Origin: Gordonia sp. PP30
Lineage (GTDB): Bacteria > Actinomycetota > Actinomycetes > Mycobacteriales > Mycobacteriaceae
Assembly (NCBI RefSeq): GCF_023100845.1
Contig: NZ_CP095864.1
Span: 62,001 to 126,000 of the forward strand
Direction: 5' to 3'
DNA length: 64,000 nucleotides
Of the stretch, positions 1 to 64,000 are shown one piece after another. Within the stretch, counting starts at the first letter, position 1, and each line of letters opens with the position of its first letter. The position numbers were made by a program, and so were the translations under genes. The notes below the pieces were generated by a model, which saw only the letters and a list, made by a program, of their open reading frames with translations, had not been told where the DNA came from and made no database searches.

Positions 1-85
1 ACCTCGGGTCGGAGGTCTTGACACCGTGACCGGTTACCGCACGGTACATTCGGCGTGCGAACTCTCCCATTCTAAGGATTTTCTC

Positions 86-838
86 ATGACGGTGACCAGG
101 ATCGGACTGACCCGGCGGATCGGCGGCGCGGTGCTCGCCGGCGGCGCGGTGCTCGCGCTCGCGGGCTGCTCCAGCGACGGCGGATCGTCGTCGGACAAGG
201 CCGCGTCGAGCACGACGGCATCGAGCACGACCGCCCGCAAGGACCTCCCGGTCCAGCAGCTGGTGCTCCCGGCCGACCAGTTCCCGGCCGGATTCCAGGT
301 GCAGGAGATCCCCGAGTCGCAGCTGCAGCAGATGACCGACCAGATCCTGGCGAGCACCAAGGGCGCCAAGGTGAGCCCGGCGTCGTGCGCGCAGCTGAAC
401 CTGGTGCCGGACCACTTCGATGTCAGCAAGGTGGGTCTCGCGGTGGCCACCAAGGGCACCGAGACCCTCGGCACGTCCGTCGTCGCCGGCCCGCAGACCA
501 CCATGGCGCAGCAGCGTGCCTCGGCGACGGGCAAGTGCCAGCACCTCACCATGGAGTTCGCCTCCGGCCCGGCGCAGGGCGCGAAGGGCGAGGTGAACCA
601 GAAGGTCGTGAAGGCCCCCAAGACCAAGGCCGACGACGCGATGGTCGTCGAGCAGACCACGGTGATCTCCGTCGCGGGCAAGACCCAGACGATGAAGAGC
701 CGTGTGGGCCTGGCCCTGGTCGACGGCTACCAGGTGTCGGTCCAGGGGTCGTCGATGACTGGTCAGGCGGTCGACGAGGCGACCTTCGACGATGTCTTCG
801 CAAAGGCCGTGAACCGGGTCGCTGAGAAGGCCGGGTAG
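86..838 (+). CDS. Putative secreted lipoprotein, DUF5642-like
   Basis: This 250-residue protein has a short basic N-terminus, a hydrophobic run and a lipobox LALAGC with the lipidated cysteine at residue 28, followed by a Ser/Thr/Ala-rich linker. That pattern indicates export and attachment to the outer face of the membrane. The start at 86 is preferred because AAGGA lies just upstream (74-78) and the signal peptide begins there; an upstream in-frame ATG at 26 would add 20 unsuitable residues. The globular part (PADQFPAGF near residue 60, two conserved Cys) resembles small mycobacterial lipoproteins of the DUF5642 or sensor-domain type; this family assignment is from memory and tentative. No function is known. 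It ends three bases before the convergent transglutaminase gene. Confidence 0.8.
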   Translation: MTVTRIGLTRRIGGAVLAGGAVLALAGCSSDGGSSSDKAASSTTASSTTARKDLPVQQLVLPADQFPAGFQVQEIPESQLQQMTDQILASTKGAKVSPASCAQLNLVPDHFDVSKVGLAVATKGTETLGTSVVAGPQTTMAQQRASATGKCQHLTMEFASGPAQGAKGEVNQKVVKAPKTKADDAMVVEQTTVISVAGKTQTMKSRVGLALVDGYQVSVQGSSMTGQAVDEATFDDVFAKAVNRVAEKAG

Positions 839-841
839 GGC

Positions 842-1690
842 TCAGGCCAGCCGGGTGATCCGCACGCTCACGTCGAGTTCCGAGGTGCCGCCGCCGGTGT
901 AGATGCCCTTGATCGGCGGCACGTCCGCGTAGTCGCGCCCGGTGCCGATCAGGATGTGGTGGCCGTCGACCGGGGTGGCGTTGGTGGGGTCGATGCCCCA
1001 CCAGCCGCCGGTCCACACTTCGACCCACGCGTGGCTCTCACCCGCGACGGTCTCGCCGATCGCGGCCGACGCCTTCGGGTGCAGGTAGCCGGAGACGTAG
1101 CGGGCCGGGATGCCGAGACTGCGGAGCATCGCGAGAGTGATGTGCGCGTAGTCCTGGCAGACCCCGGAGCGTCGTTCCCAGGCGTCGGCGGCGGTCGTGT
1201 GGACCTCGGTGGTGCCCGGCAGGTAGCGCATCTCGGCGTTCACCCGGGCGACCACCGCCTCCGCGGCGGCCGCCGGGGCGAGGTCGCCGGCGGCCTCGCG
1301 GGCGTGCGCCGCCAGCTCGTCGGTGTGCGGCGTGTAGGGCGTGGGGCACAGCATCTCGTCGCAGGCGTCGACCACCTCCGCCGACCGCAGTCGTTTCCAG
1401 TCCGCGGCGACCGCCTCCGGCGGGCGGACCTCGTCCTCGGTCTCGACCACCGCGCTGCTGATCACCTCGAGCCGATCGTGCGGGACGTGCAGGTCGAAGG
1501 TGATCACCTGCGTTCCCCAGTAGTCGGTGTACCGGTATTGCCGGGCGGTCGGGGCGGTGTCCACGTGCTCGGCCACCACCACCTGCCTGCTGTCGCCGCG
1601 CGGTGTGATCCGGGTTTCGTTGAAGCTGGTCGCGACCGGCGCCGAGTAGCTGAAACCGGTGGTGTGCACCACGCGCAGGCGGGTGGTCAT
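842..1690 (-). CDS. Transglutaminase-like cysteine peptidase family protein
   Basis: This 282-residue cytoplasmic protein begins with a bacterial transglutaminase N-terminal domain (HTTGFSYSAPV near residue 10). The transglutaminase core follows, with catalytic Cys near 178 (SGVCQDYAH), His near 220 (ESHAWVEVW) and Asp near 234 (GIDPTNA). All three catalytic residues are present, so it should be active as a peptidase or amide-forming enzyme. The ATG at 1690 overlaps the stop of the alpha-E gene (ATGA), showing translational coupling. It is the third gene of an operon that matches M. tuberculosis Rv2411c-Rv2409c in order. The substrate is unknown. Such operons have been predicted in the literature to make or process a peptide-like product, but that is not demonstrated. 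Confidence 0.88.
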   Translation of the reverse strand: MTTRLRVVHTTGFSYSAPVATSFNETRITPRGDSRQVVVAEHVDTAPTARQYRYTDYWGTQVITFDLHVPHDRLEVISSAVVETEDEVRPPEAVAADWKRLRSAEVVDACDEMLCPTPYTPHTDELAAHAREAAGDLAPAAAAEAVVARVNAEMRYLPGTTEVHTTAADAWERRSGVCQDYAHITLAMLRSLGIPARYVSGYLHPKASAAIGETVAGESHAWVEVWTGGWWGIDPTNATPVDGHHILIGTGRDYADVPPIKGIYTGGGTSELDVSVRITRLA

Positions 1691-2655
1691 CGAGTCCCCT
1701 CTCCGTCGAATCCGGTCGCCAGACCGGTGTCGGTCCACGACACGTACGGGGCGACGTGGAAGTGCTCGGCCACCACCGACTCGCTCACCCCGCGGCAGGT
1801 CTGCTGGATCCCGCGCAGATAGCCGGGCAGATCGCTGACCAGCTCGTGCGGATCGATGAATTCCAGCGTGCTGCGGGCCCGGCCGAGGAGCAGCAGCGCC
1901 TCCGACTGCCCGCCCACCCGGTCCGGCCGCTTGTCGAGTTCGGCCAGGTACTGCTCGGCGACGCGGAGCGTGTGGAAGACCGATCGCGGAAACAGCCGGT
2001 CGACCAGCATGAACTCGACCACGTTCGCCGCCTCCACGGCACCGCGGTAGGCGCGGACATACGTGTCCTGGCCGCCGGCGGCGGTCAGCACCCCCATCCA
2101 CGACGTGACGCCGGGCTGGTCGCCGCGTGGCGTCAGCAGCAGGCGCGCGGTCATGTCGGCGCGTTCGATGGACCGGCCGAGCAGCAGATAGCTGTAGCCG
2201 TCGTCGTGGCTGAGCGTGGCATCGGTCAGCCCGGCGAACATCGCGGCGCGGCCCTTGATGTGAGTGAGGAAGTCGTGCGGGCCGAGCCGCCGCGCCCGTC
2301 GTTCGGCGTCCCCGAGGCCCATGTAGGTGGCGTTGAGGCACTCCCACATCTCGCTGGAGATCACCTCCCGGGCACCGCGGGCGTTCTCCCGGGCGGCGTG
2401 CAGGATGCCGGCGATGGAGTCCGGTGCGAGACGGTCGTAGGCCACCCGGTCGGCCAGCGTCCACACCGAATGCGGGCCGTCGCCCGGGTCGATGCCGAGC
2501 ACGGTCAGGAGATGGCTCACCATCGCGTCGGTGTCGACCGTCGGGTCTTCGAGGAGTTGCTGAACGGACACGTCCAGGATCCGGGCCGTGTCGTCGGCGC
2601 GTTCCACATAGCGTCCGATCCAGAACAGGGAGTCGGCGTTCCGCGCGAGCATCAT
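1687..2655 (-). CDS. Alpha-E domain protein (DUF403)
   Basis: This 322-residue, mostly helical protein starts with the family hallmark LARNADSLFWIGRYVERA. It belongs to the alpha-E group (COG2307), a family with no established activity found almost only beside circularly permuted ATP-grasp and transglutaminase genes. Its ATG overlaps the stop of the upstream ATP-grasp gene by four bases, and its own stop overlaps the start of the transglutaminase. The three proteins are therefore probably made in fixed ratio and may work as one complex. Two ATG codons are adjacent (2655 and 2652); the first is given. No signal peptide or membrane segment is seen. Confidence 0.88.
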   Translation of the reverse strand: MMLARNADSLFWIGRYVERADDTARILDVSVQQLLEDPTVDTDAMVSHLLTVLGIDPGDGPHSVWTLADRVAYDRLAPDSIAGILHAARENARGAREVISSEMWECLNATYMGLGDAERRARRLGPHDFLTHIKGRAAMFAGLTDATLSHDDGYSYLLLGRSIERADMTARLLLTPRGDQPGVTSWMGVLTAAGGQDTYVRAYRGAVEAANVVEFMLVDRLFPRSVFHTLRVAEQYLAELDKRPDRVGGQSEALLLLGRARSTLEFIDPHELVSDLPGYLRGIQQTCRGVSESVVAEHFHVAPYVSWTDTGLATGFDGEGTR

Positions 2656-4121
2656 CGTTCCCCTCCGAGCACCCAGGTGTCCTTGGACCCGCCGCCCTGC
2701 GACGAGTTCACCACCAGCGAGCCCTTGGTCAGCGCGACCCGGGTGAGGCCGCCGGGGAGTACCCAGATCGATTCGCCGTCGTTCACGGCGAAGGGCCGCA
2801 GATCCACGTGGCGGGGCTCCACGTCGTCGCCGATGATGGTCGGATTGGTCGACAGCGAGACCATCGGCTGGGCGATCCATCCGCGCGGGTTGGCCAGGAT
2901 CTTGGCGGCGAGTTCGTCGAGCTCGGTGCGGGTCGCGCGGGGACCGAACACGATCCCGTAGCCGCCGCTGCCCTCGACCGGCTTCACCACCAGCTCGCCG
3001 AGCCGGCTGATCACCTCGGCGCACTCGTCCGGCAGCCAGCAGCGCAGCGTCTCGACGTTGTCGAGCAGCGGCTCCTCATCCAGGTAGTAGCGGATGATCT
3101 CCGGCACGTAGGTGTAGACGAGTTTGTCGTCGGCGACGCCGTTGCCGACCGCGCTGGAGATCACCACGTTGCCCGCCCGGGCGGCGTTGACCAGGCCCGC
3201 GACGCCGAGCATGGAGTCCGGCCGGAACTGCATCGGGTCCAGGAACTCGTCATCGACGCGGCGGTAGATCACGTCCACGCGGGTCTCGCCGTCGGTGGTG
3301 CGCAGGTAGACCACGTTGTCGCGGCAGAACAGGTCGCGGCCTTCGACCAGTTCCACGCCCATCTGGCGGGCGAGCAGCGAGTGCTCGAAGTACGCGGAGT
3401 TGGCCACACCGGGCGTCAGCACGACGACGGTCGGCTCGCTGACACCCGACGGTGCGGCGCTGCGCAGCGCGCGCAGCAGATGCCGCGGATAGTCGCGCAC
3501 CGCGCGGACCCGATGCGCGGCGAAGAGGTCGGGGAAGACCCGGGCCATGGTCCGCCGGTTCTCGATCACATACGACACCCCGGACGGCGAACGCACATTG
3601 TCTTCCAGCACCCGGAACTCACCGTTCTCGTCACGGATCAAGTCGATCCCGGCGACATGGATACGCACCCCGTTCGGCGGGCGGATCCCCGCGGCCTGCC
3701 GATGGAAGTGCTCACACGAGTTGATCAGCCGGCGCGGGATCACGCCGTCGGACAGGATCTGCTGTTCGCCGTAGACGTCGTCGAGGAACATCTCCAGCGC
3801 CCGGACGCGCTGTGCGATACCGGCTTCCAGGCGGGTCCACTCGGCGGCGCTGATCACCCGGGGCACCGGGTCGAGCGGGAACGGGCGCTCCTTCCCGGAG
3901 AGGGAGAAGGTGACGCCCTGGTCGATGAAGGCCCGGCCGAGGGCCTCGAGCCGGGCGCTCAGATCGGCCGGTTCGATCTCCGACAGGGCGGTCGCGATAC
4001 CGCGGTACGACGGCCGGACGGTGCCGTCGGGGCGGAACATCTCATCGAGTGCTGACTGTTCGATGCCGCCGGCGTAATGGGCGAAAGCGGCCGCAGAGGT
4101 CGGGGTGGGCAGCGCGTTCAT
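2652..4121 (-). CDS. Circularly permuted ATP-grasp protein (DUF404/DUF407)
   Basis: This 489-residue protein is the first gene of the operon. It has the features of the circularly permuted ATP-grasp type 2 family (COG2308): a segment around residue 190 reading EDNVRSPSGVSYVIENR, and a phosphate-binding segment near residue 390 (VVKPVEGSGGYGIVFG). ATP-grasp enzymes join a carboxylate to an amine through an acyl-phosphate, so this one is presumably a peptide or amide ligase of unknown substrate. The start at 4121 (MNALPTPTS) leaves a 208-bp upstream gap towards 4330 that must hold the operon promoter. The C-terminus overlaps the alpha-E gene. Family assignment is firm; pathway is inference. Confidence 0.9.
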   Translation of the reverse strand: MNALPTPTSAAAFAHYAGGIEQSALDEMFRPDGTVRPSYRGIATALSEIEPADLSARLEALGRAFIDQGVTFSLSGKERPFPLDPVPRVISAAEWTRLEAGIAQRVRALEMFLDDVYGEQQILSDGVIPRRLINSCEHFHRQAAGIRPPNGVRIHVAGIDLIRDENGEFRVLEDNVRSPSGVSYVIENRRTMARVFPDLFAAHRVRAVRDYPRHLLRALRSAAPSGVSEPTVVVLTPGVANSAYFEHSLLARQMGVELVEGRDLFCRDNVVYLRTTDGETRVDVIYRRVDDEFLDPMQFRPDSMLGVAGLVNAARAGNVVISSAVGNGVADDKLVYTYVPEIIRYYLDEEPLLDNVETLRCWLPDECAEVISRLGELVVKPVEGSGGYGIVFGPRATRTELDELAAKILANPRGWIAQPMVSLSTNPTIIGDDVEPRHVDLRPFAVNDGESIWVLPGGLTRVALTKGSLVVNSSQGGGSKDTWVLGGER

Positions 4122-4329
4122 AGCAAGAATCGTGCCGCTGCCAACGGCGCGCTGTGTGATCGGAATGTGTCGTCAATATTGCGCCGTCGACGCTACGTTA
4201 AATCTACGGTCTGGCAGCGGTTGAGTGCTTCCGTCGCGCAGTCAACCGCGCCGGTGAACCGCAGGGGACGGCGATCTGGTGGTACCGAGACGATCCTCGT
4301 TCTCAGTGCGGACCCGGCGAATCCGAAGA
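4122..4329. other. Intergenic gap upstream of the ATP-grasp operon
   Basis: This 208-bp gap lies between the start of the ATP-grasp gene and the stop of the activator gene, both on the minus strand. It must contain the operon promoter. It includes a locally AT-rich stretch (about 4170-4205), but I could not assign specific -35 or -10 boxes or any convincing hairpin. Confidence 0.5.
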
Positions 4330-6204
4330 CTACGTCACCACTCCGTACAGCTTGATCTTTCGGTACAGGCTGGAACGTGACATCGACAGCAGGCGGGCGG
4401 TCGCCACCCTGTTGCCATCGGTTTCACGAAGCATGTCTACGATGAGCGTGCGTTCGGCCTCCTCGAGCGGAGTGAGGTTCCGGCATACCGTCGACTGGCA
4501 GTAGGCGGGCAAGTCTTCCGACTGAATCTCACCGACGGGCCGCCGCCGCAGCGCGTGTTCGAGCACCGTGCGGAGCTGGGAGATATTGCGGGGCCACGAG
4601 TATCTGGCGATGATCCGTTCGGCTTCGGGACTCAAACGGACCTGACGGTCCGGCGCCAGGGACTGCAGGGTGGCTTCGGTGATCTCGGGCAAGTCGATCG
4701 CACGCAGCCGCAACGGCGGCAAGGTGATCGATACCGCGAAGTGGGTCAGGAGCTGGCGGAATGGTAGTGGAGAATTCAGTGAGGAATCGGAGAGGGTGGC
4801 CACCACCCAGACCGCAAGCGAAGATTGTCGCAGGGTGGTGAGGAACTCGTCGATCCGCGTGGCACTCTCGGTGGTGCATTGATCGAGGTTCCGAAAGACA
4901 AGCAGGGTCGGCACTGAGTTGCGTTCCAGCTGAGCTCGGAAGCTCTCGAAGGCGAAAGCGACTGCCGGGGAACTGTCTGCTGGTTCGCTGGTGCTCAACG
5001 ACGAGGAGTTGATGTTGATGCTGCGGGCGTTGGCATAGATGGAATGGAAGAGCTCGGCGACCATGGTGAACTTGCCGGTCCCGGTCTCCCCCAGCACGAG
5101 CGACGGCCGCTGATCGGTGAGCGCCTTGTGCAAACTGTCCCAGGCACGGATCCAGGTCGGCGATCTGCTTCCGGTGAGCTTCCGAGGGTGATTGAGGCCA
5201 TCGATGATCGACGGAGATGCGGGCGTGGCGACGGCGACTCGGGGGAGGCGTTCGTCATCGAAGTCGTCGGGCCTGCTCGTCAGCCGCGCCGCCACGATCT
5301 CCGCGATCACGACTACGCCCGCCACTTGTGAACTTGCCATGATTCGCGTTCCGCGCAGGTGCACCAGGCGGGCATCGGGCAGGGCGAGGGTGTCTGTCAC
5401 CTCGTTCCGGCGTGTCGTCAGAAACTCGGCATGCTCGCGGATCACGAGTTGCTCGCTGGCGGTGAACAGCTGCTGCGCCGGATTGTTGGCAATGAAAAAG
5501 GAGCTACCGAAGGCGAGAACCGCATGATTAGGCCATCGTGTGGAAGCGCGAAGGTAGGTCGCGAACACCGCCTGCTGGGCCTGGCTGCGATCGATGAGCA
5601 GGTTGCGCCCGATGTCGGCGACTGCGCTCTTGACCAGCGCATGCATGATCGGGCTCCAGTTGTGCGTGAGAGTCGAAACATCGAGCACTCCCTCCACGCG
5701 TCCGGTGGCCTGGTCGATGATCGGGGCGCCCGAACAGGCGAAGGGCTGTAGCTGTTCGGTGAAGTGTTCGGGGCCGACGACGCTGATCGGCCGGCCGGCC
5801 TCGAAGACCGTCCCGATCCCATTAGTGCCCATCGTGGATTCGGCGTAGGTGAAACCGGGAGCGAAATCGACACGGTCAAGCACCCGGCCGACAGCCGACG
5901 ACGAGTCGATGCGGCGGACGAGACGGGCCCGGTTGTCGGTGAGCGCGATGACCAGCGGCATGTCCGCGGTGTCATTGGCCAACTGTTCCAGGACAGGTGC
6001 GGCACAGCGCGCCAGAAGTGACCCGGGGTCGATGTCCTCGGTGAATGCCGACTGTGCGCCATACGCATCCACTCCGGCTGCATGACTGCGCTTCCAGGAT
6101 GCCGCGACGACATCTTTGACACCGTCTGATCGGGGGTCGCCGGAGTCGAGAAAATCGGCTCTAGCTGCAGCGACGCGCAGCAATTCGTTGCTTGTGTTTG
6201 GCAT
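4330..6204 (-). CDS. AcoR/MimR-type Fis-family activator without sigma-54 motif
   Basis: This 624-residue regulator has a GAF-like sensor domain (about 80-200, with the family signature GTNGIGT near 127), an AAA+ domain with Walker A GETGTGKF at 372-379, and a C-terminal Fis-type helix-turn-helix (about 585-622, ending SRSSLYRKIKLYG). Classical members contact sigma-54 through GAFTGA. That motif is absent after the Walker A box, as in several actinobacterial regulators of this class, so it probably acts with another sigma factor. It is divergent from a zinc alcohol dehydrogenase and very likely activates it in response to an alcohol or related compound. The start at 6204 is the first ATG of the continuous frame and follows a plausible purine-rich stretch. 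Confidence 0.85.
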   Translation of the reverse strand: MPNTSNELLRVAAARADFLDSGDPRSDGVKDVVAASWKRSHAAGVDAYGAQSAFTEDIDPGSLLARCAAPVLEQLANDTADMPLVIALTDNRARLVRRIDSSSAVGRVLDRVDFAPGFTYAESTMGTNGIGTVFEAGRPISVVGPEHFTEQLQPFACSGAPIIDQATGRVEGVLDVSTLTHNWSPIMHALVKSAVADIGRNLLIDRSQAQQAVFATYLRASTRWPNHAVLAFGSSFFIANNPAQQLFTASEQLVIREHAEFLTTRRNEVTDTLALPDARLVHLRGTRIMASSQVAGVVVIAEIVAARLTSRPDDFDDERLPRVAVATPASPSIIDGLNHPRKLTGSRSPTWIRAWDSLHKALTDQRPSLVLGETGTGKFTMVAELFHSIYANARSININSSSLSTSEPADSSPAVAFAFESFRAQLERNSVPTLLVFRNLDQCTTESATRIDEFLTTLRQSSLAVWVVATLSDSSLNSPLPFRQLLTHFAVSITLPPLRLRAIDLPEITEATLQSLAPDRQVRLSPEAERIIARYSWPRNISQLRTVLEHALRRRPVGEIQSEDLPAYCQSTVCRNLTPLEEAERTLIVDMLRETDGNRVATARLLSMSRSSLYRKIKLYGVVT

Positions 6205-6298
6205 GGCACTCCGTATCCAGAGCCGACGGCGAAGACGGATCCGCCGTGGTCCACATCACATAGTGACTCACCGCAGACCGAAATAGCCACCGGCCGAC

Positions 6299-6315
6299 TG
6301 TCCAAAGTTGGGACA
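6299..6315. promoter_or_regulatory. Inverted repeat TGTCC-N7-GGACA, probable activator site
   Basis: A TGTCC/GGACA inverted repeat with a 7-bp spacer lies in the divergent region, about 95 bp from the activator start and about 300 bp from the dehydrogenase start. Position and symmetry fit an upstream activating site for the dimeric Fis-type helix-turn-helix of the adjacent regulator. This is inference; the rest of the 6205-6507 region shows no gene. Confidence 0.4.
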
Positions 6316-6507
6316 CGTATGCGGTTGCGGACATGGGTCACAGTGGTGGCTGAACGCATCCTAGGACTCCCTGGCTCGCGTTTGGCTGACAGCGTCTGGC
6401 GCCTCACACCGAGTGGAGCCACTGAGCGGCCGCCACTGCAACGAACCTCTGACGAACGGACCGGCATGGAAACGCTAATCAATATCGACAAGGGGGGAGA
6501 CGTGACC

Positions 6508-6600
6508 GTGGATGAGGTGCTCTCCGCAACGGCCGCGCCCGTCACCGCCGATCTCATCACACGCGGATCATCACCCGATGATTCCGTATCGCATCTCTGA
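6508..6600 (+). CDS. Candidate 30-residue leader peptide
   Basis: A GTG at 6508 opens a 30-codon frame that begins VDEVLSATAAPV (first residue read as Met) and stops 11 bases before the dehydrogenase ATG. A very strong ribosome-binding sequence (AGGGGGGAG, 6491-6499) sits 8 bases upstream of this GTG, which is hard to explain otherwise. An in-frame GTG at 6502 and ATG at 6466 would give longer versions, but at worse spacing. The peptide could be a functional small protein, or its translation could couple to the dehydrogenase. No homologue is recognised. Confidence 0.35.
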   Translation: MDEVLSATAAPVTADLITRGSSPDDSVSHL

Positions 6601-6611
6601 AAGGAAAGTCA

Positions 6612-7667
6612 ATGAAAGCACTCGTCTACCACGGAGCCGGTCAGAAGTCCTGGGAGGAGGTCGCCGATCCGGTGATCGAGAAGCCCACCGACGTGATCGT
6701 CAAAATGACAGCCACCACAATCTGCGGCTCGGACCTGCATATCCTCAAGGGCGACGTCCCGACGGTTCCCGAGGGCCGCGTTCTCGGGCACGAGGGTGTC
6801 GGAGTGATTACCGAGATCGGTAGCGCGGTGAGCGACCTCATGGTCGGCGACCGGGTCCTGATCTCGTGTATCTCCTCGTGTGGCAAGTGTTCGTACTGCC
6901 GGGCCGGCACCTACTCGCACTGCCTCGGAGACGAGGGCGTGTCCGGGCTCGGGTGGTTGCTCGGGCATCTTGTTCACGGAACTCAGGCGGAGTACGTGCG
7001 CATCCCCTACGCAGAGACCTCACTGCACAAGCTTCCGGATTCGATTTCGGACGCGGAAGCCGTCATTCTGTCCGACATCATCCCTACCGGGCACGAGATG
7101 GGCGCACTGAATGGAAAGGTCGCGGCCGGTGATGTCATCGCCGTGATCGGTGTGGGCCCGGTGGGTTTGGCGACGATCACCGCGTCGCAACTGTACGGCC
7201 CGTCCCGGGTGATCGCGATCGATCTGGATGCTAATCGCCTCGAGCAGTCACTGGAATTCGGCGCGACCGATACCGTCCTGGCCAGCGCGAAGGACTGGAA
7301 AGAGCGGGTCATGGCGATGACTGATGGACTGGGCGTCGACGTCTCGATTGAAGCGGTCGGCATTCCGTCGACCTTGCAGATGGCCTTCGATATCGTCCGG
7401 CCTGGCGGCACGGTGGCCAATGTGGGCGTCCACGGAGCCCCGATGACCCTGCACATGGAGGACCTCTGGATCGCGAATATCGATGTGACCATGGGCTTGG
7501 TGAATACCAACACCACGCCGACTCTGCTGAAGATGGTGGAGCAGCACAAGCTCGACGTCGGCAGGTTCGTCAGCCACACCTATCAGCTGGGCGAGATCGA
7601 GGAGGCTTATGACGTCTTTGCCCGGGCCAGTGAGACCAAGGCCCTGAAGATCCTGCTGACGAACTGA
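6612..7667 (+). CDS. Zinc-dependent medium-chain alcohol dehydrogenase
   Basis: This 351-residue enzyme oxidises an alcohol with NAD(P). Catalytic-zinc residues C38, H60 and E61 (GHEGVG) are visible. The structural-zinc lobe has Cys at 90, 93, 96 and 104, and the nucleotide-binding turn GVGPVG is at 180-185. The ATG at 6612 has AAAGGAAAG upstream. The sequence resembles secondary-alcohol dehydrogenases, but exact substrate cannot be read from it. Position suggests control by the divergent AcoR/MimR-type activator and joint work with the downstream acyl-CoA ligase, now a pseudogene. Together they look like the remains of an alcohol-to-acyl-CoA catabolic unit. Confidence 0.92.
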   Translation: MKALVYHGAGQKSWEEVADPVIEKPTDVIVKMTATTICGSDLHILKGDVPTVPEGRVLGHEGVGVITEIGSAVSDLMVGDRVLISCISSCGKCSYCRAGTYSHCLGDEGVSGLGWLLGHLVHGTQAEYVRIPYAETSLHKLPDSISDAEAVILSDIIPTGHEMGALNGKVAAGDVIAVIGVGPVGLATITASQLYGPSRVIAIDLDANRLEQSLEFGATDTVLASAKDWKERVMAMTDGLGVDVSIEAVGIPSTLQMAFDIVRPGGTVANVGVHGAPMTLHMEDLWIANIDVTMGLVNTNTTPTLLKMVEQHKLDVGRFVSHTYQLGEIEEAYDVFARASETKALKILLTN

Positions 7668-9195
7668 CCTGGGGCCGAACATGATCGGGACGTTTGCCGA
7701 CCTGTGGGACACGGCCGTATCGCGCCATCCGAACTGGCCGTTCCTGCTGTTCCGCGATCTCGGCGGAGACTGCACTGTCTACACCTATCGGGAATTCGAC
7801 GATGCGGTCGACAGGGCCGCCGGGGTTCTGGCCGAGAGGGGGGGTGAAGGCTGGGGACGCGGTGCATCTGGTGCTGCGCAATTGTCCGGCGTTCGTCGCG
7901 CTCTGGCTGGCGGCATCTCGCATGGGAGCGTGGATGGTTCCGGTCGATCCGGAGTCGAGTGCCCGGGACCTCGCTGCGCAGCGAGGTCGGTGCGTACCCA
8001 AGGTCTCGGTATGCGGTCGGGAACGGCGGGCAGCAGTCGACGACGCAGAGATCGATCCGGATCGTGTGCTCCTGGTAAGTGAGACCGCAGCCGCCCTCGC
8101 CCCCGGGGGACCATTGTGCCCGCCGGGGGCCGGGGCCGCGGGGTCCTGGATACGGCCCTGCGCCGCGGATCGACTCGCCGTCATGCTGACCTCTGGGACC
8201 ACGCCGACGCTCAAGGGCGTGATCCTCACTCAAGCCAACTATCGGCAAGTCGCCGAGACGATGGCGGCCGTGGCTGAGCTGTGGGAGTCGCACAGATGGT
8301 TCGTCTGTCTTCCGCTGTTCCATGCCAATGCGCAGTACTACTGCTTTGCCTCGGCGATCGCCGAGGGTTCCTCGGTGGGTTTGTCACTAGGTTCAGCGCG
8401 AGTCGCTGGCACGCCCAGGTTGCGGAGTTCGAGGTGACGCATGCCAGTCTGTTCGCCGCTCCGATCCGGATGACTTTGGCGCAACGCGAAGTGGCAGGCG
8501 ACATCGAGGAGGCGGCCCCACTGAAACTCGAGTTGGTGTGGTTCGCGCAGAATCTCGCTCGTGAGCAATGGCGCGCCATGGAACGAACGGAGTAGTGCCC
8601 CATAAGGTGGTGTAACTCGGTGGCCGAGATCGTCTCCGACTTCGTGTCGGGACGGACGTAGAGCGGCCACCGTGTGATCCTTCGAGTCAACCGTCTAAAG
8701 AATCCTCGAACGGAGTCATCACGATGACCGCACCTCATATTGTCGACCCTGCAGGCCTGCTTGGCCAAGCCCTCGCCGACGCGTCACCGGATCTGATGCG
8801 CGAGCTGCTGCAAACCATCATCAACGCCCTGCTTTCCGCCGATGCCGACGCTGTCTGCGGCGCCGAGTGGAACGCCCGCTCGGCTGAGCGCACCAACTAC
8901 CGAAACGGCTACCGCCACCGGCCCCTGGATACCCGCGTCGGAACCGTCGATGTCGCCGTCCCGAAACTGCGCTCGGGTTCGTACTTCCCCGAGTGGCTGC
9001 TCGAGCGCCGCAAGCGGGCCGAATCCGCCCTGATCACCGTCGTGGCGGACTGCTACCTTGCCGGAGTATCGACCCGCCGGATGGACAAACTGGTCAAGAC
9101 GCTGGGCATCGACTCACTGTCCAAATCCCAGGTCTCCCGCATGGCCACCGAACTGGACGAGCAGGTCGCCGCCTTCCGACCTGACTCGTGCCACT

Positions 9196-10719
9196 TTAGT
9201 GCCCTGCTGACTCTCGGAGCTTGGCGACGATGTCGGCGGCGTCGCCCTCGAGCGGTGTTTCGGCCATGACGTGCTGGCCGCGGATCCGGATCATGACATC
9301 CCGGACTGGGCGTAGCGCGGTGATGATGCGTTTGATCGAGTAGCCGGAAGTCTCGGTCAGGTGTCGGGTGACTGCGAGTGCGGCGAACACGATCGTCAGG
9401 TGTGCCTCGATCGAGTCACGCTCGTGATGGAACATCGGCCGCGCTTTCAGGTCGGTCTTGGCCATCCGAAACGACGCCTCGACCTTGAACAGATCATGAT
9501 AGGCGGCCATGACCTTGTCACCAGCGAGTTTCTCAGTGGAGATGCTGGTGACGTAGCCCTTCAGCCCGAGGTACTCGCGGGCCTTCTCCACGGCATCCCA
9601 GTTCACGCCGGGTCGGGTGCCGAGGGAGACGAACCGGTCCTTCTTCGGCGGCCGTCGTCCTTCGGCGATGTCTTGCGCGCGCTCGATCTGCTTGTTGAGG
9701 GTGATGTTGTCGCGGCGTTCGCGGGCCCGCGAGTAGTGCCACACGACGCGCCGAGTCCGCTTCGCCTGGCCGGTTCCCATCTCCCGGGTGGTCTCGACGG
9801 TGGCGCCATCGGCGAAGAAGTTCCCGACCCGGTCGTAGTGGTCGGCCAGATCCCTTGGGGCTGAACCGGTTCGGGATCCGACGATGAAGTCGAACCCGGC
9901 TTCCTCGAGCGCGTTGAGGTTCGCTGCCGAGAGCATACCGGCGTCAGCGACAACGACCACGTCGGCTCGTCCGTGCCGTTCGCGGAACCCGTTCAACACA
10001 GGAAGCAGGGTCGTCGTCTCACCGCGGTTGCCGGCGAAGGCGTGTACTTCCAGCGGGAACCCGGTCGGGTCGACCAACAACCCGATGAGGATCTGCGGAT
10101 CGACTCGCCGTTCCTTGCTCATCCCGACCTTGCGGAGCCGGTCTTCGTTCTCGGCCTCGAAGTACAAGGTGGTCACGTCGTACATCACGATCGACAGCGC
10201 GCCGTCGGCGGTGACGTGCGCGAACGCTGCCGCGGCGAGCTGGCTGCGCCAGTCCTCGGCGATGCTGCGATTGAGCGTGCGCCAGATCGTCCGCAGCGAC
10301 GGCGACCGAACGCCGAGATCGGCCAGGACGCGGATCGTGTCGGCTTTGCTGGTCGGCTCGACGATCCGCGCCAACACCAACTGCTTGAACGTCTCGGTAC
10401 CGACCTGGTCGAACCCGAGATCACGGTAGGCGTTGTCGAGGACTTCCCACAGGACACGCGACTGCGAACCGGCGACCTCCGGAATGGAAGAAACCTTAGC
10501 CGGCGACAGCGAGTTCAGATCGAATGCGAGCTGACCTGCGTGGATCTTCGTATCGGCGACCTCGAGTAGGGCAGCGAGCTCGTCGTCGGTGTGCGCCGAG
10601 CCGATGTGCTCGACGATCCGGCGCACGCCGCGTTCCTTCGACACGATCTGCACCGCAGTCGCACCCGACGCGGTACGTACCTTCCGGACGAACAGGCCCA
10701 CACCGACGATCGTAGACAC
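9196..10719 (-). CDS. IS1634-family transposase
   Basis: This 507-residue DDE transposase begins VGLFVRKVRTASGATAV, the usual N-terminus of actinobacterial IS1634/IS1549-type enzymes. It retains VMYDVTTLYF (first Asp), VVVADAGMLSA (second Asp) and a C-terminal KVEASFRMAKTDL segment with the Glu. It looks full length and active. The start is GTG at 10719, immediately next to an 11-bp inverted repeat. The stop codon lies inside the left terminal repeat, a compact arrangement. It moves the 1635-bp element by cut and paste, leaving 5-bp duplications. Confidence 0.9.
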   Translation of the reverse strand: MSTIVGVGLFVRKVRTASGATAVQIVSKERGVRRIVEHIGSAHTDDELAALLEVADTKIHAGQLAFDLNSLSPAKVSSIPEVAGSQSRVLWEVLDNAYRDLGFDQVGTETFKQLVLARIVEPTSKADTIRVLADLGVRSPSLRTIWRTLNRSIAEDWRSQLAAAAFAHVTADGALSIVMYDVTTLYFEAENEDRLRKVGMSKERRVDPQILIGLLVDPTGFPLEVHAFAGNRGETTTLLPVLNGFRERHGRADVVVVADAGMLSAANLNALEEAGFDFIVGSRTGSAPRDLADHYDRVGNFFADGATVETTREMGTGQAKRTRRVVWHYSRARERRDNITLNKQIERAQDIAEGRRPPKKDRFVSLGTRPGVNWDAVEKAREYLGLKGYVTSISTEKLAGDKVMAAYHDLFKVEASFRMAKTDLKARPMFHHERDSIEAHLTIVFAALAVTRHLTETSGYSIKRIITALRPVRDVMIRIRGQHVMAETPLEGDAADIVAKLRESAGH

Positions 10720-10752
10720 CTGATTTAGTGACCCAAAATGACACTAAATCAG
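10720..10752. promoter_or_regulatory. Perfect 11-bp inverted repeat at the transposase start
   Basis: CTGATTTAGTG (10720-10730) and its exact complement (10742-10752) are separated by 11 bases. They directly abut the GTG start of the IS1634-family transposase. On the mRNA the hairpin would bury the ribosome-binding region; on DNA it could be a repressor site. Either would dampen transposition. Confidence 0.55.
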
Positions 10753-12398
10753 AACGAAACCCCAGGTAGCGAGAGCCCGCCGATCCAACTCACCCGAAAG
10801 TGGCACGAGTCAGGTCCGACACCGCCGCCTGGACGAGGCCGGCCCGTTCACCTTCGTCACCGCCGATGCGTTGACGATCAAGGTCCGCGAGAACAAGCAG
10901 GTCGTCAAGGCTTCAGTGCTGCTGGCCACCGGCGTCAACGGCGACGGCCACCGCGAAGTCCTCGGGATGCAGGTGGCCACCAGTGAGACCAAGGCCTCAT
11001 GGAACACCTTCTTCGCCGACCTGGTGGCCCGCGGCCTGGACGGAGTCCGGTTGGTGACCTCCGATGCCCACGCCGGACTGGTCGAGGCGATCGCGGCGAA
11101 CCTGCCCGGCGCCGCCTGGCAGCGCTGCCGCACCCACTACGCCGCCAACCTCATGGCCACCTGCCCCAAGAGCATGTGGCCGGCCGTGAAAGCCATGCTG
11201 CACAGCGTCTACGACCAGCCCACCGCCACCGCGGTGCATGAGCAGTTCGACCGGCTCCTGGAGTACACCGAAGACAGGCTGCCCGAGGTCGCCGACCACC
11301 TCGACGATGCCCGCGAGGACCTGCTGGCCTTCACCGCGTTCCCCGACGACGTATGGCGTCAGATCTGGTCCAACAACCCCACCGAACGCCTCAACTGTGA
11401 GATACGACGCCGCACCGACGTCGTGGGGATCTTCCCCAACCGAGACGCGATCATCAGGCTCATCGGCGCCGTCCTGGCCGAGCAGACCGACGAATGGGCC
11501 GAAGGCCGCCGATACCTCGGCCTCGAAGTCCTGAGCCGCTGCAGGCTGACCCTGACCACCGACACAAACACCGACTCGACGACGGAGGTGACCACCGATG
11601 ACCTGATGCAATACCAGCCTGACCACCACCGAAGGATCAACAACGAGTTACACCACTACTTGGGGCTTGACCTGGAACGGCTGTGCGGGGTCGCGCAGCG
11701 GCAGCTTTACGGGATGACCGAGACGGTCGCCGCGGTGACCGTCAATCCGCCGGGAGCCGGGGATCCGGGCGCGATCGGTCTGCCGTTCGGAGGCAGGAGT
11801 ACCGCCGTCGTCGATCCGGCGACTGCAGTGCCGGTGCCCGACGATGCTCCGGGAATATTACTGGTCCGGGGACGGCGAGGCGTGGATCTGTTCGCCGGCT
11901 ATGTCGACGATCCCGCACTGACAGCCGATGCATTCGCGACCGCGCCGGTCGGCGTTGACTGTCCGCCCGACCCGGACGGGGAGGAGTGGTTTCGGACTGG
12001 CGACCTGGTTCGCCGCACGGCCTACGGACAGCTCGTCTTCGTCGGCCGGGTCGACGATGTGATCAAGGTGGCCGGCGAAAACGTGTCTTTGGCGGAGATC
12101 GAATCCGCGGTCGCGGAGGCCCCCGGCGTGCTCGAGTCGCGGCGGTAGCCGCGACCGACAAACTGCGGGACTGGGTGCCGATCGTGTACGTGGTCGCGGC
12201 CTACCCCGCTCATCCGCCACCAGTGGAACAACTGCGCGCCTGGGCGAAGAGCACCTCGCCGGATCGGCGCGTCCTCGGGCGTGGCACATCATCGACTCAC
12301 TCCCGAAGACGGCGGTCGGCAAGGTCCGGCGCTTCGAGCTAAAGACGCCCGAGTAGAAGGCCTGACCCGGTGCGTACGGCGCCTACAGCACATACGGC

Positions 12399-12429
12399 GA
12401 CGCGCCCCGCGGAGTCCGCGGGGCGCGTC
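12399..12429 (-). terminator. GC-rich hairpin terminator of gdhA
   Basis: Perfect 15-bp arms (GACGCGCCCCGCGGA and complement) around a single base lie 12 bp past the gdhA stop. The acyl-CoA ligase pseudogene ends at 12356 on the other strand, so the hairpin may stop transcription from both sides. Confidence 0.75.
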
Positions 12430-12441
12430 GAAACCGTCGTT

Positions 12442-13992
<1,551 letters not shown>

Positions 13993-14002
13993 CTACTATT
14001 GC

Positions 14003-14024
14003 CTATATATCTATCTATATATAG
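14003..14024. promoter_or_regulatory. AT-rich palindrome, probable toxin-antitoxin operator
   Basis: CTATATAT (14003-14010) and its complement ATATATAG (14017-14024) flank a 6-base spacer, ending 10 bases before the antitoxin ATG. Such AT-only sequence is striking in this GC-rich chromosome. It overlaps the likely -10 region, as expected for autorepression by a VapBC complex. Confidence 0.6.
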
Positions 14025-14034
14025 AGGTGGAACG

Positions 14035-14238
14035 ATGGCAGTCACCAGCGTGGATCTGGATCCCGAACTGATCGCGCGGGCGCGCGAACTGACTGGCGAA
14101 AGGTCAAATCGTGCGGTCCTGGATCTTGCGCTCCGCAGGCTCATCGCGTCGAAACAGAAGGGCGCGATGGTTGAGGGCATCGCCGAATTGGAGGGCCTGG
14201 CAGACGGACTGGGTGCACCTGTGGCGTCACCCGAATGA
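14035..14238 (+). CDS. VapB-type antitoxin
   Basis: This 67-residue protein starts MAVTSVDLDPELIARARELTG, a ribbon-helix-helix-like N-terminus followed by a helical part (RAVLDLALRRLIASKQ) and a short acidic tail likely to wrap the toxin. The ATG at 14035 has GAGGTGG upstream. It overlaps the PIN toxin gene by four bases (ATGA), the usual antitoxin-first layout. It should neutralise the toxin and, with it, bind the palindrome at 14003-14024. The exact RHH subfamily is not certain. Confidence 0.82.
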   Translation: MAVTSVDLDPELIARARELTGERSNRAVLDLALRRLIASKQKGAMVEGIAELEGLADGLGAPVASPE

Positions 14239-14648
14239 CCGACTTCCTGGTCGACAACTCGGTGTGGGCACGCCTGTCCACCGGGGATCAGGCGATCACC
14301 GCTCGGTTGCGCCGGATCGAGCGGGCGCCGTCCGATCTCTTCGTCACCTGCCCGCCGCAGGTGCTCGAGTTCTGTCACAGCGCCCGCTCGCCAGAGGAGT
14401 ACGTGGCGTACCGCGCCAGAATGTCGTTGGGGTTCCCGTTGGAACGGGCCCCCGATGAGTCGCTCGTGCTCGACATCCAGAACGCGTTGTGGACTTCAGG
14501 TCTGGTGCGCGCGGCCGGAGCTCTAGACATCCTTATCGCCGGCTATGCCATGGTCAACGCGGCGACAGTGCTGGCCGCCGACCGGGATTTCGATCACATC
14601 GCGAGGGTCGTCGACTTGCAGCACGAGTACGTGGCGCCGTCCGGGTGA
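14235..14648 (+). CDS. VapC-type PIN-domain toxin (ribonuclease)
   Basis: This 137-residue PIN protein has the acidic metal-binding set. Asp is at residue 7 (FLVDNSVWARL), Glu near 45 (PQVLEFCHSA), Asp near 98 (GALDILIAGYA) and Asp near 116-119 (LAADRDFDHI). PIN toxins cleave RNA in a magnesium-dependent way and are held inactive by their antitoxin. The residue set is complete, so the toxin should be functional. The stop codon lies within an inverted repeat shared with the convergent DUF2812 gene. The RNA target cannot be predicted. Confidence 0.88.
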   Translation: MTDFLVDNSVWARLSTGDQAITARLRRIERAPSDLFVTCPPQVLEFCHSARSPEEYVAYRARMSLGFPLERAPDESLVLDIQNALWTSGLVRAAGALDILIAGYAMVNAATVLAADRDFDHIARVVDLQHEYVAPSG

Positions 14649-14675
14649 CCCGGCCGTCCGCCGGCCCGCGGGTCA
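14646..14675. terminator. Bidirectional hairpin between vapC and the DUF2812 gene
   Basis: The arms TGACCCG (14646-14652) and CGGGTCA (14669-14675) carry the stop codons of the two convergent genes, with an inner GGCCG/CGGCC pairing. The symmetry fits a shared terminator, although no T-tract follows. Confidence 0.5.
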
Positions 14676-15242
14676 GAAGCCGTCAGGCTGGATGGCGACG
14701 GTCTGCGACCGGCTCGCGGCGTAGTGCGACACGCTGAGCTGCAGGGAGACGACGGCCGACGCGACGCCGACCACGGCGAGCGCGATCGCCGGGGCCCAGA
14801 AATCGCGCGGACTCGCGCCGGTCACCGGATCGACGGCGGCCAGGATGCCGAGCGCCACCGCGCCGAGCAGCGTGAGGGCGGCGACGGCGGCCAGCGCGAC
14901 GCTCCAGGTGCCGGCCCGCCGGTAGATGTCGTCGCCGACGAACGAGGCGGGTCGTTCGCCGTGGTACTCCCGGCGCCAGAGGTGCAGGTCGGCGACCACG
15001 CCGACGTGCTCCCAGCCGAGGTTCTCGCGGAACGTGTAGTAGTCGATCGGCGCGGGGTTGGCGCGGCGGTCCACGACGTACCGGACGGTGGCGGGCTCGG
15101 CGTCGTCGAAGTGCAGACGCAGCGGGCTGAGGCCGTCGATCCCGGCGACGTGCCGACCGCGGGCGGCCTGGCGCTCCAGGTAGAGCTCGAACGAATCGGG
15201 GGACAGGTGGCGGACGGGTGCCAGCCAGGCGGTCGTAGTCAT
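14673..15242 (-). CDS. DUF2812-like membrane protein
   Basis: This 189-residue protein has a soluble N-terminal half with the DUF2812-like stretch YYTFRENLGWEHVGVVADLH (about 80-100). Two hydrophobic segments follow in the C-terminal half (about 125-148 and 158-178). The ATG at 15242 has GGAGGT 6 bases upstream; an upstream in-frame ATG at 15320 lacks a site. In Firmicutes, DUF2812 proteins often accompany PadR-type regulators; none is adjacent here. Function is unknown. Two palindromes lie upstream and may control it. Confidence 0.72.
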   Translation of the reverse strand: MTTTAWLAPVRHLSPDSFELYLERQAARGRHVAGIDGLSPLRLHFDDAEPATVRYVVDRRANPAPIDYYTFRENLGWEHVGVVADLHLWRREYHGERPASFVGDDIYRRAGTWSVALAAVAALTLLGAVALGILAAVDPVTGASPRDFWAPAIALAVVGVASAVVSLQLSVSHYAASRSQTVAIQPDGF

Positions 15243-15265
15243 CGGAGTACCTCCTGCATCCGGGG

Positions 15266-15291
15266 TGGAACAGACGTCCCTATCTGTTCCA
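15266..15291. promoter_or_regulatory. Palindrome TGGAACAGA-N8-TCTGTTCCA
   Basis: Perfect 9-bp arms with an 8-bp spacer lie 24 bp upstream of the DUF2812-like gene start. Length and symmetry are typical of a TetR- or PadR-type operator positioned to block transcription. The cognate regulator is not in the window. Confidence 0.5.
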
Positions 15292-15325
15292 TCCTGCGAG
15301 CGGGCGGAGCCGGAAGGCAAGGCTA

Positions 15326-15353
15326 CTGAGACGTAACGTAACGAACGTCTCAG
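15326..15353. promoter_or_regulatory. Palindrome CTGAGACGT-N10-ACGTCTCAG
   Basis: Perfect 9-bp arms flank AACGTAACGA. The site lies 84 bp upstream of the DUF2812-like start and 120 bp before nagA, so it could serve either divergent gene. A looser GAGACGT/ACGTCTC pair recurs at 32641-32675. Confidence 0.45.
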
Positions 15354-15472
15354 CGCCGGATCGGCTGTGGCGGAGGAGATTTCAGGCGGCGGCGCCCGAC
15401 GGCCCCCGGAAACGGATCGGTCCGCGCCGATCCGCCGGTCACCGGGTGCCGCGCGAACTAAGGTCGGTGAGC

Positions 15473-16627
15473 ATGAGCGGCGACGGCACCCTGGTCACAG
15501 CGAGCGCGATCGTGGCGGGTGCGAGCGTCCTGCGGCCGGGCTGGCTGCGGTCCCGCGACGGCCGGATCACCGGACTCGGGGCGGGGAAACCGCCGTCGCA
15601 CGACGGCCCGCGGCTCGACTTCCCCGGCGGCACCGTGGTGCCCGGATTCGTCGATCTGCACGTGCACGGGGGCGGCGGCGCGTCGTACACGGACGGGCTC
15701 GCCGACGAGGTCGAGACGGCAGCGGCCTTCCACCGCCGGCACGGCACCACCACGACCATCACCAGCACGGTGAGCGCCAAACCCGACGACCTGCTGGCGA
15801 TCGTCGCGCGGCTCGCCGACCTGGTGGAGGCCGGGATCAGCGCGGGCATCCACCTGGAGGGTCCGTGGATCAGCGCCGATCGCTGCGGCGCCCACGACCC
15901 GGAGGCCCTGCGGGCGCCCGAGCCGGCGGAGATCGACCGGGTGCTGGCGGCCGGCCGCGGCACCATCGCGATGGTCACCCTGGCGCCCGAGCTGCCGGGC
16001 GGCATGGCGGCGGTCGCCCGGTTCGCCGACGCCGGCGTGCTGGTGGCCGTCGGTCACACGGAGGCGACGTACGACCAGGCGCGCGAGGCCATCGACCGCG
16101 GTGCCCGGGTGGCCACCCACCTCTTCAACGCGATGGCCCCCCTCGGCCACCGGGAGCCGGGCCCGGCGCTCGCCCTGCTGGAAGACCCCCGAGTCCTGGT
16201 CGAACTGATCGGCGACGGCGTCCACCTGCACCCGGCCCTGGTCCGCGACCTGCAACAGGCCGTCGGCTACCGGCGCGTCGCGCTGGTCACCGACGCGATG
16301 GCCGCCGCCGGGATGGCCGACGGCGCCTACCGGCTCGGCTCGCTCGACGTGGACGTCGTCGACGCGGTGGCGCGGCTGCGGCACGGCGGTGCGATCGCCG
16401 GGAGCACCGCGACCATGGAACTGCTCTTCCGGCGGGGCGCGGAGAGTCTGACCGGGGACGACGGACTGCCGGATGCCGCGCTGGTGGGCCTCACCGAGAT
16501 GACCGCGGGCAATCAGGCGCGGGCGCTGCGCCGCCCCGACATCGGGGTCCTGGAGGTGGGGCGCCGCGCCGACTTCGTCGTCGTCGACGACGCCTTTGCG
16601 GTGGTCCACGTGCATTGCGAGCGGTGA
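15473..16627 (+). CDS. nagA: N-acetylglucosamine-6-phosphate deacetylase
   Basis: This 384-residue amidohydrolase removes acetate from N-acetylglucosamine-6-phosphate in amino-sugar recycling. Metal and catalytic residues are visible: HVH in FVDLHVHGGGG, Glu in HLEGPWI, His in VGHTEATYD, His in ATHLFNAMAP and the catalytic Asp in LVTDAMAAAG. The ATG at 15473 is preferred over one at 15446 because the barrel-flanking beta strands start there and the length is typical. No nagB or transporter is adjacent, so recycling of cell-wall sugar is the likeliest role. A short gap separates it from the Lys/Ala-rich protein downstream. Confidence 0.92.
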   Translation: MSGDGTLVTASAIVAGASVLRPGWLRSRDGRITGLGAGKPPSHDGPRLDFPGGTVVPGFVDLHVHGGGGASYTDGLADEVETAAAFHRRHGTTTTITSTVSAKPDDLLAIVARLADLVEAGISAGIHLEGPWISADRCGAHDPEALRAPEPAEIDRVLAAGRGTIAMVTLAPELPGGMAAVARFADAGVLVAVGHTEATYDQAREAIDRGARVATHLFNAMAPLGHREPGPALALLEDPRVLVELIGDGVHLHPALVRDLQQAVGYRRVALVTDAMAAAGMADGAYRLGSLDVDVVDAVARLRHGGAIAGSTATMELLFRRGAESLTGDDGLPDAALVGLTEMTAGNQARALRRPDIGVLEVGRRADFVVVDDAFAVVHVHCER

Positions 16628-16752
16628 CCGCTTTCGCCGGAGTCACCCGCGCGAATGCGGCCGGGTTGCTGGGCATCGGCGTCGGCGCGGGTCACAATGG
16701 GGCAGGTCGACCCTCGACCGACCGCCCGAGACACACCGAAAAAGGGGTAGCG

Positions 16753-17274
16753 ATGAGTCCGAAGAGCCGCACCGAGAGCGTGATCAAGCGACTGGAGAAG
16801 GAGATCCGCCGCGTCAGCGACGAGGTGGTGGCGCTCCGGGACCAGATGACCGGGCGGGGCAAGGACAAGTCCGCCGCGGCGTCGACGAAGACGAAGACGG
16901 AGCCGGCCAAGGTCGTCGAGAAGAAGCCGGCCGCCGAGAAGAAGGCCGCCGTCGCCAAGCCGGCCGCCGCCGAGAAGCCCGCGGCCAAGAAGGCCGCCGA
17001 CACCAAGGCCGCGGCCAAGCCCGCCGCTAAGCAGGCGGAGAAGAAGCCCGCTCCGGCGAAGACCGCCGCGAAGCCGGCCGCCGAGAAGAAGCCCGCCGCG
17101 GCCGAGAAGAAGGCACCGGCGAAGAAGTCCGCTCCTGCCGAGAAGCCGGCTCCCGCGAAGAAGCCGGCCGCCAAGGCCAAGACCGTCGCCGAGCTGCGCG
17201 CCGAAGCCAAGGCCAAGGGCGTCAAGGGCTACTCCACCATGAAGAAGGCCGAGCTGATCGCCGCGCTCGCCTGA
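16753..17274 (+). CDS. Lys/Ala/Pro-rich protein with Rho-N/SAP-like C-terminus
   Basis: This 173-residue protein has a helical N-terminus (about 1-35), a long low-complexity KPAAEKK/AKKPA region, and a C-terminal helix-extended-helix motif TVAELRAEAKAKGVKGYSTM followed by KKAELIAAL. That motif resembles the Rho termination factor N-terminal or SAP fold, a nucleic-acid-binding module. The basic, repetitive composition recalls actinobacterial nucleoid-associated proteins with histone-H1-like tails. It may bind DNA or RNA. The ATG at 16753 follows AAAAGGGG. A second gene here (38863-39423) carries nearly the same C-terminal motif. It precedes the SulP gene by 22 bases and may share its mRNA. Confidence 0.75.
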   Translation: MSPKSRTESVIKRLEKEIRRVSDEVVALRDQMTGRGKDKSAAASTKTKTEPAKVVEKKPAAEKKAAVAKPAAAEKPAAKKAADTKAAAKPAAKQAEKKPAPAKTAAKPAAEKKPAAAEKKAPAKKSAPAEKPAPAKKPAAKAKTVAELRAEAKAKGVKGYSTMKKAELIAALA

Positions 17275-17296
17275 TTCTCCTGCCGGAAGGGGGCCG

Positions 17297-19282
17297 GTGA
17301 GCCATCGGATCCTGCGCGCACTGACCCCGCCGGCCCTGCGGGGCTATCGGCCCGCCTGGCTGCGTGCCGATCTCTTCGCGGGCATCGCGCTGGCCGCCGT
17401 CGCCATTCCGGAGGCGATGGGATACAGCTCCATCGCGCAGGTCCCGGTCAGCGCCGGCCTGTACGCGATGATCGTGCCGACCATCGCGTTCGCGCTGATC
17501 GGGTCGTCGAAGATGATGGTGGTCGGCGCCGATTCGGCCACCGCCGCGCTGCTCGCCTCGGGCATCGCCGGCCTGTCGATCGCCGGGCTGGCCCCGTTCA
17601 CCGCCGATTGGCTGGGCTGGGCCGGACTGATCGCGGTCGCCACCGGGCTGATGCTGCTCATCGCCCGGCTGCTGCGACTGGGTTTCCTCGGCGACTTCCT
17701 GTCGCCGGCGGTGCAGGTCGGTTTCCTCGCCGGGGTCGGTTTCCTGGTGCTCACCGAGCAGCTCCCGGGCATGCTCGGCATCAGCCACACCGAGGCGGAG
17801 AACCCGAACGTGCTGGTCAAGTGGTGGCACGTGCTGACCTCGCTCGGCGAGATCAACTGGTGGTCACTGGGTTTCGCGCTGGCTACCCTCGTCGCGATCG
17901 TCGGGGTGCGGCTGTCACCGCGCAAGCTGCCGGTTCCGGTGCCGATCGTGATGGTGATCGTGTCGATCGCGGTGTGCTGGGCGTGCGGCTGGGACCGCCG
18001 CGTCGGCGTCGTCGGTGACTTCGGCGGGAAACTGCCGACGGTCTCCCTGCCGACCGATCAGTTGCTGGCCCGGCTGCCGCTGGTGATGACCATCGCCTTC
18101 GGCTGCGTGCTGGTGATCCTGGCGCAGAGCGCGGCGACCGCCCGGAGCTTCGCGCAGCAGTCCGGCGACGTGGTCGACGTCAACCGCGACATCCTCGGCC
18201 TGTCCGCGGCCAATCTGACGGCCGGCTTCACCGGCGCCTTCGTGGTCAACGGCAGCCCCACCAAGACCGCCATCGTCAAACAGGAGCACGGGCGCACCCA
18301 GGTGACCAACCTGGTGATGGCGGCGGTGGTGCTGATCGCCACGGTCGCCCTCAATGTGCCGCTCGCACATCTGCCCAAGGCGGTGATCGCGGCGATCGTC
18401 TTCGTGGTCGGGATCGACCTGATCGACGTGACCGCGTTCGGCCGGATCTGGTGGATCCGGCGCATCGAATTCGTCATCGCGGTGGTCACCGCGGTCACGG
18501 TGATCTGGTTCGGCGTGCTGACCGGCATCATCAGCGCGATGGTGCTCTCGCTGCTGCAGATCATCCACCGCCAGTACCGGCCGGAGCGGTTCGTCGTCGG
18601 GGTCGGGAAGGGTGGCCGCCGGGTGTACGAGAGCGCGCGGCCCGGCCACCAGACCATGCCCGGCCTGATCGTCTTCCGGTACGACGCCGACCTGTTCTAC
18701 GCGAACATCGGACGGTTCTCGGACAGCGTGATGCGGCTGGTCAAGGGGGCACCCGATCCGGTGCGGTGGCTGGTGCTCGACTGTTCGGCGATCTCCGACG
18801 TCGACTACTCCGCCGCCCACGAGCTGAAGCACCTGATGGACTTCCTGCACGGGCTGCACGCGAAACTGATCCTCGCCGGCGTCACCCCGGAGCTGACCGA
18901 GTCGCTGCGGACGGCCCGGCTGATCGAGGACTTCGAGCCACACCGCCTGTATCCGACCGTCGGCGACGCGATCCGCGCCTACCGCAAGGAGTTCGGGTAC
19001 AAGAAGAACGGCACGCGCAAGAAGCACGCGGGCGTCGACGTCGTCGCACGCCGGACCCACCACCGGCAGCCGGTGTCAGTAGGCGGGGACGAGGGCCCGG
19101 GGGTCGTCGTTGCTGACGATGTCCACCCCGAGGGGAAGGAGCGAGACCGGCACCATCTTGAAGCTCGCGATGCCCAGCGGGATGCCGATGACGGTCAAGC
19201 ACAGGGCGAGCCCGGTGGTGATGTGGCCGATGGCCAGCCAGATACCGGCGACGATCACCCAGATCACGTTGCCGATCAGTGA
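17297..19282 (+). CDS. SulP/SLC26-family anion transporter with STAS domain
   Basis: This 661-residue inner-membrane protein has about 11-12 membrane segments (20-400), beginning ADLFAGIALAAVAIPEAMGY. A cytoplasmic STAS domain follows (about 445-560: VLDCSAISDVDYSAAHEL). Members carry sulfate, bicarbonate or organic anions; the substrate here is not evident. It starts with GTG at 17297 after GGAAGGGGG. The normal C-terminus would be near residue 580, but the frame stays open for about 70 further residues of unstructured, Asp/Gly-rich sequence that lies antisense to the YccF gene. That tail is probably either a by-product of antisense coding bias or the result of a lost stop. Confidence 0.88.
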   Translation: MSHRILRALTPPALRGYRPAWLRADLFAGIALAAVAIPEAMGYSSIAQVPVSAGLYAMIVPTIAFALIGSSKMMVVGADSATAALLASGIAGLSIAGLAPFTADWLGWAGLIAVATGLMLLIARLLRLGFLGDFLSPAVQVGFLAGVGFLVLTEQLPGMLGISHTEAENPNVLVKWWHVLTSLGEINWWSLGFALATLVAIVGVRLSPRKLPVPVPIVMVIVSIAVCWACGWDRRVGVVGDFGGKLPTVSLPTDQLLARLPLVMTIAFGCVLVILAQSAATARSFAQQSGDVVDVNRDILGLSAANLTAGFTGAFVVNGSPTKTAIVKQEHGRTQVTNLVMAAVVLIATVALNVPLAHLPKAVIAAIVFVVGIDLIDVTAFGRIWWIRRIEFVIAVVTAVTVIWFGVLTGIISAMVLSLLQIIHRQYRPERFVVGVGKGGRRVYESARPGHQTMPGLIVFRYDADLFYANIGRFSDSVMRLVKGAPDPVRWLVLDCSAISDVDYSAAHELKHLMDFLHGLHAKLILAGVTPELTESLRTARLIEDFEPHRLYPTVGDAIRAYRKEFGYKKNGTRKKHAGVDVVARRTHHRQPVSVGGDEGPGVVVADDVHPEGKERDRHHLEARDAQRDADDGQAQGEPGGDVADGQPDTGDDHPDHVADQ

Positions 19283-19477
19283 CGGCGTTCCGGCGCTCGG
19301 ATTCCGCACGACGGTCCGCCCGAACGGCCACAGCGCGTAGTTGGCGATCCGGAACGACGCGATCCCGAACGGGATGGTCACGATGAAGATGAAGCACACG
19401 ATGCCGGCCAGCGCGTAACCCAGCGCCATCCAGAAGCCGCACAGCACCAGCCAGAGGATGTTCAGGATCGTCTTCAT
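19076..19477 (-). CDS. YccF-domain inner-membrane protein
   Basis: This 133-residue protein contains two similar YccF (DUF307) units, each with a hydrophobic segment ending in a VTIPFGIASF or VIGIPLGIASF motif. It is a predicted membrane protein with up to four segments and no established function. The ATG at 19477 begins MKTILNILWLVLCGF, as in other family members. Its 3' end overlaps 207 bp of the SulP frame on the opposite strand. Confidence 0.85.
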   Translation of the reverse strand: MKTILNILWLVLCGFWMALGYALAGIVCFIFIVTIPFGIASFRIANYALWPFGRTVVRNPSAGTPSLIGNVIWVIVAGIWLAIGHITTGLALCLTVIGIPLGIASFKMVPVSLLPLGVDIVSNDDPRALVPAY

Positions 19478-19528
19478 GGGTCCATTGTGCGCCAGGATGA
19501 GCGGGTCGTGAGCGGTTAAGGTTGGCCC

Positions 19529-19780
19529 ATGACGAACAGACCCGGGCGCGAGGCTCTGTGGTCGGCACTGGCGACGCCCGTACTGGTCGTGCGCTTTCTG
19601 GCGACCCTCGCGACCATCGCCTTCGTGCTGCTGTGGCTGATCGCCGCGGTCCGGGACACCCTGCTCAACGGCTGGCTGTGGTGGGCGCTGGGCTCCGTCG
19701 CCCTGCTGCTGGTCAGCACCTACCTGTACAGCGTGCTCCGGGTGCGCTACCCGTCGAACCACGACCGCTGGGAACCCTGA
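19529..19780 (+). CDS. Small two-segment membrane protein
   Basis: This 83-residue protein has two hydrophobic stretches (about 20-42 and 50-68) and a charged C-terminal tail. The ATG at 19529 follows TAAGGTTGG. It is divergent from the YccF gene with about 50 bp between starts, so the two may share a control region. No family is recognised. Confidence 0.65.
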   Translation: MTNRPGREALWSALATPVLVVRFLATLATIAFVLLWLIAAVRDTLLNGWLWWALGSVALLLVSTYLYSVLRVRYPSNHDRWEP

Positions 19781-19834
19781 CCCCGGCGCAGGCTTTCCCC
19801 AGCTCCCGGCTTTCCCCGGACTCCGTCCCCACAC

Positions 19835-19924
19835 CCGGATTCCGTTCGTCCACCTGGATCCCGTTCCCGCACCCGCTCTATTGCGGTGGGTGGTAAGGAA
19901 AGCAGGTGGTGGGACGGAATCCGG
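19835..19924. terminator. Long-loop inverted repeat between convergent genes
   Basis: Arms of 21 bp (19835-19855 and 19904-19924; both carry the core CCGGATTCCG or its complement) pair at about 17 of 21 positions across a 48-base loop. The element lies between the small membrane-protein gene and the convergent LemA gene. It may terminate both, or it may be a degenerate repeat element. Confidence 0.4.
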
Positions 19925-19937
19925 CTGCGTGCGGAAC

Positions 19938-20510
19938 TCAGAACTGGACGTTCGGGACCTGCGTGTTCCCGGCCGGGGCCTGGTAGAACTCGCGCGCCTT
20001 GACTCCGGCCATCGGGGCGAAGAACATCCACGGCAGCGTCTTGACCAGCTGGTTCAGCCGGGAGACCGCGTCGTTGTAGTACTGCCGCGCGAACGACAGC
20101 TTGTTCTCGGTCTCGGCCAGCTCGGTCTGCAGCGCCATGAAGTTCGGCGCGGCCTGCAGCTGCGGGTAGTTCTCGGCGACGGCGAACAGCCGGCCCAGTG
20201 CGCCGCTCATCTGCGCCTCGGCGGCGGCCTTCGCGGCGACGTCGGATCCCTGTGCGGCCTGTTGCAGGCCGGCCCGGGCGGCGGTGACGGCCTCGAGGAC
20301 GCCGGCCTCGTGTGAGGCGTAGCCCTTCACGGTGTTGACCAGGTTAGGGATCAGGTCGGCGCGGCGGGTCAGCTGAACGTCGATCCCGCCCATGGCCTCC
20401 TCGGCAGCGATGTCGGCCTTGCGCAGCTTGTTGAAGCCCATGATCCCGAAGAGGACCAGCAGGACGATGATGACGACTACGACGATGAGGATGATGACGG
20501 CGGTGCTCAT
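19938..20510 (-). CDS. LemA family protein
   Basis: This 190-residue protein has one N-terminal membrane anchor (about 4-24) and an extracytoplasmic or cytoplasmic helical bundle with the family motifs VQLTRRADLIPNLVNTVKGY and YYNDAVSRLN. LemA proteins are widespread but of unclear function. It lies 66 bases downstream of the DUF2207 gene on the same strand; the two families often co-occur, so they probably form one envelope operon. Confidence 0.93.
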   Translation of the reverse strand: MSTAVIILIVVVVIIVLLVLFGIMGFNKLRKADIAAEEAMGGIDVQLTRRADLIPNLVNTVKGYASHEAGVLEAVTAARAGLQQAAQGSDVAAKAAAEAQMSGALGRLFAVAENYPQLQAAPNFMALQTELAETENKLSFARQYYNDAVSRLNQLVKTLPWMFFAPMAGVKAREFYQAPAGNTQVPNVQF

Positions 20511-20576
20511 GGGAAGTCTCTTCCGGTTCGGGGACTGACTGACATTATGCGTGGTTCCGGGGAGACCGGCGCGGCG

Positions 20577-22391
20577 TCACCACGACCCGCCGCCTCCGCC
20601 GCCGCCTCCGCCACCGGAGAATCCGCCGCCGAAGCCGCCGCCTCCGCCGCTGCTCGACGACGACTGCGACGCGGAGTACGCCGACAGCGAGGAGTTGAGG
20701 CTCGACTCGAAGCTGTCGAACGCGGAACCGCCCGCGCCGAAGCCGCCGATGCCGTGCGCGGTGTAGAAGCCGCCGCCGAACCAGACCGGATCGGGCGGTT
20801 CCTGGCCGGTGGCGTACCGGTACTTGTCGGCCCAGGCGTCCGCGCAGTCGAAGGCGATGGCGTACGGGATGTAGTCGGTGAACAGGTCCTTGCGGGCGCT
20901 GAAGTCGAGTCGTTCCTGGTTGGATCGGGTCGACAGCAGACGCTCGAAGCCGGCCGCCCGCGACCACACCTCGCGGCCCAGCCGGGTGCGGCGGGTGCCG
21001 ACGCCGGACGTCCAGAGTCCGGCGCCGCCGATCGCGAACCCGGCGAACGGCAGGGCCCAGACGGTGGCGGGCAGGACGCCGAAGATCAGCAGGCCCGCGC
21101 CGATCACGAAGGCGACCGCGACCAGCAGGCGCCCGATGTTCTCCGAATTGCTGCTCACCACGGTGCCGCTCGACGCCCCCCAGCCCTTGACCGCGCTCTC
21201 CAGCGAGCCCTGGCTGGTCTTCAGCGTCTGGCCGGCGGAGACGGAGCCGTCGGCCAAGAAGGTGCTGCCGGGGGTGCTCAGGCCGAGCGTCGCCAGCAGT
21301 GCCTGGTCGGCCGCATCGAGGCGGGCCGTCACCTCGGGGGTGGCCTGCGAGTGCACGGCCCAGTCGCCGCCGTGCCGTTCGAGTTTCACGGCGCCGATCT
21401 CGGCGAGGTGGAAGAGCGTCGCCACCAGGGCGCGCTTGGGCATGGCCTCGTTGGCGACGTAGAAGGTCTGCGCCGGGCCGAGGACCTTGCCTGCCTGTTG
21501 CGGATCCTCCGGCGGGCCGTACATCACCGGGCGCAGCGGCGGGGTCTCGCGGCTGCGGAGGGTCCACCAGAGGCCGACGCCGAAGGTGAGCGCGGAGATG
21601 ACGAGCGCGGCGATCAGGCCCGCCACGGACCGGCCGAGGATCGGATCGAAGCGGATCGACCAGGGCAGCATGGTGCGCGACGGCGCCGGGAACGGCAGAT
21701 CGGCGCGGACGGCGACGCCGGTCATCGGCGGAAGCTCGCCGGTGGTGACCACCCGGGTGTTCGGATCGGGGCTGCTGATGGTGCAGTCGATCCCGCGGTT
21801 GGTGGCGCAGGTGAACGACAGCGGTTCGGCGGACAGGTGGATGGTGCTCTCGGTCTTCTGCATCGTCATCTGCCAGCCGTCGGCGACGACGCGCCAGATG
21901 AGCCGCGACGTCGCATCGCTGCCCCAGCTGGAGGTGTCGCCGCGGTGGGCGGCGCTACCGCCGTTCGCGAGGACGCCCGTGATGCGGTATTTGAGCACAT
22001 AGGTGTGGCTGCCGGGGCTGACCAGGCGGTCGGCGTCGCCGATCTTCGCCACCCGGTAGCGCTTGCCCTGCTCCCAGCTGAGTTCGTACGGGACCGAGGA
22101 GCCGTCGAGGCTGATGGAGATGTCGCGCGGCGGGTACCGGACACCGCGGTTGCTGGTGTCGGAGATGTCCCAGAACCGGTAGATGCCGTGCCGGCCGCTC
22201 GGGAAGTCGGCGGTGACCTGCTCGGTGGCTTGCAGGTCACCGTTCTTGTCGACGGTGACGTCGGCCCGGTAGTCGGTGATCGTCACCGGGTCGGCCGCGA
22301 CCGAGCCCGACGACGAGAAGTTCACCAGCGGCAGCAGAACCCCGAAGACCGTGAGGATCAGCACCGCCAGCGACAGCAGGACGCGCTTCAT
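20577..22391 (-). CDS. DUF2207-family membrane protein with poly-Gly tail
   Basis: This 604-residue protein has an N-terminal signal or anchor (about 6-26) and a predicted extracellular DUF2207 domain (about 35-230, with YRADVTVDKNGDLQATEQVT and GIYRFWDI). Membrane segments lie near 255-280 and 415-455, and the C-terminus is a long Ser/Gly tail ending in a run of glycines. This arrangement is typical of the family. The glycine tail is encoded by GCC/GCCGCC repeats at 20580-20660 and may vary in length between strains. Function is unknown; it is paired with LemA. Confidence 0.88.
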   Translation of the reverse strand: MKRVLLSLAVLILTVFGVLLPLVNFSSSGSVAADPVTITDYRADVTVDKNGDLQATEQVTADFPSGRHGIYRFWDISDTSNRGVRYPPRDISISLDGSSVPYELSWEQGKRYRVAKIGDADRLVSPGSHTYVLKYRITGVLANGGSAAHRGDTSSWGSDATSRLIWRVVADGWQMTMQKTESTIHLSAEPLSFTCATNRGIDCTISSPDPNTRVVTTGELPPMTGVAVRADLPFPAPSRTMLPWSIRFDPILGRSVAGLIAALVISALTFGVGLWWTLRSRETPPLRPVMYGPPEDPQQAGKVLGPAQTFYVANEAMPKRALVATLFHLAEIGAVKLERHGGDWAVHSQATPEVTARLDAADQALLATLGLSTPGSTFLADGSVSAGQTLKTSQGSLESAVKGWGASSGTVVSSNSENIGRLLVAVAFVIGAGLLIFGVLPATVWALPFAGFAIGGAGLWTSGVGTRRTRLGREVWSRAAGFERLLSTRSNQERLDFSARKDLFTDYIPYAIAFDCADAWADKYRYATGQEPPDPVWFGGGFYTAHGIGGFGAGGSAFDSFESSLNSSLSAYSASQSSSSSGGGGGFGGGFSGGGGGGGGGGSW

Positions 22392-22500
22392 GGGTCGATC
22401 CTATGGTTCGGTGACGGCCCGGTCGAGGCACTCCGATGTTTGGCACCCAGTGCGGTCGGGTCCCGTGGCCGTCGGCCCATTCCGCGGATCCGCTCGCCGA

Positions 22501-22546
22501 GCGCGCCGATCCGCGGACCGGACGGCGTGGCGCGCCGATCCGCGGA
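22501..22546. repeat. Direct repeat of 17 bp, GCGCGCCGATCCGCGGA
   Basis: Two identical 17-bp copies (22501-22517 and 22530-22546) are separated by 12 bases, just beyond the DUF937 gene stop. A partial third CCGCGGATCC copy lies near 22484. The elements can also pair with each other imperfectly and may act as a terminator for the DUF937 gene. Confidence 0.55.
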
Positions 22547-22558
22547 GTGTTTCGGGCG

Positions 22559-23152
22559 CTATTTGCCGCCGAGGATGGAGCCGAGGATCGACCCGAGCGG
22601 GTTGTCGTTCTTGGCGGTGCCTTTGGTGCCGCCGCCGAGCACGCTGCCGAGGATGTCGCCCAGTCCGCCGGAGTGGCCGGATCCGCCGCCCAGCAGGCCG
22701 CCGAGGATGTCGCCGAGCCCGCCCGACGCCGGCGCGCCACCCTTCTTGCCGGTGAACTGCCCCATCACGTAGCTCAGCACGATCGGCGCGAGGATCGGCA
22801 GCAGCTTCTTGACCAGGCCCTGGTCGACGCCCGCCGCCGGCACCGCGCCGCTGATGCCCTGCGCGACGGTGTCGGCCTGATCGCCGAAGAGCTTCCCGAC
22901 GATCTTCTGCCCGTCCGCGGTATCGACCTGGGTCACGTCGATGTCGCCCTGGGCGAGGTCGTTGTCGTGCTCGGCCAGCGCTCCGGCCAGCTTCTCCGAC
23001 GACGCCTCGTCCCCGGTCTGCGCCGCGAGTCCGGCGACCATCGTCGGCAGCGCCGCCGCCGCGGCGGCACGCACCTCGTCGGGGCTCGCCCTGACCTGCT
23101 TGGCGATGTCGTCGATGGGCAGGCGGTTGAGAAGGTCGTTCAGGTCGGCCAT
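22559..23152 (-). CDS. DUF937 domain protein
   Basis: This 197-residue protein has an Ala-rich helical N-terminal half (about 1-130: DDIAKQVRASPDEVRAAAAA) and a Gly-rich C-terminal part with repeated GGLGDILGGLLGG/GSILGSILGG units. This matches the DUF937 pattern. No enzymatic motif is present. Function is unknown. It appears monocistronic, with the 17-bp direct repeats right after its stop. Confidence 0.82.
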   Translation of the reverse strand: MADLNDLLNRLPIDDIAKQVRASPDEVRAAAAAALPTMVAGLAAQTGDEASSEKLAGALAEHDNDLAQGDIDVTQVDTADGQKIVGKLFGDQADTVAQGISGAVPAAGVDQGLVKKLLPILAPIVLSYVMGQFTGKKGGAPASGGLGDILGGLLGGGSGHSGGLGDILGSVLGGGTKGTAKNDNPLGSILGSILGGK

Positions 23153-23301
23153 GGTGCTCTCGCTCTTGTTTCGGTGCGGCCGGTGCCGCGGCTAGTCGGA
23201 TTCTCGCATGTGCCTTCGAGGCGTTTCACCAGGCTCGGCCGGACGTCCGTATGCGAGGGTTGTCGGAGATACCGGGGACCGGGGCAGAGGGGGCGTGGCG
23301 G

Positions 23302-23775
23302 ATGAATCTCAAGGGCGTGCCGGAGTCGGTGCGGAGTCAGGCGTCGGACTTCCTGATCGAGACCATCGGGTACCTGCGAGACGGGGGCTCATTCGACTTC
23401 GTCGCAGAGGTCATCGACGGACTCGACTACACGAAGACCGAGAACTCGAAATTCCTGGACTACCTGTGTTTCGACATCCTCCTCACCGCGCGCGACCGCC
23501 TGCGGTGGTGCTTCCCGGACGGAGTCGACGCTGCCCGTCTCAACCGGTTCGTCTCGGTCACCGGGCAGGAGGTGTGGGAGATGTGCGGGGTCGGTCCGGA
23601 GGACATGTACTCGATCGCAGCGGGTCTCGTTGACCCTGAGCGGTCTCACCACGGCAGTGAGCAGTACCTGATCCCGGGAGCGCTCGCCCTCGTCGCGGTC
23701 CTGTCACCGGTCGACGACGAGGGCCTGCGTGAGGACCGGGATTCGTTCGGTGAAGGAGAGGTACGTGACCGATGA
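23302..23775 (+). CDS. Hypothetical acidic protein, 157 residues
   Basis: I do not recognise this gene. It encodes a soluble protein rich in Asp and Glu, with ESVRSQASDFLIETIGYLRD near the N-terminus and no signal or membrane segment. The ATG at 23302 follows a G-rich stretch; an in-frame ATG at 23251 is an alternative. It overlaps the next gene by four bases (ATGA), so the two are co-translated. Size, acidity and location in an unconserved stretch would fit an immunity-type protein, but there is no direct evidence. Confidence 0.6.
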   Translation: MNLKGVPESVRSQASDFLIETIGYLRDGGSFDFVAEVIDGLDYTKTENSKFLDYLCFDILLTARDRLRWCFPDGVDAARLNRFVSVTGQEVWEMCGVGPEDMYSIAAGLVDPERSHHGSEQYLIPGALALVAVLSPVDDEGLREDRDSFGEGEVRDR

Positions 23776-24458
23776 CCGGAACGGAGCGTGGGACGACGAT
23801 GACCACTGATCCCGGCACGACTACGGTGACCGACCGCGAGGCGGTGCGCTGGTGGGCGGCGGACCTGATCGACAGTTGCTGGACGGGTGACCTCGACGTG
23901 GTGCTCGAGTCGCTGGCCGCGGCGGAGGGCACGTCGTCGAAGTTCATCAAGAAGATCGAAGAGCACCTCGTCCTGACCGCCACTGCGAGGCTGGCCGCGG
24001 TGGACGACGAGCTCGGCGACATCCAGGCGAATCACGACGTCGCGTCGTGGCTGTACTCATTGGCGCATACGCGGGCGTGCGGTGACCTTTCGCCGGAGGA
24101 GTGGGTCGGCATCGTGTACATCGCGGGTGGCGATCCGCGGCGCGCGGCGCGACCGCGCGCGCCTCTCCGGCGGATCCGCGGGTTGGCCGTGCTGCTTTCG
24201 TTGCTGTGCGAAAGCGGCGATGCGGCACTCCTGCAGCCGGGCAGCGACATGGATCACGCGTGGAAGACGCGGTGGCGTGTGCAGAAGAGGTTGGTCGAAT
24301 CACTCGCCAGGAGAGATTGGCAGAGAATGCGACGCCGATGGACCAGGAGCGTCGACGGGTGCCCGGGCGCGCGGCGGGAGAACCTTCACTGGAAGTCGGT
24401 ACCCTCATGCGGGGCGAGGGTGTCGTTGGGGCGCTCGGGTGACGGCGTCTCGCGGTAG
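23772..24458 (+). CDS. Hypothetical protein, 228 residues, coupled to the preceding gene
   Basis: I do not recognise this gene. The N-terminal part (REAVRWWAADLIDSCWTGDL, about 22-41) and the middle look like an ordinary helical protein. The C-terminal third is rich in Arg and Trp (RWRVQKRLVESLARRDW). Its last 73 bases overlap the 3' end of a minus-strand gene (24386-24637), so the real C-terminus might be shorter or altered by a frameshift. The start at 23772 overlaps the upstream stop; an ATG at 23799 is an alternative. Confidence 0.5.
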   Translation: MTGTERGTTMTTDPGTTTVTDREAVRWWAADLIDSCWTGDLDVVLESLAAAEGTSSKFIKKIEEHLVLTATARLAAVDDELGDIQANHDVASWLYSLAHTRACGDLSPEEWVGIVYIAGGDPRRAARPRAPLRRIRGLAVLLSLLCESGDAALLQPGSDMDHAWKTRWRVQKRLVESLARRDWQRMRRRWTRSVDGCPGARRENLHWKSVPSCGARVSLGRSGDGVSR

Positions 24459-24637
24459 GCGTCGCGATAGTGCCTGCGCCACTCCGGCCAGTCCATCGGT
24501 GTACCGGTGGTGGTCTTGATGTACCGGCGATATTGGATTCGCGCGGTGAGGAACACCGAGTGCTGCGATTCGTATGCGGCACGACGAGCTATCCGGATCG
24601 CGCGCAATCGCTCGTAGGGAGTCAGTTCGGTCGCCAC
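24386..24637 (-). CDS. Small protein of tandem paralogue pair, copy A
   Basis: This 83-residue basic protein carries the core RAIRIARRAAYESQHSVF, IQYRRYI and GTPMDWPEWRRHYRDAYR. It aligns along its length with the 80-residue product at 24771-25013, so they arose by tandem duplication. It starts with GTG at 24637 preceded by GAGGTG. The family is not recognised. The Arg-rich helices and the conserved PEWxxHYRxAYR block may bind nucleic acid or a partner, but this is speculation. Its end overlaps the convergent hypothetical gene. Confidence 0.55.
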   Translation of the reverse strand: MATELTPYERLRAIRIARRAAYESQHSVFLTARIQYRRYIKTTTGTPMDWPEWRRHYRDAYRETPSPERPNDTLAPHEGTDFQ

Positions 24638-24770
24638 GTCGTCGCACCTCTTCCCTTGCTGACCCTGAGATTATGTGTCGTGGGGCGTTCTTGGTGTCGT
24701 GCGGCGGCCGCGCTCCGAACCGGATCGCGTGACGTCAGCGCCTTGCCGATCCGCGCAGGAGCGAGCGCCG

Positions 24771-25013
24771 TCAATCGAAGGCGGAGGCCTGAGTCGAGCG
24801 ATCCGGGGTGTTGTAGCCGTCGCGGATCGACGGGGTGCCCCGGTAGGCCGCGCGGTAGTGCCAGTGCCACTCCGGCCAGCTCATCGGTGTGCCGTCGGTG
24901 GATTTGACGTACCTGCGGTACTGGATGGGGGCGATGAGGAACAGCGAATGACGTGATTCGATCGCCGAACGCCGGGCGATCCGGATTGCGCGCGAATGCT
25001 CGCGCGGCGTCAA
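24771..25013 (-). CDS. Small protein of tandem paralogue pair, copy B
   Basis: This 80-residue product shares RAIRIARRSAIESRHSLF, IQYRRYV and GTPMSWPEWHWHYRAAYR with copy A at 24386-24637. About 60 percent of the aligned core is identical by eye. The only available start in frame is TTG at 25013, with no clear ribosome-binding site. An ATG in the neighbouring frame at 25059 hints that the native start may have been lost by a frameshift. Copy B may therefore be decaying. Function is unknown. Confidence 0.5.
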   Translation of the reverse strand: MTPREHSRAIRIARRSAIESRHSLFLIAPIQYRRYVKSTDGTPMSWPEWHWHYRAAYRGTPSIRDGYNTPDRSTQASAFD

Positions 25014-25151
25014 AGGGGAACCCGTGTCGTGCTCCTCGGCTCGGCGTCGGTGGTGTCATTGTGCAGGATCGGGGATCGGTGGGCCGGAGGCTCGACCGTC
25101 GGGGTGGGTGTCTCGACTCCGCTCGATCGTCACGAGGCGGTCGGCCACCCC

Positions 25152-25199
25152 CATATGCCGGGTCACGACGGGAATCGTCCCCCGTGACTCGGTATTCGG
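25152..25199. repeat. Palindromic repeat element, copy 1
   Basis: A stem of about 20 bp with mismatches. The right arm contains CCCCGTGACTCGGTATTCGG (25180-25199) and the left arm the rough complement from 25152. Copy 2 lies at 46639-46687. The surrounding 25014-25266 region shows no gene; just after this element is a TTCGACAGGCTCAG motif common as an intergenic repeat in actinobacteria. Confidence 0.6.
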
Positions 25200-25266
25200 G
25201 GGCGGGGGGCTTCGACAGGCTCAGCCGGCGATGGGGCTCGGCATCGGAGACCCGGCCGGCGGAAGC

Positions 25267-26277
25267 TCAGCCGCCCACGACATGCGCATCCAGGAAGTCT
25301 TTCGCCTCCCGGACCGCTTTTCGGGACTCGGGGGTGAAGTACGGGAACATCTGGAAGACGTGCCCTTGGCCGGGCCACTCCTGGAGGGTCGAATCGCCGC
25401 CAGCCGCACGGAGATTCGCGTGGATGGTGCGGGCGTCGTCGGCCATCACCTCGCGGCCGCCGAACTGGATGAGGGTGGGGGGAAGGTCCATGTCGGGCGT
25501 CAGGGCGACGCGCATCCGCGGATGATCGGGGGAGGCGTCGCCGGTGTACATCGACAGCAGGCGCTGGGCGCCGGCGGCGTGGATGTGCGGATCGCGGACG
25601 CCGGAGCGCTCCAGGGCGCAGGCGAGTTCGAAGCTCGGGTCGTACAGCGGCGAGATCATCAGCATCGCGGCGGGCTGCGGCACCCCGTCGCGATGGTTCG
25701 ACGCGAGCACGTCCAGGGCCAGGTGGCCGCCCGCGGAATCACCGGCGATGACGATCCGATCCGCGGAGAAACCGCGTTCGAGCAGCCAGCGGTAGCCGCG
25801 CACGGCGTCGTCGCCCGCGGCGGGGAACCGGTGCCGCGGTCCCATCCGGTAGTCGAGGCTGAAGGCGCCGATCCCGGATCGCCGGGTCAGCCGGGCGACC
25901 AGCCCCCGGTGCGTGCGTGGCGAGCAGATCAGATACCCGCTGCCGTGCAGGTAGTACAGCACGCTGCGACCGCTCGCCGGGTCCGGGATGCCGCCGCCGA
26001 ACCGGTCGGCCTCGTGCACCCATTCGCCGCGCACCTGCCCGCCGTCGTGTGCCGCCCGGAACCCGGTGCTGCGGGTGCCGCGGGGGACCGGGCTGATCGC
26101 CGATAGGGAGGTGTTCAGCGCGGGTCGCGCCACCGTCACCCCCCACGGCCCGACCACCGGGACGTGCCCGGCGATGCCGATCGCCGGGCGAGCCGCCCGC
26201 CACACATAGCCGTTCAGCGTGCGGGCGCGCACGGATCCACGTCCGGTCAGTCCGTCGGCCACCTCGGTATCGCCCAT
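25267..26277 (-). CDS. Alpha/beta hydrolase, HSL-type esterase
   Basis: This 336-residue enzyme has the hormone-sensitive-lipase oxyanion motif as HGSGY (usually HGGG; residue 3 is Ser here), the nucleophile elbow GDSAGGH, a DMDLPPTLIQFGGREVMADD stretch with the acid, and His in GQGHVFQMFP. It should hydrolyse short to medium acyl esters in the cytoplasm. The ATG at 26277 (MGDTEVADGL) is used; internal starts are possible because the N-terminus is variable. It is divergent from gltB, with 236 bp between the starts. Confidence 0.9.
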   Translation of the reverse strand: MGDTEVADGLTGRGSVRARTLNGYVWRAARPAIGIAGHVPVVGPWGVTVARPALNTSLSAISPVPRGTRSTGFRAAHDGGQVRGEWVHEADRFGGGIPDPASGRSVLYYLHGSGYLICSPRTHRGLVARLTRRSGIGAFSLDYRMGPRHRFPAAGDDAVRGYRWLLERGFSADRIVIAGDSAGGHLALDVLASNHRDGVPQPAAMLMISPLYDPSFELACALERSGVRDPHIHAAGAQRLLSMYTGDASPDHPRMRVALTPDMDLPPTLIQFGGREVMADDARTIHANLRAAGGDSTLQEWPGQGHVFQMFPYFTPESRKAVREAKDFLDAHVVGG

Positions 26278-26513
26278 GGGATGAGACGATACGACTGATC
26301 TGCCTCATTACGGTGGTGTTTCGTCGCGATGACGGCCGCTTTTGCCGCCGGGGTCGCGGCCGTGGCAGAATAAGTAGCACTGCGCTCGATGATTTGTTCA
26401 CCGAGCGGGCCAGCAACGAAGCTGATCTCCCCGGCAGCGCACTCGCGCTGATTCTTCCGGGACTTCTCCAGTACGTATGAGTGCGCAGCGTGGCGTACGG
26501 AGTAGGCAGATCC
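26278..26513. other. Divergent promoter region of the esterase and gltB
   Basis: This 236-bp region contains no gene that I can support. It must hold the promoters for the esterase and gltBD. No riboswitch-like or repeat structure was recognised. Confidence 0.5.
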
Positions 26514-29500
26514 ATGATGCACTTGCCGGGGCCCGTCGGGCTCTACGACCCGATCAACGAGCACGATGCGTGCGGCGTTGCCTTCGTCGTCGACATGTAT
26601 GGACGACGCAGCCGCGACATCGTCGAGAAGGCCATCACCGCGCTGGTCAACCTCGAACACCGCGGTGCGGCCGGTGCCGAGCCGAACACCGGTGACGGCG
26701 CCGGGATCATGATTCAGGTCCCGGATCGCTTCCTGCGCGAGGTGGTCGACTTCGAGCTGCCCGCCGAGGGCGACTACGCCACCGGTATCGCGTTCCTCCC
26801 GCAGTCGGCGAGCGACGTGACCGAGGCGATCGACGGCATCGAGAAGATCATCGCCGATCAGGGCCTCGAGCTGCTCGGCTGGCGCGAGGTGCCGGTCGAC
26901 GACGCCTCGCTCGGCGCGCTCTCCCGCGACGCCATGCCGACCTTCCGCCAGGTGTTCATCGGCGGCGCGTCGGGCATGGACCTGGAGCGGCAGGCGTACG
27001 TGGTCCGCAAGCGCATCCAGTACGAGCTCGGCAACAAGGGCGCCGGCCAGGACGGCCCCGGCCGCGAGACCGCGTACTTCCCGAGCCTGTCGGGCCAGAC
27101 CATGGTCTACAAGGGCATGCTGACCACCCCGCAGCTGCGCGACTTCTACCTCGACCTGCAGGATGAGCGCGTGGAGAGCGCTCTCGGCCTGGTCCACTCG
27201 CGCTTCTCCACCAACACCTTCCCGTCGTGGCCGCTGGCCCACCCGTTCCGGCGGGTCGCCCACAACGGCGAGATCAACACGGTCACCGGCAACGAGAACT
27301 GGATGCGCGCACGTGAGGCGCTCATCGACACGGGTGCCTTCGGGGCCGGTGCCGCCGAGAAGATCTTCCCGGTGTGCACCCCGGGCGCGTCGGACACGGC
27401 CCGCTTCGACGAGGTGCTGGAACTGCTGCACCTCGGTGGCCGCAGCCTGCCGCACGCCGTGCTGATGATGATTCCGGAGGCGTGGGAGCGCCACGAGGAC
27501 ATGAAGCCCGAGCACCGCGCCTTCTTCGAGTACCACTCGGCGCTCATGGAGGCCTGGGACGGCCCGGCCTCGGTCTGCTTCACCGACGGCAGCTACGTCG
27601 GCGCCGTGCTCGACCGCAACGGTCTGCGGCCGTCGCGCATCTGGGTCACGAAGGACGGCCTGGTCGTGCTGGGTTCGGAGGTCGGCGTGCTCGACATCGA
27701 CCCGGCCGACGTGGTCTCCCGCCAGCGCCTTCAGCCGGGCAAGATGTTCCTGGTCGACACCAAGCAGGGCCGCATCGTCGACGACGAGGAGGTCAAGGAC
27801 TACCTCGCGGGCGAGCACCCGTACCAGCAGTGGCTCGACGAGAACCAGGTCCGCCTGGAGGAGCTGCCCAAGCGCCCGCACGTGCACATGAACCACGCGC
27901 GCGTCGCCCACCGGCAGCAGCTCTTCGGCTACACCAACGAGGACCTGCGCCTGCTGGTGGAGCCGATGGCGGCCAGCGGCGCCGAGGCGATCGGCTCGAT
28001 GGGCACCGATACCCCGATCGCGGTGCTGTCGGCCCGTTCGCGCATGCTGTTCGACTACTTCCAGCAGCTCTTCGCCCAGGTCACCAACCCGCCGCTCGAC
28101 GCGATCCGGGAGGAGATCGTCACCAGCATCGGTCACCGGCTGGGCAGCGAGGGCGACCTGCTGCACCCGACCCCGGAGTCGGCCAAGCAGATCGTGCTGC
28201 GTCAGCCGATCCTCGACAACGACGAGCTGGCCCAGCTGGTGGACATCGACGGCGAGGCCAGCGGCTTCCCGTCGGTGCACATCCACGGCCTGTACCCGGT
28301 CGCCGAGGGCGGCGCCGGCCTGCGCAAGGCGCTCGACGACGTCCGCGCCAAGGCGTCGGCCGCCATCGCGGACGGTGCGCAGATCATCGTCCTGTCCGAC
28401 CGTGAGTCCGACGAGAACCTGGCACCGATCCCGTCGCTGCTGCTGACTGCGGCCGTGCACCACCACTTGGTGCGCGAGCGGACGCGGACCCGCGCCTCGA
28501 TCGTCGTCGAATCCGGCGACGCCCGCGAGGTGCACCACATGGCGCTGCTGATCGGTTTCGGCGCGGCGGCGATCAACCCGTACATGGCCTTCGAGTCGAT
28601 CGAGGACATGATCAACTCGGGTGCCATCACCAGCCCGGCCGACTTCGCCAAGGCACGCGCCAACTACATCAAGGCCGCCGGCAAGGGCGTGCTCAAGGTG
28701 ATGAGCAAGATGGGCATCTCGACGGTCCCGTCGTACAACGGCGCCCAGTTGTTCCAGGCCATCGGCCTGAGCCAGGAACTGGTCGACGAGTTCTTCACCG
28801 GCCTGCGCAGCCAGCTCGACGGCATCGGGCTCGACGAGCTCGCCGACGAGGTGGCCGCCCGGCACGCCCTCGCCTTCAGCGAGCGGCCGTCCGAGCGCGC
28901 GCACCGCGAACTCGAGGTCGGCGGCGAGTACCAGTGGCGGCGCGAGGGGGAGTACCACCTCTTCAACCCGGAGACCGTCTTCAAGCTGCAGCACTCCACG
29001 CGCACCGGGCAGTACTCGGTGTTCAAGGAGTACACCAAGCTGGTCGACGACCAGTCGGCGCGGATCGGCACCCTCCGCGGTCTGTTCGACTTCAACTTCG
29101 GCGACCGGGATCCGATCCCGCTCGACAAGGTGGAGCCGGCCAGCGAGATCGTCAAGCGGTTCTCGACCGGCGCGATGAGCTACGGCTCGATCTCCGCCGA
29201 GGCGCACGAGACCCTCGCCATCGCGATGAACCGTCTCGGTGGCAAGAGCAACTCGGGTGAGGGCGGCGAGGATCCGCGGCGCTTCAGCCACGACGAGAAC
29301 GGTGACTGGCGGCGCAGTGCCATCAAGCAGGTGGCGTCGGGCCGGTTCGGTGTCACCAGCAACTACCTGACCAACTGCACGGACATCCAGATCAAGATGG
29401 CGCAGGGTGCCAAGCCCGGCGAGGGTGGCCAGCTGCCGCCGCACAAGGTGTACCCGTGGGTCGCCGAGGTCCGCGGCTCGACGCCCGGCGTCGGCCTGAT

Positions 29501-31094
29501 CTCGCCGCCGCCGCACCACGACATCTACTCGATCGAGGATCTGGCGCAGCTGATCCACGACCTGAAGAACGCGAACCCGACCGCTCGGATTCACGTGAAA
29601 CTCGTCTCCGAGCTCGGTGTCGGCACCGTCGCCGCGGGCGTCTCGAAGGCGCACGCGGACGTCGTGCTGATCTCCGGCTTCGACGGCGGCACCGGTGCCA
29701 GCCCGTTGACCTCGCTCAAGCACGCCGGCGCCCCGTGGGAGATCGGCCTGGCCGAGACCCAGCAGACGCTGCTGCTCAACGGTCTGCGCGACCGGATCGT
29801 CGTGCAGGTCGACGGTCAGCTCAAGACCGGCCGCGACGTGATGATCGCCGCGCTGCTCGGCGGTGAGGAGTTCGGTTTCGCGACCGCGCCGCTGGTCGTC
29901 TCGGGCTGCATCATGATGCGCGTCTGCCACCTCGACACCTGCCCGGTGGGCGTCGCGACGCAGAACCCGCTGCTGCGCGAGCGCTTCACCGGCAAGCCGG
30001 AGTTCGTCGAGAACTTCATGCTCTACATCGCCGAGGAGGTGCGCGAGCTGCTGGCGCGCCTGGGCTTCCGCACGCTGCAGGAGGCCGTCGGGCACGTCGA
30101 GGCGCTCGACACGTCCAAGGCCATCGCGCACTGGAAGGACGCCAAGGCCGGCAAGCTCGACCTGACGCCGATCCTGACCATGCCGGAGTCGCCGTTCATG
30201 AACCAGGACCTGTACTGCTCCGGCAAGCAGGATCACGGGCTCGAGAAGGCGCTCGACAACGAGCTGATCGAGAAGGCGCGGCCGGCCATCGAGTCGGGCA
30301 CCCGCGTGTTCATCGAGTCGCCGATCACCAACGTCAACCGCACGGTCGGCACCATGCTCGGCCACGAGGTGACCAAGGTGTACGGCGCGGAGGGGCTGCC
30401 GGACGGCACCATCTCCATCGCGCTCACCGGCTCGGCGGGCAACAGCTTCGGCGCCTTCGTGCCGCGCGGCATCACGATGCGCCTGACCGGCGACGCCAAC
30501 GACTTCGTCGGCAAGGGCCTGTCGGGCGGCAAGATCGTCGTCGCGCCGTCGGTCGACGCGCCCGCGGGCTTCGTCGCCGAGGAGAACATCATCGCCGGCA
30601 ACGTGATCGGCTTCGGCGGCACCGCGGGCAAGATCTTCCTCCGCGGCGTCGCGGGCGAGCGGTTCTGCGTGCGCAACTCGGGCGTGCAGGCCGTCGTCGA
30701 GGGCGTCGGTGACCACGGTTGCGAGTACATGACCGGTGGCCGGGTGATCGTCCTGGGCAAGACCGGCCGCAACTTCGCGGCAGGCATGTCCGGCGGCGTC
30801 GCCTACGTCTTCGACAAGGACGGCACGTTCGAGCAGAACCTGAACACCGAACTCGTCGACCTCGAGACGCTCGACGACGATGACCTGAAGTACCTGCAGG
30901 ACATGCTCACCGAGCATCGGGACGAGACGCGGTCGCCGGTGGCGGCCAAGATCCTCGGTAACTGGGCGGTGGCCCAGACCAAGTTCGTGAAGGTGATGCC
31001 TCGCGACTACAAGAGAGTGCTTGACGCCATCGACGTCGCCGAGCGCACCGGACGAGATGTGAACGAAGCGATCATGGAGGCGGCTCGTGGCTGA
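26514..31094 (+). CDS. gltB: Glutamate synthase large subunit
   Basis: The product of about 1526 residues transfers the amide of glutamine to 2-oxoglutarate. A short propeptide ends just before the catalytic Cys in [10 protein letters not shown] (about residue 20), which opens the class II glutaminase domain. The synthase domain binds FMN ([38 protein letters not shown]), and the iron-sulfur cluster Cys are in [17 protein letters not shown]. The C-terminal GXGXG helix domain follows. The ATG at 26514 is preferred for propeptide length, with GGAG 11 bases upstream; an in-frame ATG exists at 26481. It overlaps gltD by 8 bases. All domains are complete. Confidence 0.97.
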
Positions 31095-32541
31095 TCCGAG
31101 AGGTTTTCTCAAGAATACGGAGCGAGAGACGCCCACCCGGCGTCCCGTCGAACTGCGGCTGCTGGACTACAAAGAGGTCTACAACAAGTTCGACCGCGGC
31201 ACCCTGCAGACGCAGGCCAGCCGTTGCATGGACTGCGGAATCCCGTTCTGCCACAACGGTTGTCCGCTGGGCAACCTGATCCCCGAGTGGAACGACCTGG
31301 TCTACAAGGGACGGTGGGACGCCGGCATCGATCGCCTGCACGCCACCAACAACTTCCCCGAGTTCACCGGGCGACTGTGCCCGGCGCCGTGCGAGGCGTC
31401 GTGCGTGCTCGGCATCAACCAGCCCGCCGTGACCATCAAGCAGGTCGAGGTGGAGCTGGTCGAGAAGGCGTTCGAGGACGACGACGTGACCCCGGTGATG
31501 CCGTCGGAGTACACCGGCAAGTCCGTCGCCGTGATCGGTTCGGGCCCGGCCGGCCTGGCTGCCGCCCAGCAGCTGACCCGCGCGGGACACTCGGTGACCG
31601 TCTTCGAGCGGGCCGACCGGATCGGCGGCCTGCTGCGCTACGGCATCCCCGAGTTCAAGATGGAGAAGCACATCATCGACCGTCGGCTGGCGCAGATGGA
31701 GGCCGAGGGCACCGTCTTCCGCACCGGGGTGAACGTCGGCGTCGACGTCACCGTCGACGAGCTCCGTGCCCAGTTCGACGCCGTCGTGCTGGCCAACGGC
31801 TCCACGATCGGCCGTGACCTGCCGATCCCGGGCCGCGAGCTGAACGGCATCCACCAGGCGATGGAGTACCTGCCGCAGTCCAACCGCTTCGCGGTGGGCG
31901 ACGAGGTCCCCGGCCAGATCCGCGCCGACGGCAAGAAGGTCGTCATCATCGGTGGCGGCGACACCGGCGCCGACTGCCTCGGCACCGCGCTGCGGCAGGG
32001 CGCGGAGATCGTGCACCAGTTCGAGATCATGCCGCGCCCGCCGGCCGAGCGTGCCGAGGTGACGCCGTGGCCGCTGTACCCGCTGATGTACCGCGTGTCG
32101 TCGGCGCACGAGGAGGGCGGCGAACGCGTCTTCAGCGTCAACACCGAGCAGTTCGTCGGTGAGAACGGTCAGGTGACCGGCCTCAAGGCGCACGAGGTGA
32201 AGATGGTGAACGGGCGCTTCGAGAAGGTCGAGGGCTCGGACTTCGAGCTGGAGTGCGACCTGGTCCTGCTGGCGATGGGCTTCGTCGGCCCGGAGCGCGG
32301 CGACCTGCTCGACAAGCTCGGTGTTTCCTATGACCCGCGCGGCAACGTCGCGCGTGACGCACACTTCGCGGCCAACGGCGTCCCCGGAGTGTTCGTCGCC
32401 GGTGACGCCGGCCGCGGCCAGTCGCTGATCGTGTGGGCCATCGCGGAGGGCCGCTCGGCCGCCGCCGCGGTCGACGCGTACCTGACGGTGTCGACGGAGC
32501 TGCCGGCCCCGATCGAGCCGACCACGGTGGCCCAGCGGTAG
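31087..32541 (+). CDS. gltD: Glutamate synthase small subunit
   Basis: This 484-residue flavoprotein supplies electrons from NADPH to GltB. It has the N-terminal double iron-sulfur Cys pattern ([17 protein letters not shown], then [14 protein letters not shown]), an FAD fold ([17 protein letters not shown] near 148), the NADPH site ([15 protein letters not shown] near 297) and the C-terminal FAD motif [13 protein letters not shown]. It starts with GTG at 31087 inside the end of gltB, so the subunits are translationally coupled. A perfect hairpin follows 18 bases after the stop. Confidence 0.97.
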
Positions 32542-32559
32542 GTCGTAGCAGCGGATCGT

Positions 32560-32593
32560 CACAGAAGCAGCGCTCGCGAGCGCTGCTTCTGTG
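32560..32593. terminator. Perfect 34-nt palindrome, terminator of gltBD
   Basis: Both 17-base arms match perfectly (CACAGAAGCAGCGCTCG and its complement) with no separate loop, 18 bases after the gltD stop. It is the clear intrinsic-type terminator of the operon, though not followed by a T-tract, as is usual in mycobacteria-like organisms. Confidence 0.85.
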
Positions 32594-32743
32594 CATCTGC
32601 GCTGCTACTGCTCTCCAGAGCGGCTGGCGCCGAGGTCGTTGAGACGTCGCTCACTGCGACTCGGGGTAACGTCTCGCGCCCCGCCGCCGACATACTCGGC
32701 GAGGCCGGAAGCCGGCCGTGTCCCGATCCTGCCGGAGGTCTGC

Positions 32744-32902
32744 ATGCACGCCGCATTCCCGTCCGACCGCGGCCGTCGCCGCGGCGGCCGCACCGCCGCG
32801 CGCACCTTCTGGGGCCGCGTGCGCGCCCCGCGTCCGCTCGCCGCCGAGCACGAGCGCCTGGTCACGACGGAGGAGTTCCGCCGTCTCCGTCGCGCCGGCT
32901 GA
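32744..32902 (+). CDS. Small basic protein, 52 residues
   Basis: A 52-residue frame starts at ATG 32744 with GGAGG (32734-32738) at good spacing. It is rich in Arg (DRGRRRGGRTAARTFWGRVR) and ends TTEEFRRLRRAG. It converges on the S4-domain gene and stops 2 bases before that gene's stop. The strong ribosome-binding site favours a real gene. The basic composition suggests nucleic-acid binding, but no family is recognised. Confidence 0.5.
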   Translation: MHAAFPSDRGRRRGGRTAARTFWGRVRAPRPLAAEHERLVTTEEFRRLRRAG

Positions 32903-32904
32903 GT

Positions 32905-33138
32905 TCAGCTCCCGGCAGCCAGGGACTTGACCCGGACCTCGATCCCGCCGAGTTCGACGACGTCTCCGTCGCGGAGCTGACGCCCGCGCCGGATCTCGGT
33001 CTCGCCGTTCACCGTCACCAGCTCGTCGCCCAGCACCGCCTTGGCGTCCGCGCCGGTCTCGATCAGATTCGCCAGCTTCAGAAACTGGCCCAGCCGGATG
33101 CTCTCGTCCCGGATCGTGACATCGTCCACACCGGTCAT
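32905..33138 (-). CDS. S4-domain RNA-binding protein (YbcJ-like)
   Basis: This 77-residue protein is essentially one S4 fold: SIRLGQFLKLANLIETGADA, then VLGDELVTVNGETEIRRGRQLRDGD. This is the classic S4 pattern for binding structured RNA. Short stand-alone members (YbcJ/YaaA type) are thought to act around ribosomes. The ATG at 33138 begins MTGVDDVTIRDESI. It is divergent from lysX with 88 bp between starts. Confidence 0.9.
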   Translation of the reverse strand: MTGVDDVTIRDESIRLGQFLKLANLIETGADAKAVLGDELVTVNGETEIRRGRQLRDGDVVELGGIEVRVKSLAAGS

Positions 33139-33226
33139 TGTGCCGCACGGATAAACGACGCGTACCGGACGCGTGGCCGCCGTTCTCAGTCTGCCCTCAT
33201 CGACCTGCGGGTTAGATGGGGCCATC

Positions 33227-36200
33227 ATGACCAATTCAGTGCGGACCGAGCAGGACAGTCGGCGGGCGACGGCGAACCGCCGTTCACTGGCCGGGCTCGC
33301 GCGTATCGCTTCCCCAGACGGCTTCGGCCGTCGCCTGCCGCAACGCACCGCGACAGTGGTCGGTCTGCTCGCGCTCATCGGGCTGATCTCGGCGCTGGTG
33401 CCGCCGTTCCGCCACTGGATCGCGGTGCCGCGCGCGTTCGTGGACCACTACCTGTTCCCGCTGCCGAGCACCAGCCTGGCGTGGGTCGTGGTGCTCGGCC
33501 TGCTCGCGGTGTCGTTGTCGCTGCGCAAACGGATCGCCTGGGCGGTGACCACCGGAATCGTGGCGGTGATGGCGGTCTCGAATCTGGAAGACCTGCTGCT
33601 GGCCTCCGCGCGGCGGCACGAGAGCCCGCCGAAGCTGGGTGTCGGGCTGGCGGTGACCAGCGTGTGCCTGGTGATCCTAGTGCTCGGCTACGCGCAGTTC
33701 CCGACCCGGGTGCGGCGCGGCGCGCTGCGCAGCTCCCTGGCGGTGCTGGCCGTCGGGCTGGTGGCCGGGACGCTGCTCGGCTGGGGGCTGGTCGCCCTGG
33801 CGCCGGGCAGCGTCGAACGCGGCCGGTATCTGGCCTATTCGTTCGACCACGTGGTGGCCTTCGCGTCGATCGAGGCGCGGCCGCTGCTGGAACACCACGC
33901 GCCCGGCTGGGTCACCTGGCTGCTCGGCCTGTTCGGCGCGCTGGCGCTGATCGCCGCGGCGTTCGTGCTGTTCCGGTCCCAGCGCCTGGCATCGCTCATC
34001 ACCCCCGACGACGAACGGCTGATCCGCGCGCTGTTGCGCACGTACGGCGAGGACGACTCGCTCGGCTACTTCTCCACCCGCCGGGACAAGGCCGCCGTCT
34101 TCTCGCCCGACGGCCGCGCGGTGATCACCTATCGCGTCGAGGTGGCGACCTGCATGGCCGGCGGCGACCCGATCGGCGACCCCGACGCCTGGCCCGATGC
34201 GATCGCCGAGTTCATCGCGCTCTGCGAGACCTACGGGTGGCGGCCCGCGGTGCTCGGCGCCAGTGTCCGCGGGGCACGCGCCTACGAGGCGGCGGGCATG
34301 CGGAGCCTCAACATCGGTGACGAGGCCGTGGTGCACCCCGACGACTTCGCGCTCTCGCGGCCGGAGTTCAAGGCCGTGCGCGGCGCGGCCAGTCGTATCC
34401 GCAACCTGGGCATCACCGTCCGTATCCGCCGGATGGCGGAACTGCCGGACAGCGAACTCGACGCGCTGACCGCACGTGCCGATGCCTGGCGCGACGGTGA
34501 GACCGAGCGCGGCTTCGCGATGGCCCTCGGCCGCCTGGGCGACCGCGCCGACGACGACACCCTGATCGTCGAGGCGGTCGGCGACGACGGCCGCGAGATC
34601 GGTCTGCTGACCTTCGTCCCCTGGGGACGTTCCGGGGCCTCGCTCGACGTGATGCGCCGGGAGCGGAGCGGTCCCAACGGGGTGGTCGAGGCGATGGTGA
34701 GCGCGCTGGCGACCGAGGCCGACGAGGTCGGTGTCACCCGTATCTCGCTGAACTTCGCGGCGTTCCGCGGCATCTTCTCGCAGCATGAGGAAGTCGGCGC
34801 CGGCCCGGTGGTGCACCTGCTCTACCGGGTGCTGTCGCTGAGTTCGCGCTACTTCCAGATCGAGTCGCTGTACCGGTCCAACGCGAAGTATCAGCCCGAA
34901 TGGGTGCCGCGCTTCCTGTGCTTCGGCGGTGGCCGGTCGATCCTGCGGGTCGGGGCGGCCGCGCTGATCACCGAGGGATTCATCCCCTCGATGTCGCCGC
35001 CGCCGCGTAACGCGGGCGCGTCGTCGATCCCGGTGGGCGTCGACGTCGACGCGCTGATCGCGGACCTCGATCGCGCCGCGCGCGCGGTGTCGGCGGCGCA
35101 GCCGCGGCGCGCCGGTCAGGTGCGGGTGCGTCTGGAGAAGCTGGAGCGGCTGCGGGCCGAGGGCGTTGATCCGTATCCGACGGCCCAGTCGCCGACGCAT
35201 ACGGCCGCCGCTGCGCGGGAGGCCGACCCGGGGACCCCGGTGACGGTGGCCGGGCGGATCGTCGCCCTGCGCGATCTCGGCGGCGTGGTGTTCGCCGGGC
35301 TGCGCGATCAGTCGGGCACGGTGCAGCTGCTGGTGGAGCCGTCGTCGCTCGACGGCCCCGATTTCGCCGGGAGTCTGGACCTCGGTGACCTGGTCGAGGC
35401 GTCCGGCACGATGGGCGTCAGCCGCTCCGGCGAGGTGTCGGTGCTGGTCACGGCATGGCGCTTGAACGGCAAATGCCTGCACCCGCTGCCCGACAAGTGG
35501 CGCGGCCTGACCGACGCCGACATGGCGCTGCGGCGCCGCTATCTGGCGCTGGCGACCGATCGGGACAGTCGTGATCTGCTGGTCGCCCGCAGCAAGGTGG
35601 TCAAGGCGTTGCGCGACACGCTCTGCGATGACGGCTACATCGAGGTCGAGACGCCGATCCTGCAGCAGGTGCACGGCGGCGCCAACGCGAGCCCGTTCCG
35701 CACGCACATCAACGCCTACCACCTGGACCTGTATCTGCGGATCGCCCCCGAGCTGTACCTGAAGCGGCTGTGCGTCGGCGGGATGGAGCGGGTCTTCGAG
35801 ATCGGCCGGAACTTCCGCAACGAGGGCGTCGACCAGAGTCACAATCCGGAGTTCACCAGCCTGGAAGCCTATGCGGCGCACGGGGATTACCTCTCGATGA
35901 TGGATCTGACCCGGGAGCTGATCTGTGCCGCGGCGACCGCGGTGTACGGCGAACCGGTGCTGGTCTCGCCGGGTGAATCGGGCACGCGCGTCGACCTCTC
36001 CGGACGCTGGCCCGTGGTCTCGGTGTACGACGCCGTCTCGGTGGCGGTCGGCCGCACCGTCGGCCCGGGCACCGGGGCCGGTGCGCTGCGGGAGATCTGC
36101 CGGGAACGCGGTGTCGCGTACCGGCCGGGCTGGGATGCGGGCGAACTGGTCCAGGAACTGTATGAGCAGTTCGTGGAGTCGTCGACCACCTTCCCGACCT

Positions 36201-36547
36201 TCTATCTCGACTTCCCGGCCTCCACGTCGCCGCTCACCCGGAGCCGCGATGACGACCCGCGTCTCGCGCAGCGCTGGGACCTGGTCGCCTGGGGGATGGA
36301 ACTCGGCACCGCGTATTCCGAGCTCACCGACCCGCTGGAACAGCGGCGGCGGCTCACCGAGCAGTCGCTCCGCGCCGCCGGCGGGGACCGCGAGGCGATG
36401 GAACTCGACGAGGACTTCCTCACCGCCCTCGAATACGCGATGCCGCCCACCGGCGGCCTCGGCCTCGGTGTCGACCGGCTCGTGATGCTGCTGACCGGCC
36501 GCCCGATCCGCGACGTCCTGACCTTCCCGCTGGTGAAGCCCCGCTGA
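33227..36547 (+). CDS. lysX: Bifunctional lysylphosphatidylglycerol synthetase/lysyl-tRNA synthetase
   Basis: The product of about 1106 residues first has several membrane segments (about 40-250). A DUF2156-type lysyl-transferase domain follows (about 265-600: LGYFSTRRDKAAVF; WVPRFLCFGG). The C-terminal part is a class II lysyl-tRNA synthetase with an OB fold (about 620-730), motif 2 (EIGRNFRNEGVDQSHNPEFT) and motif 3 (GLGLGVDRLVMLL). It charges tRNA with lysine and transfers the lysine to phosphatidylglycerol, lowering surface charge. In mycobacteria this protects against cationic peptides. Length is close to the mycobacterial protein. The start is ATG 33227; an ATG at 33173 is less likely. 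Confidence 0.95.
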   Translation: MTNSVRTEQDSRRATANRRSLAGLARIASPDGFGRRLPQRTATVVGLLALIGLISALVPPFRHWIAVPRAFVDHYLFPLPSTSLAWVVVLGLLAVSLSLRKRIAWAVTTGIVAVMAVSNLEDLLLASARRHESPPKLGVGLAVTSVCLVILVLGYAQFPTRVRRGALRSSLAVLAVGLVAGTLLGWGLVALAPGSVERGRYLAYSFDHVVAFASIEARPLLEHHAPGWVTWLLGLFGALALIAAAFVLFRSQRLASLITPDDERLIRALLRTYGEDDSLGYFSTRRDKAAVFSPDGRAVITYRVEVATCMAGGDPIGDPDAWPDAIAEFIALCETYGWRPAVLGASVRGARAYEAAGMRSLNIGDEAVVHPDDFALSRPEFKAVRGAASRIRNLGITVRIRRMAELPDSELDALTARADAWRDGETERGFAMALGRLGDRADDDTLIVEAVGDDGREIGLLTFVPWGRSGASLDVMRRERSGPNGVVEAMVSALATEADEVGVTRISLNFAAFRGIFSQHEEVGAGPVVHLLYRVLSLSSRYFQIESLYRSNAKYQPEWVPRFLCFGGGRSILRVGAAALITEGFIPSMSPPPRNAGASSIPVGVDVDALIADLDRAARAVSAAQPRRAGQVRVRLEKLERLRAEGVDPYPTAQSPTHTAAAAREADPGTPVTVAGRIVALRDLGGVVFAGLRDQSGTVQLLVEPSSLDGPDFAGSLDLGDLVEASGTMGVSRSGEVSVLVTAWRLNGKCLHPLPDKWRGLTDADMALRRRYLALATDRDSRDLLVARSKVVKALRDTLCDDGYIEVETPILQQVHGGANASPFRTHINAYHLDLYLRIAPELYLKRLCVGGMERVFEIGRNFRNEGVDQSHNPEFTSLEAYAAHGDYLSMMDLTRELICAAATAVYGEPVLVSPGESGTRVDLSGRWPVVSVYDAVSVAVGRTVGPGTGAGALREICRERGVAYRPGWDAGELVQELYEQFVESSTTFPTFYLDFPASTSPLTRSRDDDPRLAQRWDLVAWGMELGTAYSELTDPLEQRRRLTEQSLRAAGGDREAMELDEDFLTALEYAMPPTGGLGLGVDRLVMLLTGRPIRDVLTFPLVKPR

Positions 36548-36723
36548 ATCACATGCGGGGGGAGGTCGCGCCGACACCGTCCGGTTCTTCGGTCGCCGAC
36601 CGACAAAGGGGACACTCTCGCGACCGGCCTCGACGGCCTGGCGTCGCGCCGTGGCGACGGACGGCGTGACGTCTGTTACCGCGGGGTACGGACACCTGCT
36701 CCGGCGGCATAGACTGGCGGACT

Positions 36724-37212
36724 ATGACCGTGCCTGAATTCACACCCACCGCTGACCTGGTCGACGAGATCGGTCCCGATGTCCGCAGCTGCGACACCCA
36801 GTTCACCCAGTACGGCGGGCGCCGCGAGTTCGCCGGCGTGGTGACCACGGTCCGCTGCTTCCAGGACAACGCGCTGCTGAAGTCCATCCTGTCCGAGGAC
36901 AATCCGGGCGGGGTGCTGGTGATCGACGGCGAGGGCTCGGTGCACACGGCGCTGGTCGGCGACCTCATCGCCGAGCTCGGCCGCAGCCACGGCTGGGCCG
37001 GGATCGTGGCGATCGGCGCGATCCGGGACGCCAAGACCATCGGCGGCATGGAGATCGGCGTCAAGGCCCTCGGCACCAACCCGCGCAAGTCCACCAAGAC
37101 CGGTGCCGGTGAGCGCGACGTCCCGATCGAGCTGGGCGGCATCGTGATCGAGCCCGGCGACCACCTGTTCTCCGACGACGACGGCATCGTCGTCGTGACC
37201 CCCGAAGCCTGA
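36724..37212 (+). CDS. rraA: RraA family protein (ribonuclease E regulator or related)
   Basis: This 162-residue protein has the family pattern: [15 protein letters not shown] at the start, [21 protein letters not shown] in the middle and [20 protein letters not shown] near the end. RraA proteins form trimers and inhibit RNase E in E. coli. Related proteins are HMG/CHA aldolases, and the sequence alone does not decide between these roles. It begins at ATG 36724, and a 32-bp gap separates it from the gabD2-type gene downstream, so they may be co-transcribed. The 176-bp gap upstream holds no gene that I can see. Confidence 0.9.
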
Positions 37213-37244
37213 CCCCGCCTGCCTCCACCCTCCCAGGAGTTCCC

Positions 37245-38798
37245 ATGCCGAAGCCCACTTCCGCCTACTTCGAGCGGCTCGCCGCGCTGGCCGCGATCGA
37301 TGACCCGGCCGCTCGCCCCACCAAGCCCGTCCTGGAGGCCTACAGCGCCACCGAGATGGCGACCATCCCGGTCGGCGACGCCGACGACCTCACGCGCGCC
37401 GTCGAGCGCGCCCGCGCCGCGCAGCCCGCGTGGGCCGCGCGCAAGCCGGCCGAGCGCGCCAAGGTGCTCAACGCCTTCTCCGAGCTGGTGCACAGCCGCG
37501 CCGACGAGCTGATGGACGTCGCGCAGGCGGAGACCGGCAAGGCGCGCATCTACGCGCAGGAGGAGGTGCTCGACGTCGCCCTCACCGCGCGCTACTACGC
37601 CACGCACGGACCCAAGATGCTGGCCGACCGCAAGGCCGCGGGCATGATCCCCGGCGCCACCGACGTGCGCGTCCGCTACCAGCCGAAGGGTGTCGTGGGT
37701 GTCATCAGCCCGTGGAACTACCCGCTGACGCTGGCCGTGTCCGACGCCGTCGCCGCCCTCATCGCCGGCAACGCCGTGGTCATCAAGCCGGACAGCAACA
37801 CCCCGTACTGTGCGCTCGCGCTGGCCGAGCTGCTGTACGAGGCCGGGCTGCCGCGCGAGCTGTACGCCGTGGTCCCCGGTCCGGGTTCGGTGGTCGGGCA
37901 GGCGATCGTCGAGCAAACCGACTACGTCATGTTCACCGGCTCCTCGGCCACCGGCGCCACCCTCGCTCAGCAGGCAGGCAAGCGTCTGATCGGCTTCTCC
38001 GCCGAGCTCGGCGGCAAGAACCCGCTGATCATCACCGCCGATGCCGACGTCGACCATGCCGTCGCGGGTGCCGCCCGCGCGTGCTTCTCCAACTCGGGCC
38101 AGCTGTGCATCTCGATCGAGCGCATCTACGTCGAGAAGGCGATCGCCGACGAGTTCTCCCGCAAGTTCGCCGAATTCGTGGAGAACATGAAGCTCGACGG
38201 TACCTACGACCTGGCGCCCGACATGGGCTCGCTCGCCTCGGCCGCCCAGGTGGAGACCATCGAGGCGCACGTCGCCGACGCCGTCGCCAAGGGCGCCACC
38301 GTGCTGGCCGGCGGCCGCAAGCGCGCCGACCTCGGCCCGCTGTTCTACGCGCCCACCGTCCTCACCGGCGTGACCGATGAGATGGAGTGCTTCCGCAACG
38401 AGACCTTCGGGCCGCTGGTGTCGATCTACCCGGTGGACTCCGTCGAGGAGGCGATCGAGCGCGCGAACGACACCGAGTACGGCCTCAACGCCAGCGTCTT
38501 CGCCGGGAACGCCGCGCAGGCGCAGAAGATCGCCGAGCAGCTGCGGGCGGGCACCGTCAACATCAACGAGGGCTACGCCGCCGCGTGGGGCTCCACCGCC
38601 GCGCCGATGGGCGGCATGGGCATCTCGGGTGTGGGCCGCCGTCACGGTGAGGAGGGTCTACTCAAGTACACCGAGCCGCAGACCATCGCCGCGCAGCGCT
38701 TCATGGGCCTGGACGGTATGCCCGGCGTGCCGCGTGACGTCTTCCTCAAGCTGACGCCGCTGGCGATCCGCACGCTGAAGTACCTGCCCGGCCGGTAA
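37245..38798 (+). CDS. gabD2: Succinate-semialdehyde dehydrogenase
   Basis: This 517-residue aldehyde dehydrogenase has the NADP-binding PKGVVGVISPWNYPLTLAVS, the catalytic Glu in FSAELGGKNPLI and the catalytic Cys in FSNSGQLCISIERIYV. The length and overall pattern match the GabD2 group of mycobacteria (518 residues), which oxidises succinic semialdehyde to succinate as part of the GABA shunt and an alternative tricarboxylic route. Substrate is inferred from that similarity. A canonical hairpin terminator follows 12 bases after the stop. Confidence 0.9.
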   Translation: MPKPTSAYFERLAALAAIDDPAARPTKPVLEAYSATEMATIPVGDADDLTRAVERARAAQPAWAARKPAERAKVLNAFSELVHSRADELMDVAQAETGKARIYAQEEVLDVALTARYYATHGPKMLADRKAAGMIPGATDVRVRYQPKGVVGVISPWNYPLTLAVSDAVAALIAGNAVVIKPDSNTPYCALALAELLYEAGLPRELYAVVPGPGSVVGQAIVEQTDYVMFTGSSATGATLAQQAGKRLIGFSAELGGKNPLIITADADVDHAVAGAARACFSNSGQLCISIERIYVEKAIADEFSRKFAEFVENMKLDGTYDLAPDMGSLASAAQVETIEAHVADAVAKGATVLAGGRKRADLGPLFYAPTVLTGVTDEMECFRNETFGPLVSIYPVDSVEEAIERANDTEYGLNASVFAGNAAQAQKIAEQLRAGTVNINEGYAAAWGSTAAPMGGMGISGVGRRHGEEGLLKYTEPQTIAAQRFMGLDGMPGVPRDVFLKLTPLAIRTLKYLPGR

Positions 38799-38809
38799 GC
38801 CGAAAGATC

Positions 38810-38845
38810 AAGAGCGGCCCCACCTTTCGCGGTGGGGCCGCTCTT
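38810..38845 (+). terminator. Hairpin terminator after gabD2
   Basis: Perfect 15-bp arms (AAGAGCGGCCCCACC and complement) enclose a 6-base loop TTTCGC. The hairpin lies between the gabD2-type gene and the convergent gene ending at 38863, so it may serve both. Confidence 0.88.
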
Positions 38846-38862
38846 GTCGTACGGGGTGCCGA

Positions 38863-39423
38863 TCAGGAACGACGACGGCGGGCGCGCCGGCGCAGCAGCA
38901 GGATCACCGCGAGGAGCGCGCCGAGGCCGGCGGCGACCATCGCCGGGCTCACCCGGTCCCCGGGCAGCTGGGTCGGCGCGGTGCGGCGCAACTGGGCGAA
39001 CAGGTCGCGGGCGGCGTCGGCCTGGGCGACGGTGTCGTCGTGCGGCGACGGGGTGGCGGTGGTCGTCGCGGACTCGTCGTCGCCCGGCACGTCGGCGGCC
39101 GCCGGTGCGGCTTCGAGCGCGGGCGCCGGGTCGGCCGCCGACAGTGCGGGCCGCTCGGCGGGCGCCTCGATGGCCGGGGTGGCCTCGGCGGCCGGCGGTG
39201 CCTGCGACGGTGCCGGGATCGCGTCCGCGGGTGCCGGGAGCTCGGCGGCCGGTGCGGCGTCGAGGGCGGCGAGCAGCTCGGCCTTCTTCATCGTCGAGTA
39301 GCCGTGCAGGCCGCGGGCCTTCGCTTCGGCGCGCAGTTCGGCGACCGTGTGGTCGCGGTGCGCGGACGGGGCGTCGGCGGACGGGGCATCGTCGGTGGGC
39401 AGGACGGGGTCGGTGTCGGCCAT
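38863..39423 (-). CDS. Rho-N/SAP-like motif protein with C-terminal membrane anchor
   Basis: This 186-residue protein has an N-terminal motif TVAELRAEAKARGLHGYSTM followed by KKAELLAALD (about 26-55), then a long Ala/Pro/Glu-rich linker, and one hydrophobic segment near the end (AMVAAGLGALLAVILLL) followed by Arg-rich RRRARRRRS. The motif matches the C-terminus of the product at 16753. The layout (nucleic-acid-binding-like head, flexible linker, membrane anchor) suggests tethering of nucleic acid to the membrane, which is inference. The ATG at 39423 follows GGAGAC. The next upstream gene is 26 bases away. Confidence 0.72.
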   Translation of the reverse strand: MADTDPVLPTDDAPSADAPSAHRDHTVAELRAEAKARGLHGYSTMKKAELLAALDAAPAAELPAPADAIPAPSQAPPAAEATPAIEAPAERPALSAADPAPALEAAPAAADVPGDDESATTTATPSPHDDTVAQADAARDLFAQLRRTAPTQLPGDRVSPAMVAAGLGALLAVILLLRRRARRRRS

Positions 39424-39449
39424 CGTCGGGGCAGTCTCCTTCGGCGGTG

Positions 39450-40166
39450 TCACGCGGGGTGAACGTTGAGTCGGGCGAGCAGGTCGTTGTCGATCGCGGT
39501 CAGCTCGTTGCTGATCGCCCGCTGCGCGGCGCGGCGCTGGGCCGGCGGCATGGTGTCGGCGGCGTCGGTCGCGACGACCAGATTGTCCAGACGCCCGCGC
39601 ATGGCGGTCACGAAGTCCTTGCCCTCGGCGGTGCTCTCCCGCTCGGCGACCTGGTCGGCGGAGTTCTGCGCGGCGGCGATGCGGGCGCGCAGTGCGGCGT
39701 TCGGGCCGCCGTACTGGGTCAGCAGACCGGCCGGGACACCGGCGCGTCGTGCCTGCACCGCGGTGACCTGCTCTCGTGCGGCGATCGCGCCGCGGTACAG
39801 GATCGGTCCGGCGATGGGCGCGAGCATCTTGGCGACGGTCAGGTAGCGCTTCACCCGCGCCGGCCCGAACAGTGCCGCCTTCTCGGCCGCTTTCGCCTGT
39901 GCCTGGGCGGTCTTCGCCTCGGCGGCATGCGCCTTCTGGGTGGCCTTCGAGGTGGTCTTCGCGGTCTTGCGCTCGGCCTTCTGCGCCTTCTTGTGGAACT
40001 TGTGCTTCTCGCGCAGCGCCTTGCGATGCCGCTTGGTCTCCTCGTGCGAGTGCACCTTGGCCTCGAGGCGCACTCGCGTCTTGAGGGCCTTCTCCTCGGC
40101 CTTGCGGATCTTGGCCTCGGCCTTGCGCTCGACGCGACGAGCCTTGCGGGACGACAAGAAACCCAT
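39450..40166 (-). CDS. DUF6474-like coiled-coil protein
   Basis: This 238-residue protein opens with a very basic, Lys/Ala/Glu-rich helical half (about 1-115, many KAxxK repeats) likely to form a coiled coil. A conserved segment follows: ARVKRYLTVAKMLAPIAGPI (about 119-138) and RARIAAAQNSADQ. This matches a Corynebacteriales-restricted family that I know as DUF6474, of unknown function. The ATG at 40166 has GAAAGGA 6 bases upstream. It is probably co-transcribed with the membrane-anchored protein downstream. Confidence 0.75.
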   Translation of the reverse strand: MGFLSSRKARRVERKAEAKIRKAEEKALKTRVRLEAKVHSHEETKRHRKALREKHKFHKKAQKAERKTAKTTSKATQKAHAAEAKTAQAQAKAAEKAALFGPARVKRYLTVAKMLAPIAGPILYRGAIAAREQVTAVQARRAGVPAGLLTQYGGPNAALRARIAAAQNSADQVAERESTAEGKDFVTAMRGRLDNLVVATDAADTMPPAQRRAAQRAISNELTAIDNDLLARLNVHPA

Positions 40167-40294
40167 GGTGTCCTTTCCGCGGGACGACCGGCGTGGCCGT
40201 GACTGTAACCAGTTTTGCATAGTGTCGTAGGGGGATGAGACTGTGGCGCAGCACCGCCACACGGCGGTGATCGGCGACGAGAGGCAGGCAGCGG

Positions 40295-41932
40295 GTGGGT
40301 GCAGCGATTCTCGGCGCGCGCGACTTGTCCGGTTGCGAGCATCGACTGGCGCTGGATTCCGCCTTGGCGTCCGACGCCCGGGCGACGCCGATCGGCGAGA
40401 CCCCCGAGGCGCTGCGCCGGATCGAGGCCGCGCAGGAGCATCGTCGCGCCGTGCTCGACACGCTGCGCGCACTGCAGGCCGAGCGGGGCACGAGCGTCGT
40501 CTCGATCGATCCGGACCTGCCGCACCGTGAGCGCGCGGCGGCGACGCTCGCCGCGTGCGAGGCCGGTGCCGACTGGATCTTCTCCGCCGCGCTGCCCGTC
40601 GACGCCGCCGCGGGTCGTCGCGGGCACGCCGAGGCCTTGATCCGGCACGGGGCCGGGTACGTGCCGCTCATCGTCGTCAACCACCGGGTGACCAATCCGG
40701 CCAAGCCCGACCGCGACCCGGCCGAGCCGGCCGCGCTGTGCACCAGCGGGCTCGGCGAGTGGCGGCCCGAACCCGATCCGTCGCGTGCCTCGCGCCGCAA
40801 CCGGCGCGACACGCTGCGCCTGGCTCAGCTGGCCGCGATGCTCGACGGCCTGGGTCTGGCGGCCGCGCCGGATCGCGCGGATTGGGCCGGCGGGGTGATC
40901 GGGGTCGATGCCGACTGCATCCTGATGGTGCCGCTGGGCGCCGTGATGCCCGAGTACGACGACATCTTCGCCCGGCGCCGCGCGGTGGCCGACGGACTGG
41001 TGCGGACGGTGCCCCGCCGGATCAACGAGTGCCGCAGCTGCGAATGGTGGCCGGACTGCGAGGCCGAACTGGTGGCGCGGGACGACGTGAGCCTGGTGGT
41101 CGGCGGCACCGGCACCGCGGCGCTGCTCGACGCGGGGATCAGCACCGTCACGCAGTTGTCGGCGTACCGGGGAGATCCGCCCGAGGAGTGGCCGGGCAAC
41201 ATGAACTTCCTCGATGTGGTGGTCGCCGCGAACTGCCGGCGCCGTGAGGTGCCGCTGGTCCGCCGGCTGGACCGGCCGCGGGTGCGGCGCGCCGATGTCG
41301 AGGTGGACGTCGACATGGAGAGCTACGGCGAGCGCGGCGCCTACCTGTGGGGCACGCTGCTCACCGACAACGTCGACGGCGAGCCGGTGCTCTACCGGCC
41401 CTTCGTCACCTGGGATCCGCTGCCCACCGACGACGAGGGCCACGCCTTCGGGCGCTTCTGGTCGTGGCTGATGGAACGGCGGCGGCTGGCCCACGAGGCG
41501 GGCAAGACCTTCGCGGCGTACTGCTACTCGCAGCAGGCGGAGAACCGGTGGCTGCGCGCGAGCGCCGACCGCTTCGGATCGATCCCCGGGGTTCCGGCCC
41601 GCGAGGAGGTCGATGCCTTCATCTCCTCGCCCGAGTGGGTGGACGTCTACGAGGCCGTCAACAAGAACTTCATCTGCCCGAACGGCAAGGGGCTCAAGCG
41701 GATCGCGCCGGTCGCCGGTTTCGGCTGGCGCGACGACGAGGCGAGCGGCGAGGCCTCCATGGAGTGGTACGCCGCCGCGGTCGGCCTCGGCGGGGGACCG
41801 ATGGACCTGACCCAGCGCGACCGCCTGCTTCGCTACAACGAGGACGACGTGCAGGCCACCAAGGTGCTGCGCGAGTGGCTCAGCTCCGAGCAGATCCTCC
41901 GCCTCCCCACGGTCGACGACCTCCTCGCCTGA
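40295..41932 (+). CDS. TM0106-family RecB-like nuclease
   Basis: This 545-residue protein has a RecB-type region with a Cys cluster (NECRSCEWWPDCEAELVARD near 250) and a C-terminal RNase H-like segment containing VDMESYGERGAYLWG and LLRYNEDDVQATKVLREWL. This is the domain order of the TM0106 family of predicted nucleases. The substrate is unknown. Because the Cys positions resemble iron-sulfur RecB/Cas4 nucleases, a role in DNA repair is plausible. The start is GTG at 40295. Confidence 0.85.
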   Translation: MGAAILGARDLSGCEHRLALDSALASDARATPIGETPEALRRIEAAQEHRRAVLDTLRALQAERGTSVVSIDPDLPHRERAAATLAACEAGADWIFSAALPVDAAAGRRGHAEALIRHGAGYVPLIVVNHRVTNPAKPDRDPAEPAALCTSGLGEWRPEPDPSRASRRNRRDTLRLAQLAAMLDGLGLAAAPDRADWAGGVIGVDADCILMVPLGAVMPEYDDIFARRRAVADGLVRTVPRRINECRSCEWWPDCEAELVARDDVSLVVGGTGTAALLDAGISTVTQLSAYRGDPPEEWPGNMNFLDVVVAANCRRREVPLVRRLDRPRVRRADVEVDVDMESYGERGAYLWGTLLTDNVDGEPVLYRPFVTWDPLPTDDEGHAFGRFWSWLMERRRLAHEAGKTFAAYCYSQQAENRWLRASADRFGSIPGVPAREEVDAFISSPEWVDVYEAVNKNFICPNGKGLKRIAPVAGFGWRDDEASGEASMEWYAAAVGLGGGPMDLTQRDRLLRYNEDDVQATKVLREWLSSEQILRLPTVDDLLA

Positions 41933-42137
41933 CGGGGGCTTGGCGGGTCCTGAGCATGTGCGGCGGAGCCTGCGACGACGCGCGGTCGAAGGGCCGACCC
42001 GGTCTCGCCCTTGCGGGCTCGACCGGTGGTTCCTGAGCGAAGTCGAAGGGCTCGGCCGACGGCCATATCGGCCCGTGTCTGGCCCTGCGCGGTCGAAGGG
42101 TCGAAAGGACCCCGGGTCCGGCGCCGCCGCCTTGCGG
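41933..42137. repeat. Intergenic region with GTCGAAGGG repeats
   Basis: This 205-bp gap carries three direct copies of GTCGAAGGG (near 41985, 42040 and 42092), one inside the motif TTCCTGAGCGAAGTCGAAGG. That motif is a common dispersed intergenic repeat in high-GC actinobacteria and may form hairpins. No gene is supported here. Confidence 0.5.
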
Positions 42138-42857
42138 TCAGGCGTTGAGGCTGACCTCGTCGTCATGCTCCACGCTCCGCGCCGCCTCCTGGGCGCGGCG
42201 ACGCCAGGTCCGCACGATCACCAGCGCGCCGGCGGCCGCGATCACGACCGCCGCAGCGACGGTGCCGCCGATCAGCGGACCGCTCGCGTCGAGCAGGCCC
42301 TCGGTGAGCAGCCAGATCGCGAAGCCGAAGAAGAGTGCGGCGGCGGCCAGCGCGATGGTGCGCTCGGGCAGGTGCTTCCCGAGCAGCCGCCCGACGAGGA
42401 TGGCCACCGCATCGGCCGTCACCATGCCGAGCGTCGAACCGATCCACACGCCGAGCCAGTTGTGGTCGGTGGCCAGCGTGATGGTGGCGAACATGGTCTT
42501 GTCGCCCAACTCGGCCAGCATGAACGCGCTCATCACCGCGAGGAACACCGAGCCGCCGACACGGCCGGCCTTGGTGGACTCGTCGTCCGACAGTTCGTCG
42601 CCCCGCAGCGTCCACAGCGCGAAGGCCAGCATGGCGAGGCCGCCGGCGATCGACATCAGGTGGGTGGGGATCGACAGGCCCAGGTAGTGGCCGAAGAACA
42701 CGGACACCGCGTGCACCAGCGTGGTGGCGACGAGGATCGCACCGAGGACCACCCACCAGCGGTAGCGGAGAGCGTAGGTGAGCGCCATGAGCTGCGACTT
42801 GTCGCCGAGTTCGGCGACGAAGATCACGCCGAAGCCGAGGAGGAGTGCCGCTGTCAT
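42138..42857 (-). CDS. GDT1/TMEM165-family cation exporter (probably manganese)
   Basis: This 239-residue membrane protein has six predicted segments and the two hallmark motifs, VAELGDKSQLMAL near residue 15 and LAELGDKTMFATI in the second half. These acidic motifs bind the transported cation. Bacterial relatives export manganese; calcium is also known for eukaryotic ones, so manganese is the best guess. The ATG at 42857 begins MTAALLLGFGVIF. A palindrome AGGCATGCCT lies just upstream. I looked for a yybP-ykoY manganese riboswitch and did not see one. Confidence 0.9.
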   Translation of the reverse strand: MTAALLLGFGVIFVAELGDKSQLMALTYALRYRWWVVLGAILVATTLVHAVSVFFGHYLGLSIPTHLMSIAGGLAMLAFALWTLRGDELSDDESTKAGRVGGSVFLAVMSAFMLAELGDKTMFATITLATDHNWLGVWIGSTLGMVTADAVAILVGRLLGKHLPERTIALAAAALFFGFAIWLLTEGLLDASGPLIGGTVAAAVVIAAAGALVIVRTWRRRAQEAARSVEHDDEVSLNA

Positions 42858-42908
42858 GTGAACCAGGCTAGGCATGCCTGCCCCGGGGCCGCAACAGATG
42901 GAATAGCC

Positions 42909-42918
42909 GCATATATGC
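42909..42918. promoter_or_regulatory. Palindrome GCATATATGC between exporter and transporter operon
   Basis: A perfect 10-bp palindrome, unusually AT-rich for this genome, sits 52 bp upstream of the exporter start and about 93 bp before the divergent transporter operon. It may be an operator or part of a promoter. Confidence 0.35.
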
Positions 42919-43010
42919 AGGTAGGAGCGCCGCAAGAAGAGATTCGGGTACCCGTACGGAGTCGGCCGGGGTACCCGGCGTCGCCGGGGCCGTCGCGGGC
43001 ACCAGGCACA

Positions 43011-45095
43011 ATGGCAGCTGTGTCTCATGCCCTCGATACGCGAGCGCGCCCGATCACCGGCCCGCTGCGCCCGCTGGAGATCGCGATCGTCGCCATCCTG
43101 TCGGGCCTGACGGTGGTGGCCGTGGTGGTCGCCGCCGTGATCCCGATGGGGCAGGCCGCCGGCCTGCTGGCCCCGGTCCCGATCGCGCTCATCGCCGCTC
43201 GTACCCGGCCGCGTGCCGTCGTCGCCGCGTCGGTCACCTCGACGGCGGTGACCTTCGCGGTCGCCGGCCTCGGTGCCGCGCTCTCGGTGCTGGCCGCGGC
43301 GGTGGTCGGCGCGGTGGTCGGCGACGTCCGTCGGCGCGGCGGTGGGCTGCTGATGCTCCTGCTGGTCTCGCTGATCGTGGCACCGCTGCTCTCCGCGGTC
43401 TCGGTGCTGGCCCTGTGGATCCTGGTGCCGCTGCGGAAGCTGGCGCTCGAGGTTCTGGAGAACCTGATCAGCGGTGTCGGCAAGGTCCTGGTCTGGATCG
43501 GCAAGGCGATCACGCGCGGCCTGCACGCCGCGGGTTCCGAGGCCACCGTGTCGTGGCAGGGCGCCGGCGACTGGTTCGCCGGACTCGGCAAGAACATCGT
43601 CGACTACTGGTGGGCATGGATGCTCATCTCCGGCGCTGTCGGCTCGTTCCTGTCGTTGCTGGTGGCCTGGTGGATCCTGCACGGCGTGGTCGACCGGCTC
43701 GCCCACATCCGCATGCAGGACACGCTCGACGCCGAGGGCGACCTCACCGCCGACGAGCCGATCGAGCCGCTGCCGTTGCGCATGGTCGGTGTCGGCTACC
43801 GCTACCCGGACACCGGCGTCGACGTCCTCACCGGAATCGACCTGACGCTGCTCCAGGGCGAGTTCGTCGCCGTCGTCGGCGCGAACGGCTCGGGCAAGTC
43901 GACGCTGTCGAAGCTGCTGGCCGGCACCCCGGCCACCATCGGTGTCGTCGACCGTCCCGGCGACCCGGGACTCGGCAGGCTGGGCGGCACCGCGATGGTG
44001 CTGCAGCGGCCGGAGGCCCAGATGCTGGGTTCGCGGGTGGCCGACGACCTGGTCTGGGGTCTGCCCGACGACGCGCACGTCGACATCGACGCGCTGCTCG
44101 AGGAGGTCGGCCTCGGTGGGCTGGGCGAACGGGAGACCTCGGATCTGTCCGGCGGCCAGCAGCAACGACTCGCGGTCGCCGCCGCCCTGGCCCGGCGGCC
44201 CAAGCTGCTGATCGCCGACGAGGTGACCTCGATGGTCGACCCGGCCGGGCGCCACGACTTGATCGAGATCCTCGCCGCGCTGCCGCGCACCCGCGGGATC
44301 ACCGTCGTGCTGATCACGCACCGTGACTCCGAGGCGCGCGCCGCCGACCGGGTGATCCACCTGGAGGGCGGGCGGATCGTCGAACACTCCCCGGAGTGGA
44401 TGCGGCCCGAGGAGCACACGCCTGCCCTGCCCGCGGTGACGCCCGACCACGATCCGCTGCTGGTGGTGCACGACGTCTCGCACACGTACCTGCCCGGATC
44501 GCCGTGGGAGGTGACCGCGCTGCACCACGTGAGCCTGCAGGTCAACCGGGGTGACGGACTGCTGATCGTGGGCGGGAACGGCTCGGGCAAGACCACGCTG
44601 GCCTGGATCATCGCCGGGCTGATCGAGCCGTCCGGCGGCGAGGTGCTGCTGCACGACGAGCCGATGACCGATCAGGTCGGCAGCGTCGGCCTCGGATTCC
44701 AGCACGCACGACTGCAGCTGCAGAAGACCACCGTCAGCGACGAGATCATGGCGGTCGGCGGCGAATCGGTCACCACCACCGAGGTCGGCCGGGTGCTCGA
44801 CCTCGTCGCGCTGCCCCGGCAGATCGCCACCCGCCGCGTCGACTCGCTGTCCGGCGGCCAGATGCGGCGCGTGGTGCTGGCCTCGCTGGTCGCCGCCGAG
44901 CCCGACGTGCTGGTGCTCGACGAGCCGCTGGCCGGCCTCGATCCCGGCGCCCGCGAGGAGGTCCTCGATGTGCTCGCCGGGCTGCGGCGCGGCGGCATCA
45001 CCATCATCATCATCTCCCACGACCTGGAGGCGCTCGACCGCGTCTGCAACCGCCGGGTGGAACTGATCGACGGCGTCCTGGAGGCACGACGATGA
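43011..45095 (+). CDS. ECF-type transporter: membrane domain fused to two ATPase domains
   Basis: This 694-residue protein has an N-terminal membrane region (about 20-230, roughly five to six segments) and then two ABC ATPase domains. The first has Walker A GANGSGKST, signature LSGGQQQR and Walker B LLIADE. The second has Walker A GGNGSGKTT, signature LSGGQMRR and Walker B VLVLDEP. It resembles M. tuberculosis Rv2326c. With the coupled CbiQ/EcfT gene downstream it forms an energy-coupling-factor importer for a vitamin or metal. The fused membrane part probably acts as the substrate-binding component. The ATG at 43011 lacks a strong ribosome-binding site; GTG at 43020 is an alternative. Confidence 0.88.
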   Translation: MAAVSHALDTRARPITGPLRPLEIAIVAILSGLTVVAVVVAAVIPMGQAAGLLAPVPIALIAARTRPRAVVAASVTSTAVTFAVAGLGAALSVLAAAVVGAVVGDVRRRGGGLLMLLLVSLIVAPLLSAVSVLALWILVPLRKLALEVLENLISGVGKVLVWIGKAITRGLHAAGSEATVSWQGAGDWFAGLGKNIVDYWWAWMLISGAVGSFLSLLVAWWILHGVVDRLAHIRMQDTLDAEGDLTADEPIEPLPLRMVGVGYRYPDTGVDVLTGIDLTLLQGEFVAVVGANGSGKSTLSKLLAGTPATIGVVDRPGDPGLGRLGGTAMVLQRPEAQMLGSRVADDLVWGLPDDAHVDIDALLEEVGLGGLGERETSDLSGGQQQRLAVAAALARRPKLLIADEVTSMVDPAGRHDLIEILAALPRTRGITVVLITHRDSEARAADRVIHLEGGRIVEHSPEWMRPEEHTPALPAVTPDHDPLLVVHDVSHTYLPGSPWEVTALHHVSLQVNRGDGLLIVGGNGSGKTTLAWIIAGLIEPSGGEVLLHDEPMTDQVGSVGLGFQHARLQLQKTTVSDEIMAVGGESVTTTEVGRVLDLVALPRQIATRRVDSLSGGQMRRVVLASLVAAEPDVLVLDEPLAGLDPGAREEVLDVLAGLRRGGITIIIISHDLEALDRVCNRRVELIDGVLEARR

Positions 45096-45847
45096 CCATG
45101 CGCACTCCGCCGCTGCGGCAACTGCCCGGCGACTCCCCGGTCCACCGGCTCTGGGCGGGCACCAAACTCATCGTCGTGCTCGCGCTGGGCGTGATGACGT
45201 GGGTGCTGCCGAGCTGGCCCAGCCTGATCTTCGTGGCGATCTGCGTCCTGGTGTTCGCCGTGGTCGCCGGGATCCCGCTCGGCGCCATCCCGCGTCCGCC
45301 GTGGTGGTTCTGGGTGCTGATCCTGGTCGGTATGGGCGTCACCGCGCTGTCCAGCGGGGGATCGGGCGTCGTCGTCTTCCTGCGCAGCACCGTGCTTGGG
45401 CTGGTGGTGCTGGCGATGAGCATCCTCGTCGTCTGGACCACGCCGATGGCCGAGATCGCTCCGGCGATCGCCCGCCTGATGGGACCGCTGCGGCTGCTGC
45501 GTCTCCCGGTGGACGAATGGGCGGTGACCATCGCGCTGTCGCTCCGCGGTCTGCCGATGCTGATGGAGGAGATGCGGATGCTGCGGGCCTCGCACCGGCT
45601 GCGCCCGACGTCGTCGCCGAAGTCCGGGCATCCATCGGCCGAGATGACGATCATCGACCTGGTGGTCGCCGCCCTGAGTTCGGCGATGCGCCGGGCCGCC
45701 GAGATGGGCGAGGCGATCACCGCGCGCGGCGGCACCGGACGGCTCACCGCCTACCCGTCGCGGCCGGGCCGGGCCGACGCCGTCACGCTGATCCTGGTGG
45801 CCGCGGCGTGCGCGGCGGCCATCACCCTCACGGTGGTGCTCCGATGA
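45092..45847 (+). CDS. ECF transporter T component (CbiQ family)
   Basis: This 251-residue membrane protein has about five to six segments and the family coupling motif region (LRGLPMLMEEMRMLRASHRLR; AMRRAAEMGEAITARG) that contacts the ATPases. It couples ATP hydrolysis to substrate movement. Its ATG overlaps the stop of the ATPase gene by four bases, and its own stop overlaps the next start, giving a tight three-gene operon. The transported compound cannot be read from the sequence. Confidence 0.92.
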   Translation: MTMRTPPLRQLPGDSPVHRLWAGTKLIVVLALGVMTWVLPSWPSLIFVAICVLVFAVVAGIPLGAIPRPPWWFWVLILVGMGVTALSSGGSGVVVFLRSTVLGLVVLAMSILVVWTTPMAEIAPAIARLMGPLRLLRLPVDEWAVTIALSLRGLPMLMEEMRMLRASHRLRPTSSPKSGHPSAEMTIIDLVVAALSSAMRRAAEMGEAITARGGTGRLTAYPSRPGRADAVTLILVAAACAAAITLTVVLR

Positions 45848-46362
45848 CGCAGCAGCCCGGACCGGTGCCGTCCGGGACGCCCGCGCCCGTCGCGCCGGGG
45901 GCGCCCGCCACCGGGGAGAGCGACCGGCTCTGGAAGTACCTCGCGATCTTCGTGGGGATGTCGATCCTGCTCAGCGCGATCTTCGCGGTGATCGACAGCG
46001 TGATCGGCGGCTCGGTGAGCGGGGTGAGTGCGCTGGTGCCGTTCTTCGCGGCGGCCACCGCCGTCGACGCCTTCGTGAAGCGGCACCTGCGGGTCCTCAC
46101 CCCGGCCGAGAAGTGGTGGCTGATCTGGTGGTCGTTCGGGATCACCGTCGCCTGGGCGGTGGTCGTGGGCGGGACGGTGCTGGCCGCATCGGGATACGCC
46201 GGTCAGATCTGGGACGAGATGGGTGTCTGGCTGCCGATCCTGCTGGTCATCGGCGCCGCGGTCAGCTTCCTCGCGATCTGGGCGGGCTACGCCTGGTGGC
46301 CGAGGCGATCGCTGCGGAACCGCACCCGCTACCTGGAGCGTCAGGCCGCCAAACGCCGCTGA
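45844..46362 (+). CDS. Four-segment membrane protein in the ECF operon (ABZJ_00895-like)
   Basis: This 172-residue protein has a Pro-rich N-terminus and four predicted membrane segments (about 33-55, 60-80, 98-125 and 135-155) with RHLRVLTPAEKWWLIWWSFG between the second and third. The pattern recalls the ABZJ_00895 family, but I am not certain. It overlaps the EcfT gene by four bases, so it may assist the transporter or act as an accessory subunit. The function is unknown. Confidence 0.68.
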   Translation: MTQQPGPVPSGTPAPVAPGAPATGESDRLWKYLAIFVGMSILLSAIFAVIDSVIGGSVSGVSALVPFFAAATAVDAFVKRHLRVLTPAEKWWLIWWSFGITVAWAVVVGGTVLAASGYAGQIWDEMGVWLPILLVIGAAVSFLAIWAGYAWWPRRSLRNRTRYLERQAAKRR

Positions 46363-46418
46363 GCGGCGCCGATCGGGGACCGGCCGGGTACTCCGTGCGC
46401 CGGGGGTGCCGGTAGACC

Positions 46419-46453
46419 GTCGCGGATGCGGTCATGATTCCCGCATCCGCGAC
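46419..46453 (+). terminator. Hairpin after the ECF operon
   Basis: Perfect 12-bp arms (GTCGCGGATGCG and complement) enclose an 11-base loop, about 57 bp after the last operon stop. This fits an intrinsic-type terminator without a T-tract. Confidence 0.65.
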
Positions 46454-46526
46454 GTTCTGCGAATCGCGCACGACGAGTAGCGCGCCGCGCGATCCGAGCG
46501 GACGAAGCCCCGGATAGCCCGTTGAG

Positions 46527-46585
46527 CCGGTGAGGAACCTTTCGACGGGGCTCTAGATAAACTTCGTGACGAACCGTGTCGAAAC
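46527..46585. repeat. 59-bp dispersed repeat, copy 1
   Basis: The 59-bp segment recurs at 57093-57151 with two mismatches (57 of 59). It includes TTTCGACGGGGCTCTAGATA and ACGAACCGTGTCGAAAC. It contains the complementary words TTTCGAC and GTCGAAA, so it can fold. This copy lies between the ECF operon and the secreted-protein gene, in a 347-bp gap that also holds the palindromic element at 46639. Confidence 0.85.
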
Positions 46586-46638
46586 GACCCCCGACATGCT
46601 GCCCGAGCCCGGTCGTGTGGTCGGCATGTCGTGCATCC

Positions 46639-46687
46639 CCGAATACCGGTCCACGGGGGAACATTCCCCTCGTGACCCGGTATTCGG
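46639..46687. repeat. Palindromic repeat element, copy 2
   Basis: This 49-bp near-perfect palindrome has arms of about 23 bp (each carrying CCGAATACCGG or its complement and GGGGAA/TTCCCC at the core) and a two-base loop. Its right half closely matches the element at 25180-25199. It lies just past the stop of the secreted-protein gene and may also act as a terminator. Confidence 0.75.
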
Positions 46688-46709
46688 CAACGGCCGACGT
46701 GCCGCCGGG

Positions 46710-47225
46710 TTAGCTCGGGCAGTGAGCGGTGAAACTCCAGGCCGTGCCGTCCTGGTCGGCGGTCACGCGGACGGTGACCTCCTTCGACGCGCCCGGCGGG
46801 ACGTTGACGGTCAGCGAGCCCACGCCGGGACCCGCCAGCGGGTGGTTGAACTTGTTCCTGCTCTCCGACCCGCGCCATCCGGTGGTCGCGATCTGGCGTC
46901 CCTGGTAGATCACATCGAGCTTGTCGGGCTGATCCTGCATGTCGTAGGTGATGTCGAAGGCGGTCGGACCACTGCGACCGAGGTTCACCGGGAAATTCTG
47001 CGGCCGGGCGTCGTAGCCGCCGTTCGGAACGGTCACCTTGCCACACGGCCGGACGGGCGCGGTGTAGGTCGGATCCTGCTTCTTCTTCGGCTGGCTCGTG
47101 GTCGGCGGCCGACTGTAGCGCGGGTCCTTGGTGCCGTCGGCGTGGGCGGCGGCGGGGGCGATGAGCATCGCGCCGGCGGCTGCGGCGCCGGCGACGGTGC
47201 CGATCAGGCGGGTACGGCTGGTCAT
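46710..47225 (-). CDS. Secreted hypothetical protein with beta-rich domain
   Basis: This 171-residue protein has a Sec signal peptide (about 1-29, with AHA-D as probable cleavage). A short Pro/Lys-rich linker follows, then a beta-rich domain with two Cys (residue 62 near VRPCGKVTVPNGG and the penultimate-region Cys in TAHCPS) that likely form a disulfide. The ATG at 47225 has GGAGGG upstream. It probably lies outside the membrane in the cell envelope. No family is recognised. Confidence 0.78.
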   Translation of the reverse strand: MTSRTRLIGTVAGAAAAGAMLIAPAAAHADGTKDPRYSRPPTTSQPKKKQDPTYTAPVRPCGKVTVPNGGYDARPQNFPVNLGRSGPTAFDITYDMQDQPDKLDVIYQGRQIATTGWRGSESRNKFNHPLAGPGVGSLTVNVPPGASKEVTVRVTADQDGTAWSFTAHCPS

Positions 47226-47384
47226 GGGGGAATTCCCTCCCTGGGTTCGCGGTAGAACGAGCTGTTCTCGGGGCGACTGCCTGGCAGTCCGCCATTCAAC
47301 CTAGGGATCGCACATCGCGTTGTATGTCGGCGAAAGGGAGGAAAGTGCTGTTCAGGGCGCCCCCACTTCTCAGGGCAGGGAGCA

Positions 47385-47426
47385 GACGACGGCGCCCACT
47401 CCGTTTCCGGAGTGGGCGCCGTCGTC
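47385..47426 (-). terminator. Strong hairpin terminator of sodA
   Basis: Perfect 19-bp arms (start GACGACGGCGCCCACTCCG) enclose a four-base loop TTTC, 29 bases after the sodA stop. It is the most stable simple hairpin in the window. Confidence 0.9.
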
Positions 47427-47455
47427 GTACTGCGAACTGCGGGTGAGGTCTGTCG

Positions 47456-48085
47456 TTACGGAACGATCAGGCCGTCCGCGGCGGTCGCGCGAGCGAACCG
47501 CGCGGCGGCATCCTCCCAGTTGACGACGTTCCACCAGGCCTTGACGTAGTCCGGCTTCACGTTCTGGTAGTCGAGGTAGAAGGCGTGCTCCCACATGTCG
47601 AGCATGACGACCGGGATCAGGGCGGCGGAGGTGTTGCCGCTCTGGTCGGTCAGCTGCTCGATCACCAGGCGCTTGCCGATGGTGTCGTAGCCGAGGATCG
47701 CCCAGCCGCTGCCCTGCAGGGTGGTGGCCGCGGCGGTGAAGTGCGCCTTGAAGGGCTCGAAGCCGCCGAAGTCGCGACCGATGGCCTCGGCGAGGTCGCC
47801 GGTGGGCTCGCCGCCGCCGTTGGGCGAGAGGTTCTTCCAGAAGATCGAGTGGTTGGTGTGACCACCGAGGTGGAAGCCGAGGTTGGCGCTCAGGCCGAAG
47901 ACCTTGCCCTGGATGTCACCGGCCGCGCGGGCCTCTTCCAGCTTCTCCAGGGCGGTGTTCGCGCCGGCCACGTAGGTGGCGTGGTGCTTGTCGTGATGGA
48001 GCTCCATGATCTTGCCGGAGATGTGCGGCTCCAGGGCGCCATAGTCGTAGTCGAGATCGGGCAGGGTGTAGACAGCCACGGTCAT
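47456..48085 (-). CDS. sodA: Superoxide dismutase, Mn/Fe type
   Basis: This 209-residue enzyme converts superoxide to oxygen and hydrogen peroxide. It has the metal ligands: His near 30 ([17 protein letters not shown]), His in [15 protein letters not shown], and Asp and His in [12 protein letters not shown]. The N-terminus [20 protein letters not shown] is typical of the actinobacterial enzyme, which is exported without a classical signal in mycobacteria. Whether iron or manganese is used cannot be decided here. It is transcribed alone, ending at the strong hairpin. The ATG at 48085 follows AAGAGGATG. Confidence 0.97.
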
Positions 48086-48195
48086 CCTCTTCTTTCGCTG
48101 TGCGTTATTCGTACTCGGTCCAATTTCTACCCTTCCCCTTCCCGCGGCGGTGCGCAAGGGTTGCGCCCGGGCCCCCGCCGCGTCCGCGAAAAGGG

Positions 48196-48369
48196 TCAGA
48201 GAAGGATGATCAGCGCGATCGCGACGATGATCAGAGCGATGGTCGCGGCGATCGCCAGGCACTGACCGCCCACGTTGTAGACCGGCCACGATTCGGACCG
48301 CCGGGTCACTGAGCCCGACCGGGTCACCGATTGCCTCGTCGTCACGGCGTCATCCTCGTTCTCGGTCAC
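48196..48369 (-). CDS. Small single-pass membrane protein, 57 residues
   Basis: A GTG at 48369 opens a 57-codon frame ending at 48196. The N-terminal 30 residues are polar ([14 protein letters not shown]), and the rest is a strongly hydrophobic helix ([20 protein letters not shown]) ending at the stop. Codons in the hydrophobic part follow the usual GC-rich third-position pattern, which supports coding. The ribosome-binding site is weak. It sits alone between sodA and msrA. The function is unknown; it may be a small envelope or stress protein. Confidence 0.55.
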
Positions 48370-48491
48370 AGGTGGTGACGCACCTCACAGGTGCGATGGT
48401 GCCCACAGGCTACCGGTGCGGACCGTTCGGCGAAACCCCGGGCCCCGCGGCGCACCGCCGGAGGCGCCGGGGGGAGTCGTACGCTGGAGGC

Positions 48492-49211
48492 ATGAGCATC
48501 TTCGATCGCCTGCAAGCCGCCGCCGACGTCAAGCGCGTGATGGTGGATCCCGCGCACGCCCTGCCGGGACGCGACGAGGAGATGCCGGTGCCGGCCGTTC
48601 ACGCGGTGCTCGGGCACCCGTTGCGCGGCGAACCGGAGGCGGACGGGTCGTACGCGAACGGGGGCGTCGGCACCTTCGACGGCGGCCTGCGTGCGGTGGT
48701 GCTGGCCGGCGGCTGCTTCTGGGGCGTCGAGGAGATCCTGTGGGGGGTGCCGGGCGTGTATACGACGGCCGCGGGCTACGCGGGCGGCTACACCCCGAAC
48801 CCGACGTACGAGGAGGTGTGCACCGCCAAGACCGGCCACACCGAATCGGTGCTCGTCGTCTTCGATCCGGCGCAGGTCAGCCTGGACGAACTGCTCGCGG
48901 TGTTCTTCACCGCGCACGATCCGACGCAGGAGATGCGGCAGGGCAACGACATCGGCACCCAGTACCGCTCGGCGGTCTTCACCTTCGCCGAGGACGACAA
49001 CGAGGCCGCGGTGGCGGCCGCGCGGCGCTTCGAGCCGGTCCTCGCCGAGGCCGGCTACGGCCCGGTGACCACCGAGATATCCCTCCTCGACGATGCTGGG
49101 GCGGGCCGCTTCTTCTACGCCGAGCCGTATCACCAGCAGTACCTGCACAAGAATCCCAACGGCTACCGCTGTCACGCGGCGACCGGGCTGACGTTCCCGA
49201 CCGCGGGCTAG
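48492..49211 (+). CDS. msrA: Peptide-methionine (S)-S-oxide reductase
   Basis: This 239-residue enzyme reduces methionine-S-sulfoxide in damaged proteins. The catalytic Cys lies in [18 protein letters not shown] (GCFWG motif). The family blocks [16 protein letters not shown] and the C-terminal [18 protein letters not shown] carry a further Cys for recycling. A 50-residue N-terminal extension ([14 protein letters not shown]) is usual in actinobacteria. The ATG at 48492 has TGGAGG upstream. Its proximity to sodA fits oxidative-damage defence, though they are on opposite strands. Confidence 0.96.
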
Positions 49212-49216
49212 TCCCG

Positions 49217-50296
49217 GTGACCGAGCGCATCTCGGCCGAACAGTGGAACCGGACCCTGCTGGTGCGTCAGCACCTGGTGGAGCGGGTCGCGGAGGAACCC
49301 ATCGAGGTGATCGACCGCTGCGTGGGAGTGCAGTCGCAGGATCCGCGGGCGGCGTTCTTCGCGCTCTGGTCCCGCATCGACGGCTTCGACCCCGCGGAGC
49401 TCGACGCGCTCCTGACCGACCGCGAGGTGGTCCGGATGGCGCTGCAGCGCGGCACCGTGTTCCTGATGGACGGCCTCGACGCCCGATGGATCCGCGGGGC
49501 GGTGCAGCCCGCGCTGGAGGCGTCGCTCACGAGCAATCATCTGCGCAAGCTCGGCGACGTGGACCCCGCGGCCGTCGTCGAGGCGGCCCGGCGGCTGTTC
49601 GACGACGACGGCGGCGAGCACGGGATCTCGGCCGCGCGGCTGCGCACGGAACTGACCGGGCGGTGGCCGCAGGCGCCGGCGGATTCGCTGACGTCCGTCG
49701 CGCGCGCCCGGTTGCCGCTGGTGCAGATTCCACCGCGTGGACTGTGGGGCCGCAGCGGCGCGCCGTCGTACGTGCTCCTCGACCACTGGATCGGGCCGGG
49801 TGAGCCCGCGCTGATCGGCGACGAGGCGCGCAAGGACCTGATCCGCATGTACCTGCGCGGCCACGGGCCGGCGTCGGCCGCCGCGGTGGCCGCCTGGAGT
49901 GGGCTGTCGGGTCTGCGTCCGTTGCTCGACGCGATGGAGGCCGACTGGGAGCTGGTGAAGCTCGCCGGACCGGACGGCCGGGAGCTGTACGACCTGGACG
50001 GTCTGGCGATCGCCGAGGGCGATCAGCCGGTGCCGGTGCGTCTGCTCGCGCCGTACGACGGGGTACTGGTGGCCAACGCCGACCGTGACCGCGTCGCCGA
50101 TCGGGACGTGTACGCGCGGACGGTGACGGCCAACGGGCGCTCGCCGGGGTTCGTGCTCGTCGACGGCCGGCTCGCCGGGACCTGGCGACTGGGCTCGGGA
50201 AGCGTCGAGCTGACGGAACTGGTCGACCTGCACCCCGCTCAGCGCGCCGAGGTGGAGCGCGAAGCCGCACTGCTGGCGGAGTTCGCGGCGGGGTGA
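49217..50296 (+). CDS. Winged-helix DNA-binding domain protein (HTH_42/YcaQ-like)
   Basis: This 359-residue protein has the family pattern: LLVRQHLVERV, VGVQSQDPRAAFFALWSRI and MALQRGTVFLMDGLDARWI, with several winged-helix modules. The YcaQ/AlkZ relatives include DNA glycosylases that unhook crosslinks and alkylated bases. Whether this protein has the catalytic residues I cannot say. It starts with GTG at 49217, five bases after msrA, so the two are likely co-transcribed. The stop is at 50296, immediately before the DnaA-box region. Confidence 0.78.
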   Translation: MTERISAEQWNRTLLVRQHLVERVAEEPIEVIDRCVGVQSQDPRAAFFALWSRIDGFDPAELDALLTDREVVRMALQRGTVFLMDGLDARWIRGAVQPALEASLTSNHLRKLGDVDPAAVVEAARRLFDDDGGEHGISAARLRTELTGRWPQAPADSLTSVARARLPLVQIPPRGLWGRSGAPSYVLLDHWIGPGEPALIGDEARKDLIRMYLRGHGPASAAAVAAWSGLSGLRPLLDAMEADWELVKLAGPDGRELYDLDGLAIAEGDQPVPVRLLAPYDGVLVANADRDRVADRDVYARTVTANGRSPGFVLVDGRLAGTWRLGSGSVELTELVDLHPAQRAEVEREAALLAEFAAG

Positions 50297-50396
50297 CCCG
50301 AAGCGTTCCGCGGTGGGCGTCACACGATCGGTGGACCCGCAGAAACCACCGCGACACGCAACTCGCAAGCACTGCTTCAGAGTGTCGTTGCGAGTG

Positions 50397-50627
50397 TTGT
50401 CCACACGTTGTCCACAGGCCGGGGTGTGGGACGCCCGGGTGGCCGTCGGCAAACCCGGAGGTGACGCACAGGCATCCGGGAGTCTCAAATCGCCCGAAAA
50501 TGTGAGGTCCGCGTCACATTTTGATTGTCGACCTCGCTGTTGTCCACAAATCCACAGGGTTATGCACAGCGCGACGGGTGGCATGTGGACCATGTGGACA
50601 ACCCGGCCGAATCCGCCCTGTGGATAA
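50397..50627. other. Cluster of DnaA-box sequences, origin-like or DnaA-titration site
   Basis: The 445-bp gap between the winged-helix gene and the rhodanese gene contains five exact or near-exact DnaA boxes in both orientations. TTGTCCACA occurs at 50397-50405, 50408-50416 and 50540-50548. The complement TGTGGACAA is at 50593-50601 and TGTGGATAA (exact TTATCCACA on the other strand) at 50619-50627. Weaker variants are TTATGCACA at 50560-50568 and TGTGGACCA at 50584-50592. A locally AT-richer stretch follows (50622-50650). No dnaA, dnaN or parAB gene is in the window. It may bind DnaA to modulate initiation or be a displaced origin. Confidence 0.75.
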
Positions 50628-50741
50628 CTATTGGGACGAATTCGATGAACCGTCGCAACCGGATCACGCCGCGATGTGGTAGGGATTCCGCGCCCGTCTT
50701 CGACCGGCAAGCCCGGTGCCTCCGGGGCGATCTGTGGGAAC

Positions 50742-51089
50742 ATGGTCGACGTGAGCATGGACATCGAACAGATCGACGTCGCCGACCTCCCGGACGACTT
50801 CACCGATGTCACCGATCGCACGCTGCTGGACGTCCGCGAGGGCTACGAGTGGGAGTCCGGGCACGTGCGCGGTGCACTGCACATCCCGCTGGACGACGTC
50901 CCGGGGCGGTTCGACGAGATCGACCTCGACGCCGACCTGCTAGTGGTCTGCCGCACCAGCGGGCGCAGCTTCCGGCTGGCGCAGTATCTGGCCATGCGGG
51001 GCATCGACGCGACCGTCGTGCACGGCGGCATGGTCGCCTGGGAAGCCGCGGGCAAGCCCGTGGAGACGGGCCCGGAGCAGTCGGCGTGA
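50742..51089 (+). CDS. Rhodanese-like domain protein
   Basis: This single-domain rhodanese of 115 residues has the signature LLDVREGYEWESGHVRGALH and an active-site loop with Cys (VVCRTSGRSFRLA). The Cys is present, so sulfur transfer is possible. Starts at GTG 50751 and ATG 50757 are also possible; ATG 50742 gives the longest plausible version without entering the DnaA-box region. Its stop overlaps the start of the zinc-ribbon protein gene (TGATG), so the two are translationally coupled. Confidence 0.88.
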   Translation: MVDVSMDIEQIDVADLPDDFTDVTDRTLLDVREGYEWESGHVRGALHIPLDDVPGRFDEIDLDADLLVVCRTSGRSFRLAQYLAMRGIDATVVHGGMVAWEAAGKPVETGPEQSA

Positions 51090-52081
51090 TGCTCGACGTC
51101 TGCCTGTCGTGCCGGATCCAGGCCGAACACCAGCCGGGCCGCGCCACCTGCCCGCGGTGCGGCCGGCCGCTCACCGTGCTCGATGAGACCACTCGCCGGC
51201 CGGTCGCCGGCGGCCCGGCTCCGGCCCCCGCCGCGGCGGCGGCTCCCACTCCGGCCGTCCGCCGCACACCGACTCGGCCCGCGCCGCCGCGGTTGCGCTG
51301 GGTGGCGCATCGCCCCGCCGACACGCTCCCGCCGCGGCCGTCCCCGGCACCACGGCGACGCACCGTTCCGGCACGCTACGGCCAGATCCCGCGCTGGGGT
51401 CTGTTCGACGTCGTCGCGCCGCCCGCCGAGGAGGCGGGCACCGATCCGGCCGCGTCGCTGCGCCGCTGGCTGACGTTCCTGTGGCCGTTCCTGGTGGCGG
51501 CCGCGGTGATGCAGCTCCTGCGGTACGTGACGCTGATGGTCAACCGCTCGCGCCCCATCCCCGCGTGGTGGGATCTGGGCACGCTGGCCCTGGTGATGCT
51601 GTGCGGCTGGGTGGCCGCGGCGGGCGTCGTGGTCGGGCTCTACTACTTCACGCGCTGGATGATCCAGGTGCGTGCGGACTCGTATGCGCTGGCCGGGCGG
51701 AGCGATCCACGACCGGCATGGGCCGTGCTGCTGATGACCGCGCTGATCTTCGTCAACGTCGTGGGTGCGCCGTTCGCGCTGGTCGAAGCGGCGCGTGCGG
51801 CCGGTGGTCCGGGCGTCGCCCGGGTGGAGCGGGCCGTCCGGCGGGTGGCCGTGGCGTGGGGGCTGGTCAACCTGATCGGCGCGATCGCGCTCGCCTACCG
51901 CATCGCCTGCCTGTTCACCGACAGCGTGCAGACCGGCGCCGACGCGATGGCCTGGGCGACCCTCGCCTTCGCGGCCTCCGCGGTGTTCGCCCGGTGGCTC
52001 GGTCCGCGCCTGGACAAGGTGGTGGTGACCGGCGACGAGGTCGCCTCGGCCCCGCCGCGACGATTGGTGGTGGCGGCATGA
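51089..52081 (+). CDS. Zinc-ribbon membrane protein with DUF4328
   Basis: This 330-residue protein begins with a zinc ribbon (CLSCRIQAEHQPGRATCPRC, with Cys pairs at 5/8 and 20/23). An Ala/Pro/Arg-rich linker follows (about 30-110), and then a membrane region of four to six segments (about 145-310) with YYFTRWMIQVRADSYALAG, which fits DUF4328. Function is unknown. It overlaps the rhodanese stop and the start of the phosphodiesterase gene (ATGA), giving a three-gene coupled operon. Confidence 0.78.
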   Translation: MLDVCLSCRIQAEHQPGRATCPRCGRPLTVLDETTRRPVAGGPAPAPAAAAAPTPAVRRTPTRPAPPRLRWVAHRPADTLPPRPSPAPRRRTVPARYGQIPRWGLFDVVAPPAEEAGTDPAASLRRWLTFLWPFLVAAAVMQLLRYVTLMVNRSRPIPAWWDLGTLALVMLCGWVAAAGVVVGLYYFTRWMIQVRADSYALAGRSDPRPAWAVLLMTALIFVNVVGAPFALVEAARAAGGPGVARVERAVRRVAVAWGLVNLIGAIALAYRIACLFTDSVQTGADAMAWATLAFAASAVFARWLGPRLDKVVVTGDEVASAPPRRLVVAA

Positions 52082-52860
52082 ACTCGGACGTGTCCCGCTC
52101 GGGGAAGCCGGCGGTCGTCGCCCACCGGGGTGCGTCGGCCGACCATCCCGAGCACACGCTCGCCGCCTACGAGGCCGCGCTGTCCGAGGGTGCGGACGGC
52201 CTGGAATGCGATGTCCGGCTGACGGCCGATCATCAGCTGGTGTGCGTGCACGACCGCACCATCGATCGCACCTCCGACGGCGTCGGCGTGGTCAGCGAGA
52301 TGACGCTCGCGCAGTTGCGCCAGTACGACTTCGGGTCGTGGAAGGGCGGTAAGCCCGCGTCGGTGCTGACCCTGCCGGAACTGCTGGAACTGACGCTCGA
52401 CTGGCGGCGCCCGGTGCGGCTCTTCATCGAGACCAAGCATCCGGTGCGCTTCGGCAGCCTGGTGGAACAGCGGTTGCTGGAGACCCTGCACGAGTTCCGG
52501 GTCGGTGCGCCGCCGTCCGCCGATCACAGCCGGGCCGTGGTGATCTCGTTCTCGGCGTCGGGGATCTGGCGGGTGCGCCGCGCCGCGCCGATGCTCCCCA
52601 CCATCCTGCTGGGCGAGACCCTGCGCGGCATCAGCGCCGGTGCCGCGACCGCGGTGGGCGCCACCGGCGTCGGACCGTCCGTGCAGACCCTGCGCAGCCA
52701 TCCGGAGCTGGTGGATCGGGCCGCGGCGAGCGGCCGCGTCACCTACGCGTGGACCGTCGACGAGCGCAGCGACGTGCAGTTGTGCGCCGACCTCGGGGTG
52801 CGCTGGATCGCCACCAACCACCCGGCGCAGGTGCGCGACTGGCTGGTCACCGTCGACTGA
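52078..52860 (+). CDS. glpQ: Glycerophosphodiester phosphodiesterase
   Basis: This 260-residue enzyme releases glycerol-3-phosphate from glycerophosphodiesters. It has the catalytic His and metal ligands in VVAHRGASADHPEHTLAAY, EGADGLECDVRLT and LVCVHDRTIDRTS, and the closing TYAWTVDERSDVQLCADLGV motif. No signal peptide is present, so it acts in the cytoplasm on lipid-turnover products. Its position next to a DUF5926 protein, an LCP protein and sodA recalls the M. tuberculosis glpQ1 region. The ATG at 52078 is coupled to the upstream gene. Confidence 0.93.
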   Translation: MNSDVSRSGKPAVVAHRGASADHPEHTLAAYEAALSEGADGLECDVRLTADHQLVCVHDRTIDRTSDGVGVVSEMTLAQLRQYDFGSWKGGKPASVLTLPELLELTLDWRRPVRLFIETKHPVRFGSLVEQRLLETLHEFRVGAPPSADHSRAVVISFSASGIWRVRRAAPMLPTILLGETLRGISAGAATAVGATGVGPSVQTLRSHPELVDRAAASGRVTYAWTVDERSDVQLCADLGVRWIATNHPAQVRDWLVTVD

Positions 52861-52887
52861 TCCGGGCGGGATGAGAAGCTAGGCAGC

Positions 52888-53850
52888 ATGGCTAAGAAGA
52901 GCAAGCGGAGAGCACCGTCGGGAAGCAGCAACCGCGCCGAGCGCGTCGCGGCGCGCAAGGCACGGCAGGCGGCGGCGCTCGCCGGGCCGGTGCGGCCCTT
53001 CGCGGCGCTGCCGACCGCGGAGTGCGATCTGGTGGCCATGCGCGCGTTCATCGCGTCGGCGACGGCACAGGTGCGGTTCGTCGACGGGTTCGACGCCCCC
53101 AACGAGGTGGACTTCGTGACCATCCTCCCCGGCGCGGTGCCCGGTCTGGTGCGGACCCGGGACGCGTCGAAGTGGGGGAAGTTCGCCGCCGAGCGCGGCC
53201 TGACCGGCATCGTGACGCAGGGCCTGGCCGCCCTGCAGACCGATCCGGAGCCCGCCGACCTGGCCGATTCCCTCGCCACCGTGCTCGGCTGGGCGGCCAA
53301 GGCCGCGTCCGGCAGTGAGTTCCGCGGCGCGGATTCGCCGGGCGGCCTGGCCGGTGTCGTGGATCCGTCCGCCGCCCTCGACGTGATCGTCTACCCGGAC
53401 TTCGACTGGTGGTTCGGCGACGACGCCGACGTGACCCCGCAGGTGCGGGCGATGCTCGAGCGCGCCAACGAGACCATCATGCCGACCGCGCGGCTGACGC
53501 CGCCGAGTGGTGTCGGCGCCCCGTGGTGGGTGGACGCCGGCGACCGCGCGCATCTGCGCTGGGTGCGTCCCGAGGACGAGGACGCGCTGATGAAGGCGAT
53601 GGCCAAACTGCACGCGGCCGGCCGGCTGACGATGGGCGAGGGCTCGCGGTTCGCCGGGTCGTTCCGCACGCACGGTCTGGTGGTCCCGGTGTTCGACCTG
53701 GACAACGAGCGGCACCACGAGGAGTGGTACGGCGCGCTCGACGCGCTGGACAAGGCGTTCGCCGAGGCCCTGGCCGACGACTCCGACCTCACCGCCGCCG
53801 AGCGCAGCTCGCGCGCCGGGATCCTGGGCCGGCAGGTCACCCTGCGCTGA
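52888..53850 (+). CDS. DUF5926 family protein
   Basis: This 320-residue soluble protein begins with a basic Lys/Arg-rich stretch (AKKSKRRAPSGSSNRAERVA), then RPFAALPTAECDLVAMRAFI. This is the pattern I associate with DUF5926, a family restricted to Actinobacteria. No catalytic motif is recognised. The ATG at 52888 lies 27 bases after the glpQ stop, so co-transcription is likely. The rest of the sequence has an aromatic DFDWWFGDD motif and acidic surface. Function is unknown. Confidence 0.82.
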   Translation: MAKKSKRRAPSGSSNRAERVAARKARQAAALAGPVRPFAALPTAECDLVAMRAFIASATAQVRFVDGFDAPNEVDFVTILPGAVPGLVRTRDASKWGKFAAERGLTGIVTQGLAALQTDPEPADLADSLATVLGWAAKAASGSEFRGADSPGGLAGVVDPSAALDVIVYPDFDWWFGDDADVTPQVRAMLERANETIMPTARLTPPSGVGAPWWVDAGDRAHLRWVRPEDEDALMKAMAKLHAAGRLTMGEGSRFAGSFRTHGLVVPVFDLDNERHHEEWYGALDALDKAFAEALADDSDLTAAERSSRAGILGRQVTLR

Positions 53851-53910
53851 CGCCCGCGCGCCGGTCGGGTGGAGTCCGCGCCGATCGCGAGGTCGAACGG
53901 CGACCGCCGT

Positions 53911-55479
53911 TCACGACACCGCGCCGCCGGTGTCCGAGAGCAGGTCCGCCGGGATCGACTGGCCCCTGCGCAGGTAGTCGAAGAAGTCGTGCGTCGACTG
54001 GCCGACGGCCAGTGAGTCGCCGTCGTCGGTGTACTCCGGGCCGCCGGTGGGCACCGTCGTGGTGATGGTGTCGCCGCGCAGCTTGTAGGCGAGCCACGCC
54101 AGGTTCCAGAGGTGGTCACCCTCGGCGACGGTCAGCGAGTCCACCGCGCCGTTGAGGAACGGGAACAGCCGGAACGGGTTCAGCAGCACACCCGGGCTCG
54201 ACCCCTTGTGCATCAGCGCGGTGAGGAACTTGCGCTGGTTCACCACGCGTTCCAGGTCGGCGTTCGGGAACGCGCGGGTGCGCACCAGCCCCAGCGCTTG
54301 CGCGCCGTTGAGCTTCTGGCAGCCGGCCTTCAGATGAAGGCCGGCCTTGGGGTCGTGCAACGGCTGGTCCAGGCACATCGTCACCCCGCCGACGGCGTCG
54401 ACCAGCCGGTCGAAACCACCGAAGCCGATCTCCGCGTAGTGATCGATGCGCAGGCCGGTGAGGTTCTCGACGGTCTGCACCAGCAGTTTCGGCCCGCCCT
54501 CGTTGAATGCCGCGTTGATCTTGTGGCTGCCCATGCCGGGGATCGGCACGTAGAGGTCGCGCGGGATGCTGATCAGCATCGGCTTCCCGCGCGGCGGCAG
54601 GTGCGCCAGCATGATCGTGTCGGTGCGGGCGCCGTCGCTGTCACCGGTGGCGAGCTTGTCCTTCTGCGCCTGGCTCAGATCCGCGCGCGAGTCGGTGCCA
54701 ACGATCAGCCAGGTAGTGCCGGGCGTGTTCGACGGCCGGCCGCTGTACGACGCGAGCGCGTCGGTGCGGTGCAGCTTGCTGTCGTAGTAGAACATCAGGC
54801 CGACCGGGGTGATCACCAGCACCAGCAGAATCACCAGGAACCAGGGCAGGATCCGGCGCTTGCGGCGGCGATGCCGGACCTTCTTCGGCTTCTTCGCCGA
54901 GCCCTGATCCGGCCCGGCGGGCGGGCGCCCGTCGCCGCCGTCGCGGGGACGACGGCTGCGGGAACCGGCCGACCGCTCGGCGGGTGACGGTCCGCGGGCG
55001 TCGGCGGGGCGTCGTCCGGCCGGTCGCGGGCCGCCCGGAACGGGTTCGGGTTCCTGCCGCGGCGCGTAGCCGTCGGGGGCCACCGCGGGGAGGGGTTCGC
55101 GCTGGTCGTCGGGGGCGCCGGGGAGCGTGCGCGCCCAGCGCGGATCCGGACGGGGCGGGCCCGGTCGGGGCGGCGGATCGGCGGACCAGGCCTGCGGAGG
55201 CGGGGGTGCCACCGGGCCCGGGGCGTAGGCGGTCGGCGGTTCGACGTGCCGGGGCCGTTCGTGCTGGCCGCGGGCGGGCGGCGGCTGCTGCTGACCGGCG
55301 GGGTGCCGCGGGGGCGGCGGCAGGGGACGGCCGGGCGCGGGCTGTGCCGGTGCGGGCCGGCCCTGCGCGGGCGGGGGCACCGGTCGTCGCGGCGGCCTGC
55401 CGGGCGGATTGTTCGGGGCTCCCTCGCGGCGGCCGCCGTCGCCAGGCATGCGCGGCGGCTGCGGAGGCTGAGCGTTCAT
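53911..55479 (-). CDS. LytR-CpsA-Psr (LCP) family cell-wall ligase
   Basis: This 522-residue protein has a 200-residue cytoplasmic Pro/Arg-rich low-complexity region, a single membrane segment (ILPWFLVILLVLVITPVGLM, about 210-230) and an extracellular LCP domain. The domain carries the Arg/Asp motifs WLIVGTDSRADLSQ, GARTDTIMLAHL, LISIPRDLYVPIPG and LVRTRAFPNADLERV. LCP proteins attach arabinogalactan or similar polymers to peptidoglycan, which suits an organism with a mycolic-acid wall. The long Pro-rich region is a known variable feature. The ATG at 55479 begins MNAQPPQPPRMPGD. Confidence 0.92.
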   Translation of the reverse strand: MNAQPPQPPRMPGDGGRREGAPNNPPGRPPRRPVPPPAQGRPAPAQPAPGRPLPPPPRHPAGQQQPPPARGQHERPRHVEPPTAYAPGPVAPPPPQAWSADPPPRPGPPRPDPRWARTLPGAPDDQREPLPAVAPDGYAPRQEPEPVPGGPRPAGRRPADARGPSPAERSAGSRSRRPRDGGDGRPPAGPDQGSAKKPKKVRHRRRKRRILPWFLVILLVLVITPVGLMFYYDSKLHRTDALASYSGRPSNTPGTTWLIVGTDSRADLSQAQKDKLATGDSDGARTDTIMLAHLPPRGKPMLISIPRDLYVPIPGMGSHKINAAFNEGGPKLLVQTVENLTGLRIDHYAEIGFGGFDRLVDAVGGVTMCLDQPLHDPKAGLHLKAGCQKLNGAQALGLVRTRAFPNADLERVVNQRKFLTALMHKGSSPGVLLNPFRLFPFLNGAVDSLTVAEGDHLWNLAWLAYKLRGDTITTTVPTGGPEYTDDGDSLAVGQSTHDFFDYLRRGQSIPADLLSDTGGAVS

Positions 55480-55611
55480 CGTCGCAAGAGTACCGGCGGG
55501 TGATCAGAAGAGGCTGAATCCGGCGGGGGAATGCGCAGGGAAAATGCGTGGCGCGCCGCACGCGCGGTGCCGTAGCGTGTCGCGGGCAATCAATCGGAAA
55601 GGCAAGAAATC

Positions 55612-56802
55612 ATGTCCGCGTTCCCGGTGACACTCACCGGTCAGTCCAATGTCCGCCTCTGGGCCCACGAGCACCAGATCGAGCAGGCCGCGCTGAATCA
55701 GCTGCGCAACATCGCCCGGCTCGACCCCGTGCGACAGGTGGCCGTCATGCCCGACGTCCACCTCGGCAAGGGTGCCACGGTCGGCTCCGTGATCGCGATG
55801 GAAGACGCCGTCTCGCCCGCCGCGGTCGGCGTCGACATCGGCTGCGGCGTCGCCGGGGTCAAGACCTCGCTCACCGCGTCCGACCTGCCCGATGGCCTCG
55901 GCGCGCTGCGCTCGGCGATCGAGGCGGCCATTCCGGTCGGCTTCAAGGTGCACAAGCAGCAGGTGCGCACCCGCCGGTTCGGTGGCGCCGTCGAGCGGCA
56001 GTCCAATCACCTCTGGGAGGCGGCGAAGGGGCTGCACGCCAACGTGTCTCGTGCGATGGACCGGGCGCCCAAGGCGGTCGGCACCCTCGGCGGCGGCAAT
56101 CACTTCATCGAGGTGTGCCTGGACGACGGCGACGCGGTGTGGCTGACTCTGCACTCGGGTTCGCGCAACATCGGCAAGGAGCTCGCCGAGCGGCACATCG
56201 CGACCGCGAAGGGCCTGGCGCACAATCAGGACCTGCCCGATCGCGACCTGGCCTACTTCCTGTCGGGTTCGGCGGAGATGGACGCCTACCTCTACGACCT
56301 GCGGTGGGCGCAGGACTACGCGGCCCACTCCCGCGCGGTCATGATGGCGCTGTTCCGCGGTGTCGTCGCCGAGCAGTTCCCGCAGGCGGCCTTCACCGAC
56401 GAGATCAACGTCCACCACAACTACGTGGGCAGCGAGACGGTCGACGGCGCCGAGTACGTGGTGACCCGCAAGGGTGCGATCCGCGCGGGCTCCGGCGACC
56501 TCGCGCTGATCCCCGGGTCGATGGGCACCGGCAGCTACGTGGTCCGCGGGCTCGGCAATCCGGCGTCGCTCTACTCGGCGTCGCACGGGGCCGGCCGGCG
56601 GATGAGCCGCACCGCCGCCAAGCGGACCTTCACCGTCGACGACCTGCGCGCGCAGACCGACGGGATCGAGTGCCGCAAGGACGCCGGCGTGGTCGACGAG
56701 ATCCCGGGCGCCTACAAGGACCTGGACTCGGTGATCGAGGCGCAGTCGAACCTGGTCGAGGTGGTGACCCGCCTCCGGACCATCCTCTGCGTCAAGGGCT
56801 GA
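55612..56802 (+). CDS. rtcB: RtcB-family RNA ligase
   Basis: This 396-residue protein has the RtcB hallmarks: MPDVHLGKGATVGSVI, GVDIGCGVAGV (metal-binding Cys), TLGGGNHFIEV, LHSGSRNIGKE and the guanylation His in SASHGAGRRMSR. RtcB joins 2',3'-cyclic phosphate or 3'-phosphate RNA ends to 5'-OH ends using GTP and manganese. The short length (396) fits the compact bacterial subtype. No rtcA or archease gene is adjacent. It is divergent from the LCP gene, with 132 bp between. Confidence 0.94.
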   Translation: MSAFPVTLTGQSNVRLWAHEHQIEQAALNQLRNIARLDPVRQVAVMPDVHLGKGATVGSVIAMEDAVSPAAVGVDIGCGVAGVKTSLTASDLPDGLGALRSAIEAAIPVGFKVHKQQVRTRRFGGAVERQSNHLWEAAKGLHANVSRAMDRAPKAVGTLGGGNHFIEVCLDDGDAVWLTLHSGSRNIGKELAERHIATAKGLAHNQDLPDRDLAYFLSGSAEMDAYLYDLRWAQDYAAHSRAVMMALFRGVVAEQFPQAAFTDEINVHHNYVGSETVDGAEYVVTRKGAIRAGSGDLALIPGSMGTGSYVVRGLGNPASLYSASHGAGRRMSRTAAKRTFTVDDLRAQTDGIECRKDAGVVDEIPGAYKDLDSVIEAQSNLVEVVTRLRTILCVKG

Positions 56803-56888
56803 TCGATCATCATCGAAACCGCGCTCGCCGGACCCCGGCTACTCCGTGAGGACCCCCTCAACGGGCCGCGACGAAGGTTCCGTCGTGG

Positions 56889-57084
56889 CCCGTTGGGGAC
56901 CTCTCGGAGCGCGGCGAGGGTCTGTCGCGGCCCGTTTGTGGACCTCTCGTAGCGCGACGGGGGTCCCGCTGCGGTCTGTTGGGGACCTCTCGGAGCGCGG
57001 CGAGGGCCCCGCTGCGGCCCGTTCGCGGATCTCCTCGTAGCGTGGCGAGGGCCCCGCTACCGCCCGTCGGGGACCCCTCGTAGC
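56889..57084. repeat. Minisatellite of 42-45-bp units
   Basis: Four full units start at 56889, 56931, 56975 and 57018, and a partial fifth at 57063. Each begins with a CCCGTT-like word, then GGACCTCTCG-like and GCG(G/A)CGAGGG-like words. The units are imperfect. The array lies between rtcB and the convergent serS gene and runs straight into the 59-bp repeat. It looks like a candidate variable-number locus. Confidence 0.8.
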
Positions 57085-57092
57085 CCGCCCCG

Positions 57093-57151
57093 CCGGTGAG
57101 GAGCCTTTCGACGGGGCTCTAGATAAACTTCGCGACGAACCGTGTCGAAAC
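57093..57151. repeat. 59-bp dispersed repeat, copy 2
   Basis: This copy matches 46527-46585 at 57 of 59 positions; it differs by AGC for AAC and CGC for CGT. It ends 50 bp before the serS stop. No gene is supported between 56803 and 57200. Confidence 0.85.
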
Positions 57152-57200
57152 GCCCCGCGGATCGAGTCGTCGGCCCGCCTACGACTCGATCCACTCGAGG

Positions 57201-58457
57201 TCAGCGCGGCTCGAGGACCTGGAAACCGGTGAAGGTGGCCAGCTCGTCGGGCAGGACCACCGAGCCGTCGGGCTGCTGGTGGTTCTCCAGGATCGCCACG
57301 ATCCACCGGGTGGTCGCGAGCGTTCCGTTCAGGGTCGCGGCGGTCTGCGGCTTCCCGTTCTCGTCGCGGTAGCGGGTGGCGAGCCGTCGTGCCTGGAACG
57401 TGGTGCAGTTCGACGTCGAGGTGAGTTCGCGGTAGGTGTTCTGCGTGGGGATCCAGGCCTCGCAGTCGAACTTGCGCGACGCCGAGCTGCCCAGGTCGCC
57501 GGCGGCGACGTCGATCACCCGGTAGGGCACGTCGATGGCGGCGAGCATCGACTTCTCGAAGTCGAGGAGCTTCCGGTGCTCGGCCTCGGCGTCCTCCGGC
57601 TTGCAGTAGACGAAGCCCTCCACCTTGTCGAACTGGTGGACCCGGATGATGCCGCGGGTGTCCTTCCCGTACGACCCGGCCTCGCTGCGGAAGCACGTCG
57701 ACCAGCCGGCGTACCGCTTGGGACCGTCGGACAGATCCAGGATCTCGTCGGCGTGGTACCCGGCCAGCGGCACCTCCGAGGTCCCGACCAGGTACAGGTC
57801 CTCCTTGTCGAGGTGATAGACCTCGTCGGCGTGCGCACCGAGGAACCCGGTGCCGCCCATCACCTCGGGCTTCACCAGCACCGGCGGGATCATCATGGTG
57901 AAACCGGCGGCGGTGGCCTTCGCGGCGGCCATGTTCAGCAGGCCGAGCTGCAGCATGGCGCCGGGGCCGGTGAGGAAGTAGAACCGCGAGCCGGAGACCT
58001 TGGCGCCGCGGCCCATGTCGATCAGGCCGAGCTTCTCGCCGAGTTCGAGATGGTCCTTCGGGTCGGCGATCTCCCGCGGTGAGCCGACGTGCTCGAGGAC
58101 CACGTAGTCGTCCTCGCCACCCGGCGGGGTCTGCTCCGAGATGACATTCGAGATGGCGCGGTGCGCGGCGGTGAACGTCTGCTCGGCGTCGTTCTGACGG
58201 GCGACGGCCGCCTTGACCTGCTCGGCGAGCTCCTTGCCGCGGGCCAGCAGCGCGGCCTTCTCGTCGCCGGACGCCTTGCCGACGAGCTTGCCGAAGCCCT
58301 TCTGCTCGTTGCGGAGGGCGTCGGCCTCGGCGATCGCGGCACGACGCGCCGCATCGGCCTCCAGCAGCTGGTCGACGAGGCCGGGATCCTCACCACGGGC
58401 ACGCTGCGAGTCGCGGACCAGATCGGGGTTCTCCCGCGCAATCTTCAGGTCAATCAC
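57201..58457 (-). CDS. serS: Seryl-tRNA synthetase
   Basis: This 418-residue class II synthetase charges tRNA-Ser. It has the N-terminal coiled-coil arm (about 25-105, rich in Glu, Ala and Lys) and the catalytic motifs: motif 2 in [20 protein letters not shown] and motif 3 in the C-terminal [19 protein letters not shown] region. The start at 58457 ([14 protein letters not shown]) is typical. It is the only serS in the window and appears essential and intact. It is divergent from the septum-formation gene. Confidence 0.96.
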
Positions 58458-58514
58458 GACTCACTAGCCTACTCGCGACGCACCCTCCACCAGCACCAGG
58501 CATGATGGACGACG

Positions 58515-59624
58515 ATGAGTTCTCCCGAAGAAGACAACCGCGACGCCGGTGACGCCGCTCCCGCGCGCCGCATCTCGGCGACCCGCCTGGTCGTCGCGCT
58601 GGTCGCGGTGCTGGTCGGCGCGGTGGCGGCCGGCGGGGTGCTCTTCGCCCGCGGTGGTTTCTCCGACAGCGCGAAGCTCGGCGACACCGTGATCGGCGAG
58701 GGCAGCTCGTACACCGAGACCGATTTCACCCGTTCGCAGGCCGGCGACTGCCTCACCTGGGGCGACGGCGCGGCCGGCACCCCGGCGAAGGTCGATTGCG
58801 CCGACCAGCACCGGTTCGAGGTGGCCGGCACCGTCGATACCGCCCAGTTCCCCGGATCGGAATTCGGCCCGACGGCGCCGTGGCCCGGACCCGAGCGGTT
58901 CGCCGCCATCCGCGACGAACAGTGCGGCGTGATCGTCGACCGCTACCTCGGCGGTGGCCTGGATCCGCAGGGCCGGCTCGCGGTGGGCCTGATGTACCCG
59001 CCGAAGGCGCAGTGGGAGCGCGGCGCGCGCGTGCTGCGCTGCGGTATCGAGCAGCCCGGCCCGAATGGCGCTCAGGAGCTTTTCGCCGGTCGCGCCGCCG
59101 ACACCGACCAGTCGTTCGCCTGGCCCGACGGCACCTGCATCGGATTCGACGACGCCACCCGCAAGCCGACCGGCGAGCCGGTCGACTGCGCGGAACCGCA
59201 CGCCTTCCAGACCACCGGCGTGGTCGACCTGTCGCAGCGCTTCGGTTCCCGTGACTCCGGCAAGCCGTGGCCGGGCGTCGCCGCGCAGAACGACTATCTC
59301 AAGACGATCTGTCCCAACCAGACCAACCGATTCTTCGGCGGCGCCAAGAAGTTCGATAACACCACCCTCAACGTCCAGTGGTCGGTGATCTCCGAGGTGA
59401 GCTGGATGACGGGCAGCCGTCGCGTGGTCTGCTACGTCGCCGTGCCCGATCGTGGTGGCTTCGCCAAGCTGGTCGGTGACGCCCGCCAGCAGGTCCTGGT
59501 CAACGGCAAGCTTCCGGTGCCGCCGGCCCAGGGTCCGCCCGGACGCGCGCTGCCGACCCCGGTGCCGTTGCCGCCCGGGTATTCGCCGAACGGCCAGGAA
59601 GTCCCGGCCCCCTCGGGAGGGTGA
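58515..59624 (+). CDS. Septum-formation family membrane protein
   Basis: This 369-residue protein has a short cytoplasmic N-terminus, one membrane segment (about 23-46: TRLVVALVAVLVGAVAAGGV) and an extracellular region with two Septum_form-like repeats. Each repeat has a Cys pair: DCLTWGDG and VDCADQHRFEVAGTV, then TCIGFDDAT and VDCAEPHAFQTTGVV. The C-terminus is Pro-rich. This matches the M. tuberculosis Rv3835 type, of unknown exact role but linked by name to septum formation. The ATG at 58515 follows GACGACG. The downstream metallopeptidase gene is adjacent, as in mycobacteria. Confidence 0.85.
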   Translation: MSSPEEDNRDAGDAAPARRISATRLVVALVAVLVGAVAAGGVLFARGGFSDSAKLGDTVIGEGSSYTETDFTRSQAGDCLTWGDGAAGTPAKVDCADQHRFEVAGTVDTAQFPGSEFGPTAPWPGPERFAAIRDEQCGVIVDRYLGGGLDPQGRLAVGLMYPPKAQWERGARVLRCGIEQPGPNGAQELFAGRAADTDQSFAWPDGTCIGFDDATRKPTGEPVDCAEPHAFQTTGVVDLSQRFGSRDSGKPWPGVAAQNDYLKTICPNQTNRFFGGAKKFDNTTLNVQWSVISEVSWMTGSRRVVCYVAVPDRGGFAKLVGDARQQVLVNGKLPVPPAQGPPGRALPTPVPLPPGYSPNGQEVPAPSGG

Positions 59625-59626
59625 CG

Positions 59627-59977
59627 ATGGCCGTCGCGATGTCCGACGAGAACTTCGAGATCCTCGTCGGTGAAGCGCTCGATCTGCTCCCCGAGGAGCT
59701 GATGCGCGCCATGGACAACGTGGTGATCATGATCGAGCCGTTCAACCCGGAGAACCGGAACCTGCTCGGGCTCTACACCGGCGTCGCGCTGACCCAGCGC
59801 ACCACCCAGTACGCCGGGTTCCTGCCCGACACCATCGAGATCTACCGCGACATCATCCTGTCCGTCTGCCGCACCCCCGACGAGGTCCGCCAGCAGGTCG
59901 CCATCACCGTCCTCCACGAGATCGGCCACCACTTCGGCATCGACGACCACTGGCTGGAAGACCACGGCTGGGGCTGA
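59627..59977 (+). CDS. Zincin-like metallopeptidase family protein
   Basis: This 116-residue protein has the zinc-binding motif HEIGHHFGIDD near the end (HExxHxxxxxD) and a conserved N-terminal SDENFEILVGEALDLLPEEL. It belongs to the small metallopeptidase family (zincin_1) found next to the septum-formation gene in mycobacteria. ATG 59627 has GGGAGG at 59615-59620 and is preferred. GTG 59621, overlapping the previous stop, would add two residues. Substrate unknown. Confidence 0.88.
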   Translation: MAVAMSDENFEILVGEALDLLPEELMRAMDNVVIMIEPFNPENRNLLGLYTGVALTQRTTQYAGFLPDTIEIYRDIILSVCRTPDEVRQQVAITVLHEIGHHFGIDDHWLEDHGWG

Positions 59978-59981
59978 GGCG

Positions 59982-60045
59982 GACGAGGCACCCGCCGACA
60001 TCCGAGACGGTGGCGGGTGACTCGGATGGTGCCGGGTGCCTCGTC
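59982..60045. terminator. Nested hairpin between convergent genes
   Basis: Outer arms of 13 bp (GACGAGGCACCCG and complement) enclose an inner 8-bp stem (CATCCGAG/CTCGGATG) with a 14-base loop. The structure begins 5 bases after the metallopeptidase stop and ends 43 bases before the convergent SnoaL-like gene, so it can terminate both. Confidence 0.75.
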
Positions 60046-60088
60046 GGCGTCGTCGGCCGTCGCGGACCCGATCGACGGGCCCCGTGGC

Positions 60089-60415
60089 TCAGCCTTCGCG
60101 GATGGTCATCCTGGTGAGCTTGTCTCCGTCGACGTCGAAGACGAACTTCGAGCGGCCGTTCGCGTGCGTCGAGCGCCAGTCGCCGACGACGGTGACCCGG
60201 CCGCCGTCCGCGTCGGCCTCCTCGACGGTGAGGGTGCCGTTCGAGCCGATGAACTCCTTGTCGCTCCACTGTTTGATCGCCGCCCGGCCGGTGAAGATCC
60301 GGCCCCAGTCGTCGACCACGCCGTCGTCGGTGAAGGCGTCGAGGAAGCCGTCCTCGTCGTGCGCGTTGACCCGGGCGAGGAAGGCGGCGACGGGTTCGGG
60401 GATGGGTGGTGTCAT
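60089..60415 (-). CDS. SnoaL/NTF2-like small protein
   Basis: This 108-residue protein has the cone-shaped NTF2-like pattern: VAAFLARVNAHDEDGFLDAF, DGVVDDWGRIFTGRAAIKQW and VDGDKLTRMTIREG. Members bind small ligands or act as isomerases; no specific activity can be assigned. It lies 32 bases downstream of the SDR gene on the same strand and is likely co-transcribed and controlled by the divergent TetR regulator. Confidence 0.82.
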   Translation of the reverse strand: MTPPIPEPVAAFLARVNAHDEDGFLDAFTDDGVVDDWGRIFTGRAAIKQWSDKEFIGSNGTLTVEEADADGGRVTVVGDWRSTHANGRSKFVFDVDGDKLTRMTIREG

Positions 60416-60447
60416 GGGACTCTCCTGTCGTATGCGGGTGATCGGGT

Positions 60448-61203
60448 TCAGCGGGTGGTGTAGCCGCCGTTGGCGAAGATGGTCTGACCGGTGATCCACC
60501 ATCCGTCGGTGGCGAGGAACGCGACGATCGGTGCGATGTCCTCGATCCGGGTCAGCTGGCCGCCCATGGCCTGCGACTTGTGGAAGGCGACGCGCTCGGG
60601 CGTCTCCTGACCGTAGAAGAACGGCGTGTCCATCGGGCCGGGCGCCACGGCCGTCACCGAGATGCCGCGGTCGGCGAATTCCTTGGCGGCGGCCCGGGTG
60701 AAGTGCTCCACCGGCGACTTGCCGCCGGCGTAGGTCGAGTAGCCGTCGGTGAAGGCGGCCAGCAGCGACGTGACGATCGTGATGACCTTGCCGTGGTCGG
60801 CGAGGCGGGTGCCGGCTTCCTTGAGGAAGAAGTACGCGGACTTGGCGTTCACGTCGAACATCGAGTCGTACTCGTCCTCGGTGGTCTCCACGATGGGCTT
60901 GCGCAGTACCTTGCCGACGGTGTTGACCGCGACGTCGATCGTCCCGATTCCGGCTTCGGCCTCCTCGAACAGCCGCGTGACGTTGTCGGGAACGGTGAGA
61001 TCCGCCTGGATCAGCACGCCCTTGACCCCGGCGCCCTGGACGGCGGCCAAGGTCTCCTCCGCATCCGCGCGGCTCGCCTCGGAGTTGAAGTGGATGGCGA
61101 CGTTCGCCCCCGCCGCGGCCGACTGCCGGGCGATCAGGCCGCCCAGATTCTTGGCGCCGCCGGCGATGAGGACGTTCTTTCCCGCGAGTGTGTACTCGGC
61201 CAT
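60448..61203 (-). CDS. Short-chain dehydrogenase/reductase
   Basis: This 251-residue enzyme has the cofactor loop in VLIAGGAKNLGGLIARQSAA, Asn in AVNTVGKV, the catalytic Ser in IVTSLLAAF and the Tyr-Lys pair in YAGGKSPVEHF. It oxidises or reduces an alcohol/ketone with NAD(P). The substrate is unknown. It heads a two-gene unit with the SnoaL-like protein and is divergent from a TetR regulator, with tandem operator-like repeats between them. Confidence 0.92.
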   Translation of the reverse strand: MAEYTLAGKNVLIAGGAKNLGGLIARQSAAAGANVAIHFNSEASRADAEETLAAVQGAGVKGVLIQADLTVPDNVTRLFEEAEAGIGTIDVAVNTVGKVLRKPIVETTEDEYDSMFDVNAKSAYFFLKEAGTRLADHGKVITIVTSLLAAFTDGYSTYAGGKSPVEHFTRAAAKEFADRGISVTAVAPGPMDTPFFYGQETPERVAFHKSQAMGGQLTRIEDIAPIVAFLATDGWWITGQTIFANGGYTTR

Positions 61204-61210
61204 GTCTGCT

Positions 61211-61247
61211 CCATATCGTTGGTATGTAGCACCATATCGGTGATACA
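61211..61247. promoter_or_regulatory. Tandem TetR-type operator repeats
   Basis: Two direct 16-bp repeats, CCATATCGTTGGTATG (61211-61226) and CCATATCGGTGATACA (61232-61247), are spaced 21 bp apart, two helix turns. Each is partly palindromic (TATCNNNGATA in the second). They fill the 61-bp gap between the divergent SDR and TetR starts, so the regulator probably represses both. Confidence 0.6.
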
Positions 61248-61264
61248 GACGCTAGCATAGCAAC

Positions 61265-61951
61265 ATGACAGAGACTGCGAACAGTGATACACGGGAGCGG
61301 ATGATCGTCGCCGCCGCCGACCTGATCGCCTCGGCGCCCGGCGAGGACTTCTCGCTGCGTGCGGTCTGCGACGCCGTGGGCGTCAAGATGCCCACCCTGT
61401 ATCACTTCTTCGGGTCCAAGCAGGGGCTCATCGAGGCCGTGATCGAGCGGGGCTTCGACCTGTATCTCGGGGAGAAGTCCGCCATGGAGTCGTCGGGCGA
61501 TCCGATTCAGGACATCCGTGCGGGCTGGGATGCGCACGTGGCTTTCGGGCTGGACAACCCGGGTTTCTACACGCTGATGTACGGGAAGGTCCGCCCCGGC
61601 TACTCGCCCGCCGCGCAGGGGAGGGCGACCGCGATCCTCGGCGCGCTCACCGAGCGGGCGGCACGACAGGGCAGGCTGGCGGTGCCCGCCGAGCAGGCGG
61701 CGGCGCACGTGCTGGCGACCAACATCGGCGTCACCCTGCGCCAGATCATCCAGGCGACCCCCGATCCGGCGCTCTCGGACGCCGTGCGGGAGGCCACACT
61801 CGCCGCGATCACCGGCGCGGGCGTGCGGACCGACAGTCCGCTCGCCGCCGCGATCGAGATCGCGGCGGCGAACCCCGAGGTTCTGGGCGGGACCGAGACG
61901 CGTCTGCTCATCGAATGGCTCGGGATGCTGGACGCGTCGGCCGGCAGGTGA
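61265..61951 (+). CDS. TetR-family transcriptional regulator
   Basis: This 228-residue protein has an N-terminal helix-turn-helix (ASAPGEDFSLRAVCDAVGVK, then LYHFFGSKQGLIEAV) and a helical ligand-binding C-terminal domain. It probably represses the divergent SDR/SnoaL pair and itself through the repeats at 61211-61247. The ligand is unknown. The ATG at 61265 begins MTETANSDTRERMIV. Confidence 0.93.
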   Translation: MTETANSDTRERMIVAAADLIASAPGEDFSLRAVCDAVGVKMPTLYHFFGSKQGLIEAVIERGFDLYLGEKSAMESSGDPIQDIRAGWDAHVAFGLDNPGFYTLMYGKVRPGYSPAAQGRATAILGALTERAARQGRLAVPAEQAAAHVLATNIGVTLRQIIQATPDPALSDAVREATLAAITGAGVRTDSPLAAAIEIAAANPEVLGGTETRLLIEWLGMLDASAGR

Positions 61952-61990
61952 GGCCCGGGCGGATCTCCCGGACCCCGGTGCGGGCGCGTC

Positions 61991-62635
61991 TCAGCCGAGG
62001 GGTTCGACGTCGTCGGACACGAAGTCGGTGCGGTTGCCCCAGCGCAGCAGTCGCCAGCCGTCGTCGGTGAGTTCCAGGTCCACCGAGTCGGTGTTGCGGA
62101 GGTGATTGCGCAGGGCGAACTCGGCGTCGACGCCGGCCAGATGCGCGGCGATCAGGCGGATGGCGGCACCGTGCGAGACCAGGTAGACGTCGCGTGCGGC
62201 GTCCCCGCGCAGGTTCTCCGCGGCGAGACGGTCGATCACCGGCAGGTACCGCCGGTGCAGCATCTCCAGGGATTCGCCGCCGGGCAGCCGGGTGTCGAGG
62301 TCGCCGCGGTGCCAGGCGTGGACCACCTGGCGGAAGGTCTCGTGCGCCTCGCGATCGCTGCGGTCTTCGAGGTCGCCGGCCTGGACCTCGTGGACGTCGT
62401 CGATCGCGGCGGTGTCGATCCCCCACGCGGAGGCGATGAGCTCGGCGGTCTGTCGTGCCCGGCGCGCCTGTGAGCTGAGCAGCACGGCGGGGGCGGTCAG
62501 CGGATTGGTCAATCCGAACCGGATCCCCTGGCGGGCGCCGAAATCGGTGAGGTTCGCACCGGGCAGCGCGGTGTCGAGCCGCTGCAAGACGTTGGAGGTG
62601 GTCTCGCCGTGGCGGACCAGATGAAGCCGCGCCAT
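61991..62635 (-). CDS. Histidine phosphatase (phosphoglycerate-mutase-like)
   Basis: This 214-residue protein has the catalytic RHG motif (LHLVRHGETTSNVLQRLD), the second Arg region SSQARRARQTAELIA and the second His in VSHGAAIRLIA. The pattern matches M. tuberculosis Rv3837c, annotated as a phosphoglycerate mutase, but activity on other phosphoesters is equally possible. Its ATG is one base after the pheA stop on the same strand, so the two are co-transcribed. Confidence 0.92.
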   Translation of the reverse strand: MARLHLVRHGETTSNVLQRLDTALPGANLTDFGARQGIRFGLTNPLTAPAVLLSSQARRARQTAELIASAWGIDTAAIDDVHEVQAGDLEDRSDREAHETFRQVVHAWHRGDLDTRLPGGESLEMLHRRYLPVIDRLAAENLRGDAARDVYLVSHGAAIRLIAAHLAGVDAEFALRNHLRNTDSVDLELTDDGWRLLRWGNRTDFVSDDVEPLG

Positions 62636-62636
62636 G

Positions 62637-63569
62637 TCAGTCGCCGCCTTCGCGCAGCGCCGCGAACCAGGTGACGCTCTCCGAGTGGTCGGGCGGCGGC
62701 GTGGCGCCGCCGTTGCGGTCCGCGGGCCAGGAGCCGAGGAACACCACGCGCTCGACGCTCCGGTGCAGCGCGCGGAGTGCCTCGCCCACCGCGGCGTCAT
62801 CGATGTGCCCGGCCGCATCGAGGTAGAAGCGGTACTGGCCGGCCGCGCCGGCTCCGCGCGGGCGGGACTCGATGCGCGTGAGATCGACTCCGCGAGAAGA
62901 GAACTCGGTCATCGCCGCGACCAGGCTGCCGGGTGCGTTCGGCAGATCGAGGATCACCGACGTGCGGTCCGCGCCGGTGCGCGCCGGCGGGGTGCCGGGA
63001 CGTCCGAGGAGAAGGAAACGCGTCACCGCGTCGTCGGCGTCGGCGACGTGTTCGGCGAGCGGGGTCAGGTCGTGCAACTCTGCCGCGATCGGCGTGGTGA
63101 CGGCCGCATCCGCCCGGCCCTCGGCCACGTCGAGGGCCGCGCCGGAATTCGATGAGGCGAGGACGAACTCCGCATTCGGGAACGCCGCGGCGACGCTCTC
63201 GCGCACCTGTGCCGAGGCGACCGGATAGGCGGCGATGGTCCGGACGTCGCCGGCCGGGATGTCCCCGCGGGCGGCGATCGTGAAGGCGATGTCGAGGGCG
63301 ACCTCGGCGTACGCCTGGACCCGGTGCTCGTCGCCCTTCGGGACCAGCGCATCCATCGTCGCGGGGACCGAACCCTCCAGGGAACTGTCGATCGGCACGC
63401 AGGCGTAGTCCGCGGCGCCGTCTCGCACCATCGCGACGGCGGCGGTGGGGGAGCCCGCGGCGACCGTCTGGGCGGCGTCGTCGACCGCGACCGCGCCTCG
63501 GTCGAGCAGGCATTTCAGCGCCATCTCGGTGAAGGTTCCGGCGGGGCCGAAGTAAGCGAAGGTGGGCAC
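62637..63569 (-). CDS. pheA: Prephenate dehydratase
   Basis: This 310-residue enzyme makes phenylpyruvate from prephenate in phenylalanine synthesis. It starts AYFGPAGTFTEMALKCLLDR, and has the catalytic Thr-Arg-Phe (DDAVTRFLLLG) and a C-terminal ACT domain (LPNAPGSLVAAMTEFSSRGV, then LTRIESRPR) that senses phenylalanine. The ATG at 63569 begins MPTFAYFGP. It forms an operon with the phosphatase and is divergent from the DUF2470 gene. Confidence 0.96.
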   Translation of the reverse strand: MPTFAYFGPAGTFTEMALKCLLDRGAVAVDDAAQTVAAGSPTAAVAMVRDGAADYACVPIDSSLEGSVPATMDALVPKGDEHRVQAYAEVALDIAFTIAARGDIPAGDVRTIAAYPVASAQVRESVAAAFPNAEFVLASSNSGAALDVAEGRADAAVTTPIAAELHDLTPLAEHVADADDAVTRFLLLGRPGTPPARTGADRTSVILDLPNAPGSLVAAMTEFSSRGVDLTRIESRPRGAGAAGQYRFYLDAAGHIDDAAVGEALRALHRSVERVVFLGSWPADRNGGATPPPDHSESVTWFAALREGGD

Positions 63570-63645
63570 GAGCCCAGGGTAGTCGGTCCCTGATCGGTGG
63601 ATGGTTGTTGACGGCCCGCCCGGCGCGCGTCTAAGTTAGGTGACC

Positions 63646-63664
63646 ATAAGTAAGGCTCACCTAA
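63646..63664 (+). promoter_or_regulatory. Iron box (IdeR/DtxR-type operator)
   Basis: The 19-bp sequence ATAAGTAAGGCTCACCTAA matches the IdeR consensus TTAGGTTAGGCTAACCTAA at 15 of 19 positions. A second TTAGGT half-site lies just upstream (63636-63641). It is 22 bp before the DUF2470 gene, so that gene is likely repressed when iron is plentiful. Confidence 0.82.
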
Positions 63665-63686
63665 ATCAGACCGGGGAGGTCGACCA

Positions 63687-64000
63687 ATGCAGGGAACCGA
63701 CGCCGCCGCGATGGCGGTTCCGTGCGACGCCGAGCGGATCCAGACCGCGTGCCGGCGCGCCCACGAGGGCACGCTGTCGGTCGACGGCTGCGCGCCCGCG
63801 GCCGTCGCGATGGTGCATCTCTTAGAGTCCGAGGCCTTCATGGTGGTGCCCGACGATGCCCCGGCCCGCGCGCTCGCCGGACCCGCCCTCGACGGGGTGC
63901 CGGCGATGCTCGAACTCGCCGACTGCGCGCCGATCAGCCTCCGCGAGCGCGTGCGATCGCTGATCTGGCTGTCCGGCCGGGTGCACTCGGTGCCCACCGA
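63687..64000 (+). CDS. DUF2470-domain protein, iron-regulated (partial)
   Basis: The frame opens at ATG 63687, with GGGGAGG upstream, and is still open at the window end (104 codons seen). The visible part (RIQTACRRAHEGTLSVDGCA; VAMVHLLESEAFMVVPDD) resembles the PPOX-like DUF2470 fold found in heme- and siderophore-related proteins. The position after pheA and the upstream iron box match M. tuberculosis Rv3839, which I recall as IdeR-controlled. A role in iron or heme handling is likely. The 3' end is missing from the window. Confidence 0.8.
   Translation, partial: MQGTDAAAMAVPCDAERIQTACRRAHEGTLSVDGCAPAAVAMVHLLESEAFMVVPDDAPARALAGPALDGVPAMLELADCAPISLRERVRSLIWLSGRVHSVPT

What the first reader, a model, noticed from the sequence alone, without database searches (positions are those of the whole stretch)
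50397..50627. DnaA-box cluster without dnaA or dnaN
Five strong DnaA boxes in both orientations lie within 231 bp of a noncoding gap: TTGTCCACA three times, TGTGGACAA once and TGTGGATAA once, plus two weaker variants. One or two such 9-mers are expected by chance over tens of kilobases, not five in one gap. The flanking genes (winged-helix protein, rhodanese) are not replication genes. The locus could be a DnaA-titration site like datA, a DnaA-reactivating site like DARS, or a second or displaced origin. If the synteny with the origin-proximal arm of M. tuberculosis holds, it sits about 100 kb from the normal oriC, a position from which titration would track early replication.
Basis: partly seen in the sequence, partly recalled or inferred. 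Interest (0 to 1): 0.8.

Follow-up and report, generated by a model that had tools for sequence, protein, structure and literature searches.

The report
Conserved DnaA-binding locus away from oriC
A 231-base non-coding stretch 112 kb from dnaA holds the densest group of exact DnaA boxes in this bacterial genome, shares a three-box core with many relatives, appears to be the counterpart of a site that DnaA was shown to bind in mycobacteria, and likely helps to time chromosome copying by holding DnaA.

Summary
It is not an origin: GC skew turns near dnaA. The boxes are conserved: 43 of 43 same-genus loci in which the rhodanese gene was reached (of 59 genomes) have an exact box upstream of it. 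A core of three co-oriented boxes recurs in 157 of 251 family genomes, 22 of 31 genera, almost always once, with no hit in the reversed-pattern control. By gene order it is probably the counterpart of the Rv3843c-RVnc0040 site, bound by DnaA of M. tuberculosis in vitro, its homolog by M. smegmatis DnaA in ChIP-seq (PMC7738170); its authors saw no obvious correspondence in other species. In the window's genus the core is inverted relative to the genes (37 of 37; 0 of 36 elsewhere). Best reading: an origin-proximal DnaA-holding element that works like datA or a DnaA-box cluster, with its own geometry. It lacks the head-to-head DARS arrangement. Function is untested; control of the neighbouring genes is the main rival.

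The parts
50397..50405 (+). DnaA box TTGTCCACA (outer tandem pair, first)
   Evidence: majority-base fraction 0.90 in 15 aligned genus members, window included
50408..50416 (+). DnaA box TTGTCCACA (outer tandem pair, second, 11 bp from the first)
   Evidence: majority-base fraction 0.93
50540..50568 (+). Triple-box core: TTGTCCACA (50540), weak AAATCCACA (50548), TTATGCACA (50560); only match to the core pattern in this genome
   Evidence: majority-base fraction 0.91
50584..50592 (-). one-mismatch box TGGTCCACA
50593..50601 (-). DnaA box TTGTCCACA, facing the core; poorly conserved
   Evidence: majority-base fraction 0.57
50619..50627 (-). DnaA box TTATCCACA facing the core; conserved opposed box (+76 from the core's first TCCACA)
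   Evidence: majority-base fraction 0.90
50501..50518 (.). inverted repeat TGTGAGGTCCGCGTCACA between the outer pair and the core; role unknown
49217..50296 (+). AlkZ-like winged-helix gene, upstream neighbour
   Evidence: PF06224; found in 59 of 59 genus genomes
50742..51089 (+). rhodanese-domain gene, first gene downstream
   Evidence: PF00581
51089..52081 (+). DUF4328-like membrane protein gene, probable Rv3843c counterpart
   Evidence: PF14219 at 24.6 bits, below its cut-off of 27.2; relatives beside GDPD in 30 of 30 fetched loci
52078..52860 (+). glycerophosphodiester phosphodiesterase gene (glpQ1-like)
   Evidence: PF03009

Best explanation
This is a conserved, usually single-copy cluster of DnaA boxes close to the origin but outside it, which probably binds DnaA as its mycobacterial counterpart does and likely restrains re-initiation by holding DnaA in an ordered complex soon after the fork copies it. 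Shown here: the boxes, their clustering, their conservation, the triple core, the opposed outer box, the position 91-322 kb from dnaA on either arm in the 20 genomes computed, and the inversion relative to the genes in this genus. Shown by others: DnaA binding at the site that gene order identifies as the probable counterpart. Inferred: that DnaA binds here too, that three co-oriented boxes plus outer boxes at roughly whole-turn steps seat a defined DnaA oligomer, and that its early duplication draws DnaA away from oriC.
For: Clustering beyond chance. Boxes anchored to the rhodanese even where more than 1 kb separates it from the winged-helix gene: 43 of 43 loci with at least one exact box, 37 of 43 with at least two. 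Box columns 0.86 vs spacer columns 0.57 majority base (15 of 43 loci aligned). In 60 of 76 named mycobacterial-type loci (of 80; 4 dropped for too little upstream DNA) at least one exact box lies in a 1.5 kb stretch upstream of the GDPD gene, against 1 exact box in the other 573 kb. Triple pattern in 37 of 59 genus genomes and 157 of 251 family genomes, nearly always single, 0 in the reversed-pattern control; of 30 loci fetched from the family scan 27 lie beside the rhodanese and 3 in the dnaA-dnaN gap. Many outer boxes fall in narrow distance classes about 11 bp apart. DnaA bound Rv3843c-RVnc0040 in vitro (M. tuberculosis) and the homologous region in vivo (M. smegmatis) (PMC7738170 passages). 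The window genome's DnaA domain IV aligns over 96 residues with PDB 3pvp, deposited as DnaA (that 3pvp is the M. tuberculosis domain is recalled). The core is inverted relative to the genes in this genus, 37 of 37, against 0 of 36 elsewhere, which suits an orientation-free DnaA holder better than a fixed promoter part.
Against: No binding or deletion data exist for this genome, and the passages seen of the 2020 paper report no functional test of this site. 94 of 251 family genomes lack the strict pattern, including all listed g4 and all but three g3 genomes, and those three have it in the dnaA-dnaN gap. Outside the box core the gap is poorly conserved: DNA similarity over 481 bases is found in only 12 of 59 genus genomes, the window's own included. 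No exact same-strand outer box lies within 250 bp upstream of any of the 75 mycobacterial core matches, so only the core and the opposed box are widely shared. Several outer boxes do not fit the 11-bp steps. Origin-proximal position is common for conserved gene blocks and is weak evidence by itself. Six boxes are few for pure titration. A TGTGGRA motif lies just before the rhodanese start in 15 of 15 aligned genus members, which could mean local gene control.
Confidence: 0.6

Rival explanations
1. DnaA acts here as a transcription factor: the boxes are operators for the rhodanese-DUF4328-GDPD genes, or for a small RNA such as MTS2975 of M. tuberculosis.
For: The cluster or core lies upstream of that gene set in the family loci examined, apart from the three g3 loci. 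A small RNA, MTS2975, lies between Rv3843c and Rv3844 and was seen on Northern blots (PMC3207917 passages). A TGTGGRA motif sits just before the rhodanese start in 15 of 15 aligned genus members.
Against: The core is inverted relative to the genes in one whole genus. Its distance to the aligned start of the DUF4328 protein ranges from 58 to 859 bp in 36 genomes, partly because a rhodanese gene is present in some and not matched in others. No Rfam match in 1,201 bases around the gap.
Confidence: 0.25
2. A DARS-like element that reactivates ADP-DnaA.
For: A core of three boxes in a non-coding gap, as in DARS1 and DARS2 (PMC4585315 passages).
Against: In the E. coli K-12 bioD-uvrB and rppH-mutH gaps (recalled as DARS1 and DARS2; the three boxes picked by me from a two-mismatch list) one box faces two co-oriented boxes at 14 and 12 bp, and the head-to-head pair is called a prominent feature (PMC5742627 passages); here all three are co-oriented at 8-9 and 12 bp.
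Confidence: 0.08
3. A second or displaced chromosome origin.
For: Exact-box density exceeds that of the dnaA-dnaN gap.
Against: In the 400 kb around dnaA cumulative GC skew has its minimum 15.5 kb from dnaA and rises through 100-140 kb; dnaA, dnaN and weaker boxes lie together at C1:1-3289.
Confidence: 0.02
4. Chance clustering of a short motif.
For: Short motifs do cluster at times; one-mismatch sites are not in clear excess over the window.
Against: and conservation.
Confidence: 0.01

Closest known systems
DnaA-bound site Rv3843c-RVnc0040 of M. tuberculosis and its M. smegmatis homolog (PMC7738170)
   Same: Probably the same gene surroundings (membrane protein next to a glpQ1-like GDPD; Rv numbers of the neighbours partly recalled); the three-box core sits upstream of that gene pair in mycobacterial loci
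   Different: Core inverted relative to the genes here; extra outer tandem pair here; no binding data here
datA of E. coli
   Same: Non-coding DnaA-box cluster outside oriC
   Different: datA depends on boxes 2 and 3 and an IHF site (PMC4585315 passages); no IHF site was sought here
DARS1 and DARS2 of E. coli
   Same: Three-box core
   Different: Head-to-head pair in DARS, co-oriented boxes here
DnaA-box clusters of B. subtilis and the Streptomyces coelicolor cluster
   Same: Chromosomal box clusters reported to repress untimely initiation (as cited in PMC5742627; originals not read)
   Different: No shared sequence or gene context was tested; in B. subtilis the effect was strong only when six clusters were removed (PMC5295017 passages)

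Membership tests
Rv3843c-RVnc0040 type DnaA site | Upstream of the Rv3843c-like and glpQ1-like gene pair | tested here: met
   naming of the Rv3842c and Rv3843c neighbours is partly recalled, M. tuberculosis DNA itself was not retrieved
Rv3843c-RVnc0040 type DnaA site | Shared three-box core | tested here: met
   Looser triple pattern in 74 of 80 named loci and in the window; M. tuberculosis and M. smegmatis are not among the 80
Rv3843c-RVnc0040 type DnaA site | DnaA binding in vivo | not testable with these tools
   Published for M. smegmatis, not for this genus
datA | DnaA boxes with an IHF site; hydrolysis of DnaA-bound ATP | not tested
   No IHF-site search was made; activity needs biochemistry
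datA | Box cluster outside oriC in a non-coding gap | tested here: met
DARS | Three-box core with head-to-head boxes I and II | tested here: not met
oriC | GC-skew change and dnaA/dnaN adjacency | tested here: not met
   dnaA-dnaN at C1:1-3289
Initiator-titrating DnaA-box cluster | Deletion causes early or extra initiation | not testable with these tools
   needs an experiment

The most novel reading that the evidence does not exclude
A family-wide, usually single-copy DnaA-control locus of the Mycobacterium-Gordonia group: the actinobacterial answer to datA, with its own code of three co-oriented boxes at 8-9 and 12 bp plus outer boxes stepped by whole helical turns, which was inverted within its gap in one genus without being lost.
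Probability: 0.45. Interest if true: 0.82.

Novelty: new variant of a known kind. Interest (0 to 1): 0.62.

Why it matters
How these bacteria restrain DnaA between initiations is, to my knowledge, little understood. The 2020 study listed this site as bound but with no obvious correspondence in other bacterial species. A defined, conserved core makes the question directly testable in a non-pathogenic relative.

Tried and rejected
A second origin was rejected by skew. An Rfam RNA around the gap was sought and not found. Paired GTCACA repeats (an MtrA-type layout) were sought and not found in the window. A DARS core was rejected on box arrangement. The triple pattern was followed outside the family: in the order scan 80 of 298 genomes match, 44 of 55 in the family and 36 of 243 outside it; 20 of the outside loci, the number fetched, showed no relative of the flanking genes, dnaA or dnaN, so they are not counted as the same locus. 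Three of these were read further as ORF lists. Rows dropped before counts: 16 of 59 genus genomes, because the rhodanese was not inside the fetched stretch (7 of them have the core); 4 of 80 named loci; the three dnaA-dnaN loci in the distance counts; in the orientation count outside the genus, genomes whose pattern place was not listed or lay on another contig than the DUF gene (G143), leaving 36. One search's list of places was cut. The alignment used 15 of 43 loci, chosen by me. Relatedness of the genomes is not corrected for in any count.

Full report
WHAT IS THERE. The window is C1:62001-126000 of a single-contig 4,480,774-base genome with dnaA at C1:1-1482. At window 50397-50627 lie six exact TTRTSCACA boxes, four on + and two on -. 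They are 6 of 50 in the chromosome; the next densest group has 3. The dnaA-dnaN gap has one exact site and several one-mismatch variants. In 20,000 random placements no 231-base stretch held more than 3. Sites with one mismatch to TTGTCCACA are not clearly in excess over the window as a whole (10 against a mean of 5.5; 6 of 100 shuffles reach 10).

NOT AN ORIGIN. Over 400 kb around dnaA the cumulative GC skew has its minimum 15.5 kb from dnaA and rises through 100-140 kb.

CONSERVATION IN THE GENUS. The winged-helix gene is found in 59 of 59 genomes. In 43 of 59 genomes the rhodanese lies inside the fetched stretch; 43 of these 43 have an exact box in the 500 bases upstream, 37 of 43 two or more, and 43 of 43 three or more within one mismatch, overlapping sites on the two strands counted apart. 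In most loci more than 1 kb separates the winged-helix gene from the rhodanese, yet the boxes stay by the rhodanese. As plain DNA the gap is poorly conserved: 12 of 59 genomes, the window's own included, match a 481-base query. In 15 aligned loci (of 43) box columns average 0.86 majority base and spacer columns 0.57; the box at 50593 is the exception at 0.57.

THE TRIPLE CORE. A pattern of three TCCACA-type boxes occurs once in each of 37 of 59 genus genomes and in none of the reversed-pattern controls; all 37 places lie within 5 kb of the winged-helix gene. In the family it occurs in 157 of 251 genomes and 22 of 31 genera, twice in G073 and G262 and otherwise once, with no control hit. Of 30 loci fetched from that scan 27 lie beside the rhodanese (26 with the DUF gene also matched; in the other, the contig ends) and 3, all in g3, lie in the dnaA-dnaN gap. 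Of 80 named loci, 79 titled with a mycobacterial genus or family name and one only as Actinomycetota, 74 hold the triple by a slightly looser pattern, 75 matches, each on the strand opposite to the genes; of the other six, three are too short, one duplicates another and two lack it. Many outer boxes fall at narrow distances: an opposed box at +73 to +77 or +85 to +89, and, outside mycobacteria, a same-strand box at -133 to -136, -143 to -147 or -155 to -159. Exceptions are +50, -122, an opposite-strand box at -117/-118 in six genus loci, and boxes at -178, -103, -44, +81, +99, +136, +153 to +157 and +163. The steps of about 11 bp suggest helical phasing; this is inference and the loci are related.

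INVERSION. In the window's genus the core lies on the same strand as the genes in 37 of 37 genomes; in 36 of 36 other family genomes compared it lies on the opposite strand (with strands taken).

POSITION. dnaA was placed in 28 genomes. In the 20 of these with a listed core match the core is 91-322 kb from dnaA, on the right arm in 12 and on the left in 8; some of the assemblies are not closed and contigs were treated as circles. Such proximity is usual for conserved blocks near the origin and is weak evidence by itself.

LINK TO KNOWN BINDING. DnaA of M. tuberculosis pulled down five regions, among them Rv3843c-RVnc0040, and ChIP-seq in M. smegmatis found the homologs of the same five (PMC7738170, passages seen). 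[quoted passage not shown] Mycobacterial loci fetched here carry boxes and the triple upstream of the GDPD gene; in g29, one locus of which has a BfrB-like gene beyond the GDPD, the DUF gene lies between. That Rv3842c is glpQ1 and Rv3841 bfrB is recalled, and M. tuberculosis DNA was not retrieved. In this genome the other four published regions also seem to have boxes: the dnaA-dnaN gap and upstream of dnaA, the junction of crgA and a PH-domain gene (one exact and two one-mismatch boxes), and a three-site group just upstream of a frame that reads as dnaB, with rplI beyond. Matching these to Rv numbers is recalled.

HOW IT LIKELY WORKS. DnaA probably fills the core and the facing outer boxes and is held there once the fork has doubled the site, which would lower the DnaA free for oriC. 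The E. coli DARS cores read here have one box facing two, so a DARS role by that arrangement is unlikely. Control of the neighbouring genes or of the small RNA MTS2975 (PMC3207917 passages) is the main rival.

WHAT IS NEW. Searches of the open-licence paper library listed no paper that I recognised as describing this conserved core; most were judged by listing only, and subscription journals are mostly not held. Passages were seen of eight papers; none was read whole.

Noticed in passing
G000:C1, dnaB-like frame starting near 4397400 (minus): The frame that reads as dnaB is 762 aa long between stops and carries what looks like an intein insert; no family search was run on it.
   Followed up: no
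relatives of window 50619-50660 (alignment): A palindrome like CTATGCAGGTCTGCATAG, in varying form, follows the opposed box in most aligned genus members but is missing in the window and its three nearest relatives.
   Followed up: no
L253-L271 (family f16 genomes): A triple with 9 and 13 bp spacing, one per genome, occurs in another family; in the three loci read it lies near a YajQ-like gene (gene name recalled).
   Followed up: partly
L223-L225 (genus g3): In three g3 genomes the triple-like pattern lies in the dnaA-dnaN gap instead.
   Followed up: partly
G000:C1:387120-387159: Two exact boxes lie close to the start of a gene with a weak, sub-cut-off MinD/ParA-type domain match.
   Followed up: partly
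window 50501-50518: TGTGAGGTCCGCGTCACA inverted repeat inside the cluster, the only such match in the window; 9 of 100 shuffles have one.
   Followed up: no
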